Shown one piece after another: positions 1-64,000 of a DNA stretch of 64,000 bases. Position 1 is the first letter of the stretch, and every line of letters begins with the position of its first letter. Below the pieces are notes generated by a model. The model was not told where the DNA came from and made no database searches. It saw only the letters and a program-made list of their open reading frames with translations. Origin of the DNA: Sphingomonas bacterium (lineage in GTDB: Bacteria > Pseudomonadota > Alphaproteobacteria > Sphingomonadales > Sphingomonadaceae); assembly GCF_028293085.1 (NCBI RefSeq), contig NZ_JAQGLC010000186.1, forward strand, positions 1-64,000, given 5' to 3'. The position numbers were made by a program, and so were the translations under genes.

Positions 1-19
1 GAAGTGATCTCTTCCTATA

Positions 20-649
20 ATGCAGCCCAAGGACAGATCAGTCACACCTTCTCCGGGACCTCGCAGTCCCGGACGCCCCCGGGAGTTCGATCTCGATAAC
101 GCGCTGGACAAGGCCATCGGCACGTTCAGCGAGAACGGCTATCACGCCACCTCGCTCGGCAAACTCACGGCTGCGATGGAGATCGCCGAGGGCAGCCTCT
201 ACAAGGCCTTCCGCGACAAGCGCGGCGTCTTCCTCGCTGCGTTCGAGCGCTACGTCATGCTGCGCAGCGAGCGGCTGGCGCAGGAGCTGGCAAGCACCCG
301 AACCGGACGCGACAAGGTCAGGGCCATCCTCGCCGTCTATGCCGAATCCAGCCACGGCAAGACCGGCCGGCGCGGCTGCCTCGTCGTGGGCAGCGCCGTC
401 GATCTCGCAAGTTCCGATCCCGAAATGGCGAAGCGCGTCGCCGCCGTGCTCGCGGGCCAGGAAAGGCGTCTCGTCGAGTTCATTCGAGCGGGACAGGAAG
501 ATGGCTCCGTTTCCTCGCGGGTCGATGCTGCGATCACCGCCCGCCTGCTGCTTTGCGTGGTCCAGGGAATGCGTGTCCTGGGCAAGACCGGCCGCTCCCG
601 CGAGGAGATGGCGAGTCTCGTCGCCGGCGCGTTGAAGCTGCTCGACTGA
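20..649 (+). CDS. TetR/AcrR family transcriptional regulator
   Basis: ORF with N-terminal HTH pattern (FDLDNALDKAIGTFSENGYHATSLGKLTAAMEIAEGSLYKAFRDKRGVFLAAF) typical of TetR. Confidence 0.9.
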   Translation: MQPKDRSVTPSPGPRSPGRPREFDLDNALDKAIGTFSENGYHATSLGKLTAAMEIAEGSLYKAFRDKRGVFLAAFERYVMLRSERLAQELASTRTGRDKVRAILAVYAESSHGKTGRRGCLVVGSAVDLASSDPEMAKRVAAVLAGQERRLVEFIRAGQEDGSVSSRVDAAITARLLLCVVQGMRVLGKTGRSREEMASLVAGALKLLD

Positions 650-776
650 GCATTTGCCCAATTTGGAAGAGATCGCTTTCTATATGGACCCACCCCGCCA
701 ACCCAGCCCGCGAAACCAGCCCCGCCAGGCGCTTTCACGCGACCGCTGACCCTCCGGACCCGACCAGGATTGCACC

Positions 777-1715
777 ATGACGCATGACATCGTTCAAACC
801 TCCGCCGCGGACACGTTGCCGCCCTTCGACCCTGCGACGTTCTGGACGCAGTTCCACCACGATACCGTCGTTATCAAAGGCGTCCGGCTGCATTTCGTCG
901 ATGGCGGCAGCGGCGCGCCGATCCTGTTGCTGCCCGGCTGGCCGCAGAGCTGGTACGCATGGCGTTATGTGATGCCGCTGCTCGCCAGGGCCGGCCGGCG
1001 TGTGATCGCGCTCGATCCGCGCGGCATGGGCGACTCCGATCGGCCCGCCTCTGGCTATGAGATGCGCACCGTGGCCGCCGAGCTGCATGATTTCGTCGCG
1101 GCGCTGAGACTGACGGAGAACGGGCCAGTCGACATTGTCGGTCACGATATGGGCGTCTGGATCGGCTATGCCTTTGCGGCCGAGTGGCCGGACGACGTGA
1201 AACGGCTCGCCGTGTTCGACGCGGCGCTGCCCGGCATTACGCCGCCGCCGCCGCCCGGCATTCCCTCGGCGGAGGCGAATGTGAAGACCTGGCATTTGGC
1301 CTTCAACCGGCTCGATGACCTGCCGGAGATCCTGCTGCAGGGGCGCGAGCGGGAATTGCTGACATGGCTGTTCAGGAACAAAGCCGTTCGTCCCTGGACG
1401 ATCACGCCGGCGGATCTCGGTGAATATGTGCGCGTCAACGCCGCCCCCGGCGCGACGCGGGCGGCGCTTTCCTATCAACGCCACAATCTCGGGCCCGAAG
1501 GAATCGCGCGCACTCGGGCGCGTGCCGAGCGCAAGCTCGCCATGCCGGTACTCGCTATCGGCGCGGAGAGCGGAGGCGGCGCAATGCTGCCCGACACGAT
1601 GCGCCTGGTCGCGACGGATGTGCGGGGTGCCGTGTTTGCCGGTTGCGGGCATTATGTGCCCGAAGAAGCCCCACGCGCCGTCGCCGAGCAGATCATCAGG
1701 TTCATGGGTAACTGA
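777..1715 (+). CDS. alpha/beta hydrolase (epoxide hydrolase/haloalkane dehalogenase-like)
   Basis: LLLPGWPQSWYAWR, ALDPRGMGDSDRP, VDIVGHDMGVWIGYAFA nucleophile elbow, C-terminal GCGHYVPEEAP. Confidence 0.9.
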   Translation: MTHDIVQTSAADTLPPFDPATFWTQFHHDTVVIKGVRLHFVDGGSGAPILLLPGWPQSWYAWRYVMPLLARAGRRVIALDPRGMGDSDRPASGYEMRTVAAELHDFVAALRLTENGPVDIVGHDMGVWIGYAFAAEWPDDVKRLAVFDAALPGITPPPPPGIPSAEANVKTWHLAFNRLDDLPEILLQGRERELLTWLFRNKAVRPWTITPADLGEYVRVNAAPGATRAALSYQRHNLGPEGIARTRARAERKLAMPVLAIGAESGGGAMLPDTMRLVATDVRGAVFAGCGHYVPEEAPRAVAEQIIRFMGN

Positions 1716-1792
1716 GCGCGGCCACAAGCCCGCCGCTTCGCGCATGGCAGCCGCCCTGTCGCCTTTGCTCCAGCCCTAGAGAAGGAACCCGA

Positions 1793-2242
1793 ATGACCGT
1801 TACCTGTGTCGCGCCTGCCGATGAGCTGCAGGTCCGCAATCTTATCGCCCGCTACGCCTATGCCATCGACGGCGGCGAGAAGGAGGCCTTCGCGAATCTG
1901 TTCCTGGAAGACGGCGCCTGGATGCGGGAAAACGCGCCGCCGCCGACCCGGCGCGGCGCGGGCTCCCCGCAGACCGTCCGTGGACGGGCGGGCCTGATGG
2001 ACCTGATCGAGACCGCGATCGTCGGGCGGTTCCAGCTGATGGCCCGTCATCAGATGACGGACGTCCTCGTCGAGCCCGGCCCGGATGAGAATTCGGCCAG
2101 GGCGCGATATCGCGGCCTGGTCACTGACTGGCGCGAGGGCCCGGGCCGCGTGTCCATGTGCGTCGACTATACGGCGGCCTGCGTCCGCACCGACGACGGC
2201 TGGAAGTTCGCGACCGTCAGCGCCCGGGTCCTGCCCGCATAA
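1793..2242 (+). CDS. nuclear transport factor 2 / SnoaL-like family protein
   Basis: ELQVRNLIARYAYAIDGGEKEAFANLFLEDGAW pattern; about 150 aa. Confidence 0.8.
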   Translation: MTVTCVAPADELQVRNLIARYAYAIDGGEKEAFANLFLEDGAWMRENAPPPTRRGAGSPQTVRGRAGLMDLIETAIVGRFQLMARHQMTDVLVEPGPDENSARARYRGLVTDWREGPGRVSMCVDYTAACVRTDDGWKFATVSARVLPA

Positions 2243-2269
2243 GCGGGGCCGCCGACGAACCGAGGGCTC

Positions 2270-2704
2270 CTATCGGGCGGCGTTCAGGATCCGCAGCTCG
2301 GACAGGCTGTCGGCCAGGGTCTTGTGCTCGAGCGTCCGCAGGACGGCGTCATCCGCCTTGGCGGCCAGGTCGATAAAATAGCGCTCGACATTGGAACTCA
2401 CGAGACACTGGTGGGGAACCGCCCGTGGCGTCCAGAGGCTCTTTTCGCCGAGCACGGCGGTGTAGATTTCCCGCAAGGTGATCGCGTTGGCCGGGCGGCC
2501 GAGGCGGATGCCGCCGTCGCGGCCAAAGCTCGATCGGACGAGCCCGGCATTGGCCAGGGGGCTCAACAGTTTGCGGACCAGGCTCGGATTTGTCCCCAGC
2601 GCGCCGGCCAGTTGAGTCGAGCTCAACTGCGCGACACCCTCCGCATGGGCCAATGCGAGGTTGAGCATCAGCTGCAGCGCCGTCGGAAACCGGACATCGA
2701 TCAT
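2270..2704 (-). CDS. Rrf2 family transcriptional regulator
   Basis: MIDVRFPTALQLMLNLALAHAEGVAQLSSTQLAGALGTNPSLVRKLLSPLANAGLVRSSFGRDGGIRLGRPANAITLREIY is characteristic of Rrf2. Confidence 0.9.
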   Translation of the reverse strand: MIDVRFPTALQLMLNLALAHAEGVAQLSSTQLAGALGTNPSLVRKLLSPLANAGLVRSSFGRDGGIRLGRPANAITLREIYTAVLGEKSLWTPRAVPHQCLVSSNVERYFIDLAAKADDAVLRTLEHKTLADSLSELRILNAAR

Positions 2705-2752
2705 AGCGCAGCGTCAACCCAGGAGCGGTTTCGGAAAGCGCCTACCATATGA

Positions 2753-2765
2753 AACAATCATTGTT
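2753..2765. promoter_or_regulatory. palindrome AACAAT-c-ATTGTT in divergent Rrf2/SnoaL intergenic region
   Basis: Perfect 6-1-6 inverted repeat in an AT-rich divergent promoter region. Confidence 0.45.
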
Positions 2766-2824
2766 GCATTTCAAGGCGAGGATATGTATCTATGATGAAT
2801 ACCGAATAACGAACGGAGATTCCA

Positions 2825-3304
2825 ATGTCTGATGAACTGGCTGTGCAGCAGGTCCTCGCCCACTACGTCCGGGCGCACGATCGGCGCGACGGCCCCGCCA
2901 TGGGGGCGCTCTTCACGCCGGAGGCCCGGGTGACGATTTTCTACAACAACCCGCCCCACGGCGAGCCGGAACTGCTCGGCGAACTCGTCGGACGCGAGGC
3001 GATCGCTGAAGCGACGGCGCATATGATGAAGCCGCACCCTGCGCGGGGGTGGAGCCACAACGCCACCGGCGGCCTCTTGGTCAACATCGACGGAGACCGT
3101 GCGACGGTCGACGCCCTGTTCATGGTGTTCAGCGTCCTCGGGGACGCGAAGCCGGCGAGCGGCTGGCCGGCGGGGGCGGCGGGTGCGCAGGGCACGATCA
3201 CGCCGATCGAGTCCGGCTACTATACGCAGAACCTGGTTCGTGTGGACGGAAAGTGGCTCATCGAGTCGCTGCAGGTGCGCCATAACCTGCCGTTTGCCAT
3301 CTGA
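2825..3304 (+). CDS. SnoaL-like / NTF2-like family protein
   Basis: ELAVQQVLAHYVRAHDRRDGPAMGALFTPEARV...; about 159 aa NTF2-like fold pattern. Confidence 0.8.
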   Translation: MSDELAVQQVLAHYVRAHDRRDGPAMGALFTPEARVTIFYNNPPHGEPELLGELVGREAIAEATAHMMKPHPARGWSHNATGGLLVNIDGDRATVDALFMVFSVLGDAKPASGWPAGAAGAQGTITPIESGYYTQNLVRVDGKWLIESLQVRHNLPFAI

Positions 3305-3366
3305 AGCGGGCGACCGCGTTCGATCCGGTGGACCATCGCGACCGCAGGTGCCTCGATGATTATCTT

Positions 3367-3378
3367 GAACGATCATTC
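3367..3378. promoter_or_regulatory. candidate TetR operator GAACGATCATTC (copy 1)
   Basis: Same 12-mer recurs at 3994-4005; imperfect palindrome around GATC; just upstream of the TetR gene. Confidence 0.55.
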
Positions 3379-3400
3379 CAGATTGATTAGATAGGCCCTC

Positions 3401-3967
3401 ATGGCAAGGCCAAGGGAATTCGATGCGGACACGGCGCTCGACGGCGCGATCGGTGTATTCCGCGAGCACGGGTTTGAGGGCGCCTCGGCGGAGATGCTCG
3501 TCAAGGCCATGGGTATCGGGCGCCAGAGCCTCTACGACACCTTCGGCGACAAGTGGCGGCTCTACCGCTCGGCGGTGCGGCGCTATGGGACGGACGAGTG
3601 TTCCGCGCATGTCGCAGCGCTTGGCAGCGGCGTCCGGGCCATTGACGGGATCGATGCGATGCTGCGCCGGGTCGTCGAGACGGCCGATCGGCCTTGCCTG
3701 GGCGTGGGCTCGATCTGTGAGTTCGGTGTTTCCCGCCCCGATCTCGCCGAGGTCCATACGCCGTTGGCCAGGGCCCTGCACGACGCGATCGCCGCCCGTA
3801 TCGGGGACGCGCAGCGGGAAGGCGACGTAGCGTCCAATCTCGATCCTGAGGCGGCCTCGGAGTTTCTGATCGCGAACATCGCCGGCATCCGCGTCGCCGG
3901 GCGGGGCGGCGCCAACCGCGCGGCGTTGACTGGCCTCGCCGATATGGCGCTCAGGGCGCTGCGCTAG
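3401..3967 (+). CDS. TetR/AcrR family transcriptional regulator
   Basis: MARPREFDADTALDGAIGVFREHGFEGASAEMLVKAMGIGRQSLYDTFGDKWRLYRSA HTH. Confidence 0.9.
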   Translation: MARPREFDADTALDGAIGVFREHGFEGASAEMLVKAMGIGRQSLYDTFGDKWRLYRSAVRRYGTDECSAHVAALGSGVRAIDGIDAMLRRVVETADRPCLGVGSICEFGVSRPDLAEVHTPLARALHDAIAARIGDAQREGDVASNLDPEAASEFLIANIAGIRVAGRGGANRAALTGLADMALRALR

Positions 3968-3993
3968 CGCTCCCCTTTTTTTGTGCAATTATG

Positions 3994-4005
3994 GAACGAT
4001 CATTC
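3994..4005. promoter_or_regulatory. candidate TetR operator GAACGATCATTC (copy 2)
   Basis: Exact repeat of 3367-3378, 18 bp before the quinone oxidoreductase start codon. Confidence 0.55.
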
Positions 4006-4022
4006 AAATAAGGAGCAAGTCG

Positions 4023-4991
4023 ATGAAAGCAGTCGTGATGAACAATATTGGCGGCCGCGAGATGCTCGAGCATGTCGAGCGCCCGGAGCCGGTGGCGGGT
4101 CCGGGTCAGGCGCTGGTCGAGATCGCCTTTGCGGGCGTCAACTTCATGGATATCGGCGTGCGGCAGGGCATGGCCTGGACCGAGACGCCCAACCCCAAGA
4201 TCCTCGGCGTCGAAGGCGCCGGCCGGGTCGTGGCGGTGGGCGACGGCGTCGAGGGCTTGGCGCCCGGCCAGCGCGTAGCCTGGGTCTATGCGCCCGGAAG
4301 CTATGCGGAGCGGATCGCGATCCCGGCCACCTCGCTCGTGCCGGTTCCCGACGCGATCGACGACCGCACGGCCGCGTCGGTGATGATGCAGGGGCTCACC
4401 GCCAGCCACTTCGCGACCGACTTCTATCCGGTGCAGCCCGGCGACGTCGCCTTTATCCACGCGGCGGCGGGCGGACTCGGTCTGCTGCTGACCCAGATCG
4501 TCAAGCTGCGCGGCGGCCAGGTCATCGGACGGGTGTCGTCGGACGAGAAGGTCGCCGCGGCGAAGGAGGCCGGTGCCGATCATGTGATCGTCGACGCCCA
4601 GGGCCGCTTCGCCAAGGAGGCGCTGCGCCTGACAGAAGGCGAGGGCGTGCACGTCGTCTATGACGGATCCGGGCCGAAGACCTTCCAGGGGTCGCTCGAC
4701 ATGCTGCGCCGATCAGGCGTCTTCTGCTGGTACGGCCCCGTCCTCGGTGGCCCCGGGCCGCTCGACATCATGAGCCTGCCGAAAAGCATCAAGATCGGCT
4801 ACGCGGTCTTCCTCGACCACGTCCCCACGCCGGAACTGCTGCGCGCCCGCTCGGCGCAGTTGTTCGACTGGATCGCGCAAGGCAAGCTCAGCGTCCGGAT
4901 TGGTGGCGAATATCCACTGGCGGATGCGGCCGCCGCCCATGCCGACATGGAGAGCCGCAAGACCATGGGCAAGCTGCTGCTCGTTCCCTGA
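4023..4991 (+). CDS. NADPH:quinone oxidoreductase-like zinc-independent MDR protein
   Basis: MKAVVMNNIGGREMLEHVERPEPVAGPGQALVEIAFAGVNFMDI..., HAAAGGLGLLLTQIVKLRGGQVIG nucleotide-binding motif. Confidence 0.92.
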   Translation: MKAVVMNNIGGREMLEHVERPEPVAGPGQALVEIAFAGVNFMDIGVRQGMAWTETPNPKILGVEGAGRVVAVGDGVEGLAPGQRVAWVYAPGSYAERIAIPATSLVPVPDAIDDRTAASVMMQGLTASHFATDFYPVQPGDVAFIHAAAGGLGLLLTQIVKLRGGQVIGRVSSDEKVAAAKEAGADHVIVDAQGRFAKEALRLTEGEGVHVVYDGSGPKTFQGSLDMLRRSGVFCWYGPVLGGPGPLDIMSLPKSIKIGYAVFLDHVPTPELLRARSAQLFDWIAQGKLSVRIGGEYPLADAAAAHADMESRKTMGKLLLVP

Positions 4992-5506
4992 CGGGTTGGG
5001 TCGCAATGGTCGTCGACGGCGCGCCCGGGGACGCCGCCGTCGCGCCCCGGCCCAATCCCGGCCAAGCCGCTCTGATTCAACCACCCACCCCACCGGCCTA
5101 CCATGCTCTGCCCAGCGATCTGCGCCGCGGACCGGAGAATCGGCCGTGACACTAGATACCCGCGACCCTCATCTATTCCCAAGAACGGACCAAGTATTAA
5201 ATAAGAGACGCGCATATTGCGGAAGAATTCGTAAAGTCGCGTCCCGTGGAATTTTTTTTCCGCCCTTCGCCACCGTCCAACACGGCAACTCCAGCCGCGG
5301 AATATGCGAAAGTAACACTCCCTTGCACGATACCGTTAACCGACTCGCACATTCCCGATTTGGCTGGTCGGTTTTGGCCATTTGGCCCGCGAATACTTAA
5401 TTCCGCCGGTTTCCGCCCCCGCCCGCCGCCTCCATCGCCACGATCATGCGCCGCAAAACAGCCGAAACGGCGGGTTAGATCGCGTAAAGGGCCATGCAGC
5501 GCCTCA

Positions 5507-7984
5507 TCACCCGCCCAAGGGCGGTCCAGGCGGCATCGGGAAGCGCGACCGCGGGCCCTGGCCCCAGGGGGACGAGGCGGACTTCGGCGCATTGGCCGCC
5601 GGGTCCTCCAGATAATGCGCGATGTCGCGCGCGGTCTGGCGATAGAAAGCGGCGGTCAGCGGATCGGCGGCGGGCCGCGTCTTCAGCGCCGTCGCGAGTC
5701 CCGCCAGCCGGTCGAGCACAAAAGCGCGAGCCTCGGGCGCGGCCTCGGCGCTGCCGCCCAGGATCATCATCGATTGCAGCGTCACCTCCTGCGTCGCGCG
5801 GCGCAGCGCCCGGGTCGCGGGGGTGCCGTCGGCCGGCGCGTTCCAGCTATGCGCGAGCACCGCATCGACCATCTCGGGGAAGGTCAGCGTGTCCGCCTGG
5901 CGCGCGGCCAGCGCCACCATCCGCTTGGACCGCGTCGCGTCGAACAGGGGCTCGAGCACGAGCGCCGACAGGATGCGCGCGGCGCGCAGCTGGTCGAACA
6001 CATCGTCGGTCGACAGATCCTCGAGGTTGTTGCCCGGATCGGGCGTCAGCTGCGCCAGCAGCGATTCCGGCAGCTCGAGATTCTTGGGCTCGATCGTCTC
6101 CATCAACAGGCCGAGCGTGTCGCGCTGCAGCTTCGCCGGGATGAACTCGGTCGGCGGCATGGTCTCGCCCTTGACCACGATATTCTCATAGAGGCCGCCG
6201 ACATATTTCAGCGCGGATTCGATCGCGTAGCGCTGGTGGAGATAGACCATCCACAGCCGGATGTTGCGCAGCGATCCGATCGGCTCGCCGGGCTGCAGCA
6301 TCTGCGGGCCATAGTTGGCGATCATCAGCGCGCGCGCCGCCAGCGTCTCGCGCAGATTCTCGGTCGGCGTGGCGCGGTCGTCATACCAGGTCCAGCGCGG
6401 ATCGGTGTCGGGCACATAGATGATACCCTTGGCGCGCATGTCCTTGATGATGCCGTCCAGCCCGGCCTTCTCCGCCGCGGCGGGGAAGGGGGTGTAGGAA
6501 TAGCGCACCATATAGGTGTCGTAGGCGCCGATCGCCTTCTGGAAGGATTCGCTCAGGTCGAGCTTGCCATTGGTCACCTTCACCCGCGGCGTCGGATATT
6601 CCATCACCGAGGCGCGGTTGTTCAGGCTGGACGCGAAATTGTGGCCGAAGCCCTGGGCATGGCCCAGCTCATGCGCGGTCAGCAGCGCCTGGCGCAGAAG
6701 CACCATGTCGCGCTGCCCGGCCGGCATCGCCGCCATTTTGTCGTCACTCAGCAGATTGGCGTCGGCCACGGTGATGCCCGATCCGTCCACCGGCAGCGCG
6801 CCGCTATAGGCGTCCCAGTAATTGCCGACGGTGCGGATGCGGTGCGAATCCATCCGCACCTTGGATCCGATCACTTCGCCGGTGCGCGGATCGCGGTAGG
6901 TGCCGCCGCTGGAGAAACCTCGCTCGTCGCGGTTGATCCACAGGACATAGGCATAGCGGATGTCCATCGGGTCCATGTCCGCCGGCGCGTCCAGCGCAAC
7001 GATCGCGTTGCTGAAACCTGCCGCCTCATAGGCCTTGTTCCACCACAGCAGCCCTTCCTTCATTGCATGGCGCAGCGGCGCGGGAATGGCGGGATCGAAA
7101 TAGAAGGTGATCGGCTTCACCGGATCGCTGATCGCGGCGCCGGGGTCCTTCTTCTCCAGCCGCCAGCGCGTGATCCAGCTTTCCTCCGGCCCCTCGCTGA
7201 ACGGCTTGGAATAGTCATGGAAGCGGATCGCGCTCACGCCGATGCGCGGATCGGCCTCGCGCGGGGTATAGCCGGTCGGCGCGCGCAGGAAGCTGTGGTG
7301 GATGCGCATCGTCATCATCCGCGGATCAGGCGTGACGTTGCTGACCAGCGCGCCCGGGCTGTCGGCGGTGAAGGTCGAAACCGTCTCGATCTCGGTATTG
7401 TCGGGAAACGCCTTCATGCGCTGCGGGTAGAAGCTGCTGCGCGCGGCATCGAACTTGAACCCGCCCTGGTTGGCCCGCTTCAGCGCACTTTCCACATTGG
7501 CCGCATCGCGCATGAACAGGGTCGTCGCGTCGACCACGACATGCCCGCCCGCGTCGGATTCGATCGGCAGCGCCGCGATGGTCGAGGTCGGGAAGGAGTT
7601 CGCCACACCCTCGGCCTGCGCGGCATCGCCGTTCAGCGATCGATAGTCGAGATTCTGCTCGGTCACGAGCACGCGGTTCCCCTCGCGCTGGAAATGGATC
7701 ACCGCGCTGTCGAAAATGCCGCGGTCGAACGGCAGCTCGACCGAACCGCCCCCGGTCGCGGCCGAGACATAATAGAGCACATCCTCGTCGAACACCGGGA
7801 TCTCCAGCAGCACCCGGCCTTTCGCCGCATCCCAGGTGAAGGGGATGAAGCCGTCGACACGCTGCGCCGGCGTAGCGCTCTTCGCCGCCGGCTCGGGCCG
7901 GGCGAGAGCGGGCAGCGGTGCGAGCGACAGGACGCCGACGCAAAGGGCGCCGAGCGAGGAGGTGAGCAGCTTCGCCTTGTTCAT
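5507..7984 (-). CDS. secreted zinc-dependent metalloprotease (DUF5117/DUF4953-like)
   Basis: Signal peptide MNKAKLLTSSLGALCVGVLSLAPLPALA; HELGHAQGFGHNF zinc-binding motif; long DUF4953-type architecture. Confidence 0.88.
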   Translation of the reverse strand: MNKAKLLTSSLGALCVGVLSLAPLPALARPEPAAKSATPAQRVDGFIPFTWDAAKGRVLLEIPVFDEDVLYYVSAATGGGSVELPFDRGIFDSAVIHFQREGNRVLVTEQNLDYRSLNGDAAQAEGVANSFPTSTIAALPIESDAGGHVVVDATTLFMRDAANVESALKRANQGGFKFDAARSSFYPQRMKAFPDNTEIETVSTFTADSPGALVSNVTPDPRMMTMRIHHSFLRAPTGYTPREADPRIGVSAIRFHDYSKPFSEGPEESWITRWRLEKKDPGAAISDPVKPITFYFDPAIPAPLRHAMKEGLLWWNKAYEAAGFSNAIVALDAPADMDPMDIRYAYVLWINRDERGFSSGGTYRDPRTGEVIGSKVRMDSHRIRTVGNYWDAYSGALPVDGSGITVADANLLSDDKMAAMPAGQRDMVLLRQALLTAHELGHAQGFGHNFASSLNNRASVMEYPTPRVKVTNGKLDLSESFQKAIGAYDTYMVRYSYTPFPAAAEKAGLDGIIKDMRAKGIIYVPDTDPRWTWYDDRATPTENLRETLAARALMIANYGPQMLQPGEPIGSLRNIRLWMVYLHQRYAIESALKYVGGLYENIVVKGETMPPTEFIPAKLQRDTLGLLMETIEPKNLELPESLLAQLTPDPGNNLEDLSTDDVFDQLRAARILSALVLEPLFDATRSKRMVALAARQADTLTFPEMVDAVLAHSWNAPADGTPATRALRRATQEVTLQSMMILGGSAEAAPEARAFVLDRLAGLATALKTRPAADPLTAAFYRQTARDIAHYLEDPAANAPKSASSPWGQGPRSRFPMPPGPPLGG

Positions 7985-8086
7985 GGAGCGATCCCGATTT
8001 TGATGGAGGTCGTGCGCGAGCGGTGCCGCCCGCATGGGCAAGGATCGGGGAGGCGGCGGCGTGCGGACGCCGCCTCCCCGAAGTCC

Positions 8087-9682
8087 TTATTTGGCGGTCG
8101 GGGCAGGGGCGGTTGCCGGATAGGCGATGCCGAGCTGCTCCAGATAGCTGCCATATTTGGTCGGGTCGTAGTAGAATTTCTCCATCTGCGGCCGCATCTG
8201 CGCCATCAGCTGCTCGTTGAGATGGATCGCCGGCTTGTCCTCGGCGGTCAGCACGGGATCGTATTTCTGGTCCTTGTGCTGGACATTGTCGAAATAATCC
8301 TTGGCCTTGGCGATCAGCGCCGGCGTCGTCATCATGTCGAGCACCGTCATCGCCACTGCCTTGGCGCCCGCCACCGCGCCCTTGTGGGCGATCGGCGTCG
8401 CCATCGCGATCGCCGCCGTCACATTATGCCCGATCGTGCTCGGCACGTTGGAGGGGAAGCGGATCGTGATGGTCGGCACCGCCCACATGATGTCGCCGAT
8501 ATCGTCCGAACCGCCGCCGTTCGATTTGCCCCGCGTCTCGGGGGTCGAGATCGGCTCGACGGTGGTGCCGAGCGGCTCGATCTTCAGGCCGTTGGCCACC
8601 TGGATCGCCTTGGCGAAGGCCTGGTCGTCGGCGCTCCATTGCGGCATGCCGACCGCCTTGATGTTGAGCTGCGCCGCCTCGGCCAGCGGCTTGTTGCCGA
8701 AATTGGGCGCGGCATAGCCGAGCAGCTTGCGTGTCACCGTGGTGCCCGTCGCCATCGCCGCCGCTTCCGAGATGGTGTTGCCCGTCTCGTAGAGCTTGCG
8801 GATCGAATCGAAGGTCTGCTCGCGGAAATAATACCAGACCGCGGCCTCGCCCGGCACGACGTTCGGCTGCCCGCCGCCATTGGTGATGACATAATGCGAA
8901 CGCTGGGTCAGCGGCAGATGCTCGCGCCGCATGTTCCACGCCATGTCCATCACCTCGACCCCGTCGAGCGCGCTGCGCCCGGCCCAGGGCGCGCCGGCGG
9001 CGTGCGAGGTCTTGCCGTGGAAGCTGTATTCGACCGAAACCATGCCGTTATTGCCCATCTCGCCATAGCCGGTGCCGAAACCGTTGCCGACATGGGTGAA
9101 GATCGAGGCGTCGACATCCTTGAACAGGCCGTCGCGGACGTAAAAGGCCTTGGTCGCGAGCAGCTCCTCGGCGACGCCCGGCCAGATCATCAGCCGGCCC
9201 TTGATCCCGTTCTTCTGCATCACGTCCTTGGCGGCGATCGCCGCGGCGACGATCAGCGGCATGCCCGAATTATGCCCCTCGCCATGCCCCGGCGCGCCCG
9301 CGACCATCGGCTTGAGCGTCGGCGATCCCGGATATTGCGACAGGCCGAGCAGGCAATCGATATCGCTGCCCAGCGCGATCAGCGGGCCGCCATCGCCCCA
9401 GGTGGCCGTCCAGGCCGTCGGGATGCCGGCCACGCCGCGGGTGACCTTGAAGCCGTTCTTTTCGAGGATCCCGGTCACATAGGCCGAGGTCTTGTATTCC
9501 TGGAACCCGGGCTCGGCGTAGCTGAAGATGGAATCGACCATCTCCTGCACCAGCTTGGCATGGGCATCGACATTGGCGGCGGCCTCCTTCTTCAGCGCCG
9601 GCTTGGCCTGGGCGTTGGCGGCGGCGGGGGCATAGAGCGCGGTGCACAACAAAGCGGCGGTCAGTGCAGTCATGGTCTTCAT
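8087..9682 (-). CDS. M20 family amidohydrolase (AbgB-like), secreted
   Basis: Signal peptide; MVAGAPGHGEGHNSGMPLIVAAAIAAKDVM; GNNGMVSVEYSFHGKTSHAAGAPWAGRSALDGVEVMDMAWNMRREHL. Confidence 0.9.
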   Translation of the reverse strand: MKTMTALTAALLCTALYAPAAANAQAKPALKKEAAANVDAHAKLVQEMVDSIFSYAEPGFQEYKTSAYVTGILEKNGFKVTRGVAGIPTAWTATWGDGGPLIALGSDIDCLLGLSQYPGSPTLKPMVAGAPGHGEGHNSGMPLIVAAAIAAKDVMQKNGIKGRLMIWPGVAEELLATKAFYVRDGLFKDVDASIFTHVGNGFGTGYGEMGNNGMVSVEYSFHGKTSHAAGAPWAGRSALDGVEVMDMAWNMRREHLPLTQRSHYVITNGGGQPNVVPGEAAVWYYFREQTFDSIRKLYETGNTISEAAAMATGTTVTRKLLGYAAPNFGNKPLAEAAQLNIKAVGMPQWSADDQAFAKAIQVANGLKIEPLGTTVEPISTPETRGKSNGGGSDDIGDIMWAVPTITIRFPSNVPSTIGHNVTAAIAMATPIAHKGAVAGAKAVAMTVLDMMTTPALIAKAKDYFDNVQHKDQKYDPVLTAEDKPAIHLNEQLMAQMRPQMEKFYYDPTKYGSYLEQLGIAYPATAPAPTAK

Positions 9683-9718
9683 CGAGAAAGTCTCCTGAGA
9701 TTTTATGGTCTTGGGGGA

Positions 9719-12700
9719 TCAGAACGCGAACCGGACGCCCATGCGGAAAACACGGCCGAGGACGTCGTAGAGATTGCGATTGGTCTGCGGATAAGCCGGG
9801 GTGTTGTTGCCGGTGGGTCCGTTGCCCACCAGCACCGGATCGGTATCGAGCAGGTTCCTGATCGACAGGAATGCCTCGGTGCTGGCGCCGGCGATCTCGA
9901 ATTTATGGTTCACCTGGAGATCGAGATAGAAGGCGCCGGCGATGTCGTTGCGGTTGACCGTCCGGTTAGCCACGGTCGAGGCCGGGCAGTTGGTGTCGCA
10001 GACGACATAGCTGTTGTCGTAGACGCCGCCGCTGACCCCGCGGCCGACCAGCTGGAAGCCCCAGGGCCCGACATCATACCCGGCCGACAGGCGATAATTC
10101 CAGTCGGGCAGGCTGCCCGAATTCTGGCCCGCCGCCTCGGTCGGCACGTCGACGCCGTTATTGGTGTAGAGGCTGATATTCTTGGTCGCCAGCGCGCGCA
10201 GCGTCAGGCTGCCGGCCCCGATCGGGTGGCGATAGCTCGCCTCGAAATCGATCCCCTTGGCTTCGATGCTGACGAAGTTGGTCGGCTTCAGCTCGATGCT
10301 GGTGATGAGCAGGCCCGCCGTGGTCACCCCCCGGCCGCCAGTGGTCGAGATGGCGGCGCAGGCCGCGGCGTTGGACTGCTCATAGCATTGGGTAACCAGG
10401 GTCTGGGCGGTGAGGTTGTTGATCGCGCCGCTCAGCTTGATCTGGAAATAATCGACCGAGAAGGCGAGGCCGGGCACGAAGCTGGGGGTGAAGACCACGC
10501 CCGCGCCATAGGTCTTGGCGACTTCGGGGTTGAGCGCGGGGTTGCCGACGGTCGATTCGTTGAACTGGTCGGCGCGCTGGCCGCCACCGGCCAGTGGCAC
10601 ATTGACGGTGTTGGTGCGGCCGGTGCCCGGTGCGAACAGCTCGCCCAGATTGGGCGCGCGGATGTCGCGGGAGATCGTGCCGCGCAGCTTGAAATCGTCA
10701 ATCACCTGCCAGGTCAGCCCGGCCTTCCAGGTGCTGACGCTGCCCGATGTCGAATAGTCGGTCAGGCGGAACGCGCCGTTGAAATCCATGCCCTTGAAGA
10801 TCGGGACGATGGTTTCGAGATAGGCTTCCTTGACGTTGTATTTGCCGAAAGTGGGCAGGTAGTTGCCATAGATCCAGGTGCCGGTGGTGACGCCGTTCGC
10901 CACCTGCGGCTGGAACAGCGGATCGACATTGCCGCTCACCGATTCCTTGCGCCACTCGCCGCCGAACGCGAGCGAAACCGGGCCCGCCCAGACCTCGAAC
11001 AGATTGTTGGTCGAGAAGTTGAACGCCGCGACGTCCTGCTTCAGCGTCTGGGTGCGCAACGGCTGAAGGCCGTCATACAACACGTACTTCAGCGCTTCCG
11101 GCGAGATGCCGCCCACGCCGATGCGGTTGATCGGCACGCAGCCATTATTGACGTTGGCGAGCGTCAGGCGCGAGCGGCAGACGATGGTGCCGGCGGCGAT
11201 GCCCGATGCGTTGCCCGCCGGCGCGACAACCGCGTCGGTGGCCAGCGCCATGCGGCTGATGTTCCACGCATTGGTCAGCAGCTCGTTGCTCTTGGTGATG
11301 CCCTTTTGATAATAGGCGTCCCACTTCCATTCGCGGTCGAACAGGCCGAAGCCGCCGCTGGCGCCCACGACATAGCGGAACACCTCGCGCGTATTGTCGC
11401 TGCCCTGGGGCGGGATGCCGGCGTTGCTGGTGCCGAGCGCGACGGTCGAGACCTTGGTCGTGTTGGCGGGATTGGCGTTATAGGCATTGACCGCGGCGAC
11501 GAAGCTCGCCGGCAGATAGGCATTGATCAGCCCGCCGTTGGTCGCGCTCGGCGCGACCTGGATGGTCACCCCGGTGGTTGGCGTCTGCTGGTAATAGCTC
11601 TGGCCCTGGTAGCGGCTATACGCCGCCTGCGCGTAGATCTCGATCGCGGGCGAGAATTCATAGCTGACCCGGCCGAACGCGCTTTTGCGATCCTCGGACG
11701 GCTGCAAGGTCGCGCTGCTGACATGGCCCTCGCGGCCGATCAGATAATCGCCGCCGACCATCCACTGGCCGTTGCTCGGGCCGAACACGAAATTGTTGGT
11801 CGTGGCCTTGCCGGTCGCCGGATCGATCTGGCCGAAATAGACGCCCTTGAACGGCCCGGTGCTGATCAGGCCGCCCGGCGTGAACTGGCCCGTGCCGATC
11901 CCGCCCTGGATCAGGCGCGACGGGTAGCAGATCGTGGCCGCGCTCGCGTCGGTGCAATTGGCGGCGACATAGGCCGGGTTGTCGATCTGGAAGAAACCGC
12001 TGTCGTTCCAGTCACGGTCGATCGACTGGATGCCCTTTTGTTTGAAATATTCGCCGCTGAGCAGGATATGGCCGTTGCCGCCCGCGAAGGGCGCGCCCCC
12101 GGTCAGGGTGAATTTGTGGTTCGATCCATCGCCATAAGTGGTGACGCCGAATTCATAACTGCCTTTGATGCCGCTATATTTCTTGTCGAGGATGAAGTTG
12201 ATCACGCCCGACACGGCATCCGAGCCGTATGCGGAGGAGGCGCCGCCGGTCACCACTTCGACCCGCTCGATCAGCGCCTGGGGGAAGGTGTTGACGTCGA
12301 CGACGCCGCTGGTCGCCGCCGCGACCGAGCGCTGGCCGTCGAACAGGACGAGCGTGCGCTGCGATCCGAGCGAGCGGAGATTGACCGAGGCGACGCCGGC
12401 CAGGCCGTTGCTGAGCGACCCGTTCGAGTTCGCTGCGGTCGAGCTGCCGCGCACCGAGGGCAGGGTGTTGACGAAATCGGCGACGTTGGCCGGCGCTTCC
12501 GCCTGCAGCTCCTTGCCGCTGATCACGCTGACCGGGGTCGGCGCGGCATAGCCGTCGCGCACGATGCGCGATCCGGTGACGGTGATCTCTTCCTGCGGCG
12601 CTTCGGCGTCGGCCGAGGCCTGCACGGTCGGGTCGAGCATCGCCACTTCCGGCGCGACCGGCTTGTCCTCGACGCTGGCGATCTGGACCGGCGCGACCTG

Positions 12701-12820
12701 CGGGGCGGCCATGGCCGGCTGCGCGGCCAGGGCCAGGGCCAGAATGCCTGCAGTCGAAAGGCTATAGCGCCGGATCGATCGGTGATCGGAATTCGTGCTT
12801 ACGCTGAATGGAATTGTCAT
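9719..12820 (-). CDS. TonB-dependent receptor
   Basis: Plug domain ITVTGSRIVRDGYAAPTPVSVISGKEL, VEVVTGGASSAYGSDAVSGVINFILDKK; C-terminal beta-barrel ending GVRFAF. Confidence 0.95.
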   Translation of the reverse strand: MTIPFSVSTNSDHRSIRRYSLSTAGILALALAAQPAMAAPQVAPVQIASVEDKPVAPEVAMLDPTVQASADAEAPQEEITVTGSRIVRDGYAAPTPVSVISGKELQAEAPANVADFVNTLPSVRGSSTAANSNGSLSNGLAGVASVNLRSLGSQRTLVLFDGQRSVAAATSGVVDVNTFPQALIERVEVVTGGASSAYGSDAVSGVINFILDKKYSGIKGSYEFGVTTYGDGSNHKFTLTGGAPFAGGNGHILLSGEYFKQKGIQSIDRDWNDSGFFQIDNPAYVAANCTDASAATICYPSRLIQGGIGTGQFTPGGLISTGPFKGVYFGQIDPATGKATTNNFVFGPSNGQWMVGGDYLIGREGHVSSATLQPSEDRKSAFGRVSYEFSPAIEIYAQAAYSRYQGQSYYQQTPTTGVTIQVAPSATNGGLINAYLPASFVAAVNAYNANPANTTKVSTVALGTSNAGIPPQGSDNTREVFRYVVGASGGFGLFDREWKWDAYYQKGITKSNELLTNAWNISRMALATDAVVAPAGNASGIAAGTIVCRSRLTLANVNNGCVPINRIGVGGISPEALKYVLYDGLQPLRTQTLKQDVAAFNFSTNNLFEVWAGPVSLAFGGEWRKESVSGNVDPLFQPQVANGVTTGTWIYGNYLPTFGKYNVKEAYLETIVPIFKGMDFNGAFRLTDYSTSGSVSTWKAGLTWQVIDDFKLRGTISRDIRAPNLGELFAPGTGRTNTVNVPLAGGGQRADQFNESTVGNPALNPEVAKTYGAGVVFTPSFVPGLAFSVDYFQIKLSGAINNLTAQTLVTQCYEQSNAAACAAISTTGGRGVTTAGLLITSIELKPTNFVSIEAKGIDFEASYRHPIGAGSLTLRALATKNISLYTNNGVDVPTEAAGQNSGSLPDWNYRLSAGYDVGPWGFQLVGRGVSGGVYDNSYVVCDTNCPASTVANRTVNRNDIAGAFYLDLQVNHKFEIAGASTEAFLSIRNLLDTDPVLVGNGPTGNNTPAYPQTNRNLYDVLGRVFRMGVRFAF

Positions 12821-13200
12821 GGTCGCCCCCGGATTATTGTAACCAGCCTGGGCAACCTCTCCTTGTGGTCTCGCGACTATTTTCTTGTTTTTACTTGAAT
12901 TTTCGCAATCTTTTCAGTGTACACGGCACCTGCAACGCTGACATGGCGCGTCAGCGCTCGCTTCTATTCGGTAATTATTATTCTCCCGGCGAGCGGCTCT
13001 ATGTCGAACTGCTCTGATGCAAGATTAGCAGAGTTTTCTTGGGAGATGTCGCTATTTTCACGCGCATAATTACAGCGATTGTCCTGATTCCTGCGCAAAC
13101 CCGACTGGCAGCGCAGCTTCTTAACGGAGACCCTGGCCACAAAGCACGATTATTGCCCCGATTGCGCCGATTCGGAACGAATCAGTGCGCTCGCCCTCGA

Positions 13201-13695
13201 TCAGCCCGGTCCGACGAGCAAAACCGGCGGCACCGCACGGTGTGCAACCTCACGCATCACGAAACTGCTGCGGATCTTGGCGACGTGCGGCAGCATGGAG
13301 AGCTCGCTCCGGTAGACCCGGTCATAGTCCTCAAACGACTTCACATGGATGATCATCAGGAAGTCGACATTGCCCGACACGAAGCTGCAATAGGACATGG
13401 AAGGGCATTTCACGACCGCGGTCTCGAATTCCATCAGGATGTTTTCCGCCTGCGACCGCAACTCGATCATGACGATCACGACGATGCCGAAGCCCAGCCG
13501 CGCCATGTCCAGATCGGCGGCATAGCCGCGCACCGCGCCCTGCTCCTCCAGGATCTTGCGCCGCCGCGCGACCGCCGTGCTCGACAGGTTCACGCGTTCG
13601 CTCAAGGCGACGTCCGAGGCACGGCCGTCGATCGCCAGCTCCCGAAGAATGCGATAATCGGTCGCGTCGATCGCGGCCAGGCCAGAATCGTTCAA
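13201..13695 (-). CDS. Lrp/AsnC family transcriptional regulator
   Basis: LAAIDATDYRILRELAIDGRASDVALSERVNLSSTAVARRRKILEEQGAVRGYAADLD. Confidence 0.92.
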   Translation of the reverse strand: MNDSGLAAIDATDYRILRELAIDGRASDVALSERVNLSSTAVARRRKILEEQGAVRGYAADLDMARLGFGIVVIVMIELRSQAENILMEFETAVVKCPSMSYCSFVSGNVDFLMIIHVKSFEDYDRVYRSELSMLPHVAKIRSSFVMREVAHRAVPPVLLVGPG

Positions 13696-13715
13696 TGAAT
13701 GTCCCCTTTGCGCAC

Positions 13716-13725
13716 TGATTAATCA
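13716..13725. promoter_or_regulatory. palindrome TGATTAATCA upstream of lrp-like gene
   Basis: Perfect 10-bp palindrome about 20 bp upstream of the Lrp-family start codon; possible autoregulatory operator. Confidence 0.35.
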
Positions 13726-14157
13726 AATTTCGGGGATATCTTGTACAAAAACCGTGGCGGGAAACAATCTGATTGGTGATTGTCCCAAGGCCCTTTTCGG
13801 CCATCCCGTTCGCCGCCGGACGCCAACACACCGTCCCGTCAGGAAAAAATCCGCATCGGGTCCGTAACCGCTGCGGATACCGCCCCGCGGCGTCGTCTTG
13901 AAGGCAAGGGAGAGAGTTTGCCAATGCTATTGGCCGGTGGATTTCGGGGCTTTCCTGGCCCCAATCAGAAAGCTGGACGGCAGATCGAGCTAGGGGTTCA
14001 CTTCGGTGGGCTCGATCTGCTGACCGTGCGCTGGCGGGACAAAGGGGGTTCCGCGCCGCATCCCGCATTCGCCGCTCTCTCCCGATCGTTCGTGCCGGCC
14101 GGTCTCGCGTCGTGTCGCGGCCGACCGTCGTCATTCGGGGGAATCTAGACGCCGTCA

Positions 14158-15044
14158 TGCTGTTGGAAAATGTCGCTTCCGCGTCCGGCCACGCTCCCTG
14201 GGACGGTGCCGCCGCAGAGTCGGGGGAGTCGCGCGGCTGGACCGTCCTGCTGCCTTTCTTCAATGAGCGGCGCTATCTCGCGCGGACGATCACGAGCCTT
14301 GCCGCGCAGGACAGGTCGTTCCGGCTGATCCTGATCGATAACGGATCGACCGATGGCGGCGCCGACATCGCGCGGGTGACCTGCCGCCGGCTCGGCCTTG
14401 CCTTCACGCTGTTGCGCGAAGCGCGCCCGGGCAAGGTTGCCGCGCTCGCCGCCGGCCTCGCCGGGGTGCGGACGCGCTTCGTCGCAACCTGCGACGCGGA
14501 TAGCTGGTATCCGCGCGATTATTTGTCCCAGGCGACGAACCTTCTTGCAGCCGACGGTGTCGTCGCCGCCGGCGCCTTTTTTGCCGGCGAGGGCGCGAAC
14601 GGCGAGTCGGTCCGCTGGATGCCCCAGCGGTTGCGCCTCGCCACGCTGTTCATGCCGCGCCAGTGCCACACCGGTGGCGCGGGCCAGGTGTTCCTGACGG
14701 CCAGCCTGCGCAAGGCCGGCGGTTTCGATCCGGCGCGCTGGGATCTGGTGCTCGAGGATCATGAGATCATGCACCGGATACTGAAGACCGGGTCGATCGG
14801 ATACGGGCCCGGTTTCTGGTGTGCCCCGGCGGTGCGCCGCCGCGATCGCGCCTCGATCCGCTGGACGCTGGGCGAGCGGATTCTCTACCACCTCGCGCCG
14901 GCGGCCTGGCGGGACCGGTTCTTCTACGGCTTCCTCGCGTCGCGGCTTCGCGCCCGGCGCCTGGGCAGCGCCCGCCTGCGCGAAAATCCTTATCACCATA
15001 TGGGAGTCTTGAGCGATGCCACGCCTCGTTCTGTGCGCGGATGA
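14158..15044 (+). CDS. glycosyltransferase family 2
   Basis: WTVLLPFFNERRYLARTITSLAAQDRSFRLILIDNGSTDGGADIA, ATCDADSWYP; ORF opens at 14112, start chosen at ATG 14158. Confidence 0.88.
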
Positions 15045-15819
15045 TTTCGGGCTGTCGCCCGAGATCAGCCAGGTTATCGCCGGCCTTGCGGAGGACGGGA
15101 AGATCAATGCGATAAGCTGCATGACGGCTTGCCCCGGCTGGATCGAGGATAGCGAGCTGTTGTTGTCGCTGCCCTTGTCGATCGAGATCGGGCTTCACAT
15201 CACGCTGACGGGCGAAACCCCGCTTACCGCGATGCCGAGCTTCACCCGCGACGGACGATTGCCCGAAATCGATCGCGTCATGCGCGATGCCCGGTTCCGG
15301 CGGCTGCCGCTCGACGAGATTCAAGGCGAGATCGCCGCCCAGTTCGAAAGCTTCGCGACGATGCTGGGCCGCCCGCCGGCGTTCGTCGACGGGCATCAGC
15401 ATGTCCACGTCCTGCCCGGCATCCGCGACATCGTGATCGCGGAGACGGCCCGCAACGCGCCATTTGCCTGGCTGCGCAACTGCGCCGACTCGGTCGCCTC
15501 GATCGCGGCGCGACCGTTCCGGGCAAAGGCCATCGGCAATGCCTATCATTCGCTCGGCCTGAAGCGGGCGGCGGCGCGGGCTGGCCTGAGCTGCAATGAC
15601 AGCTTCGGCGGGCACTATGATTTCGACAGCGATTACAAAGAGATATTCCCGAGTTTCCTGAAGCGGCCGGGCTCCGCGCACCTCGTCATGTGCCATCCCG
15701 GCGCAGGCGAAATGCCGGGGGATCGGATCGCAGCGGGACGCATGCGTGAAGCTGCGGCATTGCAAGCGATATCGATGCACGACATGGCTGCAAGCCATGG
15801 ACTGGATTTCTGGTACTGA
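15016..15819 (+). CDS. ChbG/HpnK (YdjC-like) family carbohydrate deacetylase
   Basis: MPRLVLCADDFGLSPEISQVIAGLAEDGKINAISCM; FVDGHQHVHVLPGIRD; CHPG near C-terminus. Confidence 0.92.
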   Translation: MPRLVLCADDFGLSPEISQVIAGLAEDGKINAISCMTACPGWIEDSELLLSLPLSIEIGLHITLTGETPLTAMPSFTRDGRLPEIDRVMRDARFRRLPLDEIQGEIAAQFESFATMLGRPPAFVDGHQHVHVLPGIRDIVIAETARNAPFAWLRNCADSVASIAARPFRAKAIGNAYHSLGLKRAAARAGLSCNDSFGGHYDFDSDYKEIFPSFLKRPGSAHLVMCHPGAGEMPGDRIAAGRMREAAALQAISMHDMAASHGLDFWY

Positions 15820-15876
15820 CCCGATTCACCATGACGCGACGGGCGGGGCGCGGGCGGGGCGAGGTCGCCTGCCGCG

Positions 15877-16425
15877 ATGAGCGAAGGCGGGCTCAAGGCG
15901 GTCTTCCTCGCGGAGCGCGCGATGTTGCTGCGGCTGATCGTCGCGAGGCTCGGCAATCAGGCCGAAGCGGAGGACGCGTTGCACGACATGTGGCTGAAGC
16001 TCGACTCGCTCGCGCCGCGGCCGGTCGCGCAGCCTGCCGCCTATCTCTACCGCATGGCGGCCAACCTTGCCGCGGATCGGCGGATCGCGGCGATGCGCGG
16101 CCATGCGCGCGACAGCGCCTGGCTCGATGTCCAGCCCGATGCGGACGAGATTCCGGACGCGGAGCGCGCGATGCTGGCGCGCGAGCGCTGGGTACGGATC
16201 GAGGCCGCCATGGCGGCGATGCCCGAACGGATGAGCGCGGCGCTCCGCATGTTCCGGCTCGAGGAACTGCCGCACAAGCAGATCGCGGAGCGCCTCGGCA
16301 TCAGCGTCAGTGGGGTCGAGAAGCTTCTGCAGCGCGCCTATCGGCAGATTCACGACGCCGGCGATGCGGCAGGTGAGGATTCCGGAGATCCGCGACGTCT
16401 GGATGATGAAGGGAATTCATCGTGA
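15877..16425 (+). CDS. ECF-type RNA polymerase sigma factor (FecI-like)
   Basis: AEAEDALHDMWLKLD sigma-2 and LEELPHKQIAERLGISVSGVEKLLQRAYRQI sigma-4. Confidence 0.93.
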   Translation: MSEGGLKAVFLAERAMLLRLIVARLGNQAEAEDALHDMWLKLDSLAPRPVAQPAAYLYRMAANLAADRRIAAMRGHARDSAWLDVQPDADEIPDAERAMLARERWVRIEAAMAAMPERMSAALRMFRLEELPHKQIAERLGISVSGVEKLLQRAYRQIHDAGDAAGEDSGDPRRLDDEGNSS

Positions 16426-17387
16426 TCGGTGAGAGGGCTGATATCGTCGATCAAGCCATCGCCTGGCATCTGCGCCAGAGCGAGATGGCGGAGGCCGACT
16501 GGCATGCCTTCATCGCCTGGCTGGAGGCCGATTCGGCCCATGCCTACGCCTATGACCGCATCGTGCTGATGGATCATGAGCTTGGCCGGCCGCCCGAACT
16601 TGAGCGACCGCACCTGCCGATCGCCGCGAACGACCGTGAGCCGGCTCCCCGGCGCCGCCGCGGCTGGCTTTGGGCCGGGGGCAGCGCCGCTGTCGCGGCC
16701 GGCCTGGCCGTTCTCGCGATCCCGCTTGCGCCCGTCGCGACCAGCCAGACCTATGTGCTGACGACCAAAGCCGGCGAACGGCAGGATGTCGCGCTGGCCG
16801 ATGGCACCCGGATCGAGGTTAGCGGCGGAACCAGGCTGGTGCTCGATCGCGGCGATTCGCGTGTCGCGACGCTCGAATCGGGCGAGGCGACCTTCCATGT
16901 CCGGCACGATGCCGCGCATCCCTTCACATTGCGCTCGGGCGGGATCACGGTGCGCGATCTCGGCACCGTCTTCAACGTCTCGCGGACCGGCGCTCAGCTC
17001 GATGTCGCGGTGGCCGAAGGGGCGGTAATGTTCCAGCCGGGTCGCGAGGCGCTGACGCTGAAGCCCGGAAACGCGCTCTCCGCGCGCGAGGATCTCGGCA
17101 AGGTTTCCCTGTCGCGGGTCGATGTCGATTTGGTCGGGGGCTGGCGCAGCGGCCGGCTGACCTTTGCCGGCGAACCCATGTCCAGCGTCGCCGCGACGGT
17201 CCACCGGCTCTATGGTACCGATCTGGAACTCGCCCCGGGCTTGTCGGGCCGTCCCTTTACCGGCATGGTCCGGCTGTCGGGCGAGGCCGGGCGGGATGTT
17301 CCGCACCTCGCCGCGCTGGTCGGGGCAAGGTGGCAGCACGATGGCGAGCGTTGGATTCTCTCGCCGTCGGAGCCGGGGGCACGCTAG
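16422..17387 (+). CDS. FecR family anti-sigma/regulator
   Basis: GTG start overlapping the sigma stop (GTGA); LTTKAGERQDVALADGTRIEVSGGTRLVLDRGDSRVATLESGEATFHVRHD. Confidence 0.93.
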   Translation: MIGERADIVDQAIAWHLRQSEMAEADWHAFIAWLEADSAHAYAYDRIVLMDHELGRPPELERPHLPIAANDREPAPRRRRGWLWAGGSAAVAAGLAVLAIPLAPVATSQTYVLTTKAGERQDVALADGTRIEVSGGTRLVLDRGDSRVATLESGEATFHVRHDAAHPFTLRSGGITVRDLGTVFNVSRTGAQLDVAVAEGAVMFQPGREALTLKPGNALSAREDLGKVSLSRVDVDLVGGWRSGRLTFAGEPMSSVAATVHRLYGTDLELAPGLSGRPFTGMVRLSGEAGRDVPHLAALVGARWQHDGERWILSPSEPGAR

Positions 17388-19719
17388 TCTTCTCGCGATA
17401 GCGGCGCTGGTTCTGGCGCCGACTCCCGCTCATGCCCAGGCCGCACAGCAGATCTCGATCGACGAAACGACGCTGGACGTCGCGCTGACCGCGCTCGCCC
17501 GGCAGAGCGGCACTGACATCATCAGCACCGAATCGGGCCTGAGGCAGGTCCGCGTCCACCGTATCTCCGGTCGTATGTCGGTACGCGGCGCGCTCGATCG
17601 GCTGCTTGCCGGCTCGGGCTACCGCGCGATCGCGATCGATACGAGCAGCTTCCGGATCGTGCGCGCGCCTGCACCGAGACGTCACTCTGCGCCGCCTGCC
17701 ATTGCCGCCGCCGCCGCGCCCGAGGCCGACATCATCGTTACCGGCAGCAAGCAGCAGCTGACCCTGCTCCGTTTCCCCGGCAGCGTCGTCGTCGCGCGCG
17801 GCGTAACCGATCGTCCCACCAGCAACCGGGCGCCCGACATGGACGAGCTGGCGCGGGGGACGCCGGTGCTGCAGAATACCGAGCTCGGCGCCGGGCGGAA
17901 CAAGATCTTCATCCGCGGCATCGCCGACAGCAGCTTCAACGGCGCGACCCAGTCGACCGCCAGCATCTATTTCGGCGACGTGCAGCTCGGCTATTCCGGG
18001 CCGGAACCCAGCCTTAACCTTTACGACGTGCAGCGCGTCGAGGTGATGGAGGGGCCGCAGGGCACGCTGTACGGTGCCGGCGCGATCGGCGGGATCATCC
18101 GGATCACGCCAAACCCGGTGAACCTTGCTTATGCCGAAGGCACGATGGACGCCGGGGTCACCGCGACCAGCAGCGGAACGCCGGGATTCGATCTGAGCGG
18201 GATGATCAACCTGCCGCTCGCGCGCGACGCGGTGGGCCTGCGCGTCGTCGCCTACCGGCAGCGCGATGGCGGCTATATCGACGATCCCATGCGCGGCCTC
18301 ACCGACGTCAACGTCACGGACACGGTCGGCGCGCGCGCGTCGCTGCTGGTCGAGCCGGGCGATGGCTGGAGCATCGATCTGGGTGGCCTGGTGCAGCGCA
18401 TCGACGCGGCCGACGCGCAATATGCCGAAGTCGCCATCGGCCCGCTCGCGCGGCGCTCGATCCTCGGTCAGCCCTTCCACAACGAAATCAGCCTCGGCCG
18501 GGCCGTGATCGGCAAGAAATGGGACGATGGCCTCACTCTGGTTTCGGCGACCGGCGTGGCCGGCAACAATTCGAGCGATGTCTTCGACGCGAGCCGCGCG
18601 CTGGGCGTCTATGTCGACACCATCTATCACAACGACCAGTCGAACCTGTTGCTGACCCACGAGACCCGCCTGACGCGCTCCAGCGCGAACGGTCTTTCCT
18701 GGGTGGCGGGGCTCGCGCTGCTCTACGACCGGGACTTGCGATCCCGCACTTTGGGGCCGCCCGGCGATCCGCTCGAGATCATCGGCGTCACCAACGTCAC
18801 CAAGAGCGCGTCGCTGTTCGCCGAGGCGACGCTCCCGCTGTCTCCCAATTTTTCCATCACGCCCGGCGCGCGCCTGACCTGGGCTCGCACCGACAGCGAG
18901 CCGTCGACTCAGCCGCGCGGTGCCGATTTCGTGCTCGGCCGATCGACCAAGCGCGTCGATCCCACCATCGGCTTTTCCTGGCTGGTGGCGCCCCGGCTCG
19001 CCTTTTTCGGCCGCTACCAATCCGGCTATCGTACGGGCGGCCTCGCTGTCGCACGCGGCGTCGGGCGCGTCGCGGATTTCCAGTCGGACGCGATCAGCCT
19101 GGGCGAGGTCGGCCTGCGCAAGGAACGCCGCGGACCGATCGGTCTGTCGCTGTCGACCAGCCTGTCCTTCGCACATTGGAGCGATATCCAGGCCGATCTC
19201 GTCAATCGCCTCGGCCAGCCTTATACGAGCAATATCGGCAGCGCCGACATCGTCGCGCTCGAGGGCACGGGCGATTGGGTGCCGGTGCGGGGCCTCCACG
19301 CCTCGGCCGCATTCCTGTTCACCCATAATCGCGTCAACGGGCCGCTCGCGATCCTGTCGGTCAAGGCGAACCGGCGCCTGCCCGAGACGCCTGAATTCGC
19401 CGGCAATGTCGGCCTGGACTATCGTTGGTCGGACGGTGGCAGCGGTGAGTTCCGCGTCGGCGTGACCGGCCGTTACGTCGGAGCGTCAGTGCTCGGCACC
19501 GGCGATTATCTCGATATCCGCCAGGGTAAATATGCCGTTGCGGGCGTCAGTGCGGGGTGGAAGATGCGCAAGGTCGATCTCTCGCTGACGGTCGACAATC
19601 TGACCAACCAGAAGGATAACCGCTTCGCGCTCGGCAACCCCTTCATCCTCGCGACGCGCGACCAGACCACGCCGCTCCGGCCGATGAACGTTCGATTCGG
19701 GATCGGCACGAGCTGGTAA
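17341..19719 (+). CDS. TonB-dependent receptor with N-terminal STN (secretin/TonB short) domain
   Basis: STN: ISIDETTLDVALTALARQSGTDIISTESGLRQVRVHRISGRMSVRGALDRLLAGSGYRAI; plug VEVMEGPQGTLYGAGAIGGIIRITPN; C-terminal aromatic. Confidence 0.93.
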   Translation: MASVGFSRRRSRGHASLLAIAALVLAPTPAHAQAAQQISIDETTLDVALTALARQSGTDIISTESGLRQVRVHRISGRMSVRGALDRLLAGSGYRAIAIDTSSFRIVRAPAPRRHSAPPAIAAAAAPEADIIVTGSKQQLTLLRFPGSVVVARGVTDRPTSNRAPDMDELARGTPVLQNTELGAGRNKIFIRGIADSSFNGATQSTASIYFGDVQLGYSGPEPSLNLYDVQRVEVMEGPQGTLYGAGAIGGIIRITPNPVNLAYAEGTMDAGVTATSSGTPGFDLSGMINLPLARDAVGLRVVAYRQRDGGYIDDPMRGLTDVNVTDTVGARASLLVEPGDGWSIDLGGLVQRIDAADAQYAEVAIGPLARRSILGQPFHNEISLGRAVIGKKWDDGLTLVSATGVAGNNSSDVFDASRALGVYVDTIYHNDQSNLLLTHETRLTRSSANGLSWVAGLALLYDRDLRSRTLGPPGDPLEIIGVTNVTKSASLFAEATLPLSPNFSITPGARLTWARTDSEPSTQPRGADFVLGRSTKRVDPTIGFSWLVAPRLAFFGRYQSGYRTGGLAVARGVGRVADFQSDAISLGEVGLRKERRGPIGLSLSTSLSFAHWSDIQADLVNRLGQPYTSNIGSADIVALEGTGDWVPVRGLHASAAFLFTHNRVNGPLAILSVKANRRLPETPEFAGNVGLDYRWSDGGSGEFRVGVTGRYVGASVLGTGDYLDIRQGKYAVAGVSAGWKMRKVDLSLTVDNLTNQKDNRFALGNPFILATRDQTTPLRPMNVRFGIGTSW

Positions 19720-19870
19720 TCATCCCGGCCAAGCTGGTGCGTGCGACCGGTCCCGCCGCGTCGCCCGGAAATCATCCAATAGTCGGAAACAGTTGGATCG
19801 GGCGCGGCGTGATTTTTGCCTTGCCTCCTGTTGTGGAGTAGAATGGCACCGGCAAAAAAGGCGCCGGCGC

Positions 19871-20224
19871 ATGAGAGTATTTCCGTCCGTTGCTCTGCTC
19901 GCATTTGCGGTGCTGATCGGATCTTCCGCGTCCAGTCAGGAAATAGGTCGCGTCCGGCCGGTCGAGCGTCCCGTAACCGGGGATATCGGAAATCCTGCTT
20001 TGCACTCGGGTGGGCTCAAGGCTCCCGATCTGACCACCAGCTCCTTTCCGACCGGCCCGACCCTGTCCGGCACTGTTGCCGGGTCGACCGGAACGCCCAC
20101 CGGCAGCGAGAATGGTTCGGAAGCGGGCCCGGCCAATGACGATTCGGTCGCGGATTCGGTGATCGAGTCGATGATCGCCGAGTTGCCGATCGTCGGCAAA
20201 CTGCGCGGCGCGAACAGCGATTGA
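19871..20224 (+). CDS. hypothetical secreted protein (operon gene 1 of 4)
   Basis: Signal peptide MRVFPSVALLAFAVLIGSSASSQ; stop overlaps next ATG (ATGA). Confidence 0.65.
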   Translation: MRVFPSVALLAFAVLIGSSASSQEIGRVRPVERPVTGDIGNPALHSGGLKAPDLTTSSFPTGPTLSGTVAGSTGTPTGSENGSEAGPANDDSVADSVIESMIAELPIVGKLRGANSD

Positions 20225-21459
20225 TGGCGCGAGGCGCCGCCACCCTGTTCGTGGTGTCTGCGGCGTTGGCCCTGTCCTCGTCCGCGTCCTCGTCCGCGCG
20301 GGCGGCGCATCCGGTGACCGAATGGATCGTCGACAGGATCGCGAAGGGCAGCGAGAAGGTCAATAATCCGGTCGGGAAGCTGGTCTTCGACGCGGGCGGC
20401 CACGCGGTCGTCGGCGGCGCACAGGCTGCCTTGGGGGCTGCCACCTATAGCGCTGGATGGTGGATCGCGGTCGGCTGGAAGGCCACCGACCTGACGGCCA
20501 AGCTGGGTGATGCCGCGCTGCATGCCGAGGACGAAAGCCGCGGCGCGCGGATGATCGTCGCAGACCGGGATGCCGCGCTGCTCAAGAAGCTGGTCGACGC
20601 GCATGTCGATCTGGACAGCGATCCCCGGGCGATCGACGCACGGGCGCGACTCAAGGCCGCGAGCCAGGATCTGAACACGTCGGATCTCACGTCGAGCGGC
20701 TATCTCCTGGCGGTCACGCGCCGCCATCTGGTCTATGCCGCTACCGAGGTCGCGGCCAGCGAAGCCGCGTCCTGGGCGATCGGCAATGTCATCGATCATT
20801 ATCTCGGCGACTGGATCAAGGGGCGGCTGCCCGCGAACAGGACATGGGCCCGATCGATTGACGGGCGGAGCCGGTTCCAGGCCCAGCTCAAGGTTCTTGG
20901 CTGGTCGCGCTTCGCCGACCGCGAAAAGATCGCGCGGAAGTTCACCGACAGATACGCGCGCAAGCTGGCCGATGCGGCCGCGGACCGGATCGTCGATTCC
21001 CTCCTGAAGGAATCGGGCGAAAGCGTCCTCGATCATCTGTGCGAACGGATGCGCTGCAACGACACGGCGACACCGATAGCGGCGCCCGTGCTCCGGCTGG
21101 AAATGGCCCGTTTTGCCGTCCCGGTGCTGCCGGCCCAGCCCGTGATCGCACCCGTGCGGGCCACCGCGATCATTCCGGCGCCGGTACCCGTCATGCGCCC
21201 CGTCCCCGTGCTCGAATACCGCCCGGCGCCCGGCACGTCGCTCGCCGATCCGCTGCAGGCCGTGATCCAGTATGAGGACAGGATCGCCCGCGAACCCCGG
21301 GCCTCCGAACCGCCGCCGCCCGTGCGGGAACCCGAACGGGCCGATCCCGAGCCGCCCAGCGAATGGCAGGTCAGGCTGCACCACGAATGGGACTGCGTCG
21401 GCGCCGGCAACAAGGCAGGATGCGGCGATGTGAACTGGGATGGCAGGCGCCAGCCATGA
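20224..21459 (+). CDS. hypothetical secreted protein, Pro-rich C-terminal region (operon gene 2 of 4)
   Basis: N-terminal signal-like ARGAATLFVVSAALALSSSASSSARA; ATGA overlaps on both ends. Confidence 0.75.
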   Translation: MARGAATLFVVSAALALSSSASSSARAAHPVTEWIVDRIAKGSEKVNNPVGKLVFDAGGHAVVGGAQAALGAATYSAGWWIAVGWKATDLTAKLGDAALHAEDESRGARMIVADRDAALLKKLVDAHVDLDSDPRAIDARARLKAASQDLNTSDLTSSGYLLAVTRRHLVYAATEVAASEAASWAIGNVIDHYLGDWIKGRLPANRTWARSIDGRSRFQAQLKVLGWSRFADREKIARKFTDRYARKLADAAADRIVDSLLKESGESVLDHLCERMRCNDTATPIAAPVLRLEMARFAVPVLPAQPVIAPVRATAIIPAPVPVMRPVPVLEYRPAPGTSLADPLQAVIQYEDRIAREPRASEPPPPVREPERADPEPPSEWQVRLHHEWDCVGAGNKAGCGDVNWDGRRQP

Positions 21460-22343
21460 TCCGCTGGCCGAGGCGCAGGGCCGGACGGATTCTCCTGGTT
21501 GTCGGCGTGATCGCCCTGATCGGCATCGTCTTTCTTGGAATCCGCGTGTGGCAGGTGCGCACGACGACGGCGATCGCGCATATCGGGTCGCTCGCGGTGG
21601 AGCATCACCTCATGCCTGACGATCTTGCCGCGCTGGCGCCGGTCCAGGCCGATTTCGGCGTCGCCGGGGGAGGCGACATGTTCCTCCAGACCGGCAAGGG
21701 CCTGGTCGAGGTTGCGCCGGGCGGGTCCATGAGCATCGTTCACGGCCCCGGGGCGCCCGCGCTCACCAGCCTTGCGATCGGGGGAGACGATGCGATGCTG
21801 ACGGTAGCCGCGGACTATCTGGGAGCGCTGAACACGCAGGGCGTGCCGGTGCTCGGCCGGCCCTTGCCCTATCCCGGCGCGCGGGTTGCGCCGTCGGTGC
21901 GGCCCGGCGAGGTCTATCTGTTCAGTCGCGTACCCGGGGGCTATCGCGCCTATCGTTTCCGCGAGAGCGGCACCTTCCAGAAGCTGTTCCAGTTCGACGC
22001 TGCGATCGTTTCCATCGCCGATACGAAGGACGCTTTGTACGTCGCGACCGGCACGATGGTCGTCAGGATGGCGAGGACCGGCGGCGACCTGGTCTTCCGC
22101 GTTCCGGAGGATGACAGATCGACGATCTCCTCGATCGCGGTGAGCGCCGACGGCATATTGTTCGTCGCGACCGAGGACAGCATCTATGCCGTGATCGGCA
22201 AGGGCGCACTGACCATCGTCAACGATAGCGGTGGCGAGATCCGCTGGCGGAACGACGCGCTCCACGTCCTCGATCGACGTCGCAGCCTGTTCTATTCCGT
22301 CAGGCCGGCAACGCTCGCCATGTTCGATCGGAAAGCGGCATGA
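21456..22343 (+). CDS. membrane-anchored protein, possibly beta-propeller (operon gene 3 of 4)
   Basis: N-terminal TM helix ILLVVGVIALIGIVFLGIRVW; repeated short beta-type segments (DALYVATGTMVVRMARTGG, GILFVATEDSIYAVIGKG). Confidence 0.75.
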   Translation: MIRWPRRRAGRILLVVGVIALIGIVFLGIRVWQVRTTTAIAHIGSLAVEHHLMPDDLAALAPVQADFGVAGGGDMFLQTGKGLVEVAPGGSMSIVHGPGAPALTSLAIGGDDAMLTVAADYLGALNTQGVPVLGRPLPYPGARVAPSVRPGEVYLFSRVPGGYRAYRFRESGTFQKLFQFDAAIVSIADTKDALYVATGTMVVRMARTGGDLVFRVPEDDRSTISSIAVSADGILFVATEDSIYAVIGKGALTIVNDSGGEIRWRNDALHVLDRRRSLFYSVRPATLAMFDRKAA

Positions 22344-23161
22344 AGGGGTGTGTGGGCTGGATCGTCGCTCTGGGGCTCGTGCTGGGCATCCTCTATTTCT
22401 GGTTCACCAGGCCGCTCGAGGATCTTCGGGTCGCGGCCACCAGGGGGCAGGTGGATCTCGCGGTCGTCGCCGGCGGTGCGAACAGCGCAACCCTGACGAT
22501 AACCCGGCGCGACGGCGTGACGGGCCGGCTGATGTTCCGCCTTCCCGCCGGCACCGTGATCGCGAGCGACGATTCGCATACGCAGCGGCTGATCACCGCG
22601 AAGGCGGTCGTGGTCTCGCTGGATGCATCCCAGACCACAACGCAGCAGCAGATCGAAACCTATTGCCTCGACCAGTTCAAGGTCCCGCCGGTGGCAACGA
22701 CACCGCTCCGCATCGATCTTGGCAGCGCGGGCGACTCCGGCGAGGGCGTGTCCGAGATATCGAAGCTCGCCGATTGTCTCGAGGGCACGTCCGGCTCCGC
22801 CCGTGACCGGCAGGTCGCCATCTGGCTGGTGAAGGAAGGTTTCATCGAGAAGAATTATGATCAGGCGCGCAGCGAGGCGATCGACTCGCTGGCCACCGAA
22901 CTGGGCACCGAGATGCGACGAAAGATATCCACCGAATTGCGCGCCCGTCTCAGACAGGCCGACCCGTCGATCACCGAGGAGGAAATCAGGCGCCAGGAAG
23001 CACGCTTCTCGCCGGGCAAGCTATCGGCGCGGGTGCATGGCGAAGCGGAGCGGCTGATCGACGCATCGTTCGCGAACGTCCGCGGCGGCGTCGATCCGAT
23101 CCTGAAGAAATGCGCGTACGACACCGCCAGCCTCGCCTTTTTCCAGACGGCGCCGAGCTGA
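22340..23161 (+). CDS. hypothetical membrane-anchored protein (operon gene 4 of 4)
   Basis: N-terminal TM MKGCVGWIVALGLVLGILYFWF; ATGA overlap with previous gene. Confidence 0.75.
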   Translation: MKGCVGWIVALGLVLGILYFWFTRPLEDLRVAATRGQVDLAVVAGGANSATLTITRRDGVTGRLMFRLPAGTVIASDDSHTQRLITAKAVVVSLDASQTTTQQQIETYCLDQFKVPPVATTPLRIDLGSAGDSGEGVSEISKLADCLEGTSGSARDRQVAIWLVKEGFIEKNYDQARSEAIDSLATELGTEMRRKISTELRARLRQADPSITEEEIRRQEARFSPGKLSARVHGEAERLIDASFANVRGGVDPILKKCAYDTASLAFFQTAPS

Positions 23162-23168
23162 CCGCGAT

Positions 23169-23876
23169 TCAATAATCCAGCTTCGGATACCAATGCGGAT
23201 CGCGGCCCCGCGGAGTCGTATCGAGTATGTTCCACAAGGGGGTCAGGTCAGGCGCGCCGCGCGGATCCTGGCCGGGATCGGCGGTCTCGCCGGTCATCTC
23301 GCCGCCCCAGAAATGACGGATCGTGCCGTCCCGCTTGGTGAACACATTATAGCCGGGCATATCGCCCTGATCGGTCCAGGACAGATAGTCCCGGCCATAG
23401 GCTTCGGTCGTGTCGGTATAAAGCGGCAGGTCGCGCCAGCCGCGCTCCCGCTTGAAGGCGATGAGCCGCTCGATCGGCGCGCGCGCCACCACCGCGACGG
23501 CGACGTTTTGCTGGATGTCGGGGACATTGGCGTTGAGCGGTCCGAGGAACGCAGTGCACATCGGACAGGGCCGCTCGCGCTCCGGCCCGAACATATAGCT
23601 GTAGACGACCAGCGTATCGTGATCGCCGAACAGCGCGCTGAAGCGTACGGGCCCGTCCTCGCTCTCGAACGGATAATCCCGCGGTATCTCGCCCCCTGGC
23701 GGTAGCGCGCGGCGATGCTCGGCGACGCGCTCGATCTGGCGGCGCAACGCGATCTCCTCGGCCAGAAGAGCGGTGCGCGCTCGGCGATATTCCGGGCTCT
23801 CGTTCGGGTAGCGCGAATTGCTTCGCGCCGCGAGTTCCTCCGGGGTCGCTGTGGTGTCGTCTGCCACGGTCGCCAT
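23169..23876 (-). CDS. DUF899 family thioredoxin-like protein
   Basis: FGDHDTLVVYSYMFGPERERPCPMCTAFLGPLNANVPDI..., LPLYTDTTEAYGRDYLSW, GYNVFTKRDGTIRHFWGGEM. Confidence 0.9.
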   Translation of the reverse strand: MATVADDTTATPEELAARSNSRYPNESPEYRRARTALLAEEIALRRQIERVAEHRRALPPGGEIPRDYPFESEDGPVRFSALFGDHDTLVVYSYMFGPERERPCPMCTAFLGPLNANVPDIQQNVAVAVVARAPIERLIAFKRERGWRDLPLYTDTTEAYGRDYLSWTDQGDMPGYNVFTKRDGTIRHFWGGEMTGETADPGQDPRGAPDLTPLWNILDTTPRGRDPHWYPKLDY

Positions 23877-23958
23877 ATCGCCTCTCCATTCTCACGGAGA
23901 ATAGCTCGGCGACGCGCGAAGTTCCACGGCCCGGCCGGTTGGAACATCCATCGGGCGT

Positions 23959-24474
23959 TTACGGCGCCGGCACTGGCCGAGGCACGTGCATCGAGATCAG
24001 CACCAGCTCGCCATCGACCTTGGTGAACTGGTGCGGCGTATTCTCGGGCACGACGAAGAAATCGCCCTGCCCCACCTTGCGGTCGGTGCCGCCCTCGATC
24101 GAGGCGGGGGGCAGGGGAGCGCCCGCCGGGCTGGCGGGCCGGACCAGCCTGCCGCCAGTCGTCAACGTGCCGCTGCCGCGCACGACCATGAAGAATTCCG
24201 CCTGCTTCTCGTGCAGGTCCGCCCCCGCCGGCGTCGTCCGGCGATGGATGATCGGCCTGTAGGGAGAAAGCTGCAGCAAGGGCTGGGTGATGACGGCGGT
24301 CGCCGCGCGTGGATCCTGTTCCGCCTTGGCGATCATCGCGGCGATATCGGCCGCGGAGACATAGGTTGGTGCCGGCAGCGCCGCGACCGGCGCAGGTGTG
24401 GCCTGCGACCAGCCAGGCGTGGCGGCGGTGAGTGCCAGAAGCGCGATTCCGACGCCGTATCGACGATGTTTCAT
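23959..24474 (-). CDS. secreted cupin-domain protein
   Basis: Signal peptide; LHEKQAEFFMVVRGSGTLTTGGRLV, VGQGDFFVVPENTPHQFTKVDGELVLISM. Confidence 0.85.
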   Translation of the reverse strand: MKHRRYGVGIALLALTAATPGWSQATPAPVAALPAPTYVSAADIAAMIAKAEQDPRAATAVITQPLLQLSPYRPIIHRRTTPAGADLHEKQAEFFMVVRGSGTLTTGGRLVRPASPAGAPLPPASIEGGTDRKVGQGDFFVVPENTPHQFTKVDGELVLISMHVPRPVPAP

Positions 24475-24519
24475 ACGTCCTCCCCAGCTTCAGCCGGCGT
24501 TCCGCGCCGTGCGCCGACG

Positions 24520-24533
24520 ATTGTGCACACAAT
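24520..24533. promoter_or_regulatory. inverted repeat ATTGTG-CA-CACAAT in divergent promoter
   Basis: Perfect 6-2-6 inverted repeat; a further TGTATACA palindrome lies at 24543-24550. Confidence 0.4.
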
Positions 24534-24673
24534 TCCACAATATGTATACAAGACATTTCCGGGAGCGTAGGATGCCCGATATCGCCCGCGCGACTCCGGC
24601 GTCGCGACGGGTCGGGAAGGGCGTGTTCGGCAATGTCGCGCCGAGCTCTTCACCGGAGAAAGTCCGGGGGAGG

Positions 24674-26002
24674 ATGACCATGCGAGCCAAGATGCCGCGC
24701 CATTTCCTGTGCGCCACCGCCACCGCCGCGCTGGCGGTCACGATGCTGACCGCGCAGGTCGCGCCGCCGCCTGCCGAGCCGCCGATCACCGATCCGGCCA
24801 CCTATGCCGGGCACGTCCCGCCGAATCCGGCACCCGGCCCGCCGCGCCCGGCACCCGCGCCAGCGCCCGTGCCGCCGGCGATCACCGCGCCCTTCGCGCT
24901 CCACGTCATCGCCTCGAATATCCGCGGTGCCTATGTCGTCACCCCGATCGACATGAACAAGGACGGCAAGATCGATCTGATCGCGCTCGGCCAGCGCGAG
25001 GATTATCTGGTCTGGTACGAAAATCCCTATTGGACGCCGCACGTCATCCGCACACCGGTCGCGCTGCCGCAGATGGTCAATATGGACGCCGCCGATCTCG
25101 ATGGTGACGGCATTCCGGAGATCGGCGTCACTTACTCCTTCAACATGAATCCGGCGCTCAGCACCGGCAACATCGCGATCCTCCACAGCACGAAGGGCGA
25201 TGCCACCGCGCCCTGGACGATGAAGGTCGTCGATCAGGTGCCGTCACCGCACCGCCTGCGCTTCGCCGATGTGGACGGCAGCGGAAAATGGGCGATGATC
25301 GTCGCGCCGATCCTCAACGCCAAATCGCAGCCGGTGCCGACCAACGATCCCGATCACCTGCCGACGCCGCTCCTCGCCTACCGCGCGCCCGACTGGAAGC
25401 GCATCCTGATTAGCGAGGAGAATCGCGGGCCGGTCCACGGCATCCAGCCCTTCGACTGGAATGGCGACGGCCGGCAGGAGGTGCTGACGATGGGGCAGAG
25501 CGGCATCTACGCCCATGGCCTCGGCAAGGACGGCAGCTGGAAACGGTCGGAGATCGTGCCCGGCAATCCCGCGCCCTGGCCCGACGGCGGCGCCAGCGAC
25601 ATCGCGATCGGCAAGCTCGCGGGCAAGCAGTTCTTCGCCGCGATCGAGCCGGTCCATGGCAATCTGACGGTCGTCTACACTCAGGACGCGCAGGACCATT
25701 ACCGGCGCAACGTGATCGACAATGATCTCCGGCGCGGCCACGCGATCACCCTGGTCGATGTCGATGGCGACGGCGTGCCCGAGATCGTCGCGGGCGGCGG
25801 CGGGAGCACCAGCAACATCTTCCTCTACAAGGCGACCGATCCGTCGGGCCGGACCTGGACGAAGCAGCTGATGGACAATAATCTCGCGCCGGCGGAATGC
25901 GTCACCACTGATCTGAAGGGGACGGGCAAGAACCGCGACGTGGTCTGCGTCGACGGACAGGCGCCGTTCGATCTCAAATGGTATGAATATAGCGGAGGAT
26001 AG
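24674..26002 (+). CDS. secreted FG-GAP/VCBS repeat protein
   Basis: Repeated calcium-type loops: DMNKDGKIDLIALG, DLDGDGIPEIGVTY, DVDGDGVPEIVAGG; signal peptide region. Confidence 0.85.
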   Translation: MTMRAKMPRHFLCATATAALAVTMLTAQVAPPPAEPPITDPATYAGHVPPNPAPGPPRPAPAPAPVPPAITAPFALHVIASNIRGAYVVTPIDMNKDGKIDLIALGQREDYLVWYENPYWTPHVIRTPVALPQMVNMDAADLDGDGIPEIGVTYSFNMNPALSTGNIAILHSTKGDATAPWTMKVVDQVPSPHRLRFADVDGSGKWAMIVAPILNAKSQPVPTNDPDHLPTPLLAYRAPDWKRILISEENRGPVHGIQPFDWNGDGRQEVLTMGQSGIYAHGLGKDGSWKRSEIVPGNPAPWPDGGASDIAIGKLAGKQFFAAIEPVHGNLTVVYTQDAQDHYRRNVIDNDLRRGHAITLVDVDGDGVPEIVAGGGGSTSNIFLYKATDPSGRTWTKQLMDNNLAPAECVTTDLKGTGKNRDVVCVDGQAPFDLKWYEYSGG

Positions 26003-26007
26003 GCGGC

Positions 26008-27447
26008 TTATTTCGCAACCCTGGTGCCTGCGGTCGCGGCATCGGCAATTGCCCGTCGCACCTCCGCCGCGCCGAAGCTCTCGGACCGCTCGACCAGCGC
26101 GGCGTGGAGCAGATAGGCCTCTATCACCAGCGCGTTGTCGACGGCGCCGATCGCGTGGGCGGGGGAGGGCCGCAAGGAAGCAAGGCTGAATCCTTCGCCG
26201 AGTCCCAGCCGCTCCGCCAGCATCGGTGCCGAGCGCTCCGGCTCCATGCAGAACCGGTCATAGTCGACGAAGATCTGCCGGCGTATGATCTGGGCCGGCT
26301 GATCGAGCAGAAAGCGATACGCCCCGATCCACTGGGCGAGCCAGTGATCGATCTTTGTGGAATCGGTCGTCGCGGTCGGCGTCTCGATCAGGAAGGGCCG
26401 GCGGTCGCCGCCGAACTCGTGATGCCCCAGCCAGGTCATGAAATCGCGGCGGAACGGATCCTGCTCGGCGAGGGCGCAGGCGCGGACATGCTGGTGGCAG
26501 AGCGACGCGGCCTGTTGCAGCGGATCGCGGAACGGATGGACGAGCAGCGCGTCGGGAAACGCCGCGACCAGCGCCGGCAGCCGCAGGACATTATTGTTGT
26601 TCTTCGACAGATAACGCCCGCCGCCATAACGCAGCCGGACCAGCCCGACATAGTCGCGGAACGCATCGACCGTCGCGGGCGCGACCGGTGCCGGCGTCAG
26701 GCCGTAAGGCAGACGGAAGCGCGCGCCCTCGAAATGGCCCCAGAATATCTCCTCGATCGCCTCCGGGCTGTCGAGATCGTGGAGGATGCCGTCGCCATGC
26801 CCGCGCTCGGTCGTGGCGACGGTGCGCCCCGAACGGCTCGCCACGCGCGCCCAGCAATTGGGTGCGAGCGGAAAGGGCAGGTCGCGATAGGAAAGCGACG
26901 CGAAGTCGCCGCTGTCGTGCAGCGCGCGGAGCAGGATGGTGGTGCCGGCGCGTGCCAGCCCGGCGACGAAGATCGGCTCCCCGCCCGCGTCGCGGCGCAA
27001 GCGGCGGCCATGCACCGCCCGCTCGATATCGAAGCTGATGTCGCGCACCGGCGCCGTGCCGAGCGTCAGGCGGTGGAGCAGCCGGTCCGCACCCGCGCGG
27101 TCGATCCGCATCCGGCGGCGCACCAGCGAATAGCCGAGCGTCGCCGCGAGCAGCGTGCCGCGCCCGGCCCAGCCAGCGGGCGTCGCCGCCACTGCGAAGC
27201 TGAGCATGATCGGCAGACCCACCAGCCCGAGCAGGAAAGCGCTGCGCACCGACTGCACGAACAGCTTGATCGCCATCAGCCGCATCGCGCGTTCCTTCGC
27301 CCATTCGGACACGCCCCGGCGCAACAAGAGTCGGTTGGACCGGTGGGCGATCCGTGCGAGCGCGGCGAAGGCCCGCATCAGCCGCAACGCACCGGCGATC
27401 TCGATCGCGGCGACGGTGCCGAAAAACAGGACGAAGGCGTCACCCAT
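26008..27447 (-). CDS. sulfotransferase family protein with N-terminal membrane segment
   Basis: FVAGLARAGTTILLRALHDSGDFASLSYRDLPFPLAPN (PAPS-binding-like motif); HPFRDPLQQAASLCHQH. Confidence 0.82.
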   Translation of the reverse strand: MGDAFVLFFGTVAAIEIAGALRLMRAFAALARIAHRSNRLLLRRGVSEWAKERAMRLMAIKLFVQSVRSAFLLGLVGLPIMLSFAVAATPAGWAGRGTLLAATLGYSLVRRRMRIDRAGADRLLHRLTLGTAPVRDISFDIERAVHGRRLRRDAGGEPIFVAGLARAGTTILLRALHDSGDFASLSYRDLPFPLAPNCWARVASRSGRTVATTERGHGDGILHDLDSPEAIEEIFWGHFEGARFRLPYGLTPAPVAPATVDAFRDYVGLVRLRYGGGRYLSKNNNNVLRLPALVAAFPDALLVHPFRDPLQQAASLCHQHVRACALAEQDPFRRDFMTWLGHHEFGGDRRPFLIETPTATTDSTKIDHWLAQWIGAYRFLLDQPAQIIRRQIFVDYDRFCMEPERSAPMLAERLGLGEGFSLASLRPSPAHAIGAVDNALVIEAYLLHAALVERSESFGAAEVRRAIADAATAGTRVAK

Positions 27448-27668
27448 CAGCGCGCCGGGCCGCTCCCGCGGATCCGCCGGATCAGGCGCTTGAACGGATA
27501 CCAGAGCACCGAGATCAGCGCGAGCAGGATGGCGCCGACCACGCCCAGTGCCGTCGCCGCCGCGCCGAGCCCGAGCCCTGGGCCGCCATAAGCGGAAGCG
27601 GTGCCGGGAAGGGCCAGCAGCATCAGGCCTGCCGCAAGGATCGTCGCGTTTTTCGGGGTCATGTGCAT
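27447..27668 (-). CDS. small membrane protein
   Basis: 73 aa, two hydrophobic segments; stop/start overlap (TGATG-type) with the sulfotransferase gene. Confidence 0.7.
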   Translation of the reverse strand: MHMTPKNATILAAGLMLLALPGTASAYGGPGLGLGAAATALGVVGAILLALISVLWYPFKRLIRRIRGSGPAR

Positions 27669-29038
27669 CTCGCTTTCATCGCTGCCTGGATGGCGGGGCC
27701 GTCGGTGGTGGGATCGAGGTAGCGGCTCCAGCGCAGCTGCAGCCGGCGCATCGCGCCATCCGCCGCGATGTAGCGCCAGCGCAAGATGCCGTCGGCGCTG
27801 GTGCGGATCACACGGCCGCGCTCGGTCTCCTCGAGCATCAGGTCGCCATTGGGCAGCGGCGTGGCGCGGCCCTGCGCGTGCGTCCGGATCGCGTTGCGCG
27901 TCGTCGCGGCAGCATAGGGAAAGCTCACCTGGTCCGTCGCGAAATCATAGACCGGTACTCGATTGAGTCCGTCGACTTCCCCTTCGGGAAACGCCACCCG
28001 CCAGTGATTGTCGAAGATGGTGATGCGGTGATCGTCGATCACGCTGACATCATGCTCGAATGACCATGGGCCGGATCGCCACCACAAGACCTTGCCGGTC
28101 GACGGGCGGTACAGCATCACCATCGAGAGATTGCGCAGGCTGAGAAACAGGTCGCCTCGCTGCCAATAGCGGCCGGAGGCCAACACCGGCTGGACGTCGT
28201 TCAGATGGAAGGGATCGTCATTATAGGGGCGGCCACGCCACAGCCCGCCCATATGGTTGCGCTCGAGGATATCGGCGATCCGGTCAAGCCGCAGCATCCG
28301 TCCATCGGGGGAGATTTCGGCGACCGCCTCGTCGTTGAACTTCGGGCCGACGCGGGGCTCGCGCGCCTTTGGATAGCGATACACCGCCCAGAGATTGCCG
28401 TCGGGCCCGCGCTCCACCGAATGGTGGAAGATGCCGTCGACCATCCACATCAGCTTCCCGCAGGCGTCGAACCGCGCGAGCGGCGACGAATCATGGATGA
28501 TCAGCCCGCCGTCCGGCATCAGCAACGGATGCATCATCAGGTTGCGCGTCGCGTCCCGGTCGCGCTTCAGGATGATCAGGTCGGAGGTGAAGGTCGATCG
28601 CGCATTGGCCGCATCCACGTCGGGCGCGAAATCGCGCATCACCCGGCCATCGCTGAGGCGCACCAGCTGCACCACCGGGCGCGGCCGGCCCGAGCCATAG
28701 GTGGTCACGAGCATATAACCGGGATCGACGAAGGGCTGCGCCGGATTGCGCCACAGGCCGGCGGGCTGGCGACGATAATCGCCCTCGACATAGTCGATCC
28801 CGCCCCCGGGGAGCAGCGTCCCCAGCGTGTGGGGTATCGCCGCGATCGCGACCGCGGCATCGCCGACACTGCCCATCGGCGCGGGCTTCAGGACGATCGC
28901 CCCGAATTCGATCGTCACCGCCACACCGATCAGCGTCAGCAGGATCAGCACCCATAAAGGCACCGGCCTGAACAACAGTCGCTCGATGCGGCTCTCGCTA
29001 CGGGCCGTCGCACCGGGCGCGAGGTTCGGCGAAAGCAT
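27659..29038 (-). CDS. arylsulfotransferase (ASST)-like membrane-anchored protein
   Basis: N-terminal TM VPLWVLILLTLIGVAVTIEFG; HLNDVQPV, VLWWRSGPWSFEHDVSVIDDHRITIFDNHW resembles ASST-family signatures. Confidence 0.78.
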   Translation of the reverse strand: MLSPNLAPGATARSESRIERLLFRPVPLWVLILLTLIGVAVTIEFGAIVLKPAPMGSVGDAAVAIAAIPHTLGTLLPGGGIDYVEGDYRRQPAGLWRNPAQPFVDPGYMLVTTYGSGRPRPVVQLVRLSDGRVMRDFAPDVDAANARSTFTSDLIILKRDRDATRNLMMHPLLMPDGGLIIHDSSPLARFDACGKLMWMVDGIFHHSVERGPDGNLWAVYRYPKAREPRVGPKFNDEAVAEISPDGRMLRLDRIADILERNHMGGLWRGRPYNDDPFHLNDVQPVLASGRYWQRGDLFLSLRNLSMVMLYRPSTGKVLWWRSGPWSFEHDVSVIDDHRITIFDNHWRVAFPEGEVDGLNRVPVYDFATDQVSFPYAAATTRNAIRTHAQGRATPLPNGDLMLEETERGRVIRTSADGILRWRYIAADGAMRRLQLRWSRYLDPTTDGPAIQAAMKARCT

Positions 29039-29253
29039 CAGGCCCCACGCACCGCGAACGGCGCCCGTCGGCGGGCCATCCGGGCAAGTCGCTGATGAAG
29101 CGCGAGGCAGATGCGGCCAGCGCGGGGAAAGGCTCGTCTTCCGGTCATAGCACTCGCATGGATGGTGCCAGGGCAAGTGCGAGGCTTATGTTTCTGCAAT
29201 ATGTTGCGCAATGACTAATATGTAACAAGATGCAACAAGGTAAAAGGCCAGAT

Positions 29254-29401
29254 CGGACCTTTCAAGATAAGACCAGAGCGGACCTTTATCCATGAGGTGG
29301 CAACATTGGTTATCATGGATCGTGATATCTTCTATCGTTGCAGCAACATGAGCTCAGCGATACAGTCAATAATGCCCGAAGCGGACCTATGGCACCTCAT
29401 G
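29254..29401. repeat. AT-rich island with three CGGACCT repeats and a 10-bp inverted repeat
   Basis: CGGACCT at 29254, 29279, 29382; CCATGAGGTG at about 29290-29299 and CACCTCATGG at about 29393-29402. Confidence 0.5.
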
Positions 29402-29713
29402 GGCCAAGGTAAAGCCCGGGCCTGTTGATGCCGGAGCGCTGGCTGCGGGTGAGTATATTCCGGTTGCCCGCGGTCTGGTCATCAGCGTTACTACCGGGCC
29501 CGCGCTGTCGGCAGCACTATCACGCATGACATGATGACGCTTCACCGGCTGCCTGCTTGTGGCTGGGCGGATGGAGCAAATTCTTGTTCCAATTCTCGAT
29601 TCTGGGTGTCGGGGCGGTGGACGGAGACGCGCATTTCCGCCACGGTCGGATCAACCCACCGCCCGATCTGTCGATCGGTCGCGATGGGCCACGGGAAACG
29701 GTACGATCGACAG

Positions 29714-29938
29714 ATGTGGATTTTAGGAGTCGTCTGCCTCGCGCTTGGTCACAAGGCGAAGTCGGGGACGAGACGGAATTTTCAGGGCAACAGCTTCGCG
29801 CGGTGCAAGCGCTGCTCTCTCGAAATTTTTCGCGATCCTCGGGGCGAGCGCTGGCGCGTGTCACGTGCCGCCGATCACCGCGATCGCAAGCTGGCCATTG
29901 TCAGCGACGAGCGGGACGGGCCCAAATCCGGCAAGTAA
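29714..29938 (+). CDS. small hypothetical protein with CxxC motif
   Basis: MWILGVVCLALGHKAKSGTRRNFQGNSFARCKRCSLEIFRDPRGERW; small zinc-ribbon-like CKRC. Confidence 0.5.
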   Translation: MWILGVVCLALGHKAKSGTRRNFQGNSFARCKRCSLEIFRDPRGERWRVSRAADHRDRKLAIVSDERDGPKSGK

Positions 29939-30061
29939 CCGAAGCGCTCCGCGCCGCGTGACCGTCTGCCTGGGGGAGTCGACGCTCGCGGGCCCCCATA
30001 TTATGGCATTTCGGGTGGGCCGGCCGCTGCGGCCGCGGGGTTTCGGCGATGCGGAGGGCGC

Positions 30062-30649
30062 ATGTGCAACGACTATCGGCTCGAGCTGGACGGCGCGACG
30101 ATCATCGACGGCTTCGCCGATCTCGACATCGATCTCCGCTTTCCCGAAGGGCTGCCGAACATCCAGCCCCGAGCCGATATCAAGATCACGGACGCGGCGC
30201 CGATCGTCCGCACGGTGACGGGCGAGCGCGGCGCGGGCGAGATGGTGCAGCGCCGCTGGAGCTGGCCCGGGCCCAACCGGAAACCGGTCTATAATTTCCG
30301 CTCGGACGGGCGGGAGTTTCCGAACGGACGCTGCCTGATCGTCGCGGACGGATTCTACGAATTCACCACGCCCGAGGATCCGAAGAAGAAGCGCAAGGAC
30401 AAATGGCTGTTCACCCGTAAGGACGAGCCCTGGTTCTGCATCGCCGGGATCTGGCGCGCGAGCGATGTCGGCGAGGCCTTTACCATGCTGACGATGGAGC
30501 CGGGACCGGACATCGCGCCCTTTCACGATCGCCAGATCGCCATTCTCGATCGCGCGCGCTGGGTGGACTGGCTGGACCCGTCGGTGCCGGCAAAACAGGT
30601 GCTGCACGCGCTCCCGTCGGGAAGCCTGGTCGTGGAACAGGTGGGATAG
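30062..30649 (+). CDS. SOS response-associated peptidase (SRAP/YedK/HMCES family)
   Basis: Catalytic Cys2 MCNDYRLE; YNFRSDGREFPNGRCLIVADGFYEF; PFHDRQIAIL. Confidence 0.9.
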   Translation: MCNDYRLELDGATIIDGFADLDIDLRFPEGLPNIQPRADIKITDAAPIVRTVTGERGAGEMVQRRWSWPGPNRKPVYNFRSDGREFPNGRCLIVADGFYEFTTPEDPKKKRKDKWLFTRKDEPWFCIAGIWRASDVGEAFTMLTMEPGPDIAPFHDRQIAILDRARWVDWLDPSVPAKQVLHALPSGSLVVEQVG

Positions 30650-30659
30650 GGCGACGAGG

Positions 30660-31052
30660 ATGGACGGCCCTGTCGACCCGGCCTCTCCGCCCGATGGCGC
30701 GATCGGCGACGTGGCGCGCGTCCGCGCGATCCTGATCGCCTCGGCGCGGGAAGGGCAGCCGATCAGCTATTCGCACTTGCTGGCGGAGCTCGGCCACCGT
30801 TTCACGCGGCCGAAGATGCGCGCGGTGTGCAAGACGCTCGACGCGATCGACGCGGCCGGCGCCGCGGCGGGCGAACCCGAACTCGCCGTCCTGGTCGTGC
30901 GCGAATCCGATGGGCTGCCCGGCCAGGGATGGTGGGTCGGGCAGCGCGTGATGCGGCTCGGCTATGACGGGCCCTGGACGGGTGCGCCGGCGCTGGCGTT
31001 CGTGCGGGCGCTGCAGGAGGAAACCTTCGCCTGGTGGCGGGGGCGGGGTTAG
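30660..31052 (+). CDS. conserved hypothetical protein (winged-helix-like)
   Basis: VRAILIASAREGQPISYSHLLAELGHRFTRPKMRAVCKTLDAID; 11 bp after the SRAP gene. Confidence 0.7.
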   Translation: MDGPVDPASPPDGAIGDVARVRAILIASAREGQPISYSHLLAELGHRFTRPKMRAVCKTLDAIDAAGAAAGEPELAVLVVRESDGLPGQGWWVGQRVMRLGYDGPWTGAPALAFVRALQEETFAWWRGRG

Positions 31053-31154
31053 GGCGTCACGCCCAAAATCGGACCTACTTCCTCCGCTCGCTCCAAGGTA
31101 AGTATTTGATAAATATCAATAAATTGCATTCTTTGGAACGTAGCGCGGGTGATC

Positions 31155-31184
31155 GAAAATGTCAGCGAACAGCATGACATTTTC
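31155..31184. repeat. perfect inverted repeat GAAAATGTCA-N10-TGACATTTTC
   Basis: 10-bp arms, 10-bp spacer, in an AT-rich intergenic region. Confidence 0.7.
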
Positions 31185-31320
31185 ACCAGCGCCCGCTCAT
31201 CGGCGCGCCTCGATTTAAACCATGCCGCGCCATCGCTACGCCGCAAGCATGATGCACGAGAGGGACGGCGCGAGGGCAGGGCGGGGGATCGCCCGTAGCC
31301 AGCCCTCGCGCCTCAACCCC

Positions 31321-33249
31321 TCACTCGGCCGGCACCACCGGCAGCAACACCGCGCTGGCGGTCGCCCCGCCATGTTCGATCGAGACGGTCGCCTTCTTGT
31401 AATCGCCCGGCTTGGCCAGGAAGATGTTCGGCACGAAGGTCTGCGGGTTGCGGTCGTAGAGCGGGAACAGCGACGACTGCACCTGCACCATGATGCGGTG
31501 CCCGGGCAGGAATTCATGGTTCACGGCCGGAAGCCTGAACTTGTATTCCTGCACCTTCCCCGTCGGGATCGCGGTCGGGTTGGAGAAGCTCTTGCGATAG
31601 CGCCCGCGGAAGATGTCGAGGCTGATCGCCAGCTGATAGCCGCCCATCTTTGTGTTGCTGGCGACCTCATCGGGATAGACGTCGATCAGCTTGACGACGA
31701 AATCCCCGTCGGTGCCGGTGGTCTTGGCAAAGATATCGGCCATCGGCACGCCCGACACCTTGACCGTTTTGGTCAGCACCGGCGACGTGTAGCTCATCAC
31801 ATCGGGCCGCCCGTCGACCGAGCGCTGGTCCTGCACCAGCCAGTCGCCCCAGCGGCCGTCGTCGAAATTCACCGGGCGCGGCAGGTGCGGCACGGGGTTG
31901 GCCGGATCCGACACATAGCTGTCATCGCCGCTCGCCGCCTTCTCGAAGCCCAGGCCCTTGTCCCCCTGCAGATAGATCGGCGTCAGCGGGGTCTCGCAGC
32001 CCGTCTCGCAGGCGAGCGGCCATTTGTTGAAATGGTCCCAGTGATTCTCGGCGGTGTTGTAGATCGCCGCGGCGGGCAATGTCACCGCCGGGCCGTCCTT
32101 CAGATACTGGTTGAAGAAGGGCAGCACCATATCCTCGCGATATTGCGCGGCGGTGTCGCCATTCCAGTTGAACGGGCCGAGGCTGCGCCCTTCGCGGTTG
32201 ATCTGGCTGTGCCGCCACGGGCCCATCACGATGTAATTGTTCGAGGCGTGGCCCGCCTTCACCAGCGTCTCATAGCTGTGGATCGCACCCCACATATCCT
32301 CCTGGTCCCACAGTCCCTGCTCCCACAGTGTCGGCACGTTCGAGGGGCTGGCGGCGAGCAACGTGTCGAGCGCCTGGCCCGACCAGAATTCGTCATAGGC
32401 CGGATGCTGCACCATGCGGTTCCAGTAAGGCAGCTGGTCGTAACCCGACTTCTTCGCCCAGTCCCCGGCCGAGATTTTGCGGAAATTGTCGTAATCGTCA
32501 TAGCCGCCCGAGGGCGGGGCCTTGCCCGCGCCCTTGTAGCCGGTCTGCCCGCCGAGCCAGCCGATATTGGTCAGGCGGAAGGCGCCGTAATGGAACCAGT
32601 CGTCGCCCATCCAGCCATCGATCATCGGACTTTGCGGCGCCGCGACCTTGAGCGCGGGATGCGGGTGAAGGAGCGCCATCACCACGGTGAAGCCCTCATA
32701 GGAGGAGCCGATCATGCCGACCTTGCCGTTCGACTAGGGCAGGTTCGCCTTGTTCACCAGCCTGTCGATCGTGTCATAAGCGTCGGTCGTGTGATCGACC
32801 TTGGTCTGGTTGAGCGGGCCGATCACCGGGCGGGTGACGACATAGTCGCCCTCCGAGCCATATTTGCCGCGGATGTCCTGATAGACGCGGATATAGCCGG
32901 CCTTCACGAACATCTCGTCGCTGAGCGGCAGGGTCGACAGCTCGCTCGCGCTGTCCATGCGATTGGCGCGGCCCTTGGCGTTATAGGGCGTGCGGGTCAG
33001 CACGATCGGCGCGTTGGTCAGCCCCTTGGCATAGACGATGACGGTGTAGAGCTTGGTCCCGTCGCGCATCGGGATCATCACTTCGCGCTTCACATAATCC
33101 TGTTCGGCGGTCGGCGGGGTGAACTTGGCGGGGATGTCGCCGGCGGGCGCGGCGGCGGGCGGCGCGGCGTCCTTCGCGGGCGGGGTCGACTGGGCAAAGG
33201 CGACGCTGGAGAGAAGCGTCGTGGCGAGAAGCGCGAACCCGAACCGCAT
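31321..33249 (-). pseudogene. CocE/NonD (X-Pro dipeptidyl-peptidase S15, alpha-amino acid ester hydrolase-like) interrupted by in-frame TAG
   Basis: N-terminal ORF with signal peptide MRFGFALLATTLLSSVAFA ends ...TIDRLVNKANLP* at 32734-32736; the same frame continues SNGKVGMIGSSYEGFTVVMALLHPHPALKVAAPQSPMIDG to 31321. Confidence 0.88.
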
Positions 33250-33354
33250 GAGCAATTTCCCTGTTATCTTGGGGGTTGTCCCGGAGGCACGGCAATGGCG
33301 AACGCTACTCCACTGTGTCAACCCGGTGGCACGCCCCGTGCTTCGATCCCTTGC

Positions 33355-34218
33355 TCAGGCGGAGGCGACGACATTGAACCGGCCCGCCTGATAATCGCGC
33401 ACCGCGTCCATGATCTCCGCTTGCGTGTTCATCACGAACGGCCCGTGCGCGACGACCGGCTCGCCGATCGGATCGGCATGGCCGAACAGGATCAGGCTGT
33501 CGGTCACGCCTTCGATCGCGACGCTGTCGCCATCGTCATTCAGTTCGGCGAGATGCCAGCGGTCGACCTCCGACCCCGCGATCCGTACCTGTCCGCGCAC
33601 GACATAGAGGAATATCTGCCGCCCGCGCGGTGCCGGCAGCTCGATCCTGCCGCCCGCCCGGATCGAAACGGTCGCCAGGAACACCTCGGTCAGCGAGGCG
33701 ATCGGCCCGGCGAGTCCGTCGAATTTTCCGGAGACCAGGTTCAGCCGCACTCGCCCGTCGTCGAGCGTCACCGCGGGAATCGCGTCCTGCTGCAGCCCGG
33801 TATAGCGCGGCGCCGTCATCTTCAGCCGCGAGGGCAGGTTGAGCCAGAGCTGGAGGATCTCCATGTCCCCGCCGTCGCGCTTGAACGCCTCGGGCGACAG
33901 CTCGGCATGGATCAGGCCGGATCCCGCCGTCATCCACTGCACCCCGCCCGCTGCGATGATGCTCTCATGCCCGCCGCTGTCCGAATGGGCCAGGCTGCCC
34001 TCGAGGATGAAGGTCACCGTCTCGAATCCGCGATGCGGATGCGGGCCGAAAGGCAGGCCGTGATTGCCCGGCTTATAGGTCTGCGGCCCGTGATGGTTCA
34101 GGAACAGGAACGGATCGAGCTGCGGGAGGCCCGGGCCCGGCAGCGGCCGGCGCGTCACGAGATCGCGGATATCGTCGCGGGCGGCGGCGTGGGTGCGGTT
34201 CAGACTGCGCTGGGTCAT
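33355..34218 (-). CDS. pirin family protein
   Basis: DPFLFLNHHGPQTYKPGNHGLPFGPHPHRGFETVTFILEGSLAHSDSGGHESIIAAGGVQWMTAGSGLIHAE. Confidence 0.95.
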   Translation of the reverse strand: MTQRSLNRTHAAARDDIRDLVTRRPLPGPGLPQLDPFLFLNHHGPQTYKPGNHGLPFGPHPHRGFETVTFILEGSLAHSDSGGHESIIAAGGVQWMTAGSGLIHAELSPEAFKRDGGDMEILQLWLNLPSRLKMTAPRYTGLQQDAIPAVTLDDGRVRLNLVSGKFDGLAGPIASLTEVFLATVSIRAGGRIELPAPRGRQIFLYVVRGQVRIAGSEVDRWHLAELNDDGDSVAIEGVTDSLILFGHADPIGEPVVAHGPFVMNTQAEIMDAVRDYQAGRFNVVASA

Positions 34219-35087
34219 TTGCCCGCATTCGCCTCGACGGTCTTGGCCATCGCCGCCCAGTCGAGCTCGGGCCGCTCGCGCGCCATCGTCGCGATCAGCC
34301 GGTCGCGGCCGAGCGACAGCATGGGCATCGGCACGCCCGCGGCGACCGCGGCTTCCGCGACCAGGTTCATGTCCTTGAAGCCGAGCGGCAGGGTGAAGCC
34401 CGCGGGCTCGTAAGCCTCCTCGACCAGCACCTTGCCATAGACTTCATAGACCAGCGACCCGAACAGCGTGCCGGTCAGCACGTCGAGCAACGGCCCCTTG
34501 TCGACGCCGTAGCGGCCGGCGAGCGTCATCGCCTCGGACAGGGATTCGATCACGGTCATGATCAGGAAATTGCCGCTGAGCTTGACGATGTTCGCCTTGT
34601 GCGGCGTCTCGCCCAGGTTGAAGCTGCGCTGCCCGATCGCATCGAACAAAGGCTGGCAGGTCGCGACAGCCTCGGCCGGGCCCGCGGCCACGACGAACAG
34701 CTTCTTCGCCGCCGCCGCGAGCGGCCGGCCGAACACCGGCGCGGAAACATAGGTCTGGCCCGCCTCGGCATGCGCCGCGGTCAGCCGGTCGGCGATCGCG
34801 ACGCTGATCGTGCTCAGCGAGACATGGATCGTCGGCGTGCCGGAAGAGAGGATGCCGTTCTCGCCGAACGCCACCGCCTCCAGCGCGCGGTCGTCGGCCA
34901 GCATGCTGAACACCACCGGATGCGCCGCCGCTTCCGCCGGCGTCGCGGCCAGCGTCGCCCCGGCGGCAACCAGCGGCGCGGCCTTGTCCGGGCTGCGGTT
35001 CCACACGGTAACCTGATGCCCCCCCTTGATCAGATTGGCGGCGATTTCGCTGCCCATCAGGCCGAGGCCGATGAAACCGATGTGCAT
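34215..35087 (-). CDS. NAD(P)-dependent oxidoreductase, 3-hydroxyisobutyrate dehydrogenase family
   Basis: MHIGFIGLGLMGSEIAANLIKGGHQVTVWNRSPDKAAPL; ATGA overlap with the pirin gene. Confidence 0.93.
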   Translation of the reverse strand: MHIGFIGLGLMGSEIAANLIKGGHQVTVWNRSPDKAAPLVAAGATLAATPAEAAAHPVVFSMLADDRALEAVAFGENGILSSGTPTIHVSLSTISVAIADRLTAAHAEAGQTYVSAPVFGRPLAAAAKKLFVVAAGPAEAVATCQPLFDAIGQRSFNLGETPHKANIVKLSGNFLIMTVIESLSEAMTLAGRYGVDKGPLLDVLTGTLFGSLVYEVYGKVLVEEAYEPAGFTLPLGFKDMNLVAEAAVAAGVPMPMLSLGRDRLIATMARERPELDWAAMAKTVEANAGK

Positions 35088-35162
35088 GATGGGCGCTCCT
35101 GTCCAGCCGTCCGGGTCGCGCGCTAGATGGGAGAGGATCGCGGTCGAAACAACCGCCGAATA

Positions 35163-36482
35163 TCAGATCAGGCCGTTCAGATAGTCCTCGACGTTTGTGT
35201 AACCGTCGCCGTCCCGGTCGGCCGCGCTGTCGTCCCTGTGCGGGTCGAGGCCGTGCTTGCGCTCCCAAGCATCGGGCATGCCGTCATGATCGGTATCGAT
35301 CGGGGCGGGGGCAGTGGCGAGCAACGGCCAGCCGCCCATCTCGCTCTGGCTGTCGATCTGGTGCCCGGTGCGGTCACGCACGCCCGCGATCACCGCGTCG
35401 TCGATGGTATCGCGCGCTTTCGATGCGCCTGCCTTGGCGAGCACCCTGTCATAGGCGGAGACGGCCGGCTCGGCCGTCACCGCCGGCATCTCCACCGGTG
35501 CCGCCAGGCGGTAGCCATCGGGCTGCACGCCGACGACGAGGCTCCACGGGTCCGCCGGGATCGCGCCGTTCATGCTGTTGCCGGCGAAATACGCCCTGGC
35601 CAGCATGTTCGATTCCTCGAACGCGATCGGCTTCTTCGATTGCGGCCCGGCGATGTAGCTGTTGTCGACGAAATTATATCGGGCGAGCGACGCCTTGTCG
35701 GCATTATAGCCCGAATGCCCGCCGCCCCAATTGTAGAAGACGTTGGAGCGAAAATCGAAATAGGCGCCGTCGGGGTCGACATCCGGGCCGCTGTAATTGC
35801 CCGGCCGCGGCATCCGCGCCTCGTGATTGGCCCAGAGATTGTGATGGAAGCTGATCCGCGATCCGCGCCCGCCCCGGATCAGGCTGCCATAGCCATGCTC
35901 GCCCTTGGCGTGGAGCGAATGAGTCAGCGAATTGGCGATGATCGACCATTGCACGGTCAGGTCGAAAAATCCCTGGTCGGGCGTCGTGTAATTGGCCGAC
36001 GCGGACAAGGTCTCGTCCACCGACCAGCTCGCCGAAACATGGTCGAGGATGATGCGCCTGCCCTTCAGCACCCAGATCGCATCGCTCTCGGTCTTCGAGA
36101 CGTCGCCGAGCCGCGACCGGATATAGCGGATCACCACATCGTCGGCGCCCACCTCGAGCGGATGGTCGCGCAGGGTGATCCCGCCACCCGGCGCCGACTG
36201 GCCCGCGATCGTCACCCGGCCCTCCCGGATCCGCAAGGGTGTCGCCAGTGCGATCGTGCCCGAGACTGCGAAGACGATCGTGCGCGGCCCTTTCGCCGTC
36301 ACCGCCGCGCGCAGGCTGCCCGGCCCGTCGTCGTCGAGGTTGGTGACGGTCAGCACCCGCCCGCCGCGCCCGCCCGCGGCGAAGCGCCCCGCACCCTCCG
36401 CGCCCGGAAAGGCAAGCTGCGGTTCCGCCGAACCGGCAATTGCCGGCAACACGGCGAGGAAAAGGGCGGCGGGCAGGCGCAT
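35163..36482 (-). CDS. secreted pectate lyase-like polysaccharide lyase (PL1-type)
   Basis: FPGAEGAGRFAAGGRGGRVLTVTNLDDDGPGSLRAAVTAKGPRTIVFAVSGTI; EF-hand-like C-terminal AADRDGDGYTNVEDYLNGL. Confidence 0.88.
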   Translation of the reverse strand: MRLPAALFLAVLPAIAGSAEPQLAFPGAEGAGRFAAGGRGGRVLTVTNLDDDGPGSLRAAVTAKGPRTIVFAVSGTIALATPLRIREGRVTIAGQSAPGGGITLRDHPLEVGADDVVIRYIRSRLGDVSKTESDAIWVLKGRRIILDHVSASWSVDETLSASANYTTPDQGFFDLTVQWSIIANSLTHSLHAKGEHGYGSLIRGGRGSRISFHHNLWANHEARMPRPGNYSGPDVDPDGAYFDFRSNVFYNWGGGHSGYNADKASLARYNFVDNSYIAGPQSKKPIAFEESNMLARAYFAGNSMNGAIPADPWSLVVGVQPDGYRLAAPVEMPAVTAEPAVSAYDRVLAKAGASKARDTIDDAVIAGVRDRTGHQIDSQSEMGGWPLLATAPAPIDTDHDGMPDAWERKHGLDPHRDDSAADRDGDGYTNVEDYLNGLI

Positions 36483-36505
36483 TGAAATTCCTTTGGGGAG
36501 AGCGA

Positions 36506-37921
36506 TCAGGACAGGGCCCCAACGAGCGCGCCGTTCACCCGCACGTTCGAACAGGTCAGGCGTTCGGTGTGGCGGACGATGCTCGGCTCGGTCACGCCGT
36601 CAAAGCTGCAATCGCGCAGCGTGAGATCGGTCACCGGCGCGCCCGGCAGTCCCTGGCTGTCGAGCACTCGCGTCGCGCCGCTGGCGCGGACGCGCTCGAT
36701 CACGATGTTGCGCAAGATCGGTTTGAACGGCCCGTTGCCCGCTTCCTCATAATTGAAGTCGCACGCGATCGCGGCCTTGCCGACCTGCCCGATCCGGATG
36801 TCGCGAAAATGGAAATCCTCGAGCAGGCCGCCGCGCACCGCGCTGTTCTTGAAGCGCAGCGCATATTGGAGATCGCGGCTGTCCATCGAGCATTGCTCGG
36901 CGAACACCCGCCGCACGCCGCCCGAAATCTCCGATCCGATCGTGACGCCGCCATGCCCTTCCTTCATCCGGCAATGGCGGATCAGGATATCCTGGGAGGG
37001 CACGCCGATCCGGCGCCCATCGGCGTTGCGGCCGGATTTGACCGCGATGCAATCGTCGCCCGTATCGAACAGGCAATCCTCGATCAGCAGATGATCCGCC
37101 GATTCCGGATCGCAGCCGTCATTGTTCGGGCCATGCCCCATCACGTCGACCCCGCGCACGATCATGTTCCGGCACAGCACCGGGTGAAGCTGCCAGAAGG
37201 GCGCGCCGCGCAGTTTCACCCCTTCGATCAGAACATTTTCGCAGAGATAGGGTTGGACGAAGGCGGGGCGCAGATAGCTGCCATCGCCGAACACGCGCTT
37301 CTCGACCGGTACCCCGTCCTCGGCCATCTGGAACAGGCGGGCACGGGCAGGCCGCTGGTTCGGCATGCCCTCGCGCCAGCCATTGTCGACCGTGCCCTGC
37401 CATGGCCCTTTCCACGACCACCAATGCTGCGCGCTGGCCTGGCCGTCGAGCGTGCCCGCGCCCGTCACCGCGATGTTGCGCGCCTTGTAGGCGTAGATCA
37501 GCGGGGAATAGTTGATCAGCTCGATCCCCTCCCACCGCGTGAAAACCAGGGGATAGTCCGCCGGATCGGTGCTGAAGAGCAGGGTAGCGCCGGCCATCAG
37601 GTGAAGGTCGACATCGGACAACAGATGCACCGGCCCGGTCAGGAACCGCCCGGGCGGTACGATCACGCGCCCGCCACCCGCCTTGTTGCAGGCGGCGATC
37701 GCCGCGGCGATGGCGCCGGTGTTGAGCGTGACGCCGTCACCCTTCGCCCCGAATGCGGTGACATGGAACCGCCGCGCGGCGAAGATCGGCGCCCGGACGG
37801 TCCGGGCGATCTCGCCGGCGCGATCCCAGGGGCTCGGTGTCGCCGCCGCGCCGGTCAGCGCGACGGCGACACCCGCCCCCCCAAAGAGCAACAACTCGCG
37901 GCGCGACGGCCTGATCAGCAT
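36506..37921 (-). CDS. glycoside hydrolase family 28 (polygalacturonase-like)
   Basis: FHVTAFGAKGDGVTLNTGAIAAAIAACNKAGGGRVIVPPG; NNDGCDPESADHLLIEDCLFDTGDDCIAVKSGRNADG; GHGGVTIGSEISGGVR. Confidence 0.95.
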   Translation of the reverse strand: MLIRPSRRELLLFGGAGVAVALTGAAATPSPWDRAGEIARTVRAPIFAARRFHVTAFGAKGDGVTLNTGAIAAAIAACNKAGGGRVIVPPGRFLTGPVHLLSDVDLHLMAGATLLFSTDPADYPLVFTRWEGIELINYSPLIYAYKARNIAVTGAGTLDGQASAQHWWSWKGPWQGTVDNGWREGMPNQRPARARLFQMAEDGVPVEKRVFGDGSYLRPAFVQPYLCENVLIEGVKLRGAPFWQLHPVLCRNMIVRGVDVMGHGPNNDGCDPESADHLLIEDCLFDTGDDCIAVKSGRNADGRRIGVPSQDILIRHCRMKEGHGGVTIGSEISGGVRRVFAEQCSMDSRDLQYALRFKNSAVRGGLLEDFHFRDIRIGQVGKAAIACDFNYEEAGNGPFKPILRNIVIERVRASGATRVLDSQGLPGAPVTDLTLRDCSFDGVTEPSIVRHTERLTCSNVRVNGALVGALS

Positions 37922-37937
37922 CGTGCCGCGCCCGCGC

Positions 37938-40900
37938 TCAGAACGACAGCCGCGCGCCGGCGGTGAAGATCCGGCCCGTGCTGGCATAGGTCTGGCTTAC
38001 CGGTTCGGCCGCGTACATCGTGCGATATTGCGGATCGTTGGTCAGGTTGCGCCCCTCAAGCGTCAGCTTGGCGAATTTGGTGATGTTCCAGGCAAAGGCG
38101 AAGTCCACGTTCAGCGTGTTCTCGTTATAGCCGAAATCCGCGAACACCGGCGAGTTGCAGGGGCCGCCGGCGCTGGTCGTGGTGCCGACGCTGCAGGTGC
38201 CGGAGGCCAGCGGGAAGCGGTTGACGTAGCGCTTGCGATACGATCCCGAAACACGCGCCGACCACAGCTTGTTCTCGTAATAGAGCGTCGCATTGAACGC
38301 ATCGGGCGAGGTGTTGAGGAAGGGCCCTTCCGCATAGGTGTTGCTCGCCGTCGGCGTCGATCCGGTCTGCAGCGTCGAGAGCGCCGTGCCGGTCAGATAG
38401 CTCAGCTTCGACGAGATGTGCGTGTAGTTGGCGGTGATGCCGAAATCGTCGAAAGGGGCCGGCAGGAAGAAGAAGTCGGTCTGCGCATTGACCTCGATCC
38501 CCTTGATCACGCCGCCCGGCGCGTCCCGGAACTGGCGGATCGCCCAGGTGCCCCCGGCCAGCGTATAGGCCTGCAGCGTCGGGCTGGTCATGCTCGCGAC
38601 GACCTGGTCGTAGAGCGCGGGCTCGAACACGCTGGACAGCGGGGCTTCGCCGGCGATCTGCTGCGGGAAGGAGGCGATGTCCTTGCTGAACAGGGTCACC
38701 GAGACAAGGCCGCCCTTGCCGAAATATTTCTCGAAGCTCAGGTCGAAATTGGTCGCCCGGAACGGCTTGAGATAGGGATTGCCGATCGTCACCGTCGGTG
38801 CCGCGCCGGTCGTGGCCAGGCCCGACGCGAACGCGGTGGTGCCCGGCGTCAGGTTGGACAGCTGCGGCCGGGCGATCACGTCCGCGGCGGCGAAGCGGAC
38901 GAGGAAGCCGTCGAACGGCTCGTAATTGACATTGGCCGAGGGCAGCCAGTCGAAATATTCGTTGTGCGCGGTCACAGGCAGGCCGAGCACGCCGTCCGCG
39001 CCGCCGACCGATCCGTTGCCGGCCACTCGGGTGCGGGCGATGCGCAGGCCGGCATCGCCGCGCAACGGCCTTCCGAACAACTCGAATTTATAGTCGATCT
39101 GGAAGAAGCCCGACAGGTCCCGCTCGGTCACGGCGTTGCGCTGGCGGCCATCCACCACGGCGCGGAAATCGCCCCATTTGTTGATGCAGTTGCAATCGAT
39201 GCCGAACTGCTGCCGGAATTTGTCGAGATCGGGCGCGTAATAGCTGGTCGGCGTGCCCGCCGGCACGTTCAGACCCTGGCCGAAGCCGACCGTCTGGCCG
39301 AGATCCGTGATGCCGAGGCGCGCTTCGGCAAGCGTCGGGTTGATCGCCTCGATGCTCTGGTTGCGCCGGCCCTGGTCGCTGCCGAAATCGAACTGCTTGT
39401 AGGTCCCGCCGAAGCGCATCGTCAGCTTGTCGGGCACCATGTCGAGCGCGAAGTTCAGGCGGCCGACCCGGAATTCGTTGGTCACGATGTTGGTGAAATA
39501 GCGGATCGTCGACAGGCCCTTCACCAGCGACCAGTTGGCCGGATTGGCCACGTCGAAGCCCGGCGAGAAGATCGGCATCTTGCCGTCGCCGCGCTCGTCG
39601 AAGGTATAATTGTCCCGGTCGATCGCGTTGAATTCCGCGAGCAGCCCGATCGAACTGAATTCGGACCGCGAATAGCCGATCGTGCCGTCGGCGCGGAAGC
39701 TGTCGCTCAGTTCCTGGGTGAAGTTGAGCGTGCCCTGGATGAAGTTGGTCTTGCCATATTGCGCATCGGCAAAGCTGCGCCAGTCGACATCGTCGAGCAC
39801 CAGATAGTCGGCCTCGCCCGCGCCGTTGACATGGGCCGCGCGGATGATCGTGCTCGGGCGGCCGATCAGCTCGTTGTAATAGGCGATCTGGTTGGTGTTC
39901 GCGATATAGCCCGGTGACCCGACCGAATTGTAATAGTCGAACGGATTCAGATTGTTCGGATTGTAGCTGTTGCGCATGCCGGCGACCAGGTTGGTGCCGT
40001 TCATCGCCTGGCCGCAATCGATGATCGTGCTCTGCGTGCAGGTCGGATACAGGGCGACGCGATCGGCCAGGCCATTGGCCGTGTTCACCGCGCGCAGCGT
40101 GTTCTGCTGGACGCGCGCGTTGGTGCCGTTGCGGTTGAGCCCGATCGTCGTGATGCCGGTGTTCACGCTGTCCTGCGTGTAGCGCGAATAGACGAAATCG
40201 GCGATGATCTCGGTGCGGCTGGTCGGCCGCCACTGCGCGGTCGCGGTCGCGCCGAGCCGCTCATAGCTGAGCTCCTGACGACCGATCGACGGCAGGGCCG
40301 GAATCAGCGTGGTCGGCGTGACCAGCGCATAGGCGGCGGGATCGGAGCCATAGGTGACGCCGGTGCCGGCCGTGCTGGGCTGGGCGAAGCCGAACACGTT
40401 CGGCGTCTTCCCGTTATGCTGCGAATTGCGGTAGGTATAATCGAACTGGCCGATGTTGCGGCGATAGGCGTCGATCTGCTGTTCCTGCTTCTGATAGGCG
40501 ACCGTCCCCATCACCGCGAAATTGTCCGCGAAATGGTGCGAGACGAGCGCGGTCAGGCGCGGGTTGAAGGTTTCGCCATTCTCGCGATATTCGGCCTCGC
40601 CGCCGAACGACAAGCGGTTCGTCTTGAAGGAGAGCGGCCGACCCGTGGTAAGGTCGATGATCGCGCCGAGCGATCCTTCGTCATTCGCGGCGGAGGTCGT
40701 CTTGGTGATGGTGACGCCGCCGAACAGCTCGGACGCGAAGGTGTTGAAATCGAATCCGCGCGACCGGTTCGCGCCGCTGTCGGAATTATTGCCGCCGGCC
40801 GCCGATTGCGCGTCGGCGCCGTTCAGGCGGGTCTGCTGGAAATCGCCGCCCAGGCCCCGCACCGTGATCGTGCGGCCCTCGCCATTGTCGCGATCGATCG

Positions 40901-41255
40901 AGACGCCCGGCAGGCGCTGGATCGATTCGGCCAGGTTCGCGTCAGGGAAATCGGCGATGTCCTCGGCGGTGATCGCGTCGATGATCTGGTTGGAGCGGCG
41001 CTTCTTGTCGAGCGCGTTCTCGAGGCTGGCGCGAAAGCCGGTGACGACGATGTCGGACGTTTCCCCGTCCGCCGATTCAGTCGCAACGGCCTGTACCGCG
41101 GCCGGTTCGGCCACAGGCACGGTCGCGGCCGGGACCGCCGCGGCCGCCTTCAATGGATGCGCCAGCGCCGCCATGGGTGCCAGCGTTGTCAATCCGAGCG
41201 TCAAGACAGTGATAGAGCTGCCGCCAAGCAGCATTCGGGCGTTGATCGCCATCAT
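37938..41255 (-). CDS. TonB-dependent receptor (carbohydrate/pectin-type)
   Basis: VTGFRASLENALDKKRRSNQIIDAITAEDIADFPDANLAESIQRLPGVSIDRDNGEGRTITVRGLGGDFQQTRLNG; located immediately upstream of GH28 and pectate lyase genes. Confidence 0.95.
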   Translation of the reverse strand: MMAINARMLLGGSSITVLTLGLTTLAPMAALAHPLKAAAAVPAATVPVAEPAAVQAVATESADGETSDIVVTGFRASLENALDKKRRSNQIIDAITAEDIADFPDANLAESIQRLPGVSIDRDNGEGRTITVRGLGGDFQQTRLNGADAQSAAGGNNSDSGANRSRGFDFNTFASELFGGVTITKTTSAANDEGSLGAIIDLTTGRPLSFKTNRLSFGGEAEYRENGETFNPRLTALVSHHFADNFAVMGTVAYQKQEQQIDAYRRNIGQFDYTYRNSQHNGKTPNVFGFAQPSTAGTGVTYGSDPAAYALVTPTTLIPALPSIGRQELSYERLGATATAQWRPTSRTEIIADFVYSRYTQDSVNTGITTIGLNRNGTNARVQQNTLRAVNTANGLADRVALYPTCTQSTIIDCGQAMNGTNLVAGMRNSYNPNNLNPFDYYNSVGSPGYIANTNQIAYYNELIGRPSTIIRAAHVNGAGEADYLVLDDVDWRSFADAQYGKTNFIQGTLNFTQELSDSFRADGTIGYSRSEFSSIGLLAEFNAIDRDNYTFDERGDGKMPIFSPGFDVANPANWSLVKGLSTIRYFTNIVTNEFRVGRLNFALDMVPDKLTMRFGGTYKQFDFGSDQGRRNQSIEAINPTLAEARLGITDLGQTVGFGQGLNVPAGTPTSYYAPDLDKFRQQFGIDCNCINKWGDFRAVVDGRQRNAVTERDLSGFFQIDYKFELFGRPLRGDAGLRIARTRVAGNGSVGGADGVLGLPVTAHNEYFDWLPSANVNYEPFDGFLVRFAAADVIARPQLSNLTPGTTAFASGLATTGAAPTVTIGNPYLKPFRATNFDLSFEKYFGKGGLVSVTLFSKDIASFPQQIAGEAPLSSVFEPALYDQVVASMTSPTLQAYTLAGGTWAIRQFRDAPGGVIKGIEVNAQTDFFFLPAPFDDFGITANYTHISSKLSYLTGTALSTLQTGSTPTASNTYAEGPFLNTSPDAFNATLYYENKLWSARVSGSYRKRYVNRFPLASGTCSVGTTTSAGGPCNSPVFADFGYNENTLNVDFAFAWNITKFAKLTLEGRNLTNDPQYRTMYAAEPVSQTYASTGRIFTAGARLSF

Positions 41256-41284
41256 ATTCCCTCTCCCGGTCGATCCGGCGCTTT

Positions 41285-41322
41285 ATGACACCGGTATCTT
41301 TTTTGTAGATGACACCGGTATC
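41285..41322. promoter_or_regulatory. two direct copies of ATGACACCGGTATC (41285-41298, 41309-41322) upstream of pectin TonB receptor
   Basis: Identical near-palindromic 14-mers with central CG, 24 bp apart, 30-67 bp upstream of the receptor start. Confidence 0.65.
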
Positions 41323-41509
41323 AATGCTGCTTTCGAAGCGCAAGACCCCAGATCGAGCCGGGCACCAGACTGATCCACTTCGGCTCTATTCGCGCCGTCC
41401 GACTGTCGCCACGAGAGCCGGCCACGCGCTGACAGGGTGGTTGGGCGACCTGAATGTCCCGTAACGGATCTATTACCTGGAAACGGCAAGCCCCGGTAAA
41501 CGCAGTGCC

Positions 41510-41959
41510 CCGGAGCGCCGCGCGGAATCGTGATGCTCGAAGGCTGGGCATGCCGGTACAAATTGCTCCCCGAAGGCGGGCGCCAGATCATGGCCTTCAT
41601 GCGACCAGCCCGATATTGCGGGCGCGCAGATAGAGCTCGCACATCAGATGCGCGACCCGCGCGACGCTCGATCGGCGGCCCATGCTGACGTGAAGAGCGC
41701 CCCCAGATTGCTCGCGCGCTGTGGTCGACCCAGCTGGTCGACGAGGGGACGTTGCGCGCCTGGCTGGTTCGATCATATGCTAAAATCGGTAAGGAGGGCG
41801 ATGTCCAACAGGTTTGTCGAAAAGCTTCGAGGTTTTGCCGCGCTGAGCGACGAGGATGTCGCCCTGCTCGTAGGGGCGACGGCGAAGACGCGGACGATCG
41901 CGCCGCGGCAGGATCTGATCCGCGAGGGAGACCGGCCCGGGCCGCGACGATCGCGATGA
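41510..41959. pseudogene. scrambled Crp/Fnr family regulator remnants (fragments on both strands)
   Basis: (+) about 41527-41601 GIVMLEGWACRYKLLPEGGRQIMAFM; (-) about 41692-41601 VSMGRRSSVARVAHLMCELYLRARNIGLVA; (+) about 41698-41768 RPQIARALWSTQLVDEGTLRAWLV; (+) 41801-41959 MSNRFVEKLRGFAALSDEDVALLVGATAKTRTIAPRQDLIREGDRPGP. Confidence 0.75.
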
Positions 41960-42003
41960 GCTTCCAGACCGACGTACGATGAAACTGCGCGGCGGCGCGG
42001 CGC

Positions 42004-42924
42004 TCACCGCCCGTCGTTCATTTCCCAGGACAAGGTCGGCCGCAGCCGCTCGACCAGGAAGTCGATAAAGGCGCGGACGCGCACCGGCATCACCTGATGG
42101 TGCGGGAACACCGCGAAGAAGCTCTTGCCCGGCGGGCGCCAGCCCGGCAGCACCTCGGCCATCCGCCCCTCCGCCAGGTCGCGCTTGCAGATGAAGGCGG
42201 GCAGAGCGGCGACGCCCAGGCCCGACAGGACCGATTGCCGGAGCAGCATCAAATCGTTGCAGATCAGCCGCGGGCGGAAGGCGACGATCGCATGGTCGGC
42301 GCCCTTGTCGAGATGCCACTGCGCCTTCACGTCGACCGAACCCCAGGCGAGCAGGTCGAAGCGCGGCAGGTCGACATGGCTCTGCGGCACGCCGTGCCGC
42401 TCGAGATAATCGGGCGCGGCATACAGGCCATATTCGGTCGCGCCGAGCTTGGTCGTCATCAGCGAGGCCTCGGCGAGTGGCAGCGTGTCGGCGACGATCG
42501 CCACGTCGAAGCCGTCGCGGAAATGATCGACCGTCTCGTTCGACAGCACCGTCACCAGCCGCACGTCGGGATAGGCCTTGAGATAGTCGGTGAGCAATGG
42601 CGCGAGCAGCGTGCGGTCGAGCTCGTGCGGCACCGAAATCCGCAACAGCCCGCGCGGGCGGCTGTGCTGGACCTGGACCGCATTGGCCCCGTCGCGCAGC
42701 ACGCCCAGGCAGCGCTGGGCATATTCGAAGAATACCTGGCCCTGCTCGGTGATGGTGATGCCGTGAGTCGTGCGCCGGAGCAATTGCGCGCCGAGCTTCT
42801 CCTCCAATCGGGTCAGGCGGCGGCTGACCGTCGATTTGGGCACGCCCAGGCCGGTTGCGGCGCGCGTCAGGCTTTCCAGCTCGACGACCTTGGCGAAGAC
42901 GAGAAGGTCGCCGGTTTCTATCAC
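42004..42924 (-). CDS. LysR family transcriptional regulator
   Basis: DLLVFAKVVELESLTRAATGLGVPKSTVSRRLTRLEEKLGAQLLRRTTHGITITEQGQVFFEYAQRCL. Confidence 0.94.
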   Translation of the reverse strand: MIETGDLLVFAKVVELESLTRAATGLGVPKSTVSRRLTRLEEKLGAQLLRRTTHGITITEQGQVFFEYAQRCLGVLRDGANAVQVQHSRPRGLLRISVPHELDRTLLAPLLTDYLKAYPDVRLVTVLSNETVDHFRDGFDVAIVADTLPLAEASLMTTKLGATEYGLYAAPDYLERHGVPQSHVDLPRFDLLAWGSVDVKAQWHLDKGADHAIVAFRPRLICNDLMLLRQSVLSGLGVAALPAFICKRDLAEGRMAEVLPGWRPPGKSFFAVFPHHQVMPVRVRAFIDFLVERLRPTLSWEMNDGR

Positions 42925-43050
42925 GATGCCTGCCCAATATAGTGAAACCTGACCCCGGGGGATATGGGCCGGTGTTGCGATAGCGCTAACACTATGTTGC
43001 TTATGTCCTCACTTACGGCCCCGTGCAACGGCGTTCATAAGCCCCGTCCG

Positions 43051-43077
43051 TCGGATCACATAAGATATATGATCCGA
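43051..43077. promoter_or_regulatory. inverted repeat TCGGATCA-N11-TGATCCGA upstream of TonB receptor
   Basis: 8-bp perfect arms ending 31 bp before the start codon at 43109. Confidence 0.45.
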
Positions 43078-43108
43078 TCCGTGATAAACCTTTTGGAGGG
43101 GAATCGGG

Positions 43109-46100
43109 ATGAAAATCTCGTCGATATTGCACGTCGGCTGTTCGGCCATGGCGCTCGCTTTTGCGACCGCAGCGCACGCACAGGCATCTCCGACCGCCGG
43201 GGCGGCAACGCCGCAGGCCACCGATCAGGCAATCGCCGAACCGGTAACACCGCAGGCCGCCGCCGCCGATCAGCCACTTCCTGCTGCCGATCAAGCCCCT
43301 TCCGCCACCGAAGGCGACATCGTCGTCACCGGCTCGCGCGTCATCAGCAACAGCAACAACTCGCCGACCCCGCTGACGACGGTTTCGACCGAGAAGCTGG
43401 CGCAGATCACCCCGTCCAACATTCCGGACGCGCTCAACAAGCTGCCGTCCTTCGCGCTGTCGAGCAGCACGCGCACCAGCAACAACCCCTCCTCCAACGG
43501 CGCGGGCAACTTCCTCAACCTGCGCGGCTTCGGCGCGCAGCGTACCCTGATCCTGCTCGACGGCGCCCGCGTGCCGCCGACCGCCGCCAACGGCACCGTC
43601 GACATCAACACCTTGCCCCAGATGCTGATGTCGCGCGTCGACGTCGTCACCGGCGGTGCGTCGGCGGTCTATGGTTCGGACGCCGTCACCGGCGTGGTCA
43701 ATTTCGTGCTCGACAAGAAGTTCGACGGGATCAAGGCGACCGCCCAGGCCGGTATTTCGGATTATGGCGATGCTGCCTCATACCGCATCGGCGTCGCCGC
43801 GGGCACGAGCCTGATGGATGGCCGCCTGCATATCGAGGGCAGCTACGAGCATTATTATTCGGACGGCATCCAGGACAAGCTGGACCGGCCCTATGGCCAA
43901 TATTCCTATACCACGACCGGCGCCGGCACCGCGGCCAGCCCGTTCCATCTGAACATCAACTCTCGCCTGCCGATCGGCTATACCCCGGGCGGTTACTTCT
44001 CGATCGCGAAGGGCGCGAATGCCGGCCCCGGCGCGCTGTTCGGCGATTACACCTTCGGCTCGACCGGCCAGCTCGTCCCCTTCACCCACGGCCTGCCCAG
44101 CGGCTCGACCGGCACGGAAAGCGGCGGCGACGGCGGCGACGGCAATATGGGCTTTGGCAAGGGCGCCGATACCTGGCTCACTGCCAAGCTGCGCAGCGAC
44201 CAGGCGTTCGGCCGGTTCGATTTCGACATCAGCGACCATATCCGCCTCTACGGCCAGGGCACCTACGCCACCTCGACCAACTTCGCGGTGTTCTACCCGC
44301 AATGGTTCAGCGCGACGATCCTGGCGACCAACCCCTATCTGCCCCAGTCAGTGCGCGACGGCCTCGCCGCCAACGGCACCTCGCGCTTCACCTTCTCGCG
44401 CTCGTTCCAGAACGAGCCGGGCTCGGGCTCGCTCGGCCAGACGCGCAGCTATAACGCGACGATCGGGCTTGAGGGCGACATCGCGAACTTCCGCTGGAAC
44501 GCCTATTATACGCATGGCGACAGCCAGCTGCACGAGACCGATCCGGGCAACATCAACCAGGAGCAGCTGATCGCGGCGCTGGATTCGGTGGTCGGCTCGA
44601 ACGGCCAGATCGTCTGCCGCGTGTCGACGACGGCTGCGGGTGCGGCGAAATATCCGGGCTGCCAGCCATTCAATCCGTTCGGCCCGAACAGCGAGACGGC
44701 GGGCACCTTCCAGTACTTCGATCACCCGACCGATTTCACCCTGACCAACAAGCTCGACGATTTCGCGGCCAGCGTCACCGGCAAGCTGTTCGATAACTGG
44801 GCGGGCCCGGTCAACGTCGCGGTCAGCGGCGAATATCGCGACTTCTCGCTGCAGATACAGAGCAACTATCTGCCCACCTCGCTGGTCGATTGCTCGCTGC
44901 TCAATGCGCAGACCTGCCCGGGCACCAACACCACCAACGGCGCGCTGAATCCGGTCACGCAGACCCCCGCGCTCTGGGCGTTGAACGTGGTCAGCCCGGT
45001 CTTCGCCAGCGAGAATGTCGCCGAGATCGCGGGCGAGGTCGATTTCCCGCTGCTCCGCGATTTCGCCATCGCCAGGTCGCTCGATCTGAACGCGGCGGTC
45101 CGGTATACGCATTACAGCATCACCGGCGGCGCCACCACGTGGAAGCTGGGCTTCACCTGGGAAGTCAATGACGACCTGAAGTTCCGCGGCACCCGCTCGC
45201 GCGATTTCCGGGCGCCGACCCTGCAGGATCTGTTCAACCCGATCCAGGCCGGCATCAGCTCGTACAATGACGTGCTGACCAGCCAGTCGATCCCCAACAT
45301 GATCGTCCAGACCCAGGGCAACCCGGATCTGAAGCCCGAGGTCGCCAACACCCTGACCCTCGGCGTGGTGTACAAGCCGCACTTCATTCCGGGCTTCAGC
45401 GTCTCGGCGGACTGGTACAAGATCAAGATCGCCAACGCGATCGCCAACGTCTCGGGCACCGACGCGACCGTGCAGAACGAGTGCATCGCCTCTGGCGGCA
45501 GTTCGCCCTTCTGCGCCTTCTTCGTCGGCCGGCCCGGCCCGCTCACCGATCATTCGGCGGGCAACGTGCCGACCAAGGTGCTGTCGCAGCCGTTCAACGT
45601 GGCCAAGACCGAGACCTATGGCGTGGACGGCGAGATCAACTACCACACCATTGCGCCCGGCATCGGCAACAATGCCGGCAGCGTGGATATCCGCACCCTC
45701 ATCTCCTATCAGCCCAAGCTGACGGCGCAGACGCTGCCTGGTTCGGTGGTCACCGATGCGGCGGGCGCGGTCGGTCTCGCCGAATGGCGCCTGTCCTTCG
45801 ATCTCGGCTATACCACCGGCCCGTTCCATATCGGCGCCGAGGAGCGGTGGCACAGCAGCGAGTTCCGCAGCTCGAACCCGCTTCAGGTCTATGCCGAGGG
45901 CAAGATCCCGGCGATCGCCTATACGGATCTCAATGTGAGCTACAAATTCGGCCACGCGTCGAGTTCGAGCAAGCCGTTCGAGACCTTCGTCTCGATCGAG
46001 AATCTGTTCAACAAGCAGCCGGCGCTGTTCATCGGCTCCGGCCTGGCCGGCGCGCCGGGCTTCACCTACCCGGCGCCGCGCGACCAGGACGTGGTCGGCC

Positions 46101-46135
46101 GCTACTTCACCGCAGGCGTCCGCGCCCGCTTCTAG
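43109..46135 (+). CDS. TonB-dependent receptor
   Basis: Signal peptide; DIVVTGSRVISNSNNSPTPLTTVSTEKLAQ; VDVVTGGASAVYGSDAVTGVVNFVLDKKFDGIKA; C-terminal AGVRARF. Confidence 0.95.
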   Translation: MKISSILHVGCSAMALAFATAAHAQASPTAGAATPQATDQAIAEPVTPQAAAADQPLPAADQAPSATEGDIVVTGSRVISNSNNSPTPLTTVSTEKLAQITPSNIPDALNKLPSFALSSSTRTSNNPSSNGAGNFLNLRGFGAQRTLILLDGARVPPTAANGTVDINTLPQMLMSRVDVVTGGASAVYGSDAVTGVVNFVLDKKFDGIKATAQAGISDYGDAASYRIGVAAGTSLMDGRLHIEGSYEHYYSDGIQDKLDRPYGQYSYTTTGAGTAASPFHLNINSRLPIGYTPGGYFSIAKGANAGPGALFGDYTFGSTGQLVPFTHGLPSGSTGTESGGDGGDGNMGFGKGADTWLTAKLRSDQAFGRFDFDISDHIRLYGQGTYATSTNFAVFYPQWFSATILATNPYLPQSVRDGLAANGTSRFTFSRSFQNEPGSGSLGQTRSYNATIGLEGDIANFRWNAYYTHGDSQLHETDPGNINQEQLIAALDSVVGSNGQIVCRVSTTAAGAAKYPGCQPFNPFGPNSETAGTFQYFDHPTDFTLTNKLDDFAASVTGKLFDNWAGPVNVAVSGEYRDFSLQIQSNYLPTSLVDCSLLNAQTCPGTNTTNGALNPVTQTPALWALNVVSPVFASENVAEIAGEVDFPLLRDFAIARSLDLNAAVRYTHYSITGGATTWKLGFTWEVNDDLKFRGTRSRDFRAPTLQDLFNPIQAGISSYNDVLTSQSIPNMIVQTQGNPDLKPEVANTLTLGVVYKPHFIPGFSVSADWYKIKIANAIANVSGTDATVQNECIASGGSSPFCAFFVGRPGPLTDHSAGNVPTKVLSQPFNVAKTETYGVDGEINYHTIAPGIGNNAGSVDIRTLISYQPKLTAQTLPGSVVTDAAGAVGLAEWRLSFDLGYTTGPFHIGAEERWHSSEFRSSNPLQVYAEGKIPAIAYTDLNVSYKFGHASSSSKPFETFVSIENLFNKQPALFIGSGLAGAPGFTYPAPRDQDVVGRYFTAGVRARF

Positions 46136-46206
46136 GTTCCCTCCCGGAAAGGACCCCGTGCCCGCTTTTTTGACTGGGCGGTCACGGGCCTTTTCGATCC
46201 CCCCTG

Positions 46207-46243
46207 GACCGGTGGCGCCCCCTGGTGCCACCGGTCTTTTTTT
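46207..46243 (+). terminator. Rho-independent terminator
   Basis: GACCGGTGGC / GCCACCGGTC 10-bp perfect stem, 10-nt loop, followed by TTTTTTT; downstream of the TonB receptor. Confidence 0.9.
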
Positions 46244-46325
46244 GTTTGGGGGTGAAGGGCTTGCCACCAACCACCCGGTCACCCCGGACTGGTTCGGCGA
46301 TGATACCCGTCGACATGTAATCCGT

Positions 46326-47471
46326 TTACTTCCCCGGCGAGTCCGCCAACAGCTTCATCACGATCACATTGCGATACTCGGCCCCGGGATCCAGCCGCGC
46401 CGACGGGAAGCCCGGATGGTTTACCGCGTCGGGAAAATTCTCCGCCTCCAGCGCGATCCCGTCGCCCTGGCGATAGGCGCGCCCGGCCTTGCCGATCATC
46501 GCGCCGTTCAGCGAATTGCCGCTATACACCTGCAGTCCCGGCGCATCGGTCGACAATTCCAGCGTGCGCCCCGATGCCGGATCGCGCAGCCGCGCCGCCA
46601 GCCGTATCGTGCCCGCCGCTCCGCGCAGCACGAAATTATGGTCGTACCCGCGCGCGATCCGGATCTGCGGATCGCCCGCATCGCGCACCCGCACATCGAC
46701 GATTTCGGGCGCCCGGAAATCGAACGCCGTGCCGGATACGGGCACGATCTCGCCGGTCGGGATCGAATCCGCGTCGATCGGCGTATACCCGTCGGCGAAT
46801 ACCGTCAGCACATTGTCGAGCGCGCGGCCCTCCTCCTCGCCGGCCATGTTGAAATAGCTGTGGTTGGTCAGGTTCACGACGGTCGGCTTGTCGGTGGTCG
46901 CGCGATAGTCGATCGTCAGCCGGTCCTGCTCGTCGAGCGAGAAGATCGCATGCACCGAGAGCGTGCCGGGGAAGCCCTGGTCGCCGTCCGGGCTGACATG
47001 GACCAGGGTCACACGCGCCACCGGCCCGCTCTCGATCGATTCCACCTGCCACACCGCCTTGTCGAATCCGCGCGGCCCGCCGTGCAGGTTCGCGATCCGC
47101 CCGTTGACGCCGGGCAGGGTATAGGTCTTGCCGTCGAGCGTGAAATTCCCCTTGGCGATGCGATTGGCGACCCGCCCGACGGTCGCGCCGAAAAAGGCGC
47201 CGCCTTTCTCATACCCCGCAATGTCGGAATAGCCGAGTACCACATCCTCGCTGATGCCCTTGCGGTCCGGCGCGCGCAGCGACTGCAAGGTCGCGCCGTA
47301 CGTCAGCACCGTCGCGCTCACGCCATGCCCGTTGGTCAGGGTGATCGCCTCGATCGCGGTGCCGTCCTGCAGCGTGCCGAACGCGGCGCGCTTCGCCTCG
47401 GATGCCGCCGCGGGCGCGGTCGCCGCGGCGAGGGCGAGGAGCGAAACGGCGGCTTTCGACAGCGGTGACAT
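46326..47471 (-). CDS. aldose 1-epimerase (galactose mutarotase), secreted
   Basis: Signal peptide MSPLSKAAVSLLALAAATAPAAA; LTYGATLQSLRAPDRKG, NLHGGPRGFDKAVW, VVNLTNHSYFNMAGE, LQVYSGNSL. Confidence 0.94.
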   Translation of the reverse strand: MSPLSKAAVSLLALAAATAPAAASEAKRAAFGTLQDGTAIEAITLTNGHGVSATVLTYGATLQSLRAPDRKGISEDVVLGYSDIAGYEKGGAFFGATVGRVANRIAKGNFTLDGKTYTLPGVNGRIANLHGGPRGFDKAVWQVESIESGPVARVTLVHVSPDGDQGFPGTLSVHAIFSLDEQDRLTIDYRATTDKPTVVNLTNHSYFNMAGEEEGRALDNVLTVFADGYTPIDADSIPTGEIVPVSGTAFDFRAPEIVDVRVRDAGDPQIRIARGYDHNFVLRGAAGTIRLAARLRDPASGRTLELSTDAPGLQVYSGNSLNGAMIGKAGRAYRQGDGIALEAENFPDAVNHPGFPSARLDPGAEYRNVIVMKLLADSPGK

Positions 47472-47646
47472 GGACGGTCTTCTCCCCTCGGGTACTAGCG
47501 ACGAATCCGCCCGGTTCACCCTAGTGGATCGGTGCGCGCTTGCCATGCCGAAAGGCGCGGATTTGCGCGGTTTTCGCACGAAAAATCGCCTGTTTCGCCG
47601 CGATCGGCTATCCTGGCGCCAGCAAGCCGAGTCGGGAGTTTCGCGC

Positions 47647-48027
47647 ATGCCCGTTGAGCTGAATCACACCATCGTCTGGTGCCGCGACAAACAGACGTCT
47701 GCGGCCTTTCTCGCCGGCATTCTGGGCCGCCCGGATCCGAAGCCCTTCATGCAGTTCATGGTGGTCGATCTCGACAATGGCGTCTCGCTCGATTTCATGG
47801 AGAAGCAGGGCGACGTCGCGCTGCAGCATTATGCCTTCCTGCTCGGCGAGGAGGATTTCGACGCTGCGTTCGCCCGCATCCGCGCGGCCGGGCTCGATCA
47901 CTGGGCGGATCCGGCGCGTACCAAACCGGGCGAGATCAACCATCATGACGGCGGGCGCGGCGTCTATTTCCCCGACCCGAACGGCCATCTGCTCGAGATC
48001 ATCACCAGGCCGTACGGCACGGGGTAA
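47647..48027 (+). CDS. VOC family protein (glyoxalase/dioxygenase-like)
   Basis: MPVELNHTIVWCRDKQTSAAFLAGILG; GRGVYFPDPNGHLLEIITRPYG. Confidence 0.9.
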   Translation: MPVELNHTIVWCRDKQTSAAFLAGILGRPDPKPFMQFMVVDLDNGVSLDFMEKQGDVALQHYAFLLGEEDFDAAFARIRAAGLDHWADPARTKPGEINHHDGGRGVYFPDPNGHLLEIITRPYGTG

Positions 48028-48031
48028 GCGC

Positions 48032-48589
48032 TCAGGCCCGAGTCCAGTCCATGAACCAGCCCTCGTCCCAGCTCCTGCCGCCATCGCGCGACACGCCCTG
48101 GCGCCAGCGGCACGAGGTCGGGGTGATCCGGTCCCACACCCCGCGCGCGACGATCGGCTTGCCGTCCTCCACATCTTCCGAGGTGAAGGTGCCGGCGCCG
48201 TTCTCGAACGATCCCGGCATCCCCGGCGTGGTCAGCACGCCCGACTTCGCATTGACCCAGAAATCGGACCAGATCTTCTGCTCCATATCGAGCAATCGCA
48301 GCCCCATGCCGGAAAAGCCCCGCGCCGGAATGCGTAGTTCCTCGACGCCGCCCACGCCGCCCAGGATCGTCCAGCAGGTCGCCTCGCCGGCGAACTCGTC
48401 CCAGCCTTCGCCCTTCTTCATCCGGTGCGCGATGGCCCATTTGCCCGCGAGGAAATCGAAGTCTCCGGGCTTGCCGGGCGGCGCGGCCGGCGCGGCAGCC
48501 GCACCACCCGGGACCAACTGGCTCGCCGCAAGCCCCGCCGCCGCCTGAAGAACCGCGCGCCGCCCCATCCCCATTGCCCTTGTCGCCAT
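48032..48589 (-). CDS. conserved secreted protein, DUF1579-like
   Basis: Tat-like/signal N-terminus; FDFLAGKWAIAHRMKKGEGWDEFAGEATCWTILGG. Confidence 0.75.
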   Translation of the reverse strand: MATRAMGMGRRAVLQAAAGLAASQLVPGGAAAAPAAPPGKPGDFDFLAGKWAIAHRMKKGEGWDEFAGEATCWTILGGVGGVEELRIPARGFSGMGLRLLDMEQKIWSDFWVNAKSGVLTTPGMPGSFENGAGTFTSEDVEDGKPIVARGVWDRITPTSCRWRQGVSRDGGRSWDEGWFMDWTRA

Positions 48590-48671
48590 ATCCCATTTCC
48601 CGAGACGTCGATTGCCACCAGGGACGATCTACGCCCGTCATCCTGACAGACGACGTCAGCATTTATCTGTT

Positions 48672-49646
48672 ATGGGCTCGGAAATGCGCGCGAGCCGTCT
48701 CCTCTCGATCCTGATCCTCCTCCAGCTCCGCACGCGGATGACCGCCGAGGCGCTGGCCGAGGAGTTCGAGGTCTCGATCCGCACGATCTACCGCGACGTG
48801 GACGCGCTCAGCGCGGCCGGCGTGCCGGTCTATGGCGATCGCGGCCCGGGCGGCGGTTTCCAGTTGCTCGACGGGTATCGCACCAAACTCACCGGCCTCG
48901 CCGCCGACGAGGCCGAGGCGGTGTTCATGATCGGGATGCCCGGCCCGGCCGCCGCGCTCGGGCTCGGCGGCGCGGCATCGCGCGCGAGCGGCAAGCTCCT
49001 CGCCGCGCTCTCGCTCCAGGGCAGCGAAGGGGCCGGGCGGATGGGTACCCGCTTCCACCTCGATCCGGTCAATTGGTACCGCGCCGACGAGCCGGTGCCG
49101 CATCTGCCCGCGATCGCCCGCGCGGTGCTCGATCAGCATCCGGTGACGATGCGCTATGAAAGCTGGTCGGGGTTGCGCGACTGGCGGGTCGAGCCGCTCG
49201 GCCTCGTCCTCAAGGCTGGCGCCTGGTATCTCGTCGCACGCGGGCAGCGCGGCCTGCGCACCTTCCGCGTCTCCAACATCCTCGACCAGGAGGTAGCGGA
49301 GGACCGGTTCGAACGCCCCGCCGATTTCGACTTGCCGGCCTATTGGTCCGCCTCGCTCGAGCGCTTCGAAAAGGAGCTCCGCCCGGCCCGTGCGTCGATC
49401 CGCATCTCTGCCCTCGGCCGGCAGCGCCTGGCGGAACTCGGCGCCTATGCCGCCGAAGCGGTGGCCGCGGCGGAGGCGCCGGATGCCGAGGGATGGGCGG
49501 TGGTCACCCTGCCGATCGAGACGATCGACAAGGCAGCCTTAACCTTGCTCGGCCTCGGCCCCGAGGTGCGGGTGATCGAGCCCGTCGAGCTACGCCATCG
49601 CCTGCGCGACCTCGCAGAGGAGGTGATGGGAATGACCGCCGCCTGA
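48672..49646 (+). CDS. YafY-type HTH-WYL transcriptional regulator
   Basis: RASRLLSILILLQLRTRMTAEALAEEFEVSIRTIYRDVDALSAAGVPVYGDRGPGGGFQLLDGYRTKLTGL. Confidence 0.93.
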   Translation: MGSEMRASRLLSILILLQLRTRMTAEALAEEFEVSIRTIYRDVDALSAAGVPVYGDRGPGGGFQLLDGYRTKLTGLAADEAEAVFMIGMPGPAAALGLGGAASRASGKLLAALSLQGSEGAGRMGTRFHLDPVNWYRADEPVPHLPAIARAVLDQHPVTMRYESWSGLRDWRVEPLGLVLKAGAWYLVARGQRGLRTFRVSNILDQEVAEDRFERPADFDLPAYWSASLERFEKELRPARASIRISALGRQRLAELGAYAAEAVAAAEAPDAEGWAVVTLPIETIDKAALTLLGLGPEVRVIEPVELRHRLRDLAEEVMGMTAA

Positions 49647-49684
49647 CCGGGACCGTCACCCCGGCGCGACGGGGAGCCGATACC

Positions 49685-51394
49685 TCAATGCTCCACCGCA
49701 CCCTCGGCGCCGATCCCCGTCTCCGATCGCACCCGCTGCTCCAGATACAGCCCCCGGTCGACCGCCGCGCGCGGCGACCGGTCGAGCACCGAGACCAGCC
49801 AGATCGTGAAGAAAGCGAGCGGCACCGAGAAGATCGCCGGCGACGAATAAGGGAAGATCGCGTGCTCATGATGCAGGATCGCCACCCAGATCGCCGGCGA
49901 CAGGATCGTCAGCACCAGCGCCGTCAGCAGCCCGAGCGATCCGCCCACGACAACGCCCCGCGTCGTGCACCCCCTCCACAGCAACGACAGCAGCAGCACC
50001 GGGAAATTGCCCGACGCCGCCAGCGCAAAGGCGAGGCTGACCATGAAGGCGACATTGATCTTCTCGAACAGCACGCCGAGCAGGATCGCCACCACCGCCA
50101 GCACCAGCACCGTGCGTCGCGACACGCGCAGCTCGGCTGCCGAATCCGCGGCACCTTTGCGGAACACCGTCGCGTAGAGATCGTGGCTCACCGCCGATGC
50201 GCCCGACAGGGTCAGCCCCGCCACCACCGCCAGGATCGTCGCGAACGCCACCGCCGAGACGAAACCGAGGAAGATATTCCCCCCGATCGCCTGCGCCAGA
50301 TGGATCGCCGCCATGTTGCTGCCGCCGCGCAAGCCGCCGGTCGCGTCGAGATAGCCCGGATCGGTCGCCACCAGCACGATCGCGCCGAAGCCGATGATGA
50401 AGGTCAGCAGATAGAAATAGCCGATCCACCCCGTCGCCCACAGCACCGAGCTGCGCGCCGCTTTGGCGTTGGGGACGGTGAAGAAGCGCATCAGGATGTG
50501 CGGCAGCCCGGCGGTGCCGAACATCAGGGCCATGCCGAACGAGATCGCCGAGATCGGATCCTTGATGAAATTGCCCGGCCCCATGATCGATCGCCCGCGC
50601 TCCGCCGCCTCGGCCGGCGACAGGCCGGTCGCCGCGGCAAGATCGGTCTTCACCGACACCGCTTTCGCGAACAGCGCCTCGGGCGAGAAGCCGAACTGGG
50701 CCAGCACCATGAACGCCATGAAGCTCGCGCTGCCGAGCAGCAGCACCGCCTTGATGATCTGCACCCAAGTCGTCGCGGTCATCCCGCCGAACAACACATA
50801 GAGCATCATCAGCACGCCCACGATCACGACGGCATATTCGTAGCGCAGCCCGAACAGCAATTTGATCAGCTGCCCCGCGCCGACCATCTGCGCGATCAGA
50901 TAGAACAGCACGACGACGAGCGTGCTGATCGCCGCGAAGCTCCGCACCGGCGTCTGGGCGAAGCGGAACGAGGCGACATCGGCAAAGGTGAAGCGGCCGA
51001 GATTGCGCAGCCGCTCCGCCATCAGGAACAGGATGATCGGCCATCCGACCAGGAAGCCGATCGAATAGATAAGCCCGTCATAGCCGTCGGCGAAGATCTG
51101 CGCCGAGATGCCGAGGAACGACGCCGCCGACATGTAATCGCCCGCGATGGCGAGCCCGTTCTGGAACCCGGTGATCCCGCCGCCGGCGGTGTAGAAATCG
51201 GACGCCGTCCGCGTCCGCCGCGCCGCCCAGCGGGTGATGCCGAGCGTCAGCAGCGCGAACCCCGCGAACATCGCGATCGCGTTCCAGTTGGTCGGCTGCT
51301 TCACCGTCTCGCCGGCGACGCCATCGGCCAGCGCCGGGGTCGCGATCAGCAGCGCGGCGGAGAGAAGCGCAATGCTCCGGGCGATGCGGCTCAT
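49685..51394 (-). CDS. sodium:solute symporter, ActP-like (cation acetate symporter)
   Basis: [81 protein letters not shown]. Confidence 0.93.
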
Positions 51395-51738
51395 GCGCCC
51401 CGGTCCTCGGCCCGGTCCTCGGCCCGATCCCCGGCCCCATCTTCAGCCAGCGCCTGCACCAGCGCGTCGTAATCGCGGTTGGCGCGGCGGACATACAGCC
51501 CGGTCAGGCCGATCGCGAGCAGGATCACCCCGAGCCCGACCGGAATGCCGATCGACATCACGCCCGCCCCGATCGGCCGGGCCAGCGCGCTCTTGTCGAA
51601 CGCGATCAGCAGGATGAACCCGAAATAGGCCGCGAGCATCACTGCCGTCAGCGTCCAGGTGAATCGCCCGCGGCTCCCGACCAGCGCCAGGTAGCGCGGA
51701 TCGGTGGCGATACGCGCCAGGCGATCGGAATCGGCCAT
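51391..51738 (-). CDS. DUF485 family inner membrane protein (YjcH-like)
   Basis: [49 protein letters not shown]; overlaps the symporter start. Confidence 0.92.
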
Positions 51739-51767
51739 TTCAGTCTCCCCCTGCCGCTCTTCCAGGC

Positions 51768-51779
51768 GGTAGCGCTACC
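51768..51779. promoter_or_regulatory. palindromic operator-like GGTAGCGCTACC
   Basis: Perfect 12-bp palindrome 30 bp upstream of the DUF485-symporter operon and in the divergent region with the MBL gene. Confidence 0.5.
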
Positions 51780-51897
51780 ATGCCGGATCGGCGACCCGAT
51801 GCAAGGGGGGATGGCATGGCATGACCCCCTCCCGGGAGGGATCGTCTCGTTCCGGCGGCCGCGGCATGATCATTTGGCGCAAGCGCAAGGAGGCATG

Positions 51898-52704
51898 ATG
51901 AGCAACATGTTCGCGACTGTTCCCGGCCAGCTTCGCGCGCTCCTGCTCGCCGCGACGCTGGCCTTCGCCACCGCCGCCGCGCCACTGCCGCGCGTCGAGC
52001 TGTGGCGGCTGGACTGCGGCACCTTCGTCACCAAGGGTCTCGTCAACAGCTGCTATCTGATCCGCCACGGCGACCGGCTGATGCTCTGGGATACCGGCTT
52101 CGGCGGCGAGCTGGTCGGCCAGCCGCCCGCAGCGGAAACGCGCTCGGTGCTGGTGCGCAAAAGCCTGGTGTCGCAGCTCGCCGAGCTCGGCCTGAAGCCC
52201 GAGCAGGTCGAGATCGTCGCGCTCAGCCACCTGCACTGGGATCATATCGGCCAGGCGGCGAGCTTCCCCAAGGCGCGGCTCCTGATCGGCCGCGAGGATT
52301 GGGAAGCGCTCACGGCGACGCTGCCCGACAGTCATCTCGAACCGTTCCGGCTGGCCCCCTGGATCAACGGCGCCGCGCCGAAGGATCCGGTCACCGGCGA
52401 CAGGGACATTTTCGGCGACGGCTCGGTCGTGATGATCGCCACGCCGGGCCACACCGCGGGCCATCATGCGCTGCTCGTGCGGCTCCGGCACACCGGCGCG
52501 GTGCTGCTCACCGGCGATCTCTATTACTCGGCCGCGCAAGCGGCGCAAAAACTGATCCCCAAAGGCAATGCCGATGCCGGCGAGACCATGGCGAGCTTCC
52601 GCCGCTTCGATGCCCTTGCGACAGCGCAAAAGGCCGTGGTGATCATCCAGCACGAACCGGGCGACGTCGCGAAGCTGCCTTTATTCCCCAAGGGGGCGGA
52701 ATAG
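51898..52704 (+). CDS. MBL-fold metallo-hydrolase (AHL lactonase-like), exported
   Basis: LWDTGFGGEL; LSHLHWDHIGQA metal motif; TPGHTAGHHALLV; LTGDLYYS. Confidence 0.9.
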   Translation: MSNMFATVPGQLRALLLAATLAFATAAAPLPRVELWRLDCGTFVTKGLVNSCYLIRHGDRLMLWDTGFGGELVGQPPAAETRSVLVRKSLVSQLAELGLKPEQVEIVALSHLHWDHIGQAASFPKARLLIGREDWEALTATLPDSHLEPFRLAPWINGAAPKDPVTGDRDIFGDGSVVMIATPGHTAGHHALLVRLRHTGAVLLTGDLYYSAAQAAQKLIPKGNADAGETMASFRRFDALATAQKAVVIIQHEPGDVAKLPLFPKGAE

Positions 52705-52714
52705 GGACCCGCGC

Positions 52715-53695
<981 letters not shown>

Positions 53696-53895
53696 TGCGT
53701 CAATCCCGGTCGCGTGCCCCCGTCGCGATGCTTGTCCCTCGTCGTCTGTTGCTAGGTGGAACTCCTTAAGGGAATGTATCGCCCGTGCCTCCGTTCATCG
53801 ATTTTGGCACGCGCCGCGCCACTTTTTTGCGGTCGGGCCCTAAGCATTTCGTAATCTGTTGGATCGACGGTCGGTTGCCTGCCCTGGCAACGGAT

Positions 53896-54360
53896 ATGGT
53901 GATGGCCCTGATCGCGCGCATATACCGCGCCGACCCCGACGAACGGCGCCGCGCGCCGCGCTATCCGGTCGAGGCCGATGCGACGTTGCGCGCGCCGGAC
54001 GGTCGGCCGCTCGACGTGCTGATCTACGAATTGTCGATGACGGGTTTCCGGATGGAGACGCCGGAGCGGCTCGATCCGGATGCGACCTTCTCGATCGGCA
54101 TCGCCGGCATCCGGGTCGACGCCACCGTGGCGAGCCGGCGCGGCCCGACCGGCTATGGTTGCGAGTTCGTCGCGCCGATCACCTTCTATCAGCTCACCGA
54201 GGCGCTGGAGGCGGCGCCGAGCGTCATGGCGTTCGGCACGCGCGAACCGCGTGCGCCGCCCGGTGCGCTGATCGCGGGAATCCGGCCGCGCCGGCTGCTG
54301 TTCGCGGCGATCGCCACGGGTGCCTTCATCCTGTGCGTCGTGTCGCTCTGGCCGTTCTGA
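53896..54360 (+). CDS. PilZ domain protein with C-terminal TM helix
   Basis: RRRAPRYPVEADATLRAPDGRPLDVLIYELSMTGFRMET; C-terminal LLFAAIATGAFILCVVSLWPF. Start uncertain (ORF opens at 53785). Confidence 0.8.
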   Translation: MVMALIARIYRADPDERRRAPRYPVEADATLRAPDGRPLDVLIYELSMTGFRMETPERLDPDATFSIGIAGIRVDATVASRRGPTGYGCEFVAPITFYQLTEALEAAPSVMAFGTREPRAPPGALIAGIRPRRLLFAAIATGAFILCVVSLWPF

Positions 54361-54430
54361 ACGGGTCCGGGCCGTCCCGATCTTGCCGCGTCACGTCATT
54401 CGGTTGCCGGCCGAATCCTGCTCCCGGCCT

Positions 54431-55975
54431 TCAGGCCAGCGGCACCGAAAAACGGAAATGCGCGCCACCGCTCCCGCTTTCCTCCAGCCAGATCGCGCCG
54501 TCATGCGCGTCGATGATGGTCCGGCAGATCGACAGGCCGATCCCCATGCCGTCCGGCTTGGTCGAATCGGCCCATTCGAACAGTGAGCCGGCGATGTCGG
54601 GCGCGACGCCCGCCCCGTTATCCCGGACCGAGACGATCGCCCGATCCTCCTTCACGAGGGTCGAGATCGTGACGCGGCCATCGCCCCGGCCGGCCGCCGC
54701 CTCGCAGCCATTGCGTATCAGGTTCATGATCACCTGCTGGATCTGGATGCGATCGGCATCGATCATCGTGCTGTCGCGGCTCAGGTCCGCGATCAATACG
54801 CGCTCGCACGCGCCGACGCGCATCAGCGCCACCGTTTCGCGCACGGCGTCCCTGAGGTCGAACAGCTCGCGGGCAGGCTTTGCCCGTTTCGTCATGTCCT
54901 TCAGCCGGCGGATGATCTCGCATGCCCGCCTGGCGCTGTCGCTGACGTCGCTCAGAATCCCCGCGACCGGCTCGGTGCCGGCGCCATCGGCCTCGATCAG
55001 ATGGCGGCCGACCGCCACATGGTTGGAGATCGCGGTCAGCGGCTGGGTCAGCTCGTGCGCCAGGGTCGCGGCCATCGTGCCCATCGCACTCACCCGGGCG
55101 AGGTGGATCACCTCGGCCTGCAGCGTCCGCACCTGGTCGGCCGCCTGTTTCTGCGCGGATACGTCATGCCCCTCGCAGAAGATTCCGGTTATCACGCCGT
55201 CCGGGGCCCGGATCGCCTGATAGATGAAGTCGATGAAGCGCAGCTCCCCGTCCTGGCCGGTCTCGCGTTGCAGCTCGACCGGGACGCACTCGCCGGTGAA
55301 AGGCTGTCCCGACCGATAGACCCTGTCGAGCACAGCGATGAAGCCTTGCGCCACCAGTTCGGGCATCGCCTCGGCGACGGACTCGCCCAGGATGCCGCGA
55401 TTGCCGACCAGTTGCTGATACGCATCATTGGCGAAACTGAAGCGATGCTCCGGGCCCTCCGTCGTCGCGATGAAATCGGGCGTATGCTGATAGAGCGCGT
55501 GCAGCGCATCCCGCTCCCGGCGGACTCGCTCGATATGACCGCTGAGGTCGACGAACGACGCGCAGTGCTGGACGATTTTTCCCTGCCGGTCCCGGACCGG
55601 GTTGATCCGGACGGCGACCAGGAAGGGCCGCCCGTCGCGACGCCGGCACTCGACCTCGATCGTCTCGGTCGCTTCCTCCTCGAACTGCGCCTCGATCCGC
55701 GCGAGCGCGTCGGGATCGGCGACCCGCGCCATCAGGAAGCCGAACGACTGCCCGACCACCTCGTCCTGCGCGAAGCCGGTCAGTGCCAGAAAGCTGTCAT
55801 TGGCGAAGATGATCGGGTTGCCCGGCTCGGTCGCGTTGGTGAAGGTCATCGCCATCCGCGTCATCTCGGCGGCCACGACGAAGGGCCCCAGCGCGCGTCG
55901 GAACCTGTCGACTTCCCGCTCCGCGCGTTCCTGTCCGGCGTCGTCATGCAGACTGGAACGCTTTGACTCGATCAT
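54431..55975 (-). CDS. PAS-domain sensor histidine kinase
   Basis: Two PAS-like regions (PIIFANDSFLALTGFAQDEVVGQ); MGTMAATLAHELTQPLTAISNHVAVGRHLIE; GMGIGLSICRTIIDAHDGAIW. Confidence 0.93.
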   Translation of the reverse strand: MIESKRSSLHDDAGQERAEREVDRFRRALGPFVVAAEMTRMAMTFTNATEPGNPIIFANDSFLALTGFAQDEVVGQSFGFLMARVADPDALARIEAQFEEEATETIEVECRRRDGRPFLVAVRINPVRDRQGKIVQHCASFVDLSGHIERVRRERDALHALYQHTPDFIATTEGPEHRFSFANDAYQQLVGNRGILGESVAEAMPELVAQGFIAVLDRVYRSGQPFTGECVPVELQRETGQDGELRFIDFIYQAIRAPDGVITGIFCEGHDVSAQKQAADQVRTLQAEVIHLARVSAMGTMAATLAHELTQPLTAISNHVAVGRHLIEADGAGTEPVAGILSDVSDSARRACEIIRRLKDMTKRAKPARELFDLRDAVRETVALMRVGACERVLIADLSRDSTMIDADRIQIQQVIMNLIRNGCEAAAGRGDGRVTISTLVKEDRAIVSVRDNGAGVAPDIAGSLFEWADSTKPDGMGIGLSICRTIIDAHDGAIWLEESGSGGAHFRFSVPLA

Positions 55976-56347
55976 GACGTGATCCAGGTTCGACGCAGAT
56001 GAGCAACACGGCCTGCGAGCGAACCATCAGGCCAGAACAGGAAGGTCGCGCTTCTTCTGATTCAAAGTCAAGCGAGGCCGATTTCCGAATTTTCGAGCAG
56101 CTTATATATTTCAGCTGTCTACCGAAAATCCTTCGGATTGCTCTCACATGAGGGATAATATTGTATTAATATTTCTACAATCCACGGCTCTTCGGATTAT
56201 TTTTGGCAACAATACTTCGAGGATGCAGATGGAGCGCGTGCAAGAATTCCGATGAATTGATCTGGATCAACATGATAAAAATGGCGCGGATCCTCCATTT
56301 TTCCGGTGCGCCGGGCATCTTTATCGGCAGACGCGCATTCTGTTGGG

Positions 56348-56587
56348 ATGCGCTTCCATCTCAACCTGCACAATGCGCACGTCGATACTAAGGACGAGGA
56401 GGGGATCGAGCTGTTCGACCTGAGCGACGCGCGCGCCCAGGCGATCGCCGGCATCCGCGATTTCCTCGCCGGCGAGGTGCGGCGGGCGGGCAAGCTCGAT
56501 CTGCACGGTCATATCGATATCATGGACGATTGCGGCAGCCTGCTGGAAACCGTGCAGTTCCACGAGGCGGTCAATATCCTGCGGTAA
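56348..56587 (+). CDS. DUF6894-like small protein
   Basis: MRFHLNLHNAHVDTKDEEGIELFDLSDARAQAIAGIRDFLAGEVRRAGKLDLHGHIDIMD. Confidence 0.8.
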   Translation: MRFHLNLHNAHVDTKDEEGIELFDLSDARAQAIAGIRDFLAGEVRRAGKLDLHGHIDIMDDCGSLLETVQFHEAVNILR

Positions 56588-56600
56588 GCGGCCTATGCCG

Positions 56601-57164
56601 TCAGCCCTGGGAAACCTGCTCCCGCGCCGCTTTCCGAAACAGCCCGGCCGACAGGAGCCACATCGCCACGAAGAAGCCGCTCAGCACGAAAAGGGGAGCC
56701 AGTTCGCCGGTCACCGCAATCAGGGCGACCACGACGACCAGCGCCTGGGCGAGCGCGGTCGCGACCAGTGCGCGGGCCATTCCCTGCGGCTGGAAGCGCG
56801 CGACGAGGGCGCCGATCAGCCCGACGCCGAGCACGCCGCCGAACATCAGGTTGGCGGGGTCGTTCTCGCTGCCGATGATGCCGACGGCCAGGTTCACCCA
56901 GACGAGCAGGAAGGCCGCCGCGATCGCAACGCCAGCCGCGGCGCGGTATGCCGTGCTGCCCGTCATCCGCGCGGCCAGCTCATAGCTGCCGCACGCGGCC
57001 AGCAGCATCGCGCCGAACACCGCGAAATCCGACCCGGTCCAGGTCACCTCGGCGGTGAACTGCATTGCGATCAACGGCAGCAGCAGGAAGAGCGCCGCCA
57101 TGCCCCACACCGCGACCCGCCACCGGGCCCCGCGTTCGCCACCGTTTTGCATGATCGCTGCCAT
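56601..57164 (-). CDS. hypothetical multi-pass membrane protein
   Basis: Six hydrophobic segments; start at ATG 57164. Confidence 0.75.
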   Translation of the reverse strand: MAAIMQNGGERGARWRVAVWGMAALFLLLPLIAMQFTAEVTWTGSDFAVFGAMLLAACGSYELAARMTGSTAYRAAAGVAIAAAFLLVWVNLAVGIIGSENDPANLMFGGVLGVGLIGALVARFQPQGMARALVATALAQALVVVVALIAVTGELAPLFVLSGFFVAMWLLSAGLFRKAAREQVSQG

Positions 57165-57244
57165 TGCCTTGCTCCCTGCATGAGTCAGGCCATCATCCTT
57201 AGCCTGGCGACATGCGCGCGGTGTGGGCACCATGTGAGGATTTG

Positions 57245-57592
57245 ATGGAGAATGGTAGTTGGCCGGTGATTGGGCCTGCTGCCTGTGTCGGCAATGGGTG
57301 TGGAAAGCACACATCAAACGGGGTAACCGGATACAAGGAGTCCCCGATATTGGAGTCCCCGATATTGCATCCTTCCAATTTCATCGAGGGCGATCGTCCG
57401 AGCGACAGCGAAGTTGAAGCCGCTGCACGCGAATTACATGGTTGGGGGGCGCTTCATGGTTGGTGGCCCGAAGGCGTGACGACCTATGACGCAATAGACT
57501 CTATCGGCAAGGATGAGTTCGACGCAATTGTCGAGCGCGTTCTCATGTCTGCCGCCGCCGCAAGGCGCGGAGTTTCGCCGAAAACTGCCTAG
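57245..57592 (+). CDS. hypothetical protein with internal tandem repeat
   Basis: GAGGA ribosome-binding-like motif before ATG 57245; in-frame ESPILESPIL from an exact 15-bp duplication. Confidence 0.55.
   Translation: MENGSWPVIGPAACVGNGCGKHTSNGVTGYKESPILESPILHPSNFIEGDRPSDSEVEAAARELHGWGALHGWWPEGVTTYDAIDSIGKDEFDAIVERVLMSAAAARRGVSPKTA
57338..57367 (+). repeat. 15-bp perfect tandem repeat (GAGTCCCCGATATTG)x2
   Basis: Read directly from sequence. Confidence 0.95.
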
Positions 57593-57603
57593 AAACTGCC
57601 TAG
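57582..57603 (+). repeat. 11-bp perfect tandem repeat (AAACTGCCTAG)x2 containing the stop codon
   Basis: Read directly from sequence. Confidence 0.95.
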
Positions 57604-58201
57604 AGTTGAGTCCAATATGCCGAAGGCGGTCCATTACGGCCCGCTGATTCAATCCCCGCCCACCCCGGCATAGCATGCCTCTCCGGTGTCCCATGCCGGA
57701 TGAATCGGGGGTGCCGAGCCATGACAGCAGAGAAACCGGAGCCTCAAACAGGCGGGAGAAGAGCGCCAGTCGCGGCGATCGATTCTCGAAAATGCGCAAG
57801 AACATATCAAATGGCGCGCCGGCATGATTTCGCCGGTCCGTTCTTCGCTCGCCGCGCATCCGGCCGGCGAATAGCCAGGCGCCCGCAAAAGCTGGAAGTA
57901 ACCCGACAAAAATTCCGGGTCGACGTGGCCTGGCAAAAATCCGTCATTACTGTCGGGTTTCCCACCCCTTCCAACACCATTACTTGGCGCCCGCCAGAGC
58001 GCTCCCGCACCCCGAATCCAGGAGATACAACCGAACCCGAAACCAATCCCGCCCGGGCAAAACCGCTTTCCCCAAATAATCGCGGCACTTACCGGAACTG
58101 TCACCATTTTCGCTGCAATTTCAGTCGATTGACGGCGATTCACTGGCCGTGGAATAGCACCTCATCCGCAGCATTCACCTGCCCACGGAGAGGGAAACAT
58201 C

Positions 58202-60292
58202 ATGCATCTCACCCATGAAAGCGGCGCCTTGTCGGCCCGCGCCAGCAGCTTCGTCGAAACCGATATCCGCACCGTGCGCTGGATCGCGCAGGCGGCGATC
58301 AACGTCGAGCTGTTCACCATCCCGCTCTACATGACCACGCTCTATTCGATCGAGGGCTTCCACCCGATCACCGGCAAGAACAATGATTTCTACAAGGGCC
58401 GCCAATGGCCCGGCGCCAAGGCCAGCGCCTTTCCGGATGTGGATCCGTCGCAGCCGGGCTGGGGCAACAAGCGCGCCTTCAACATCATCTTCTCGGTCTT
58501 CATCCAGGAGATGCTGCATCTCCAGATGGCCGCCAATATCGCCACCGCGATCGGCTGCACCCCCAGCTTCACCGATACCGCGCTGCAGAACCCGGACAAT
58601 GGCTGGACCTGCTACGGCCCGACGCTCACCACCATCCCCGACATCGTCGATCTGCGCGACACCTCGACCTATACCGATGTGAAGGTCAATGTCGGCCCGC
58701 TCGACGAGGATATTATCCAGCTCTTCCTCGCGATCGAGCAGCCGCAGGACGATGCCGAGCGCGACATCGTGCGCAACAAGGAGAAATATTTCCCCAAGGT
58801 CCCGTTCGACGGCGGCAATCCCGATTACGATCCCGCCACCGCGGGCATCATGTTCGGCTCGATCGGCTATATGTACCAATGCTACCGCGATTATCTGCAG
58901 ATCCGCTATGACGACGGCACGTGCCTGTGGGATCATGTCTTCGATCAGAACGGGCAGCAGAATGATCTGTTCAACAGCTTCAGCTTCCCCGGCCATCCGA
59001 TGCGCGAATATATGGGCGTCGAGACGACCGTCGCGCTGACCGACAAGCATATCGCTTTCAAGCAGGCGCTCAACATGATGAACGCCATCACCGATCAGGG
59101 CGAGGGCGCGACGCTCAAGGCCCGCCTCAAGCTCGCCAACGAGGCCGGGCTGCTTCAGGCGGTCGAGGTCCGCTATCGCTCCGACAAGGACGCGCTCGAA
59201 TCGGATTATCCGAGCTATTCGGATACCGGCGCGCAGGTCCCCTCGGGCGATGCCGCCGCACGCTACGACAATGACGGCGAGGACCATTTCGAGCGCTTCA
59301 AGGAAGTGCGCCAGCTGATGGTCGATGGCGGCATCGTCACCTGGGACAAAGCGGGCAAGGCCGGCAACTGGACCGCGGCCGATCTCACCACGGCGGCCTA
59401 TGATCCGAACGACAACCCATACGGCCTGCCCACGCCCGACCAGATCGCGACCGCGCTCAACAATCTCTATGCCGAGCCGGTCCGCGCGCAGAGCCACACT
59501 ACCCTGAGCCAGGCCGTGGTCGGCTCGATCAAGGGCGTGACGACGGTGCTCGACCAGTACTGGAACCCGGGCAGCAGCGCGGTGTCCTTCCCGTTCCCGT
59601 CCATGTCGGGCTCGGGCGACCGCATGGCGACGGCCTGGGCGGCGATGGCGATGACGCCGGATCTCAGCCAGGGGCTCCCCGCGCCCAACACGCACATCGT
59701 CAACCACACCTGCCAGGGGCTGGATCTCTATGCGGAGGGCGGCCCGGGCACCAACAGCTGCGCGCTGACCACGGTCTACCACACCTGCCGCGGCTCGAAT
59801 CTGTGCAAGGGCATGGGCGGCTGCGGGTTCGTCCAGCCGAGCGGGGGCGGCGGCAATTGCAGCTCCAGCGTCCGCACCACGCCCGCCGAGCCGACCCCGG
59901 GCAAGCCCCAGGGCGGCGGCTGCTCCGCGGTCGGCGTGCGGGCCAAGGGCGGCCTGTGCGGCACCCCGACGCCCACGCCCGGCGGCACCACCTATACCGC
60001 GCCCAGCGACAATCGTTGCGGCGGTTTCGGCGGCTGCGCGGTGCCGATCTCGGCCTGCCAGATCTACCCGGTCAGCGGGACGATGGAGGTGCTGCAGCTC
60101 TCCGCCGCCCATGGCTGCGGCAAATATCCACCCACCCCGATCGATCCGCCGCTGCCGTTCAAGAAGGGCGACCGGGTCGAGGATATCGCCTTCCAGGCCT
60201 TCACCCAGGTCGCGAAGCATATCGGCATGAAGCCGCCCGCCACGCCGCCCCCGCCGAACGACATCCGCCTCGCCTTCCCGCCCTCGACCTGA
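58202..60292 (+). CDS. ferritin-like domain protein (VioB/iminophenyl-pyruvate dimer synthase-like) with Cys-rich C-terminal tail; candidate MNIO substrate
   Basis: [53 protein letters not shown]; tail with 12 Cys between codons 504 and 639 including CKGMGGC and CGGFGGC. Confidence 0.85.
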
Positions 60293-60299
60293 GGAACAT

Positions 60300-61187
60300 A
60301 TGAGCTACCGGTCCATCCCGTCCCCCATCCCCCCAAGGATCGGCCTCCCCGATCCGGGGGACGGGGTGGGCCTGCGCGAGGAACATTATCCGCATTTGAT
60401 GCGCACCCCGCCCGCCGCCTGGGGCGTGGACTGGTTCGAGGTCATTTCGGAAAATTACCTCGATAATGAGGGATATGGCATGCGCGTGCTCGAGCATGTC
60501 GCCGCGCACCGCCCGATCGTGATGCACGGCGTGTCGCTCTCGATCGGCAGCACGGCGCCACTCGACATGGGCTACCTGGCGAAGCTCAAGGCGCTCGCCG
60601 CGCGCGTCTCGCCTTTGTGGATCTCGGACCATCTCTGCTGGACCGGCATAGGCGGCCTCAACAGCCACGATCTCCTGCCCATGCCGCTCACCGAGGAAAG
60701 CCTCGCCCACACCGCGACCCGCGTCCGCGCGGTGCAGGATTATCTCGGCCGCCCGATCGTGCTGGAGAATCCCAGCACCTATCTCGCCTTCCAGTCGAGC
60801 CGCATGCCCGAATGGGAATTCATCGCCCGCCTCGCCGAGGACACGGGCTGCGGCCTGCTGCTCGACGTCAACAATGTCCATGTCAGCGCGGTGAACCAGG
60901 GTTTCGATCCGCTAGTCTATATCGACGCCATCCCCGCGAACCATGTCGTCCAGATCCACCTCGCCGGCCCGAGCGATCACGGCACGCACCTGATCGACAC
61001 GCATGATCATCCTGTCCCCGACGAAGTCTGGCCGCTCTACGCGCGGGCGTGGGAGCGTTGCGGCCCCGTCGCGACCCTGCTCGAATGGGACGCGAGCATC
61101 CCGCCCTTCGACGAATTGCTAGCCGAACTCGCCAAGGCGAAGACGGTGCGCGAGGCGCTGAACGCCGATGCGAAGGTCGCCGCCTGA
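60300..61187 (+). CDS. DUF692 family multinuclear non-heme iron oxidase (MNIO; MbnB/BufB-like)
   Basis: [94 protein letters not shown]. Confidence 0.95.
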
Positions 61188-61969
61188 TGGCCGGCCTCGC
61201 CGATCTCCAGTCCTGGCTCCAGGCCGCGATGTTCGACGGCGCGGCAGAGGATCCGCGCGAGTACGTTCTCGGCGACAACCGCCTGACCGCGGAAATGCGC
61301 CTCGGCATCTACGCCCAGGGCTATCGGCTGCGCCTGCTCGAATGCCTCGGCATCGAATATCCGGTGCTGTCCGCGCTCGCCGGCCCGACCGCCTTCGGCC
61401 TGTTCGCGCAGGGCTATATCGCCGCGCACCCGTCGCGTTCCTACACCCTCTACGATTTCGGCGCGGGCTTCCCCGATTATCTGGAACAGGCCCGCCCCGC
61501 CGGCGACGGCACGCCGCACACGGTCGAGGCGATCCCCGCCGCGCTCGCCCGGATCGAGCGCGCCCGCGCCGAGGTCCAGCGCGCCCGCGGCGTGGAAGGG
61601 GAGGCGCCCGTCGCCACCGAAACCGGCTTCGATCCGGTCATGGCCTCGATCCTCGGCCTGGGCCTGGGCCGGGCATATTGGCGGCCGGACAGCGTGCAGC
61701 TGCTCGATCTGCCCTTCGACTTCACCGAAACCCTCGCCGCCTTCGACCGCGGCGAACCGCCGATCCTGCCGCGGCCCGAGCATTGCTTCGTCGCGGTCTC
61801 GCGCATGAACTACCGGGTGGAATGCCACCGGCTCGACGGCTGGCAATATGACTGGCTGGCAAGCCTGCCCACCCTGCCGGCCGAAGCACATCCGTCGCCC
61901 ACCGATCCCGGTCTGGCGGCCTGGCTGCCCTTCGCCACGGCGCACGGGCTGATCGCGCCGCTCGCCTGA
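61187..61969 (+). CDS. DUF2063 family protein (putative MNIO partner, BufC/HvfC-like)
   Basis: LADLQSWLQAAMFDG...LGDNRLTAEMRLGIYAQGYRLRLLECLGIEYPVLSALAGPTAFGLFAQGYIAAHPSRSYTLYDFGAGFPDYL; TGATG overlap with the MNIO gene. Confidence 0.92.
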   Translation: MAGLADLQSWLQAAMFDGAAEDPREYVLGDNRLTAEMRLGIYAQGYRLRLLECLGIEYPVLSALAGPTAFGLFAQGYIAAHPSRSYTLYDFGAGFPDYLEQARPAGDGTPHTVEAIPAALARIERARAEVQRARGVEGEAPVATETGFDPVMASILGLGLGRAYWRPDSVQLLDLPFDFTETLAAFDRGEPPILPRPEHCFVAVSRMNYRVECHRLDGWQYDWLASLPTLPAEAHPSPTDPGLAAWLPFATAHGLIAPLA

Positions 61970-62102
61970 TCGCGGCGCCAAGGGTGTTGATTCAAAAAGG
62001 GCAGGGCGCGGCTTAACAGCCGGAGATCGTATGGATTCCAACGCTCTGGCTAAACAAGATGTCATAACGGTTTGAACTGATCTTCCCTTTCGAGGCTTCG
62101 GC

Positions 62103-62127
62103 GGAACGATTCGGAATAACAAATGTT
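62103..62127 (+). promoter_or_regulatory. candidate EcfG (general stress response) promoter GGAAC-N17-GTT
   Basis: GGAAC at 62103-62107, 17-nt spacer, GTT at 62125-62127, upstream of the response regulator. Confidence 0.55.
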
Positions 62128-62265
62128 AGAGAAATATAAAAACTCACAAGCAGAGTTTGCCAACTGATTATTTCAAGGCGTCACATCGCCCAGAACGGAT
62201 TCAGGGGGCTATGAATTATCACGCGGTCGGCTTTTCCCCGCGTTTCCTCATCGAGGATACCGGCA

Positions 62266-62724
62266 ATGACACGCACGACCTATATCGTGGATGACGACGA
62301 CGGCGTCCGCAACGCCCTGCAGGGGCTGCTGGAGCTTCAGCCGGATCAGGACATTCGAAGCTTCGGCAGTGGCGAGTCTTTCCTTGCGGCGGCGGGCACG
62401 CTCGATCCCGGCGTGCTGCTGCTCGATCTCAACATGCCGGGCCTAGGTGGTCTCGACGTGATCGAGTTGCTTGAGGCATCGCATCCGCAGAAGTTCGCGG
62501 TGCTGATCCTGTCCGGCACGGCCTTTGCGTCGAGCGGCCTCGCCGCCAAGACGCGTGGCGTGTTCGCGTTCATCGACAAGCCTTGTGCGACCGATGCGCT
62601 ACTGGACGCTGTCGACGCGGCCTCCGCCACGCTGGTGCAAAAGGGCGCCGTCGCCACGAATGTCGAGGGGCAGAGACGGGCTCGGCGCATCCGAGTCGCC
62701 CGACGGCAATGCCTGGCCGCATGA
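62266..62724 (+). CDS. FixJ-type receiver-domain response regulator (no recognizable output domain)
   Basis: TYIVDDDDGVRNALQGLLELQ, GVLLLDLNMPGLGGLDVIELL, ILSGT, FIDKP. Confidence 0.92.
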   Translation: MTRTTYIVDDDDGVRNALQGLLELQPDQDIRSFGSGESFLAAAGTLDPGVLLLDLNMPGLGGLDVIELLEASHPQKFAVLILSGTAFASSGLAAKTRGVFAFIDKPCATDALLDAVDAASATLVQKGAVATNVEGQRRARRIRVARRQCLAA

Positions 62725-62762
62725 CTGTCGTCGCTTTTGCCTGACGACGGACCGGGCGAGCC

Positions 62763-63845
62763 TCAGGCGTCCTTCGGTGCGGCGTCCGATCGTGCGAAGA
62801 AGATCGTGACGCGGACCCCCGCGCCCGGCGCGGATTCGACTGCGACCTGCGCCTTGGCGTTCTGCCGCAGCGACTGGACGATCAGCGCGCCGAGCTTGCC
62901 GGCTTTGGGCCAGGTAACGCCCTCCGCCAGCCCGATCCCGTCATCCGCGACGACGACGCGGCATCCCGTCTCGTCGACGATGCTGTGCAGGCTGATCGTC
63001 CCGCCGTCGCGCCCGGCAAAGGCATGCTTCAGCGCGTTGGTCAGCAGCTCGTTGACGACCAGCCCCGTCGGCATCGCGACATTGACCGAGACCGGCCAGG
63101 TATCGACCTGAAGATCGAGATGGATCCCCTCCACCGCATGCGCGCGCATTACGGACGACGCGATCTCGCTCAGATAGATGCCGAGATCGATGCTCTCGCT
63201 CACCCCCTCCTCGGAAAGCGACCGGTAGAGCAGCGCCAGCGCATCGATCCGCCCGGCCAGCCGATCGAAGCGCTTGCCCGTCGCATCGTCGGGGATATTG
63301 CGCGCCTCGAGCCGGATCAGCGCCGTGATCATCTGCAGGTTGTTCTTCACCCGGTGCTGCAATTCGCGCAGCAGCGTATCGCTGTCCGTCCGCCGCTCCC
63401 GGTCGATGCCGTCGCCCGGCGTGCGCTGCCCGGCCTCGGCAAGCGCGACCAGCCGGAACAGAGGCGTCCCGTCTTCGTCCTGGATGACGTTCGACCAGGC
63501 ATCGACGGTCATCTCCGTCGCATCATGCGCGATCGTGAAGCTGCCGATATATTCATCGCCGCCGGTCACCGCCTCGCTCAGCGCGCGGCCGTCGGCGGAG
63601 GTCGCGGTACCGGGCAGCGCATCCCAGCGCTTGCCCGCGATCGACGCCGACGGCTGGGCGGTCAGCCGTTCGAATTCGATGTTGGCGTAGGTGATGCACT
63701 CGCTCGGCTGCAGCTCGGCGACGGCGATCGCCACCGGTACATGGTCGAGGAACTGCTTGAACAGGTCGCTCTCCAGCGAGATCGCGAGATCGGGCGCGTC
63801 GAGAATCTGCCCGATCTGCCGGGAGTTCTCACTGTCCTCGCTCAT
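62763..63845 (-). CDS. PAS sensor histidine kinase of HWE/HisKA_2 type
   Basis: LLRELQHRVKNNLQMITALIRLEARN; VNELLTNALKHAFAGRDGGTISLH; VVVADDGIGLAEGV. Confidence 0.93.
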   Translation of the reverse strand: MSEDSENSRQIGQILDAPDLAISLESDLFKQFLDHVPVAIAVAELQPSECITYANIEFERLTAQPSASIAGKRWDALPGTATSADGRALSEAVTGGDEYIGSFTIAHDATEMTVDAWSNVIQDEDGTPLFRLVALAEAGQRTPGDGIDRERRTDSDTLLRELQHRVKNNLQMITALIRLEARNIPDDATGKRFDRLAGRIDALALLYRSLSEEGVSESIDLGIYLSEIASSVMRAHAVEGIHLDLQVDTWPVSVNVAMPTGLVVNELLTNALKHAFAGRDGGTISLHSIVDETGCRVVVADDGIGLAEGVTWPKAGKLGALIVQSLRQNAKAQVAVESAPGAGVRVTIFFARSDAAPKDA

Positions 63846-63932
63846 GATACGCTCCGGCCCCGATCATCTGAGAGCGTGCGCTATCAGATAATCGGGCGTG
63901 GCGTCTAAAAGACTTCTCGGGCCAATCTGGTC

Positions 63933-64000
63933 CTAGACGGTCCGTCGGCCGGTGACGAAATGCAGGATGATCATCACCACTGCGATGACGAGCAGCACGT
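63933..64000 (-). CDS. 3' end of small hydrophobic protein (lmo0937-like), truncated by window edge
   Basis: Minus-strand reading VLLVIAVVMIILHFVTGRRTV followed by stop TAG at 63933-63935. Confidence 0.5.
   Translation of the reverse strand, partial: VLLVIAVVMIILHFVTGRRTV

Follow-up and report, generated by a model that had tools for sequence, protein, structure and literature searches.

A conserved gene trio links a ferritin-like protein with a cysteine-rich segment to an MNIO enzyme and its DUF2063 partner

Known MNIO systems

MNIO enzymes are known for producing modified peptides, most of which are exported metallophores. In bufferin and captophorin cassettes (bufABC; the BufA2, BufA1 [DUF2282], oxazolin HvfABC, and fontiphorin types), the genes stand in the order substrate, MNIO, and type 1 partner (PME1), which is also the order at the locus described here. 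Installation of 5-thiooxazole is reported to be widespread among MNIO-PME1 pairs, with the resulting products reported to bind copper (PMC13097082). PMC12452194 describes PME type 1 partners as going with precursors that carry a Sec signal peptide, suggests that these partners cover the signal peptide, and raises the possibility that MNIOs act as protein modifiers. Both MNIO-PME1 cassettes and bufferins fused to other domains are already known.

Organization of the locus

The window, i.e., the whole 64,000-nucleotide stretch of Sphingomonas DNA analyzed here, contains three genes on the forward strand whose positions were read directly in the sequence. These encode a ferritin-like protein with an internal Cys-rich segment (58202 to 60292; 696 amino acids [aa]), which is the proposed MNIO substrate; an MNIO (formerly DUF692) of the BufB class (60300 to 61187; 295 aa; PF05114 and NF050167); and a DUF2063 plus RRE-like partner of PME type 1 (61187 to 61969; 260 aa; PF09836). 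Reading of the sequence also revealed a clear Shine-Dalgarno-like element, GGAGAGGGAA, on the same strand (58187 to 58196), 5' of the ATG of the ferritin-like gene at 58202. A 7-bp gap (60293 to 60299) separates the stop codon of this gene from the MNIO ATG, and the MNIO and DUF2063 genes overlap by 1 base within TGATG (61185 to 61189). The initial annotation of this DNA had described the three same-strand genes, the gap, and the overlap correctly, and its family assignments were confirmed by Pfam profiles, with DUF692 (PF05114), DUF2063 (PF09836), and the ferritin-like domain (PF12902) all scoring above their cutoffs.

It had also seen no small bufferin-like precursor gene nearby, and our scan of both strands from 55 to 64 kb agreed: every frame recovered either lay antisense to another frame or overlapped one. 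No members of the Buf1 (DUF2282) or BufA2 families were found in the genome of the window, which has a single MNIO. A SigF-type bufferin promoter was not found upstream of the trio; about 300 bp upstream of 58202 there is a GTAACC followed, some 16 bp on, by a near miss of a SigF-type -10 element. Within the trio set, 7 upstream regions contained a loose ECF-like pattern, versus 2.6 expected. Judged by eye, the frames flanking the trio resemble a response regulator (62266 to 62724, forward strand) and PAS-type sensor histidine kinases (62763 to 63845 and 54431 to 55975, both reverse strand).

Conservation and distribution of the trio

Homologous loci were collected by scanning genome contigs with an alignment, and the best 80 of 156 by score were compared; weaker relatives were sampled through other searches only. 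The reading in the initial annotation turned on whether homologous ferritin-like genes keep the same neighbors, and among the best 80 of 156 loci they do: the MNIO gene lies directly downstream in all 78 loci that are uncut by a contig end, and the DUF2063 gene comes next in all 77 that could be assessed. Recurrence of this order in 78 of 78 loci excludes a chance arrangement, and the spacing of the genes, based on heuristic start sites in the same loci, is mostly that of coupled genes. Mirror-tree correlations ranged from 0.68 to 0.83. The three genes make up a genuine, conserved system.

The best 80 of 156 loci span the Pseudomonadota, Bacteroidota, Actinomycetota, Acidobacteriota, and Ignavibacteria, with genera including Sphingomonas, Caulobacter, Chromobacterium, Janthinobacterium, Massilia, Undibacterium, Dyella, Vibrio, Mucilaginibacter, Chitinophaga, Saccharothrix, Actinophytocola, Sulfidibacter, and others, as well as one Ignavibacteria genome. 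The ferritin-like protein was present in 5 of 301 genomes order-wide (that of the window included; 2 of the 5 belong to the same genus as the window, one of these 2 being Sphingomonas caeni) and its family in 2 of 399 genomes phylum-wide (again including that of the window). Because the family is this sparse across genomes, the trio probably spreads horizontally. When a plasmid collection was queried with the full-length protein, only unannotated Pseudoalteromonas sequences matched; cyanobacterial and rhizobial PF12902 matches in this collection span the ferritin part only, and both of those inspected have GMC-oxidoreductase neighbors. A large plasmid of Pseudoalteromonas piscicida, a 1.3-Mb secondary replicon, carries a 36%-identical trio member (locus L139, 6001 to 8235), and its MNIO groups inside the trio clade.

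Among frames of at least 80 aa in the best 80 of 156 loci, no further gene was kept beside the trio beyond near relatives. Specifically, these loci revealed neither a conserved copper or stress gene nor a conserved protease or exporter gene adjoining the trio.

The ferritin-like protein

The window protein matched PF12902 at 85.6 bits (cutoff, 22.3) over residues 30 to 305 (58289 to 59116, forward strand). In the 81 proteins compared (the window plus the best 80 of 156 loci), residues E36, E103xxH106, E179, E301, and H362, the last of which sits just past the PF12902 domain, were kept in 80 or 81, a pattern consistent with a putative di-metal site. The homologues from the best 80 of 156 loci nearly all aligned end to end. 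An AlphaFold2 (AF2) monomer model of the 696-aa protein had a pTM of 0.86, with residues 1 to 490 (the ferritin-like domain) well predicted (most blocks above 90), and the nearest solved fold was 3HL1 from Caulobacter (Foldseek E = 5e-9, probability 1.00). The protein had been described as ferritin-like/VioB-like; the window protein did not match TIGR04492 (the VioB-type iminophenyl-pyruvate dimer synthase) and so is not a VioB by model, and its kinship to VioB holds at the PF12902 level only. This model was grazed by just 1 of 50 homologues (E = 0.0058).

A simple hydropathy test detected no signal peptide or hydrophobic leader in any of the 81 trio proteins, in line with what had been noted for the window protein. 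Outside the Cys-rich segment, the body residues C137 (80 of 81) and C227 (75 of 81) are nearly invariant and may be metal ligands or a redox pair.

The Cys-rich segment and C-terminal module

The Cys-rich segment, which is the proposed modified core, covers approximately residues 500 to 620 (59699 to 60061, forward strand). It is followed by a C-terminal module of a beta hairpin and helices (residues 621 to 696; 60062 to 60289, forward strand), which ends in RLAFPPST and is possibly a recognition or packing element. The initial annotation had thus counted the 12 Cys of this region correctly but had placed them in a C-terminal tail, whereas the region is internal. Among the 81 proteins (the window plus the best 80 of 156 loci), C504, C529, C535, C541, C606, and C612 are invariant, and C520 (79 of 81), C553 (74 of 81), and C586 (71 of 81) are nearly so; the spacings C520-x8-C529-x5-C535-x5-C541 and C606-x5-C612 are fixed throughout the alignment, the H-x-C pairs H502/C504 and H527/C529 are invariant, and 78 of 81 proteins end in an RLA.PPST-type motif. 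The segment consensus includes HxCQG...CAxxxxxHTCRGSNxCKAxGGCGFVQ...GGGxC. AF2 confidence was low for the segment (pLDDT mostly under 60) and moderate for the C-terminal module (mostly 56 to 82). A segment that is conserved yet apparently unfolded fits a core recognized by a modifying enzyme.

By model match, the segment belongs to neither the BufA2 nor the DUF2282 family. The BufA2 model scored 11.8 bits against the window protein, below its cutoff of 60, and the DUF2282 model passed neither for the segment nor anywhere in a genome-wide search of the window's genome. An hhalign comparison of the segment with BufA2 gave a probability of 56% (E = 1e-4); because 7 to 14% of Cys-preserving shuffles attained the real mean score, homology is unproven, descent from BufA2 was not accepted, and we claim only a shared Cys spacing. 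A segment-only search of 349 genomes did not recover the segment on any other kind of protein.

The MNIO enzyme and DUF2063 partner

The window MNIO scored 354 bits against PF05114 (cutoff, 25) and 357.4 bits against the NCBIfam BufB model NF050167 (cutoff, 310). Ten residues (H76, D110, H111, E156, D189, H220, D233, H235, E262, and D264) were invariant in all 82 trio MNIOs and, D264 included, are likely metal-binding or catalytic. In the tree, the 82 trio MNIOs formed one clade with modest support (0.645), nested in a group that holds the BufA2 and EGKCG/oxazolin maturases. The MNIO of the divergent locus L135 (see below) joined this clade (support, 0.90), followed by that of locus L146, whose neighbor is a small frame that contains Cys and begins like a signal peptide.

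The residue that follows the catalytic Asp has been reported to govern substrate choice in FonB/BufB2 (PMC13097082). This residue is Ala in 79 of 82 trio MNIOs, Asp in 17 of 18 BufA2 maturases, and Phe in both sampled EGKCG maturases, where the mapping of the selectivity site onto the trio MNIOs rests on matching D-F and D-D patterns. Ala at this site marks a separate substrate class among enzymes whose characterized members make 5-thiooxazole.

The window DUF2063 protein scored 65.3 bits against PF09836 (cutoff, 27.2), and the domain was present in 42 of 42 partner homologues. Its AF2 model had a pLDDT of 91, and the best PDB folds were those of TglI (8HI7) and NGO1945 (3DEE), both established partners of MNIOs, with MbnC at lower confidence. 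Because the 81 trio substrates lack a signal peptide by hydropathy, the trio is, on that test, a clear exception to the rule linking PME type 1 partners to signal peptides.

Presence of the segment and of an adjacent MNIO

Homologues that lack the segment serve as natural controls. In genome G065, a homologue that is 48% identical over the aligned body stops at the segment boundary (locus L007, 1339 to 2634), and there is no MNIO beside it; the only MNIO of this genome is on another contig and adjoins a BufA2-like gene. None of seven further segment-less PF12902 proteins in a phylum-wide sample has an adjacent MNIO, and most of their genomes are without any MNIO. Conversely, a highly divergent PF12902 protein (locus L135, 2562 to 6540; genome G394, contig C10), which the trio profile recognizes weakly, abuts MNIO and DUF2063 genes and carries its own Cys-rich segment, with 21 Cys in its open frame. 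This segment scored 20.9 bits against the trio segment model, compared with at best 9.8 among 500 Cys-preserving shuffles. The L135 locus suggests that trios of this sort form a superfamily extending beyond the set scanned. Taken together, the eight segment-less cases and L135 indicate that, in this sample, an adjacent MNIO occurs where the segment does and is missing where the segment is missing. The proposal of the initial annotation that the Cys-rich part of the ferritin-like protein replaces a small precursor as candidate MNIO substrate gains support from this pattern and from the co-occurrence described above.

Proposed function and alternative explanations

We consider it likely, from comparative evidence throughout, that the trio is a self-contained protein-modification cassette in which the segment Cys would be converted to thiooxazole in a protein with a built-in metal site. 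The ferritin-like protein would be made and folded in the cytosol, as supported by the lack of a signal peptide and the folded domain modeled for residues 1 to 490, and its Cys segment would be the substrate of the adjoining MNIO, with the DUF2063/RRE partner as guide. The natural controls, the strictness of the co-occurrence, and the specificity of the MNIO clade all point to the segment as the substrate, and its modification by this pair is the step that we regard as highly probable. The MNIO would then probably turn several conserved Cys, chiefly those of the C529/C535/C541 and C606/C612 sets, into 5-thiooxazoles; this product is a reasonable though less secure expectation, by analogy, because the characterized relatives BufB, HvfB, and FonB make it.

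In an alternative account, the segment would be a carrier-borne RiPP precursor, from which the modified Cys peptide would be excised to serve as a free metallophore, with the ferritin-like domain as its carrier or scaffold. A flexible segment between two folded parts does look like a cleavable core, and the literature leaves open whether related products are cleaved (PMC13097082), but the best 80 of 156 loci conserve no protease or exporter gene with the trio, the C-terminal module beyond the segment is itself strongly conserved, and the invariance of the putative ferritin metal-site residues suggests that this domain is more than a carrier, so that we hold this account to be improbable. It is similarly unlikely that the segment Cys bind a metal or an iron-sulfur cluster unmodified while the MNIO and DUF2063 proteins act on a body residue or on a peptide encoded elsewhere. 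The invariant H502/C504 and H527/C529 pairs could indeed ligate a metal directly, and the conserved body residues Cys137 and Cys227 offer other targets; however, related MNIOs modify Cys in just such low-complexity Gly/Cys sequence, the segment comes and goes with the adjacent MNIO, and no other precursor was found nearby, nor one of the Buf1 or BufA2 type in the genome.

PF12902 is common to VioB-type dimer synthases. Together with the single homologue that touches TIGR04492, this would fit a VioB/RebD-type enzyme that tailors another peptide or a small molecule with the MNIO as co-tailoring enzyme. We give this explanation very little weight, as the VioB model does not match the window protein, the best 80 of 156 loci keep no additional biosynthetic gene beside the trio, and the invariant Cys segment would be left unexplained.

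Returning to modification of the segment within the ferritin-like protein, we speculate that the segment, once modified and flanked by the ferritin-like domain on one side and the C-terminal module on the other, binds a soft metal beside the E/ExxH metal site of that domain, with Cu(I) as the most likely candidate. Binding of copper, or of a different soft metal, near that site is tentative, falling somewhat short of an even chance. Slightly more doubtful is the bolder idea that the segment thiooxazoles form a copper or soft-metal center working with the ferritin-like di-metal site, which would make this the first metalloenzyme to be matured by an MNIO, as opposed to a metallophore peptide. 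The least certain step is physiological: the protein might act as a cytosolic metal handler or metal-dependent oxidase under metal or oxidative stress, a role that we rate below metal binding itself. Because the best 80 of 156 loci show no conserved copper or stress neighbor and no SigF-type promoter was found, the choice of metal and the physiological role are both guesswork.

The only candidate substrate in this strictly conserved, multi-phylum cassette is a folded cytosolic ferritin-like protein. If the proposal is true, such a substrate would extend MNIO chemistry to protein maturation, as has been suggested for MNIOs before. The departure from the published association of PME type 1 partners with signal-peptide precursors also provides a clean system in which to ask what the DUF2063-RRE partner recognizes, and as the trio is compact and seems to be soluble, the claim is directly testable.

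Comparison with known systems

A search of main texts in the open-access literature found no ferritin-like MNIO substrate and no paper pairing MNIO/DUF692 with a ferritin-like protein or PF12902, although a bare listing in the supplements of PMC12452194 is possible; the main text of that paper makes no mention of ferritin. The locus shares with bufferin and captophorin pathways the intact MNIO residues, the PME type 1 (DUF2063-RRE) partner, and a Cys-rich gene directly before the MNIO gene. Its MNIO scores above the BufB cutoff and falls in the same larger group, and its substrate resembles BufA2 in having C-x5-C spacings. In contrast to those systems, the trio substrate is a cytosolic ferritin-like protein of roughly 610 to 780 aa without a signal peptide, its segment does not pass the BufA2 or DUF2282 model, Ala occupies the selectivity site of its MNIO, and no DoxX or sigma-factor neighbors are conserved. 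Because a Sec signal peptide and a BufA2 or DUF2282 model match are features of bufferins proper and the trio substrate shows neither, we class the trio with the MNIO-PME1 kind and not as a bufferin.

The protein is a PF12902 member by a domain above the gathering score and by its ferritin-like fold. It shares this fold and the ELxTIP, EMLHxQ, and DQGEG motifs with CC_0557 of Caulobacter (3HL1) and other PF12902 proteins, but the solved chain of CC_0557 (317 aa) is too short for the Cys segment, and the sampled segment-less PF12902 genes, unlike the trio, have no adjacent MNIO. Fusion bufferins (Buf1-cytochrome c-FGE, MerC-Buf, and Buf_EGKCG-EF-hand; PMC12452194) likewise join a Cys-rich bufferin-like part to another domain, but they have recognized bufferin domains and are exported or membrane bound, with the bufferin part in the periplasm, which is not so for the trio. 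TIGR04222 proteins also are large, lack a signal peptide, and have unstructured C-proximal Cys-rich segments beside MNIO genes; these, however, are membrane proteins associated with PME type 2 whose co-occurrence is unsystematic, whereas the trio protein is apparently soluble, is paired with PME type 1, and co-occurs strictly with its MNIO.

Follow-up and report, generated by a model that had tools for sequence, protein, structure and literature searches.

The window, the whole stretch of 64,000 nucleotides from a Sphingomonas bacterium that was analysed here, carries a gene for a ferritin-like protein with an internal Cys-rich module, followed by genes for an MNIO maturase and a DUF2063 partner (Table 1). 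We consider it fairly likely that this MNIO pair modifies the module, which resembles those of bufferins and captophorins, within a cytosolic ferritin-like protein, and that the module, once matured, binds a soft metal; the neighbouring enzyme would then probably reach beyond small peptides and remodel a large cell protein into a metal binder.

Table 1. Features of the ferritin-like/MNIO cassette in the window, and loci in which the module is a gene of its own
Feature	Position	Strand	Evidence
Possible -35 region, conserved CGATTGACG element, upstream of the ferritin-like gene	58126..58134	+	
Ferritin-like protein with internal Cys-rich module, 696 aa	58202..60292	+	
PF12902 ferritin-like domain, residues 30-305	58289..59116	+	Pfam E 6e-24
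Cys-rich module, conserved core (NHxCQG ... CAVPISA)	59702..60064	+	
BufA2-like motif CxGxNxCKGxxxC	59780..59824	+	hhalign vs BufA2 and NCBIfam listing
Second conserved Cys motif	60008..60055	+	Homologue alignment
Conserved C-terminal segment ending RLAFPPST	60158..60289	+	Kept as far as L032 and L044
MNIO (PF05114), BufB family maturase	60300..61187	+	PF05114 E 5.7e-106
DUF2063 protein, PME-type 1 partner, 260 aa	61187..61969	+	PF09836 E 6e-18
Split system: ferritin-like gene, Cys-rich gene, MNIO, DUF2063	L084 3375-6976; L085 4909-9113; L086 4772-8972		

The ferritin-like protein and its partner genes

The N-terminal domain passes the gathering score of PF12902 with 85.6 against 22.3 bits and has one sequence relative of solved structure, PDB 3hl1, and it has in common with PF12902 proteins the residues E/ExxH/E/E. 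These residues, E36, E103xxH106, E179 and E301, are invariant in 17 of 17 homologues, and from the ferritin-like fold E36, E103, H106, E179 and E301 are the putative metal ligands of a dinuclear site.

A preliminary description of this DNA had drawn attention to 12 Cys in residues 504-639 behind a Cys-poor N-terminal part, and inspection of the open reading frame bears this out, with Cys at 504, 520, 529, 535, 541, 553, 574, 586, 606, 612, 619 and 639 and only four within residues 1-503. The two CxGxGGC motifs it named, CKGMGGC (59804-59824) and CGGFGGC (60017-60037), are likewise in place, as are both forms of HTC(Q/R)G, namely HTCQG and HTCRG. The region had also been called a C-terminal tail, which does not hold; it is internal, being followed by a conserved stretch of some 55 residues (about 640-696, ending RLAFPPST). 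This stretch can still be made out in Pseudoalteromonas (L032) and in L044, which is more distant, and it may have a recognition or docking role. Modelling of the full-length protein with AlphaFold2 from 14 sequences gave a structure too poor for reading fold or disorder, with a mean pLDDT of 40.9 and values of 20-25 in the Cys region. An open frame of 681 aa also runs antisense to the ferritin-like gene on the minus strand (58175-60220), which is probably a GC-rich shadow frame and was treated as such and not as a gene.

The three genes are closely packed, with the ferritin-like stop codon at 60290-60292 and the MNIO start at 60300 leaving a short spacer, and the DUF2063 start overlapping the MNIO stop (TGATG). 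The MNIO exceeds the curated BufB cutoff (NF050167, 357.4 bits against 310) and aligns to 3bww and to TglH-type and MbnB structures, and the DUF2063 protein, at 260 aa, matches PME-type 1 partners in length (PMC12452194). The genome contains one MNIO gene and one DUF2063 gene, and no BufA2 or DUF2282 precursor was detected in it, at a completeness of about 90%. With a single MNIO and no detectable bufferin precursor, the adjacent ferritin-like/Cys protein is the natural substrate candidate; at about 90% completeness another precursor could be missing from the assembly, which counts against this explanation.

Conservation of the module and its association with MNIO

A genome scan found 14 homologous loci, mostly in Sphingomonas, and in all 14 the ferritin-Cys protein, the MNIO and the DUF2063 protein are encoded in the same order. 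The three-gene cassette is all that distant contexts have in common, with no other gene shared across distant loci. For Cys conservation L032 and L044 were added to the homologous loci, giving a set of 17 sequences in which Cys 504, 529, 535, 541, 606 and 612 are invariant, Cys 520 is kept in 16 and Cys 574 and 586 in 15; Cys 619 is poorly kept (3/17) and the number of Cys in the linker varies. Conservation is higher at Cys than at the residues around them (permutation p 0.007), and the Cys region has a dN/dS of 0.37 against L012 and 0.18 against L002, by which measure it is under purifying selection. A check proposed earlier, whether the Cys motifs are conserved among homologues retaining the MNIO neighbour, came out positive, with the six Cys present in 17/17 and MNIO and DUF2063 genes adjoining in 14 loci. 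In one homologue (L003, 6001-8301) the tail is enlarged with several CGTPTPS-type repeats, giving 19 Cys in the C-terminal part.

The association can also be approached from the ferritin-like family itself. PF12902 proteins were sampled by this domain alone, ignoring the module, and their neighbourhoods were then read; four fragmentary hits were omitted, and the window protein is one of the six carriers of the module. The module, whether fused or adjacent, is accompanied by MNIO and DUF2063 genes in 6/6 cases, whereas none of the 13 sampled proteins that lack it has an MNIO within the few flanking kilobases (Fisher p 3.7e-5, uncorrected for phylogeny). One PF12902 fragment, L087 (G488 C55 11958-12278), has an in-frame TAG and no MNIO nearby and is possibly a decayed gene.

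The module is not always part of the ferritin-like protein. In three Sphingomonadaceae genomes (L084-L086) it forms a distinct gene of about 230 aa between the ferritin-like and MNIO genes, an arrangement to be expected if the MNIO acts on the Cys region. This gene has its own start in all three, preceded in L085 and L086 by a clear ribosome-binding site, so that stop readthrough or frameshifting was ruled out as an account of the split reading frames. The separate proteins end GNMTACGSSGxSGAGGC and show no visible signal peptide, and L042 has a counterpart of them that is fused to the ferritin-like domain. No more relatives of the module were found among viral contigs and plasmids, apart from Pseudoalteromonas, and the separate-module alignment, searched class-wide without a positive control, gave no matches in 385 genomes, which fits a rare system.

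Relation to known systems and proposed function

When the window tail was compared with NCBIfam, BufA2 (NF050166) was the sole family listed at E<10, at 7.9 bits against a cutoff of 60; this is well short and counts against the proposed modification. BufA2 does match the separate protein of L085 at E 0.0076 and the best member of the module alignment at E 1.7e-4. In single pairwise profile comparisons the window modules match BufA2 at E 1.1e-4 (hhalign), the separate-gene clade matches BufA2 at E 1.5e-7 and the same clade matches the window modules at E 4e-11, with CxGxNxCKGxxxC the core common to module and BufA2. When columns were shuffled with gap columns moved too, 3/200 shuffles reached or exceeded the real module-BufA2 score; these three are taken as gap artefacts because shuffling of occupied columns only gave 0/300. 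By these profile comparisons the Cys module is homologous to the BufA2 core. The window protein is nonetheless not a BufA2 member, because it misses the curated cutoff and lacks a signal peptide; no Sec signal peptide is visible by hydropathy and inspection, which again counts against the preferred explanation.

Several known systems are comparable in part. BufA2 bufferins with BufB/BufC (NF050166, NF050167) share the BufB-family MNIO, the DUF2063 partner and CxGxNxCKGxxxC, but they are small Sec-exported peptides, whereas here the motif lies inside a protein of about 700 aa in which no signal peptide is visible or, in the split form, inside a signal-less protein of about 230 aa. Captophorins (fontiphorin, oxazolin/HvfA) have an MNIO with a PME-type 1 partner and a Cys-rich substrate in common with the window system, but the window module lacks EGKCG repeats and is fused to a ferritin-like domain. 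Adjamnio-I proteins (Antoine 2025), of 122-293 aa with 8-21 Cys and adjoining an MNIO, resemble, compared by description only, the separate module of L084-L086, although they are reported with PME-type 2 partners whereas the partner is DUF2063 (type 1) next to L085 and in those fused systems that were tested. TIGR04222 proteins, which occur mostly in Actinomycetota, are also large and MNIO-linked and contain low-complexity sequence rich in Cys, but they are membrane proteins and have different partners.

A search of one library of papers found none joining MNIO/DUF692 with the PF12902 ferritin-like family. In that library 'DUF692' and 'ferritin' occur together in a single paper, a Caulobacter copper transcriptome. 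Ferritin is absent from the main text of the MNIO landscape paper (PMC12452194), in which it is already suggested that MNIOs may modify proteins, and which reports PME-type 1 partners with exported, signal-peptide substrates, a link to which the ferritin-like/MNIO system would be an exception.

Conservation, co-occurrence with MNIO and the BufA2-like motif all support the suggestion, made earlier from sequence, that the Cys region is a candidate MNIO target. In the mechanism we propose, the three genes would form a self-contained cassette, in which a cytosolic PF12902 protein bears the bufferin/captophorin-like Cys module and the DUF2063 partner would guide the adjacent BufB-type MNIO to it. 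Cys in two conserved motifs, CxGxNxCKGxGGC and NxCxGxGGCA, would be oxidised by the MNIO. To judge from BufA and FonA, in which Cys are converted to thiooxazoles that bind Cu (PMC12452194, PMC12668002), the most likely products are 5-thiooxazoles, and the mature module would bind a soft metal, most likely copper, beside the putative dinuclear ferritin-like site. In this scheme the chemistry of modification and the metal are inferred, as are the physiological role, the cytosolic location and what the ferritin-like site does. Its boldest form, in which thiooxazoles are placed on a folded cytosolic protein of about 75 kDa to give a metalloprotein that combines a putative diiron-type site with a copper site built after translation, is a more tentative proposal that we hold just short of evenly balanced; if true, it would break the reported link of PME-type 1 partners to Sec-exported peptides.

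It would seem unlikely, although it deserves some weight, that the ferritin-like domain is instead a co-processing enzyme or scaffold that matures, loads or holds the module, which would be the payload, with fusion merely tethering the two. The separate adjoining genes of L084-L086 and the invariant putative metal ligands are in keeping with such a role, but other MNIO-DUF2063 systems function without a ferritin-like protein, and fusion would keep the enzyme attached to every product. Less probable again is an unmodified module, metallothionein-like or disulfide-bonded, with the MNIO substrate elsewhere in the genome; Cys- and Gly-rich regions are generally able to bind metals unmodified and the genome is incomplete, but the strict co-occurrence of the module with MNIO and DUF2063, its BufA2-like motif and the failure to detect a bufferin precursor in the same genome all speak against it. 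We give slightly less credit still to an MNIO that modifies the protein differently, through oxazolone/thioamide chemistry or at a residue other than Cys, or does so for a different metal or stress, since whilst several reactions are known in the MNIO superfamily (PMC12452194), and the module has no FonA EGKCG repeat and keeps the CKG context only in part, the MNIO is of BufB type by curated cutoff and few positions of the module are as well conserved as its Cys.

If modification of the ferritin-like protein by its MNIO is correct, MNIO chemistry would reach an intracellular protein as well as secreted peptides, and two metal-handling modules would be joined in one chain. Testable soluble protein substrates of MNIOs are few, and the window system offers clear motif targets, together with relatives in nature that encode the substrate module separately.

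Upstream element and flanking genes

In an upstream alignment of 15 loci (the window and L002-L015) the CGATTGACG element is largely kept, L010 being the main exception, and it is accompanied by an AT-rich box; together they look like a common promoter of the ferritin-like gene. Finally, sensor-kinase-like and response-regulator-like open reading frames flank the cassette at some distance (54431-55975, 62763-63845 (-); 62266-62724 (+)).
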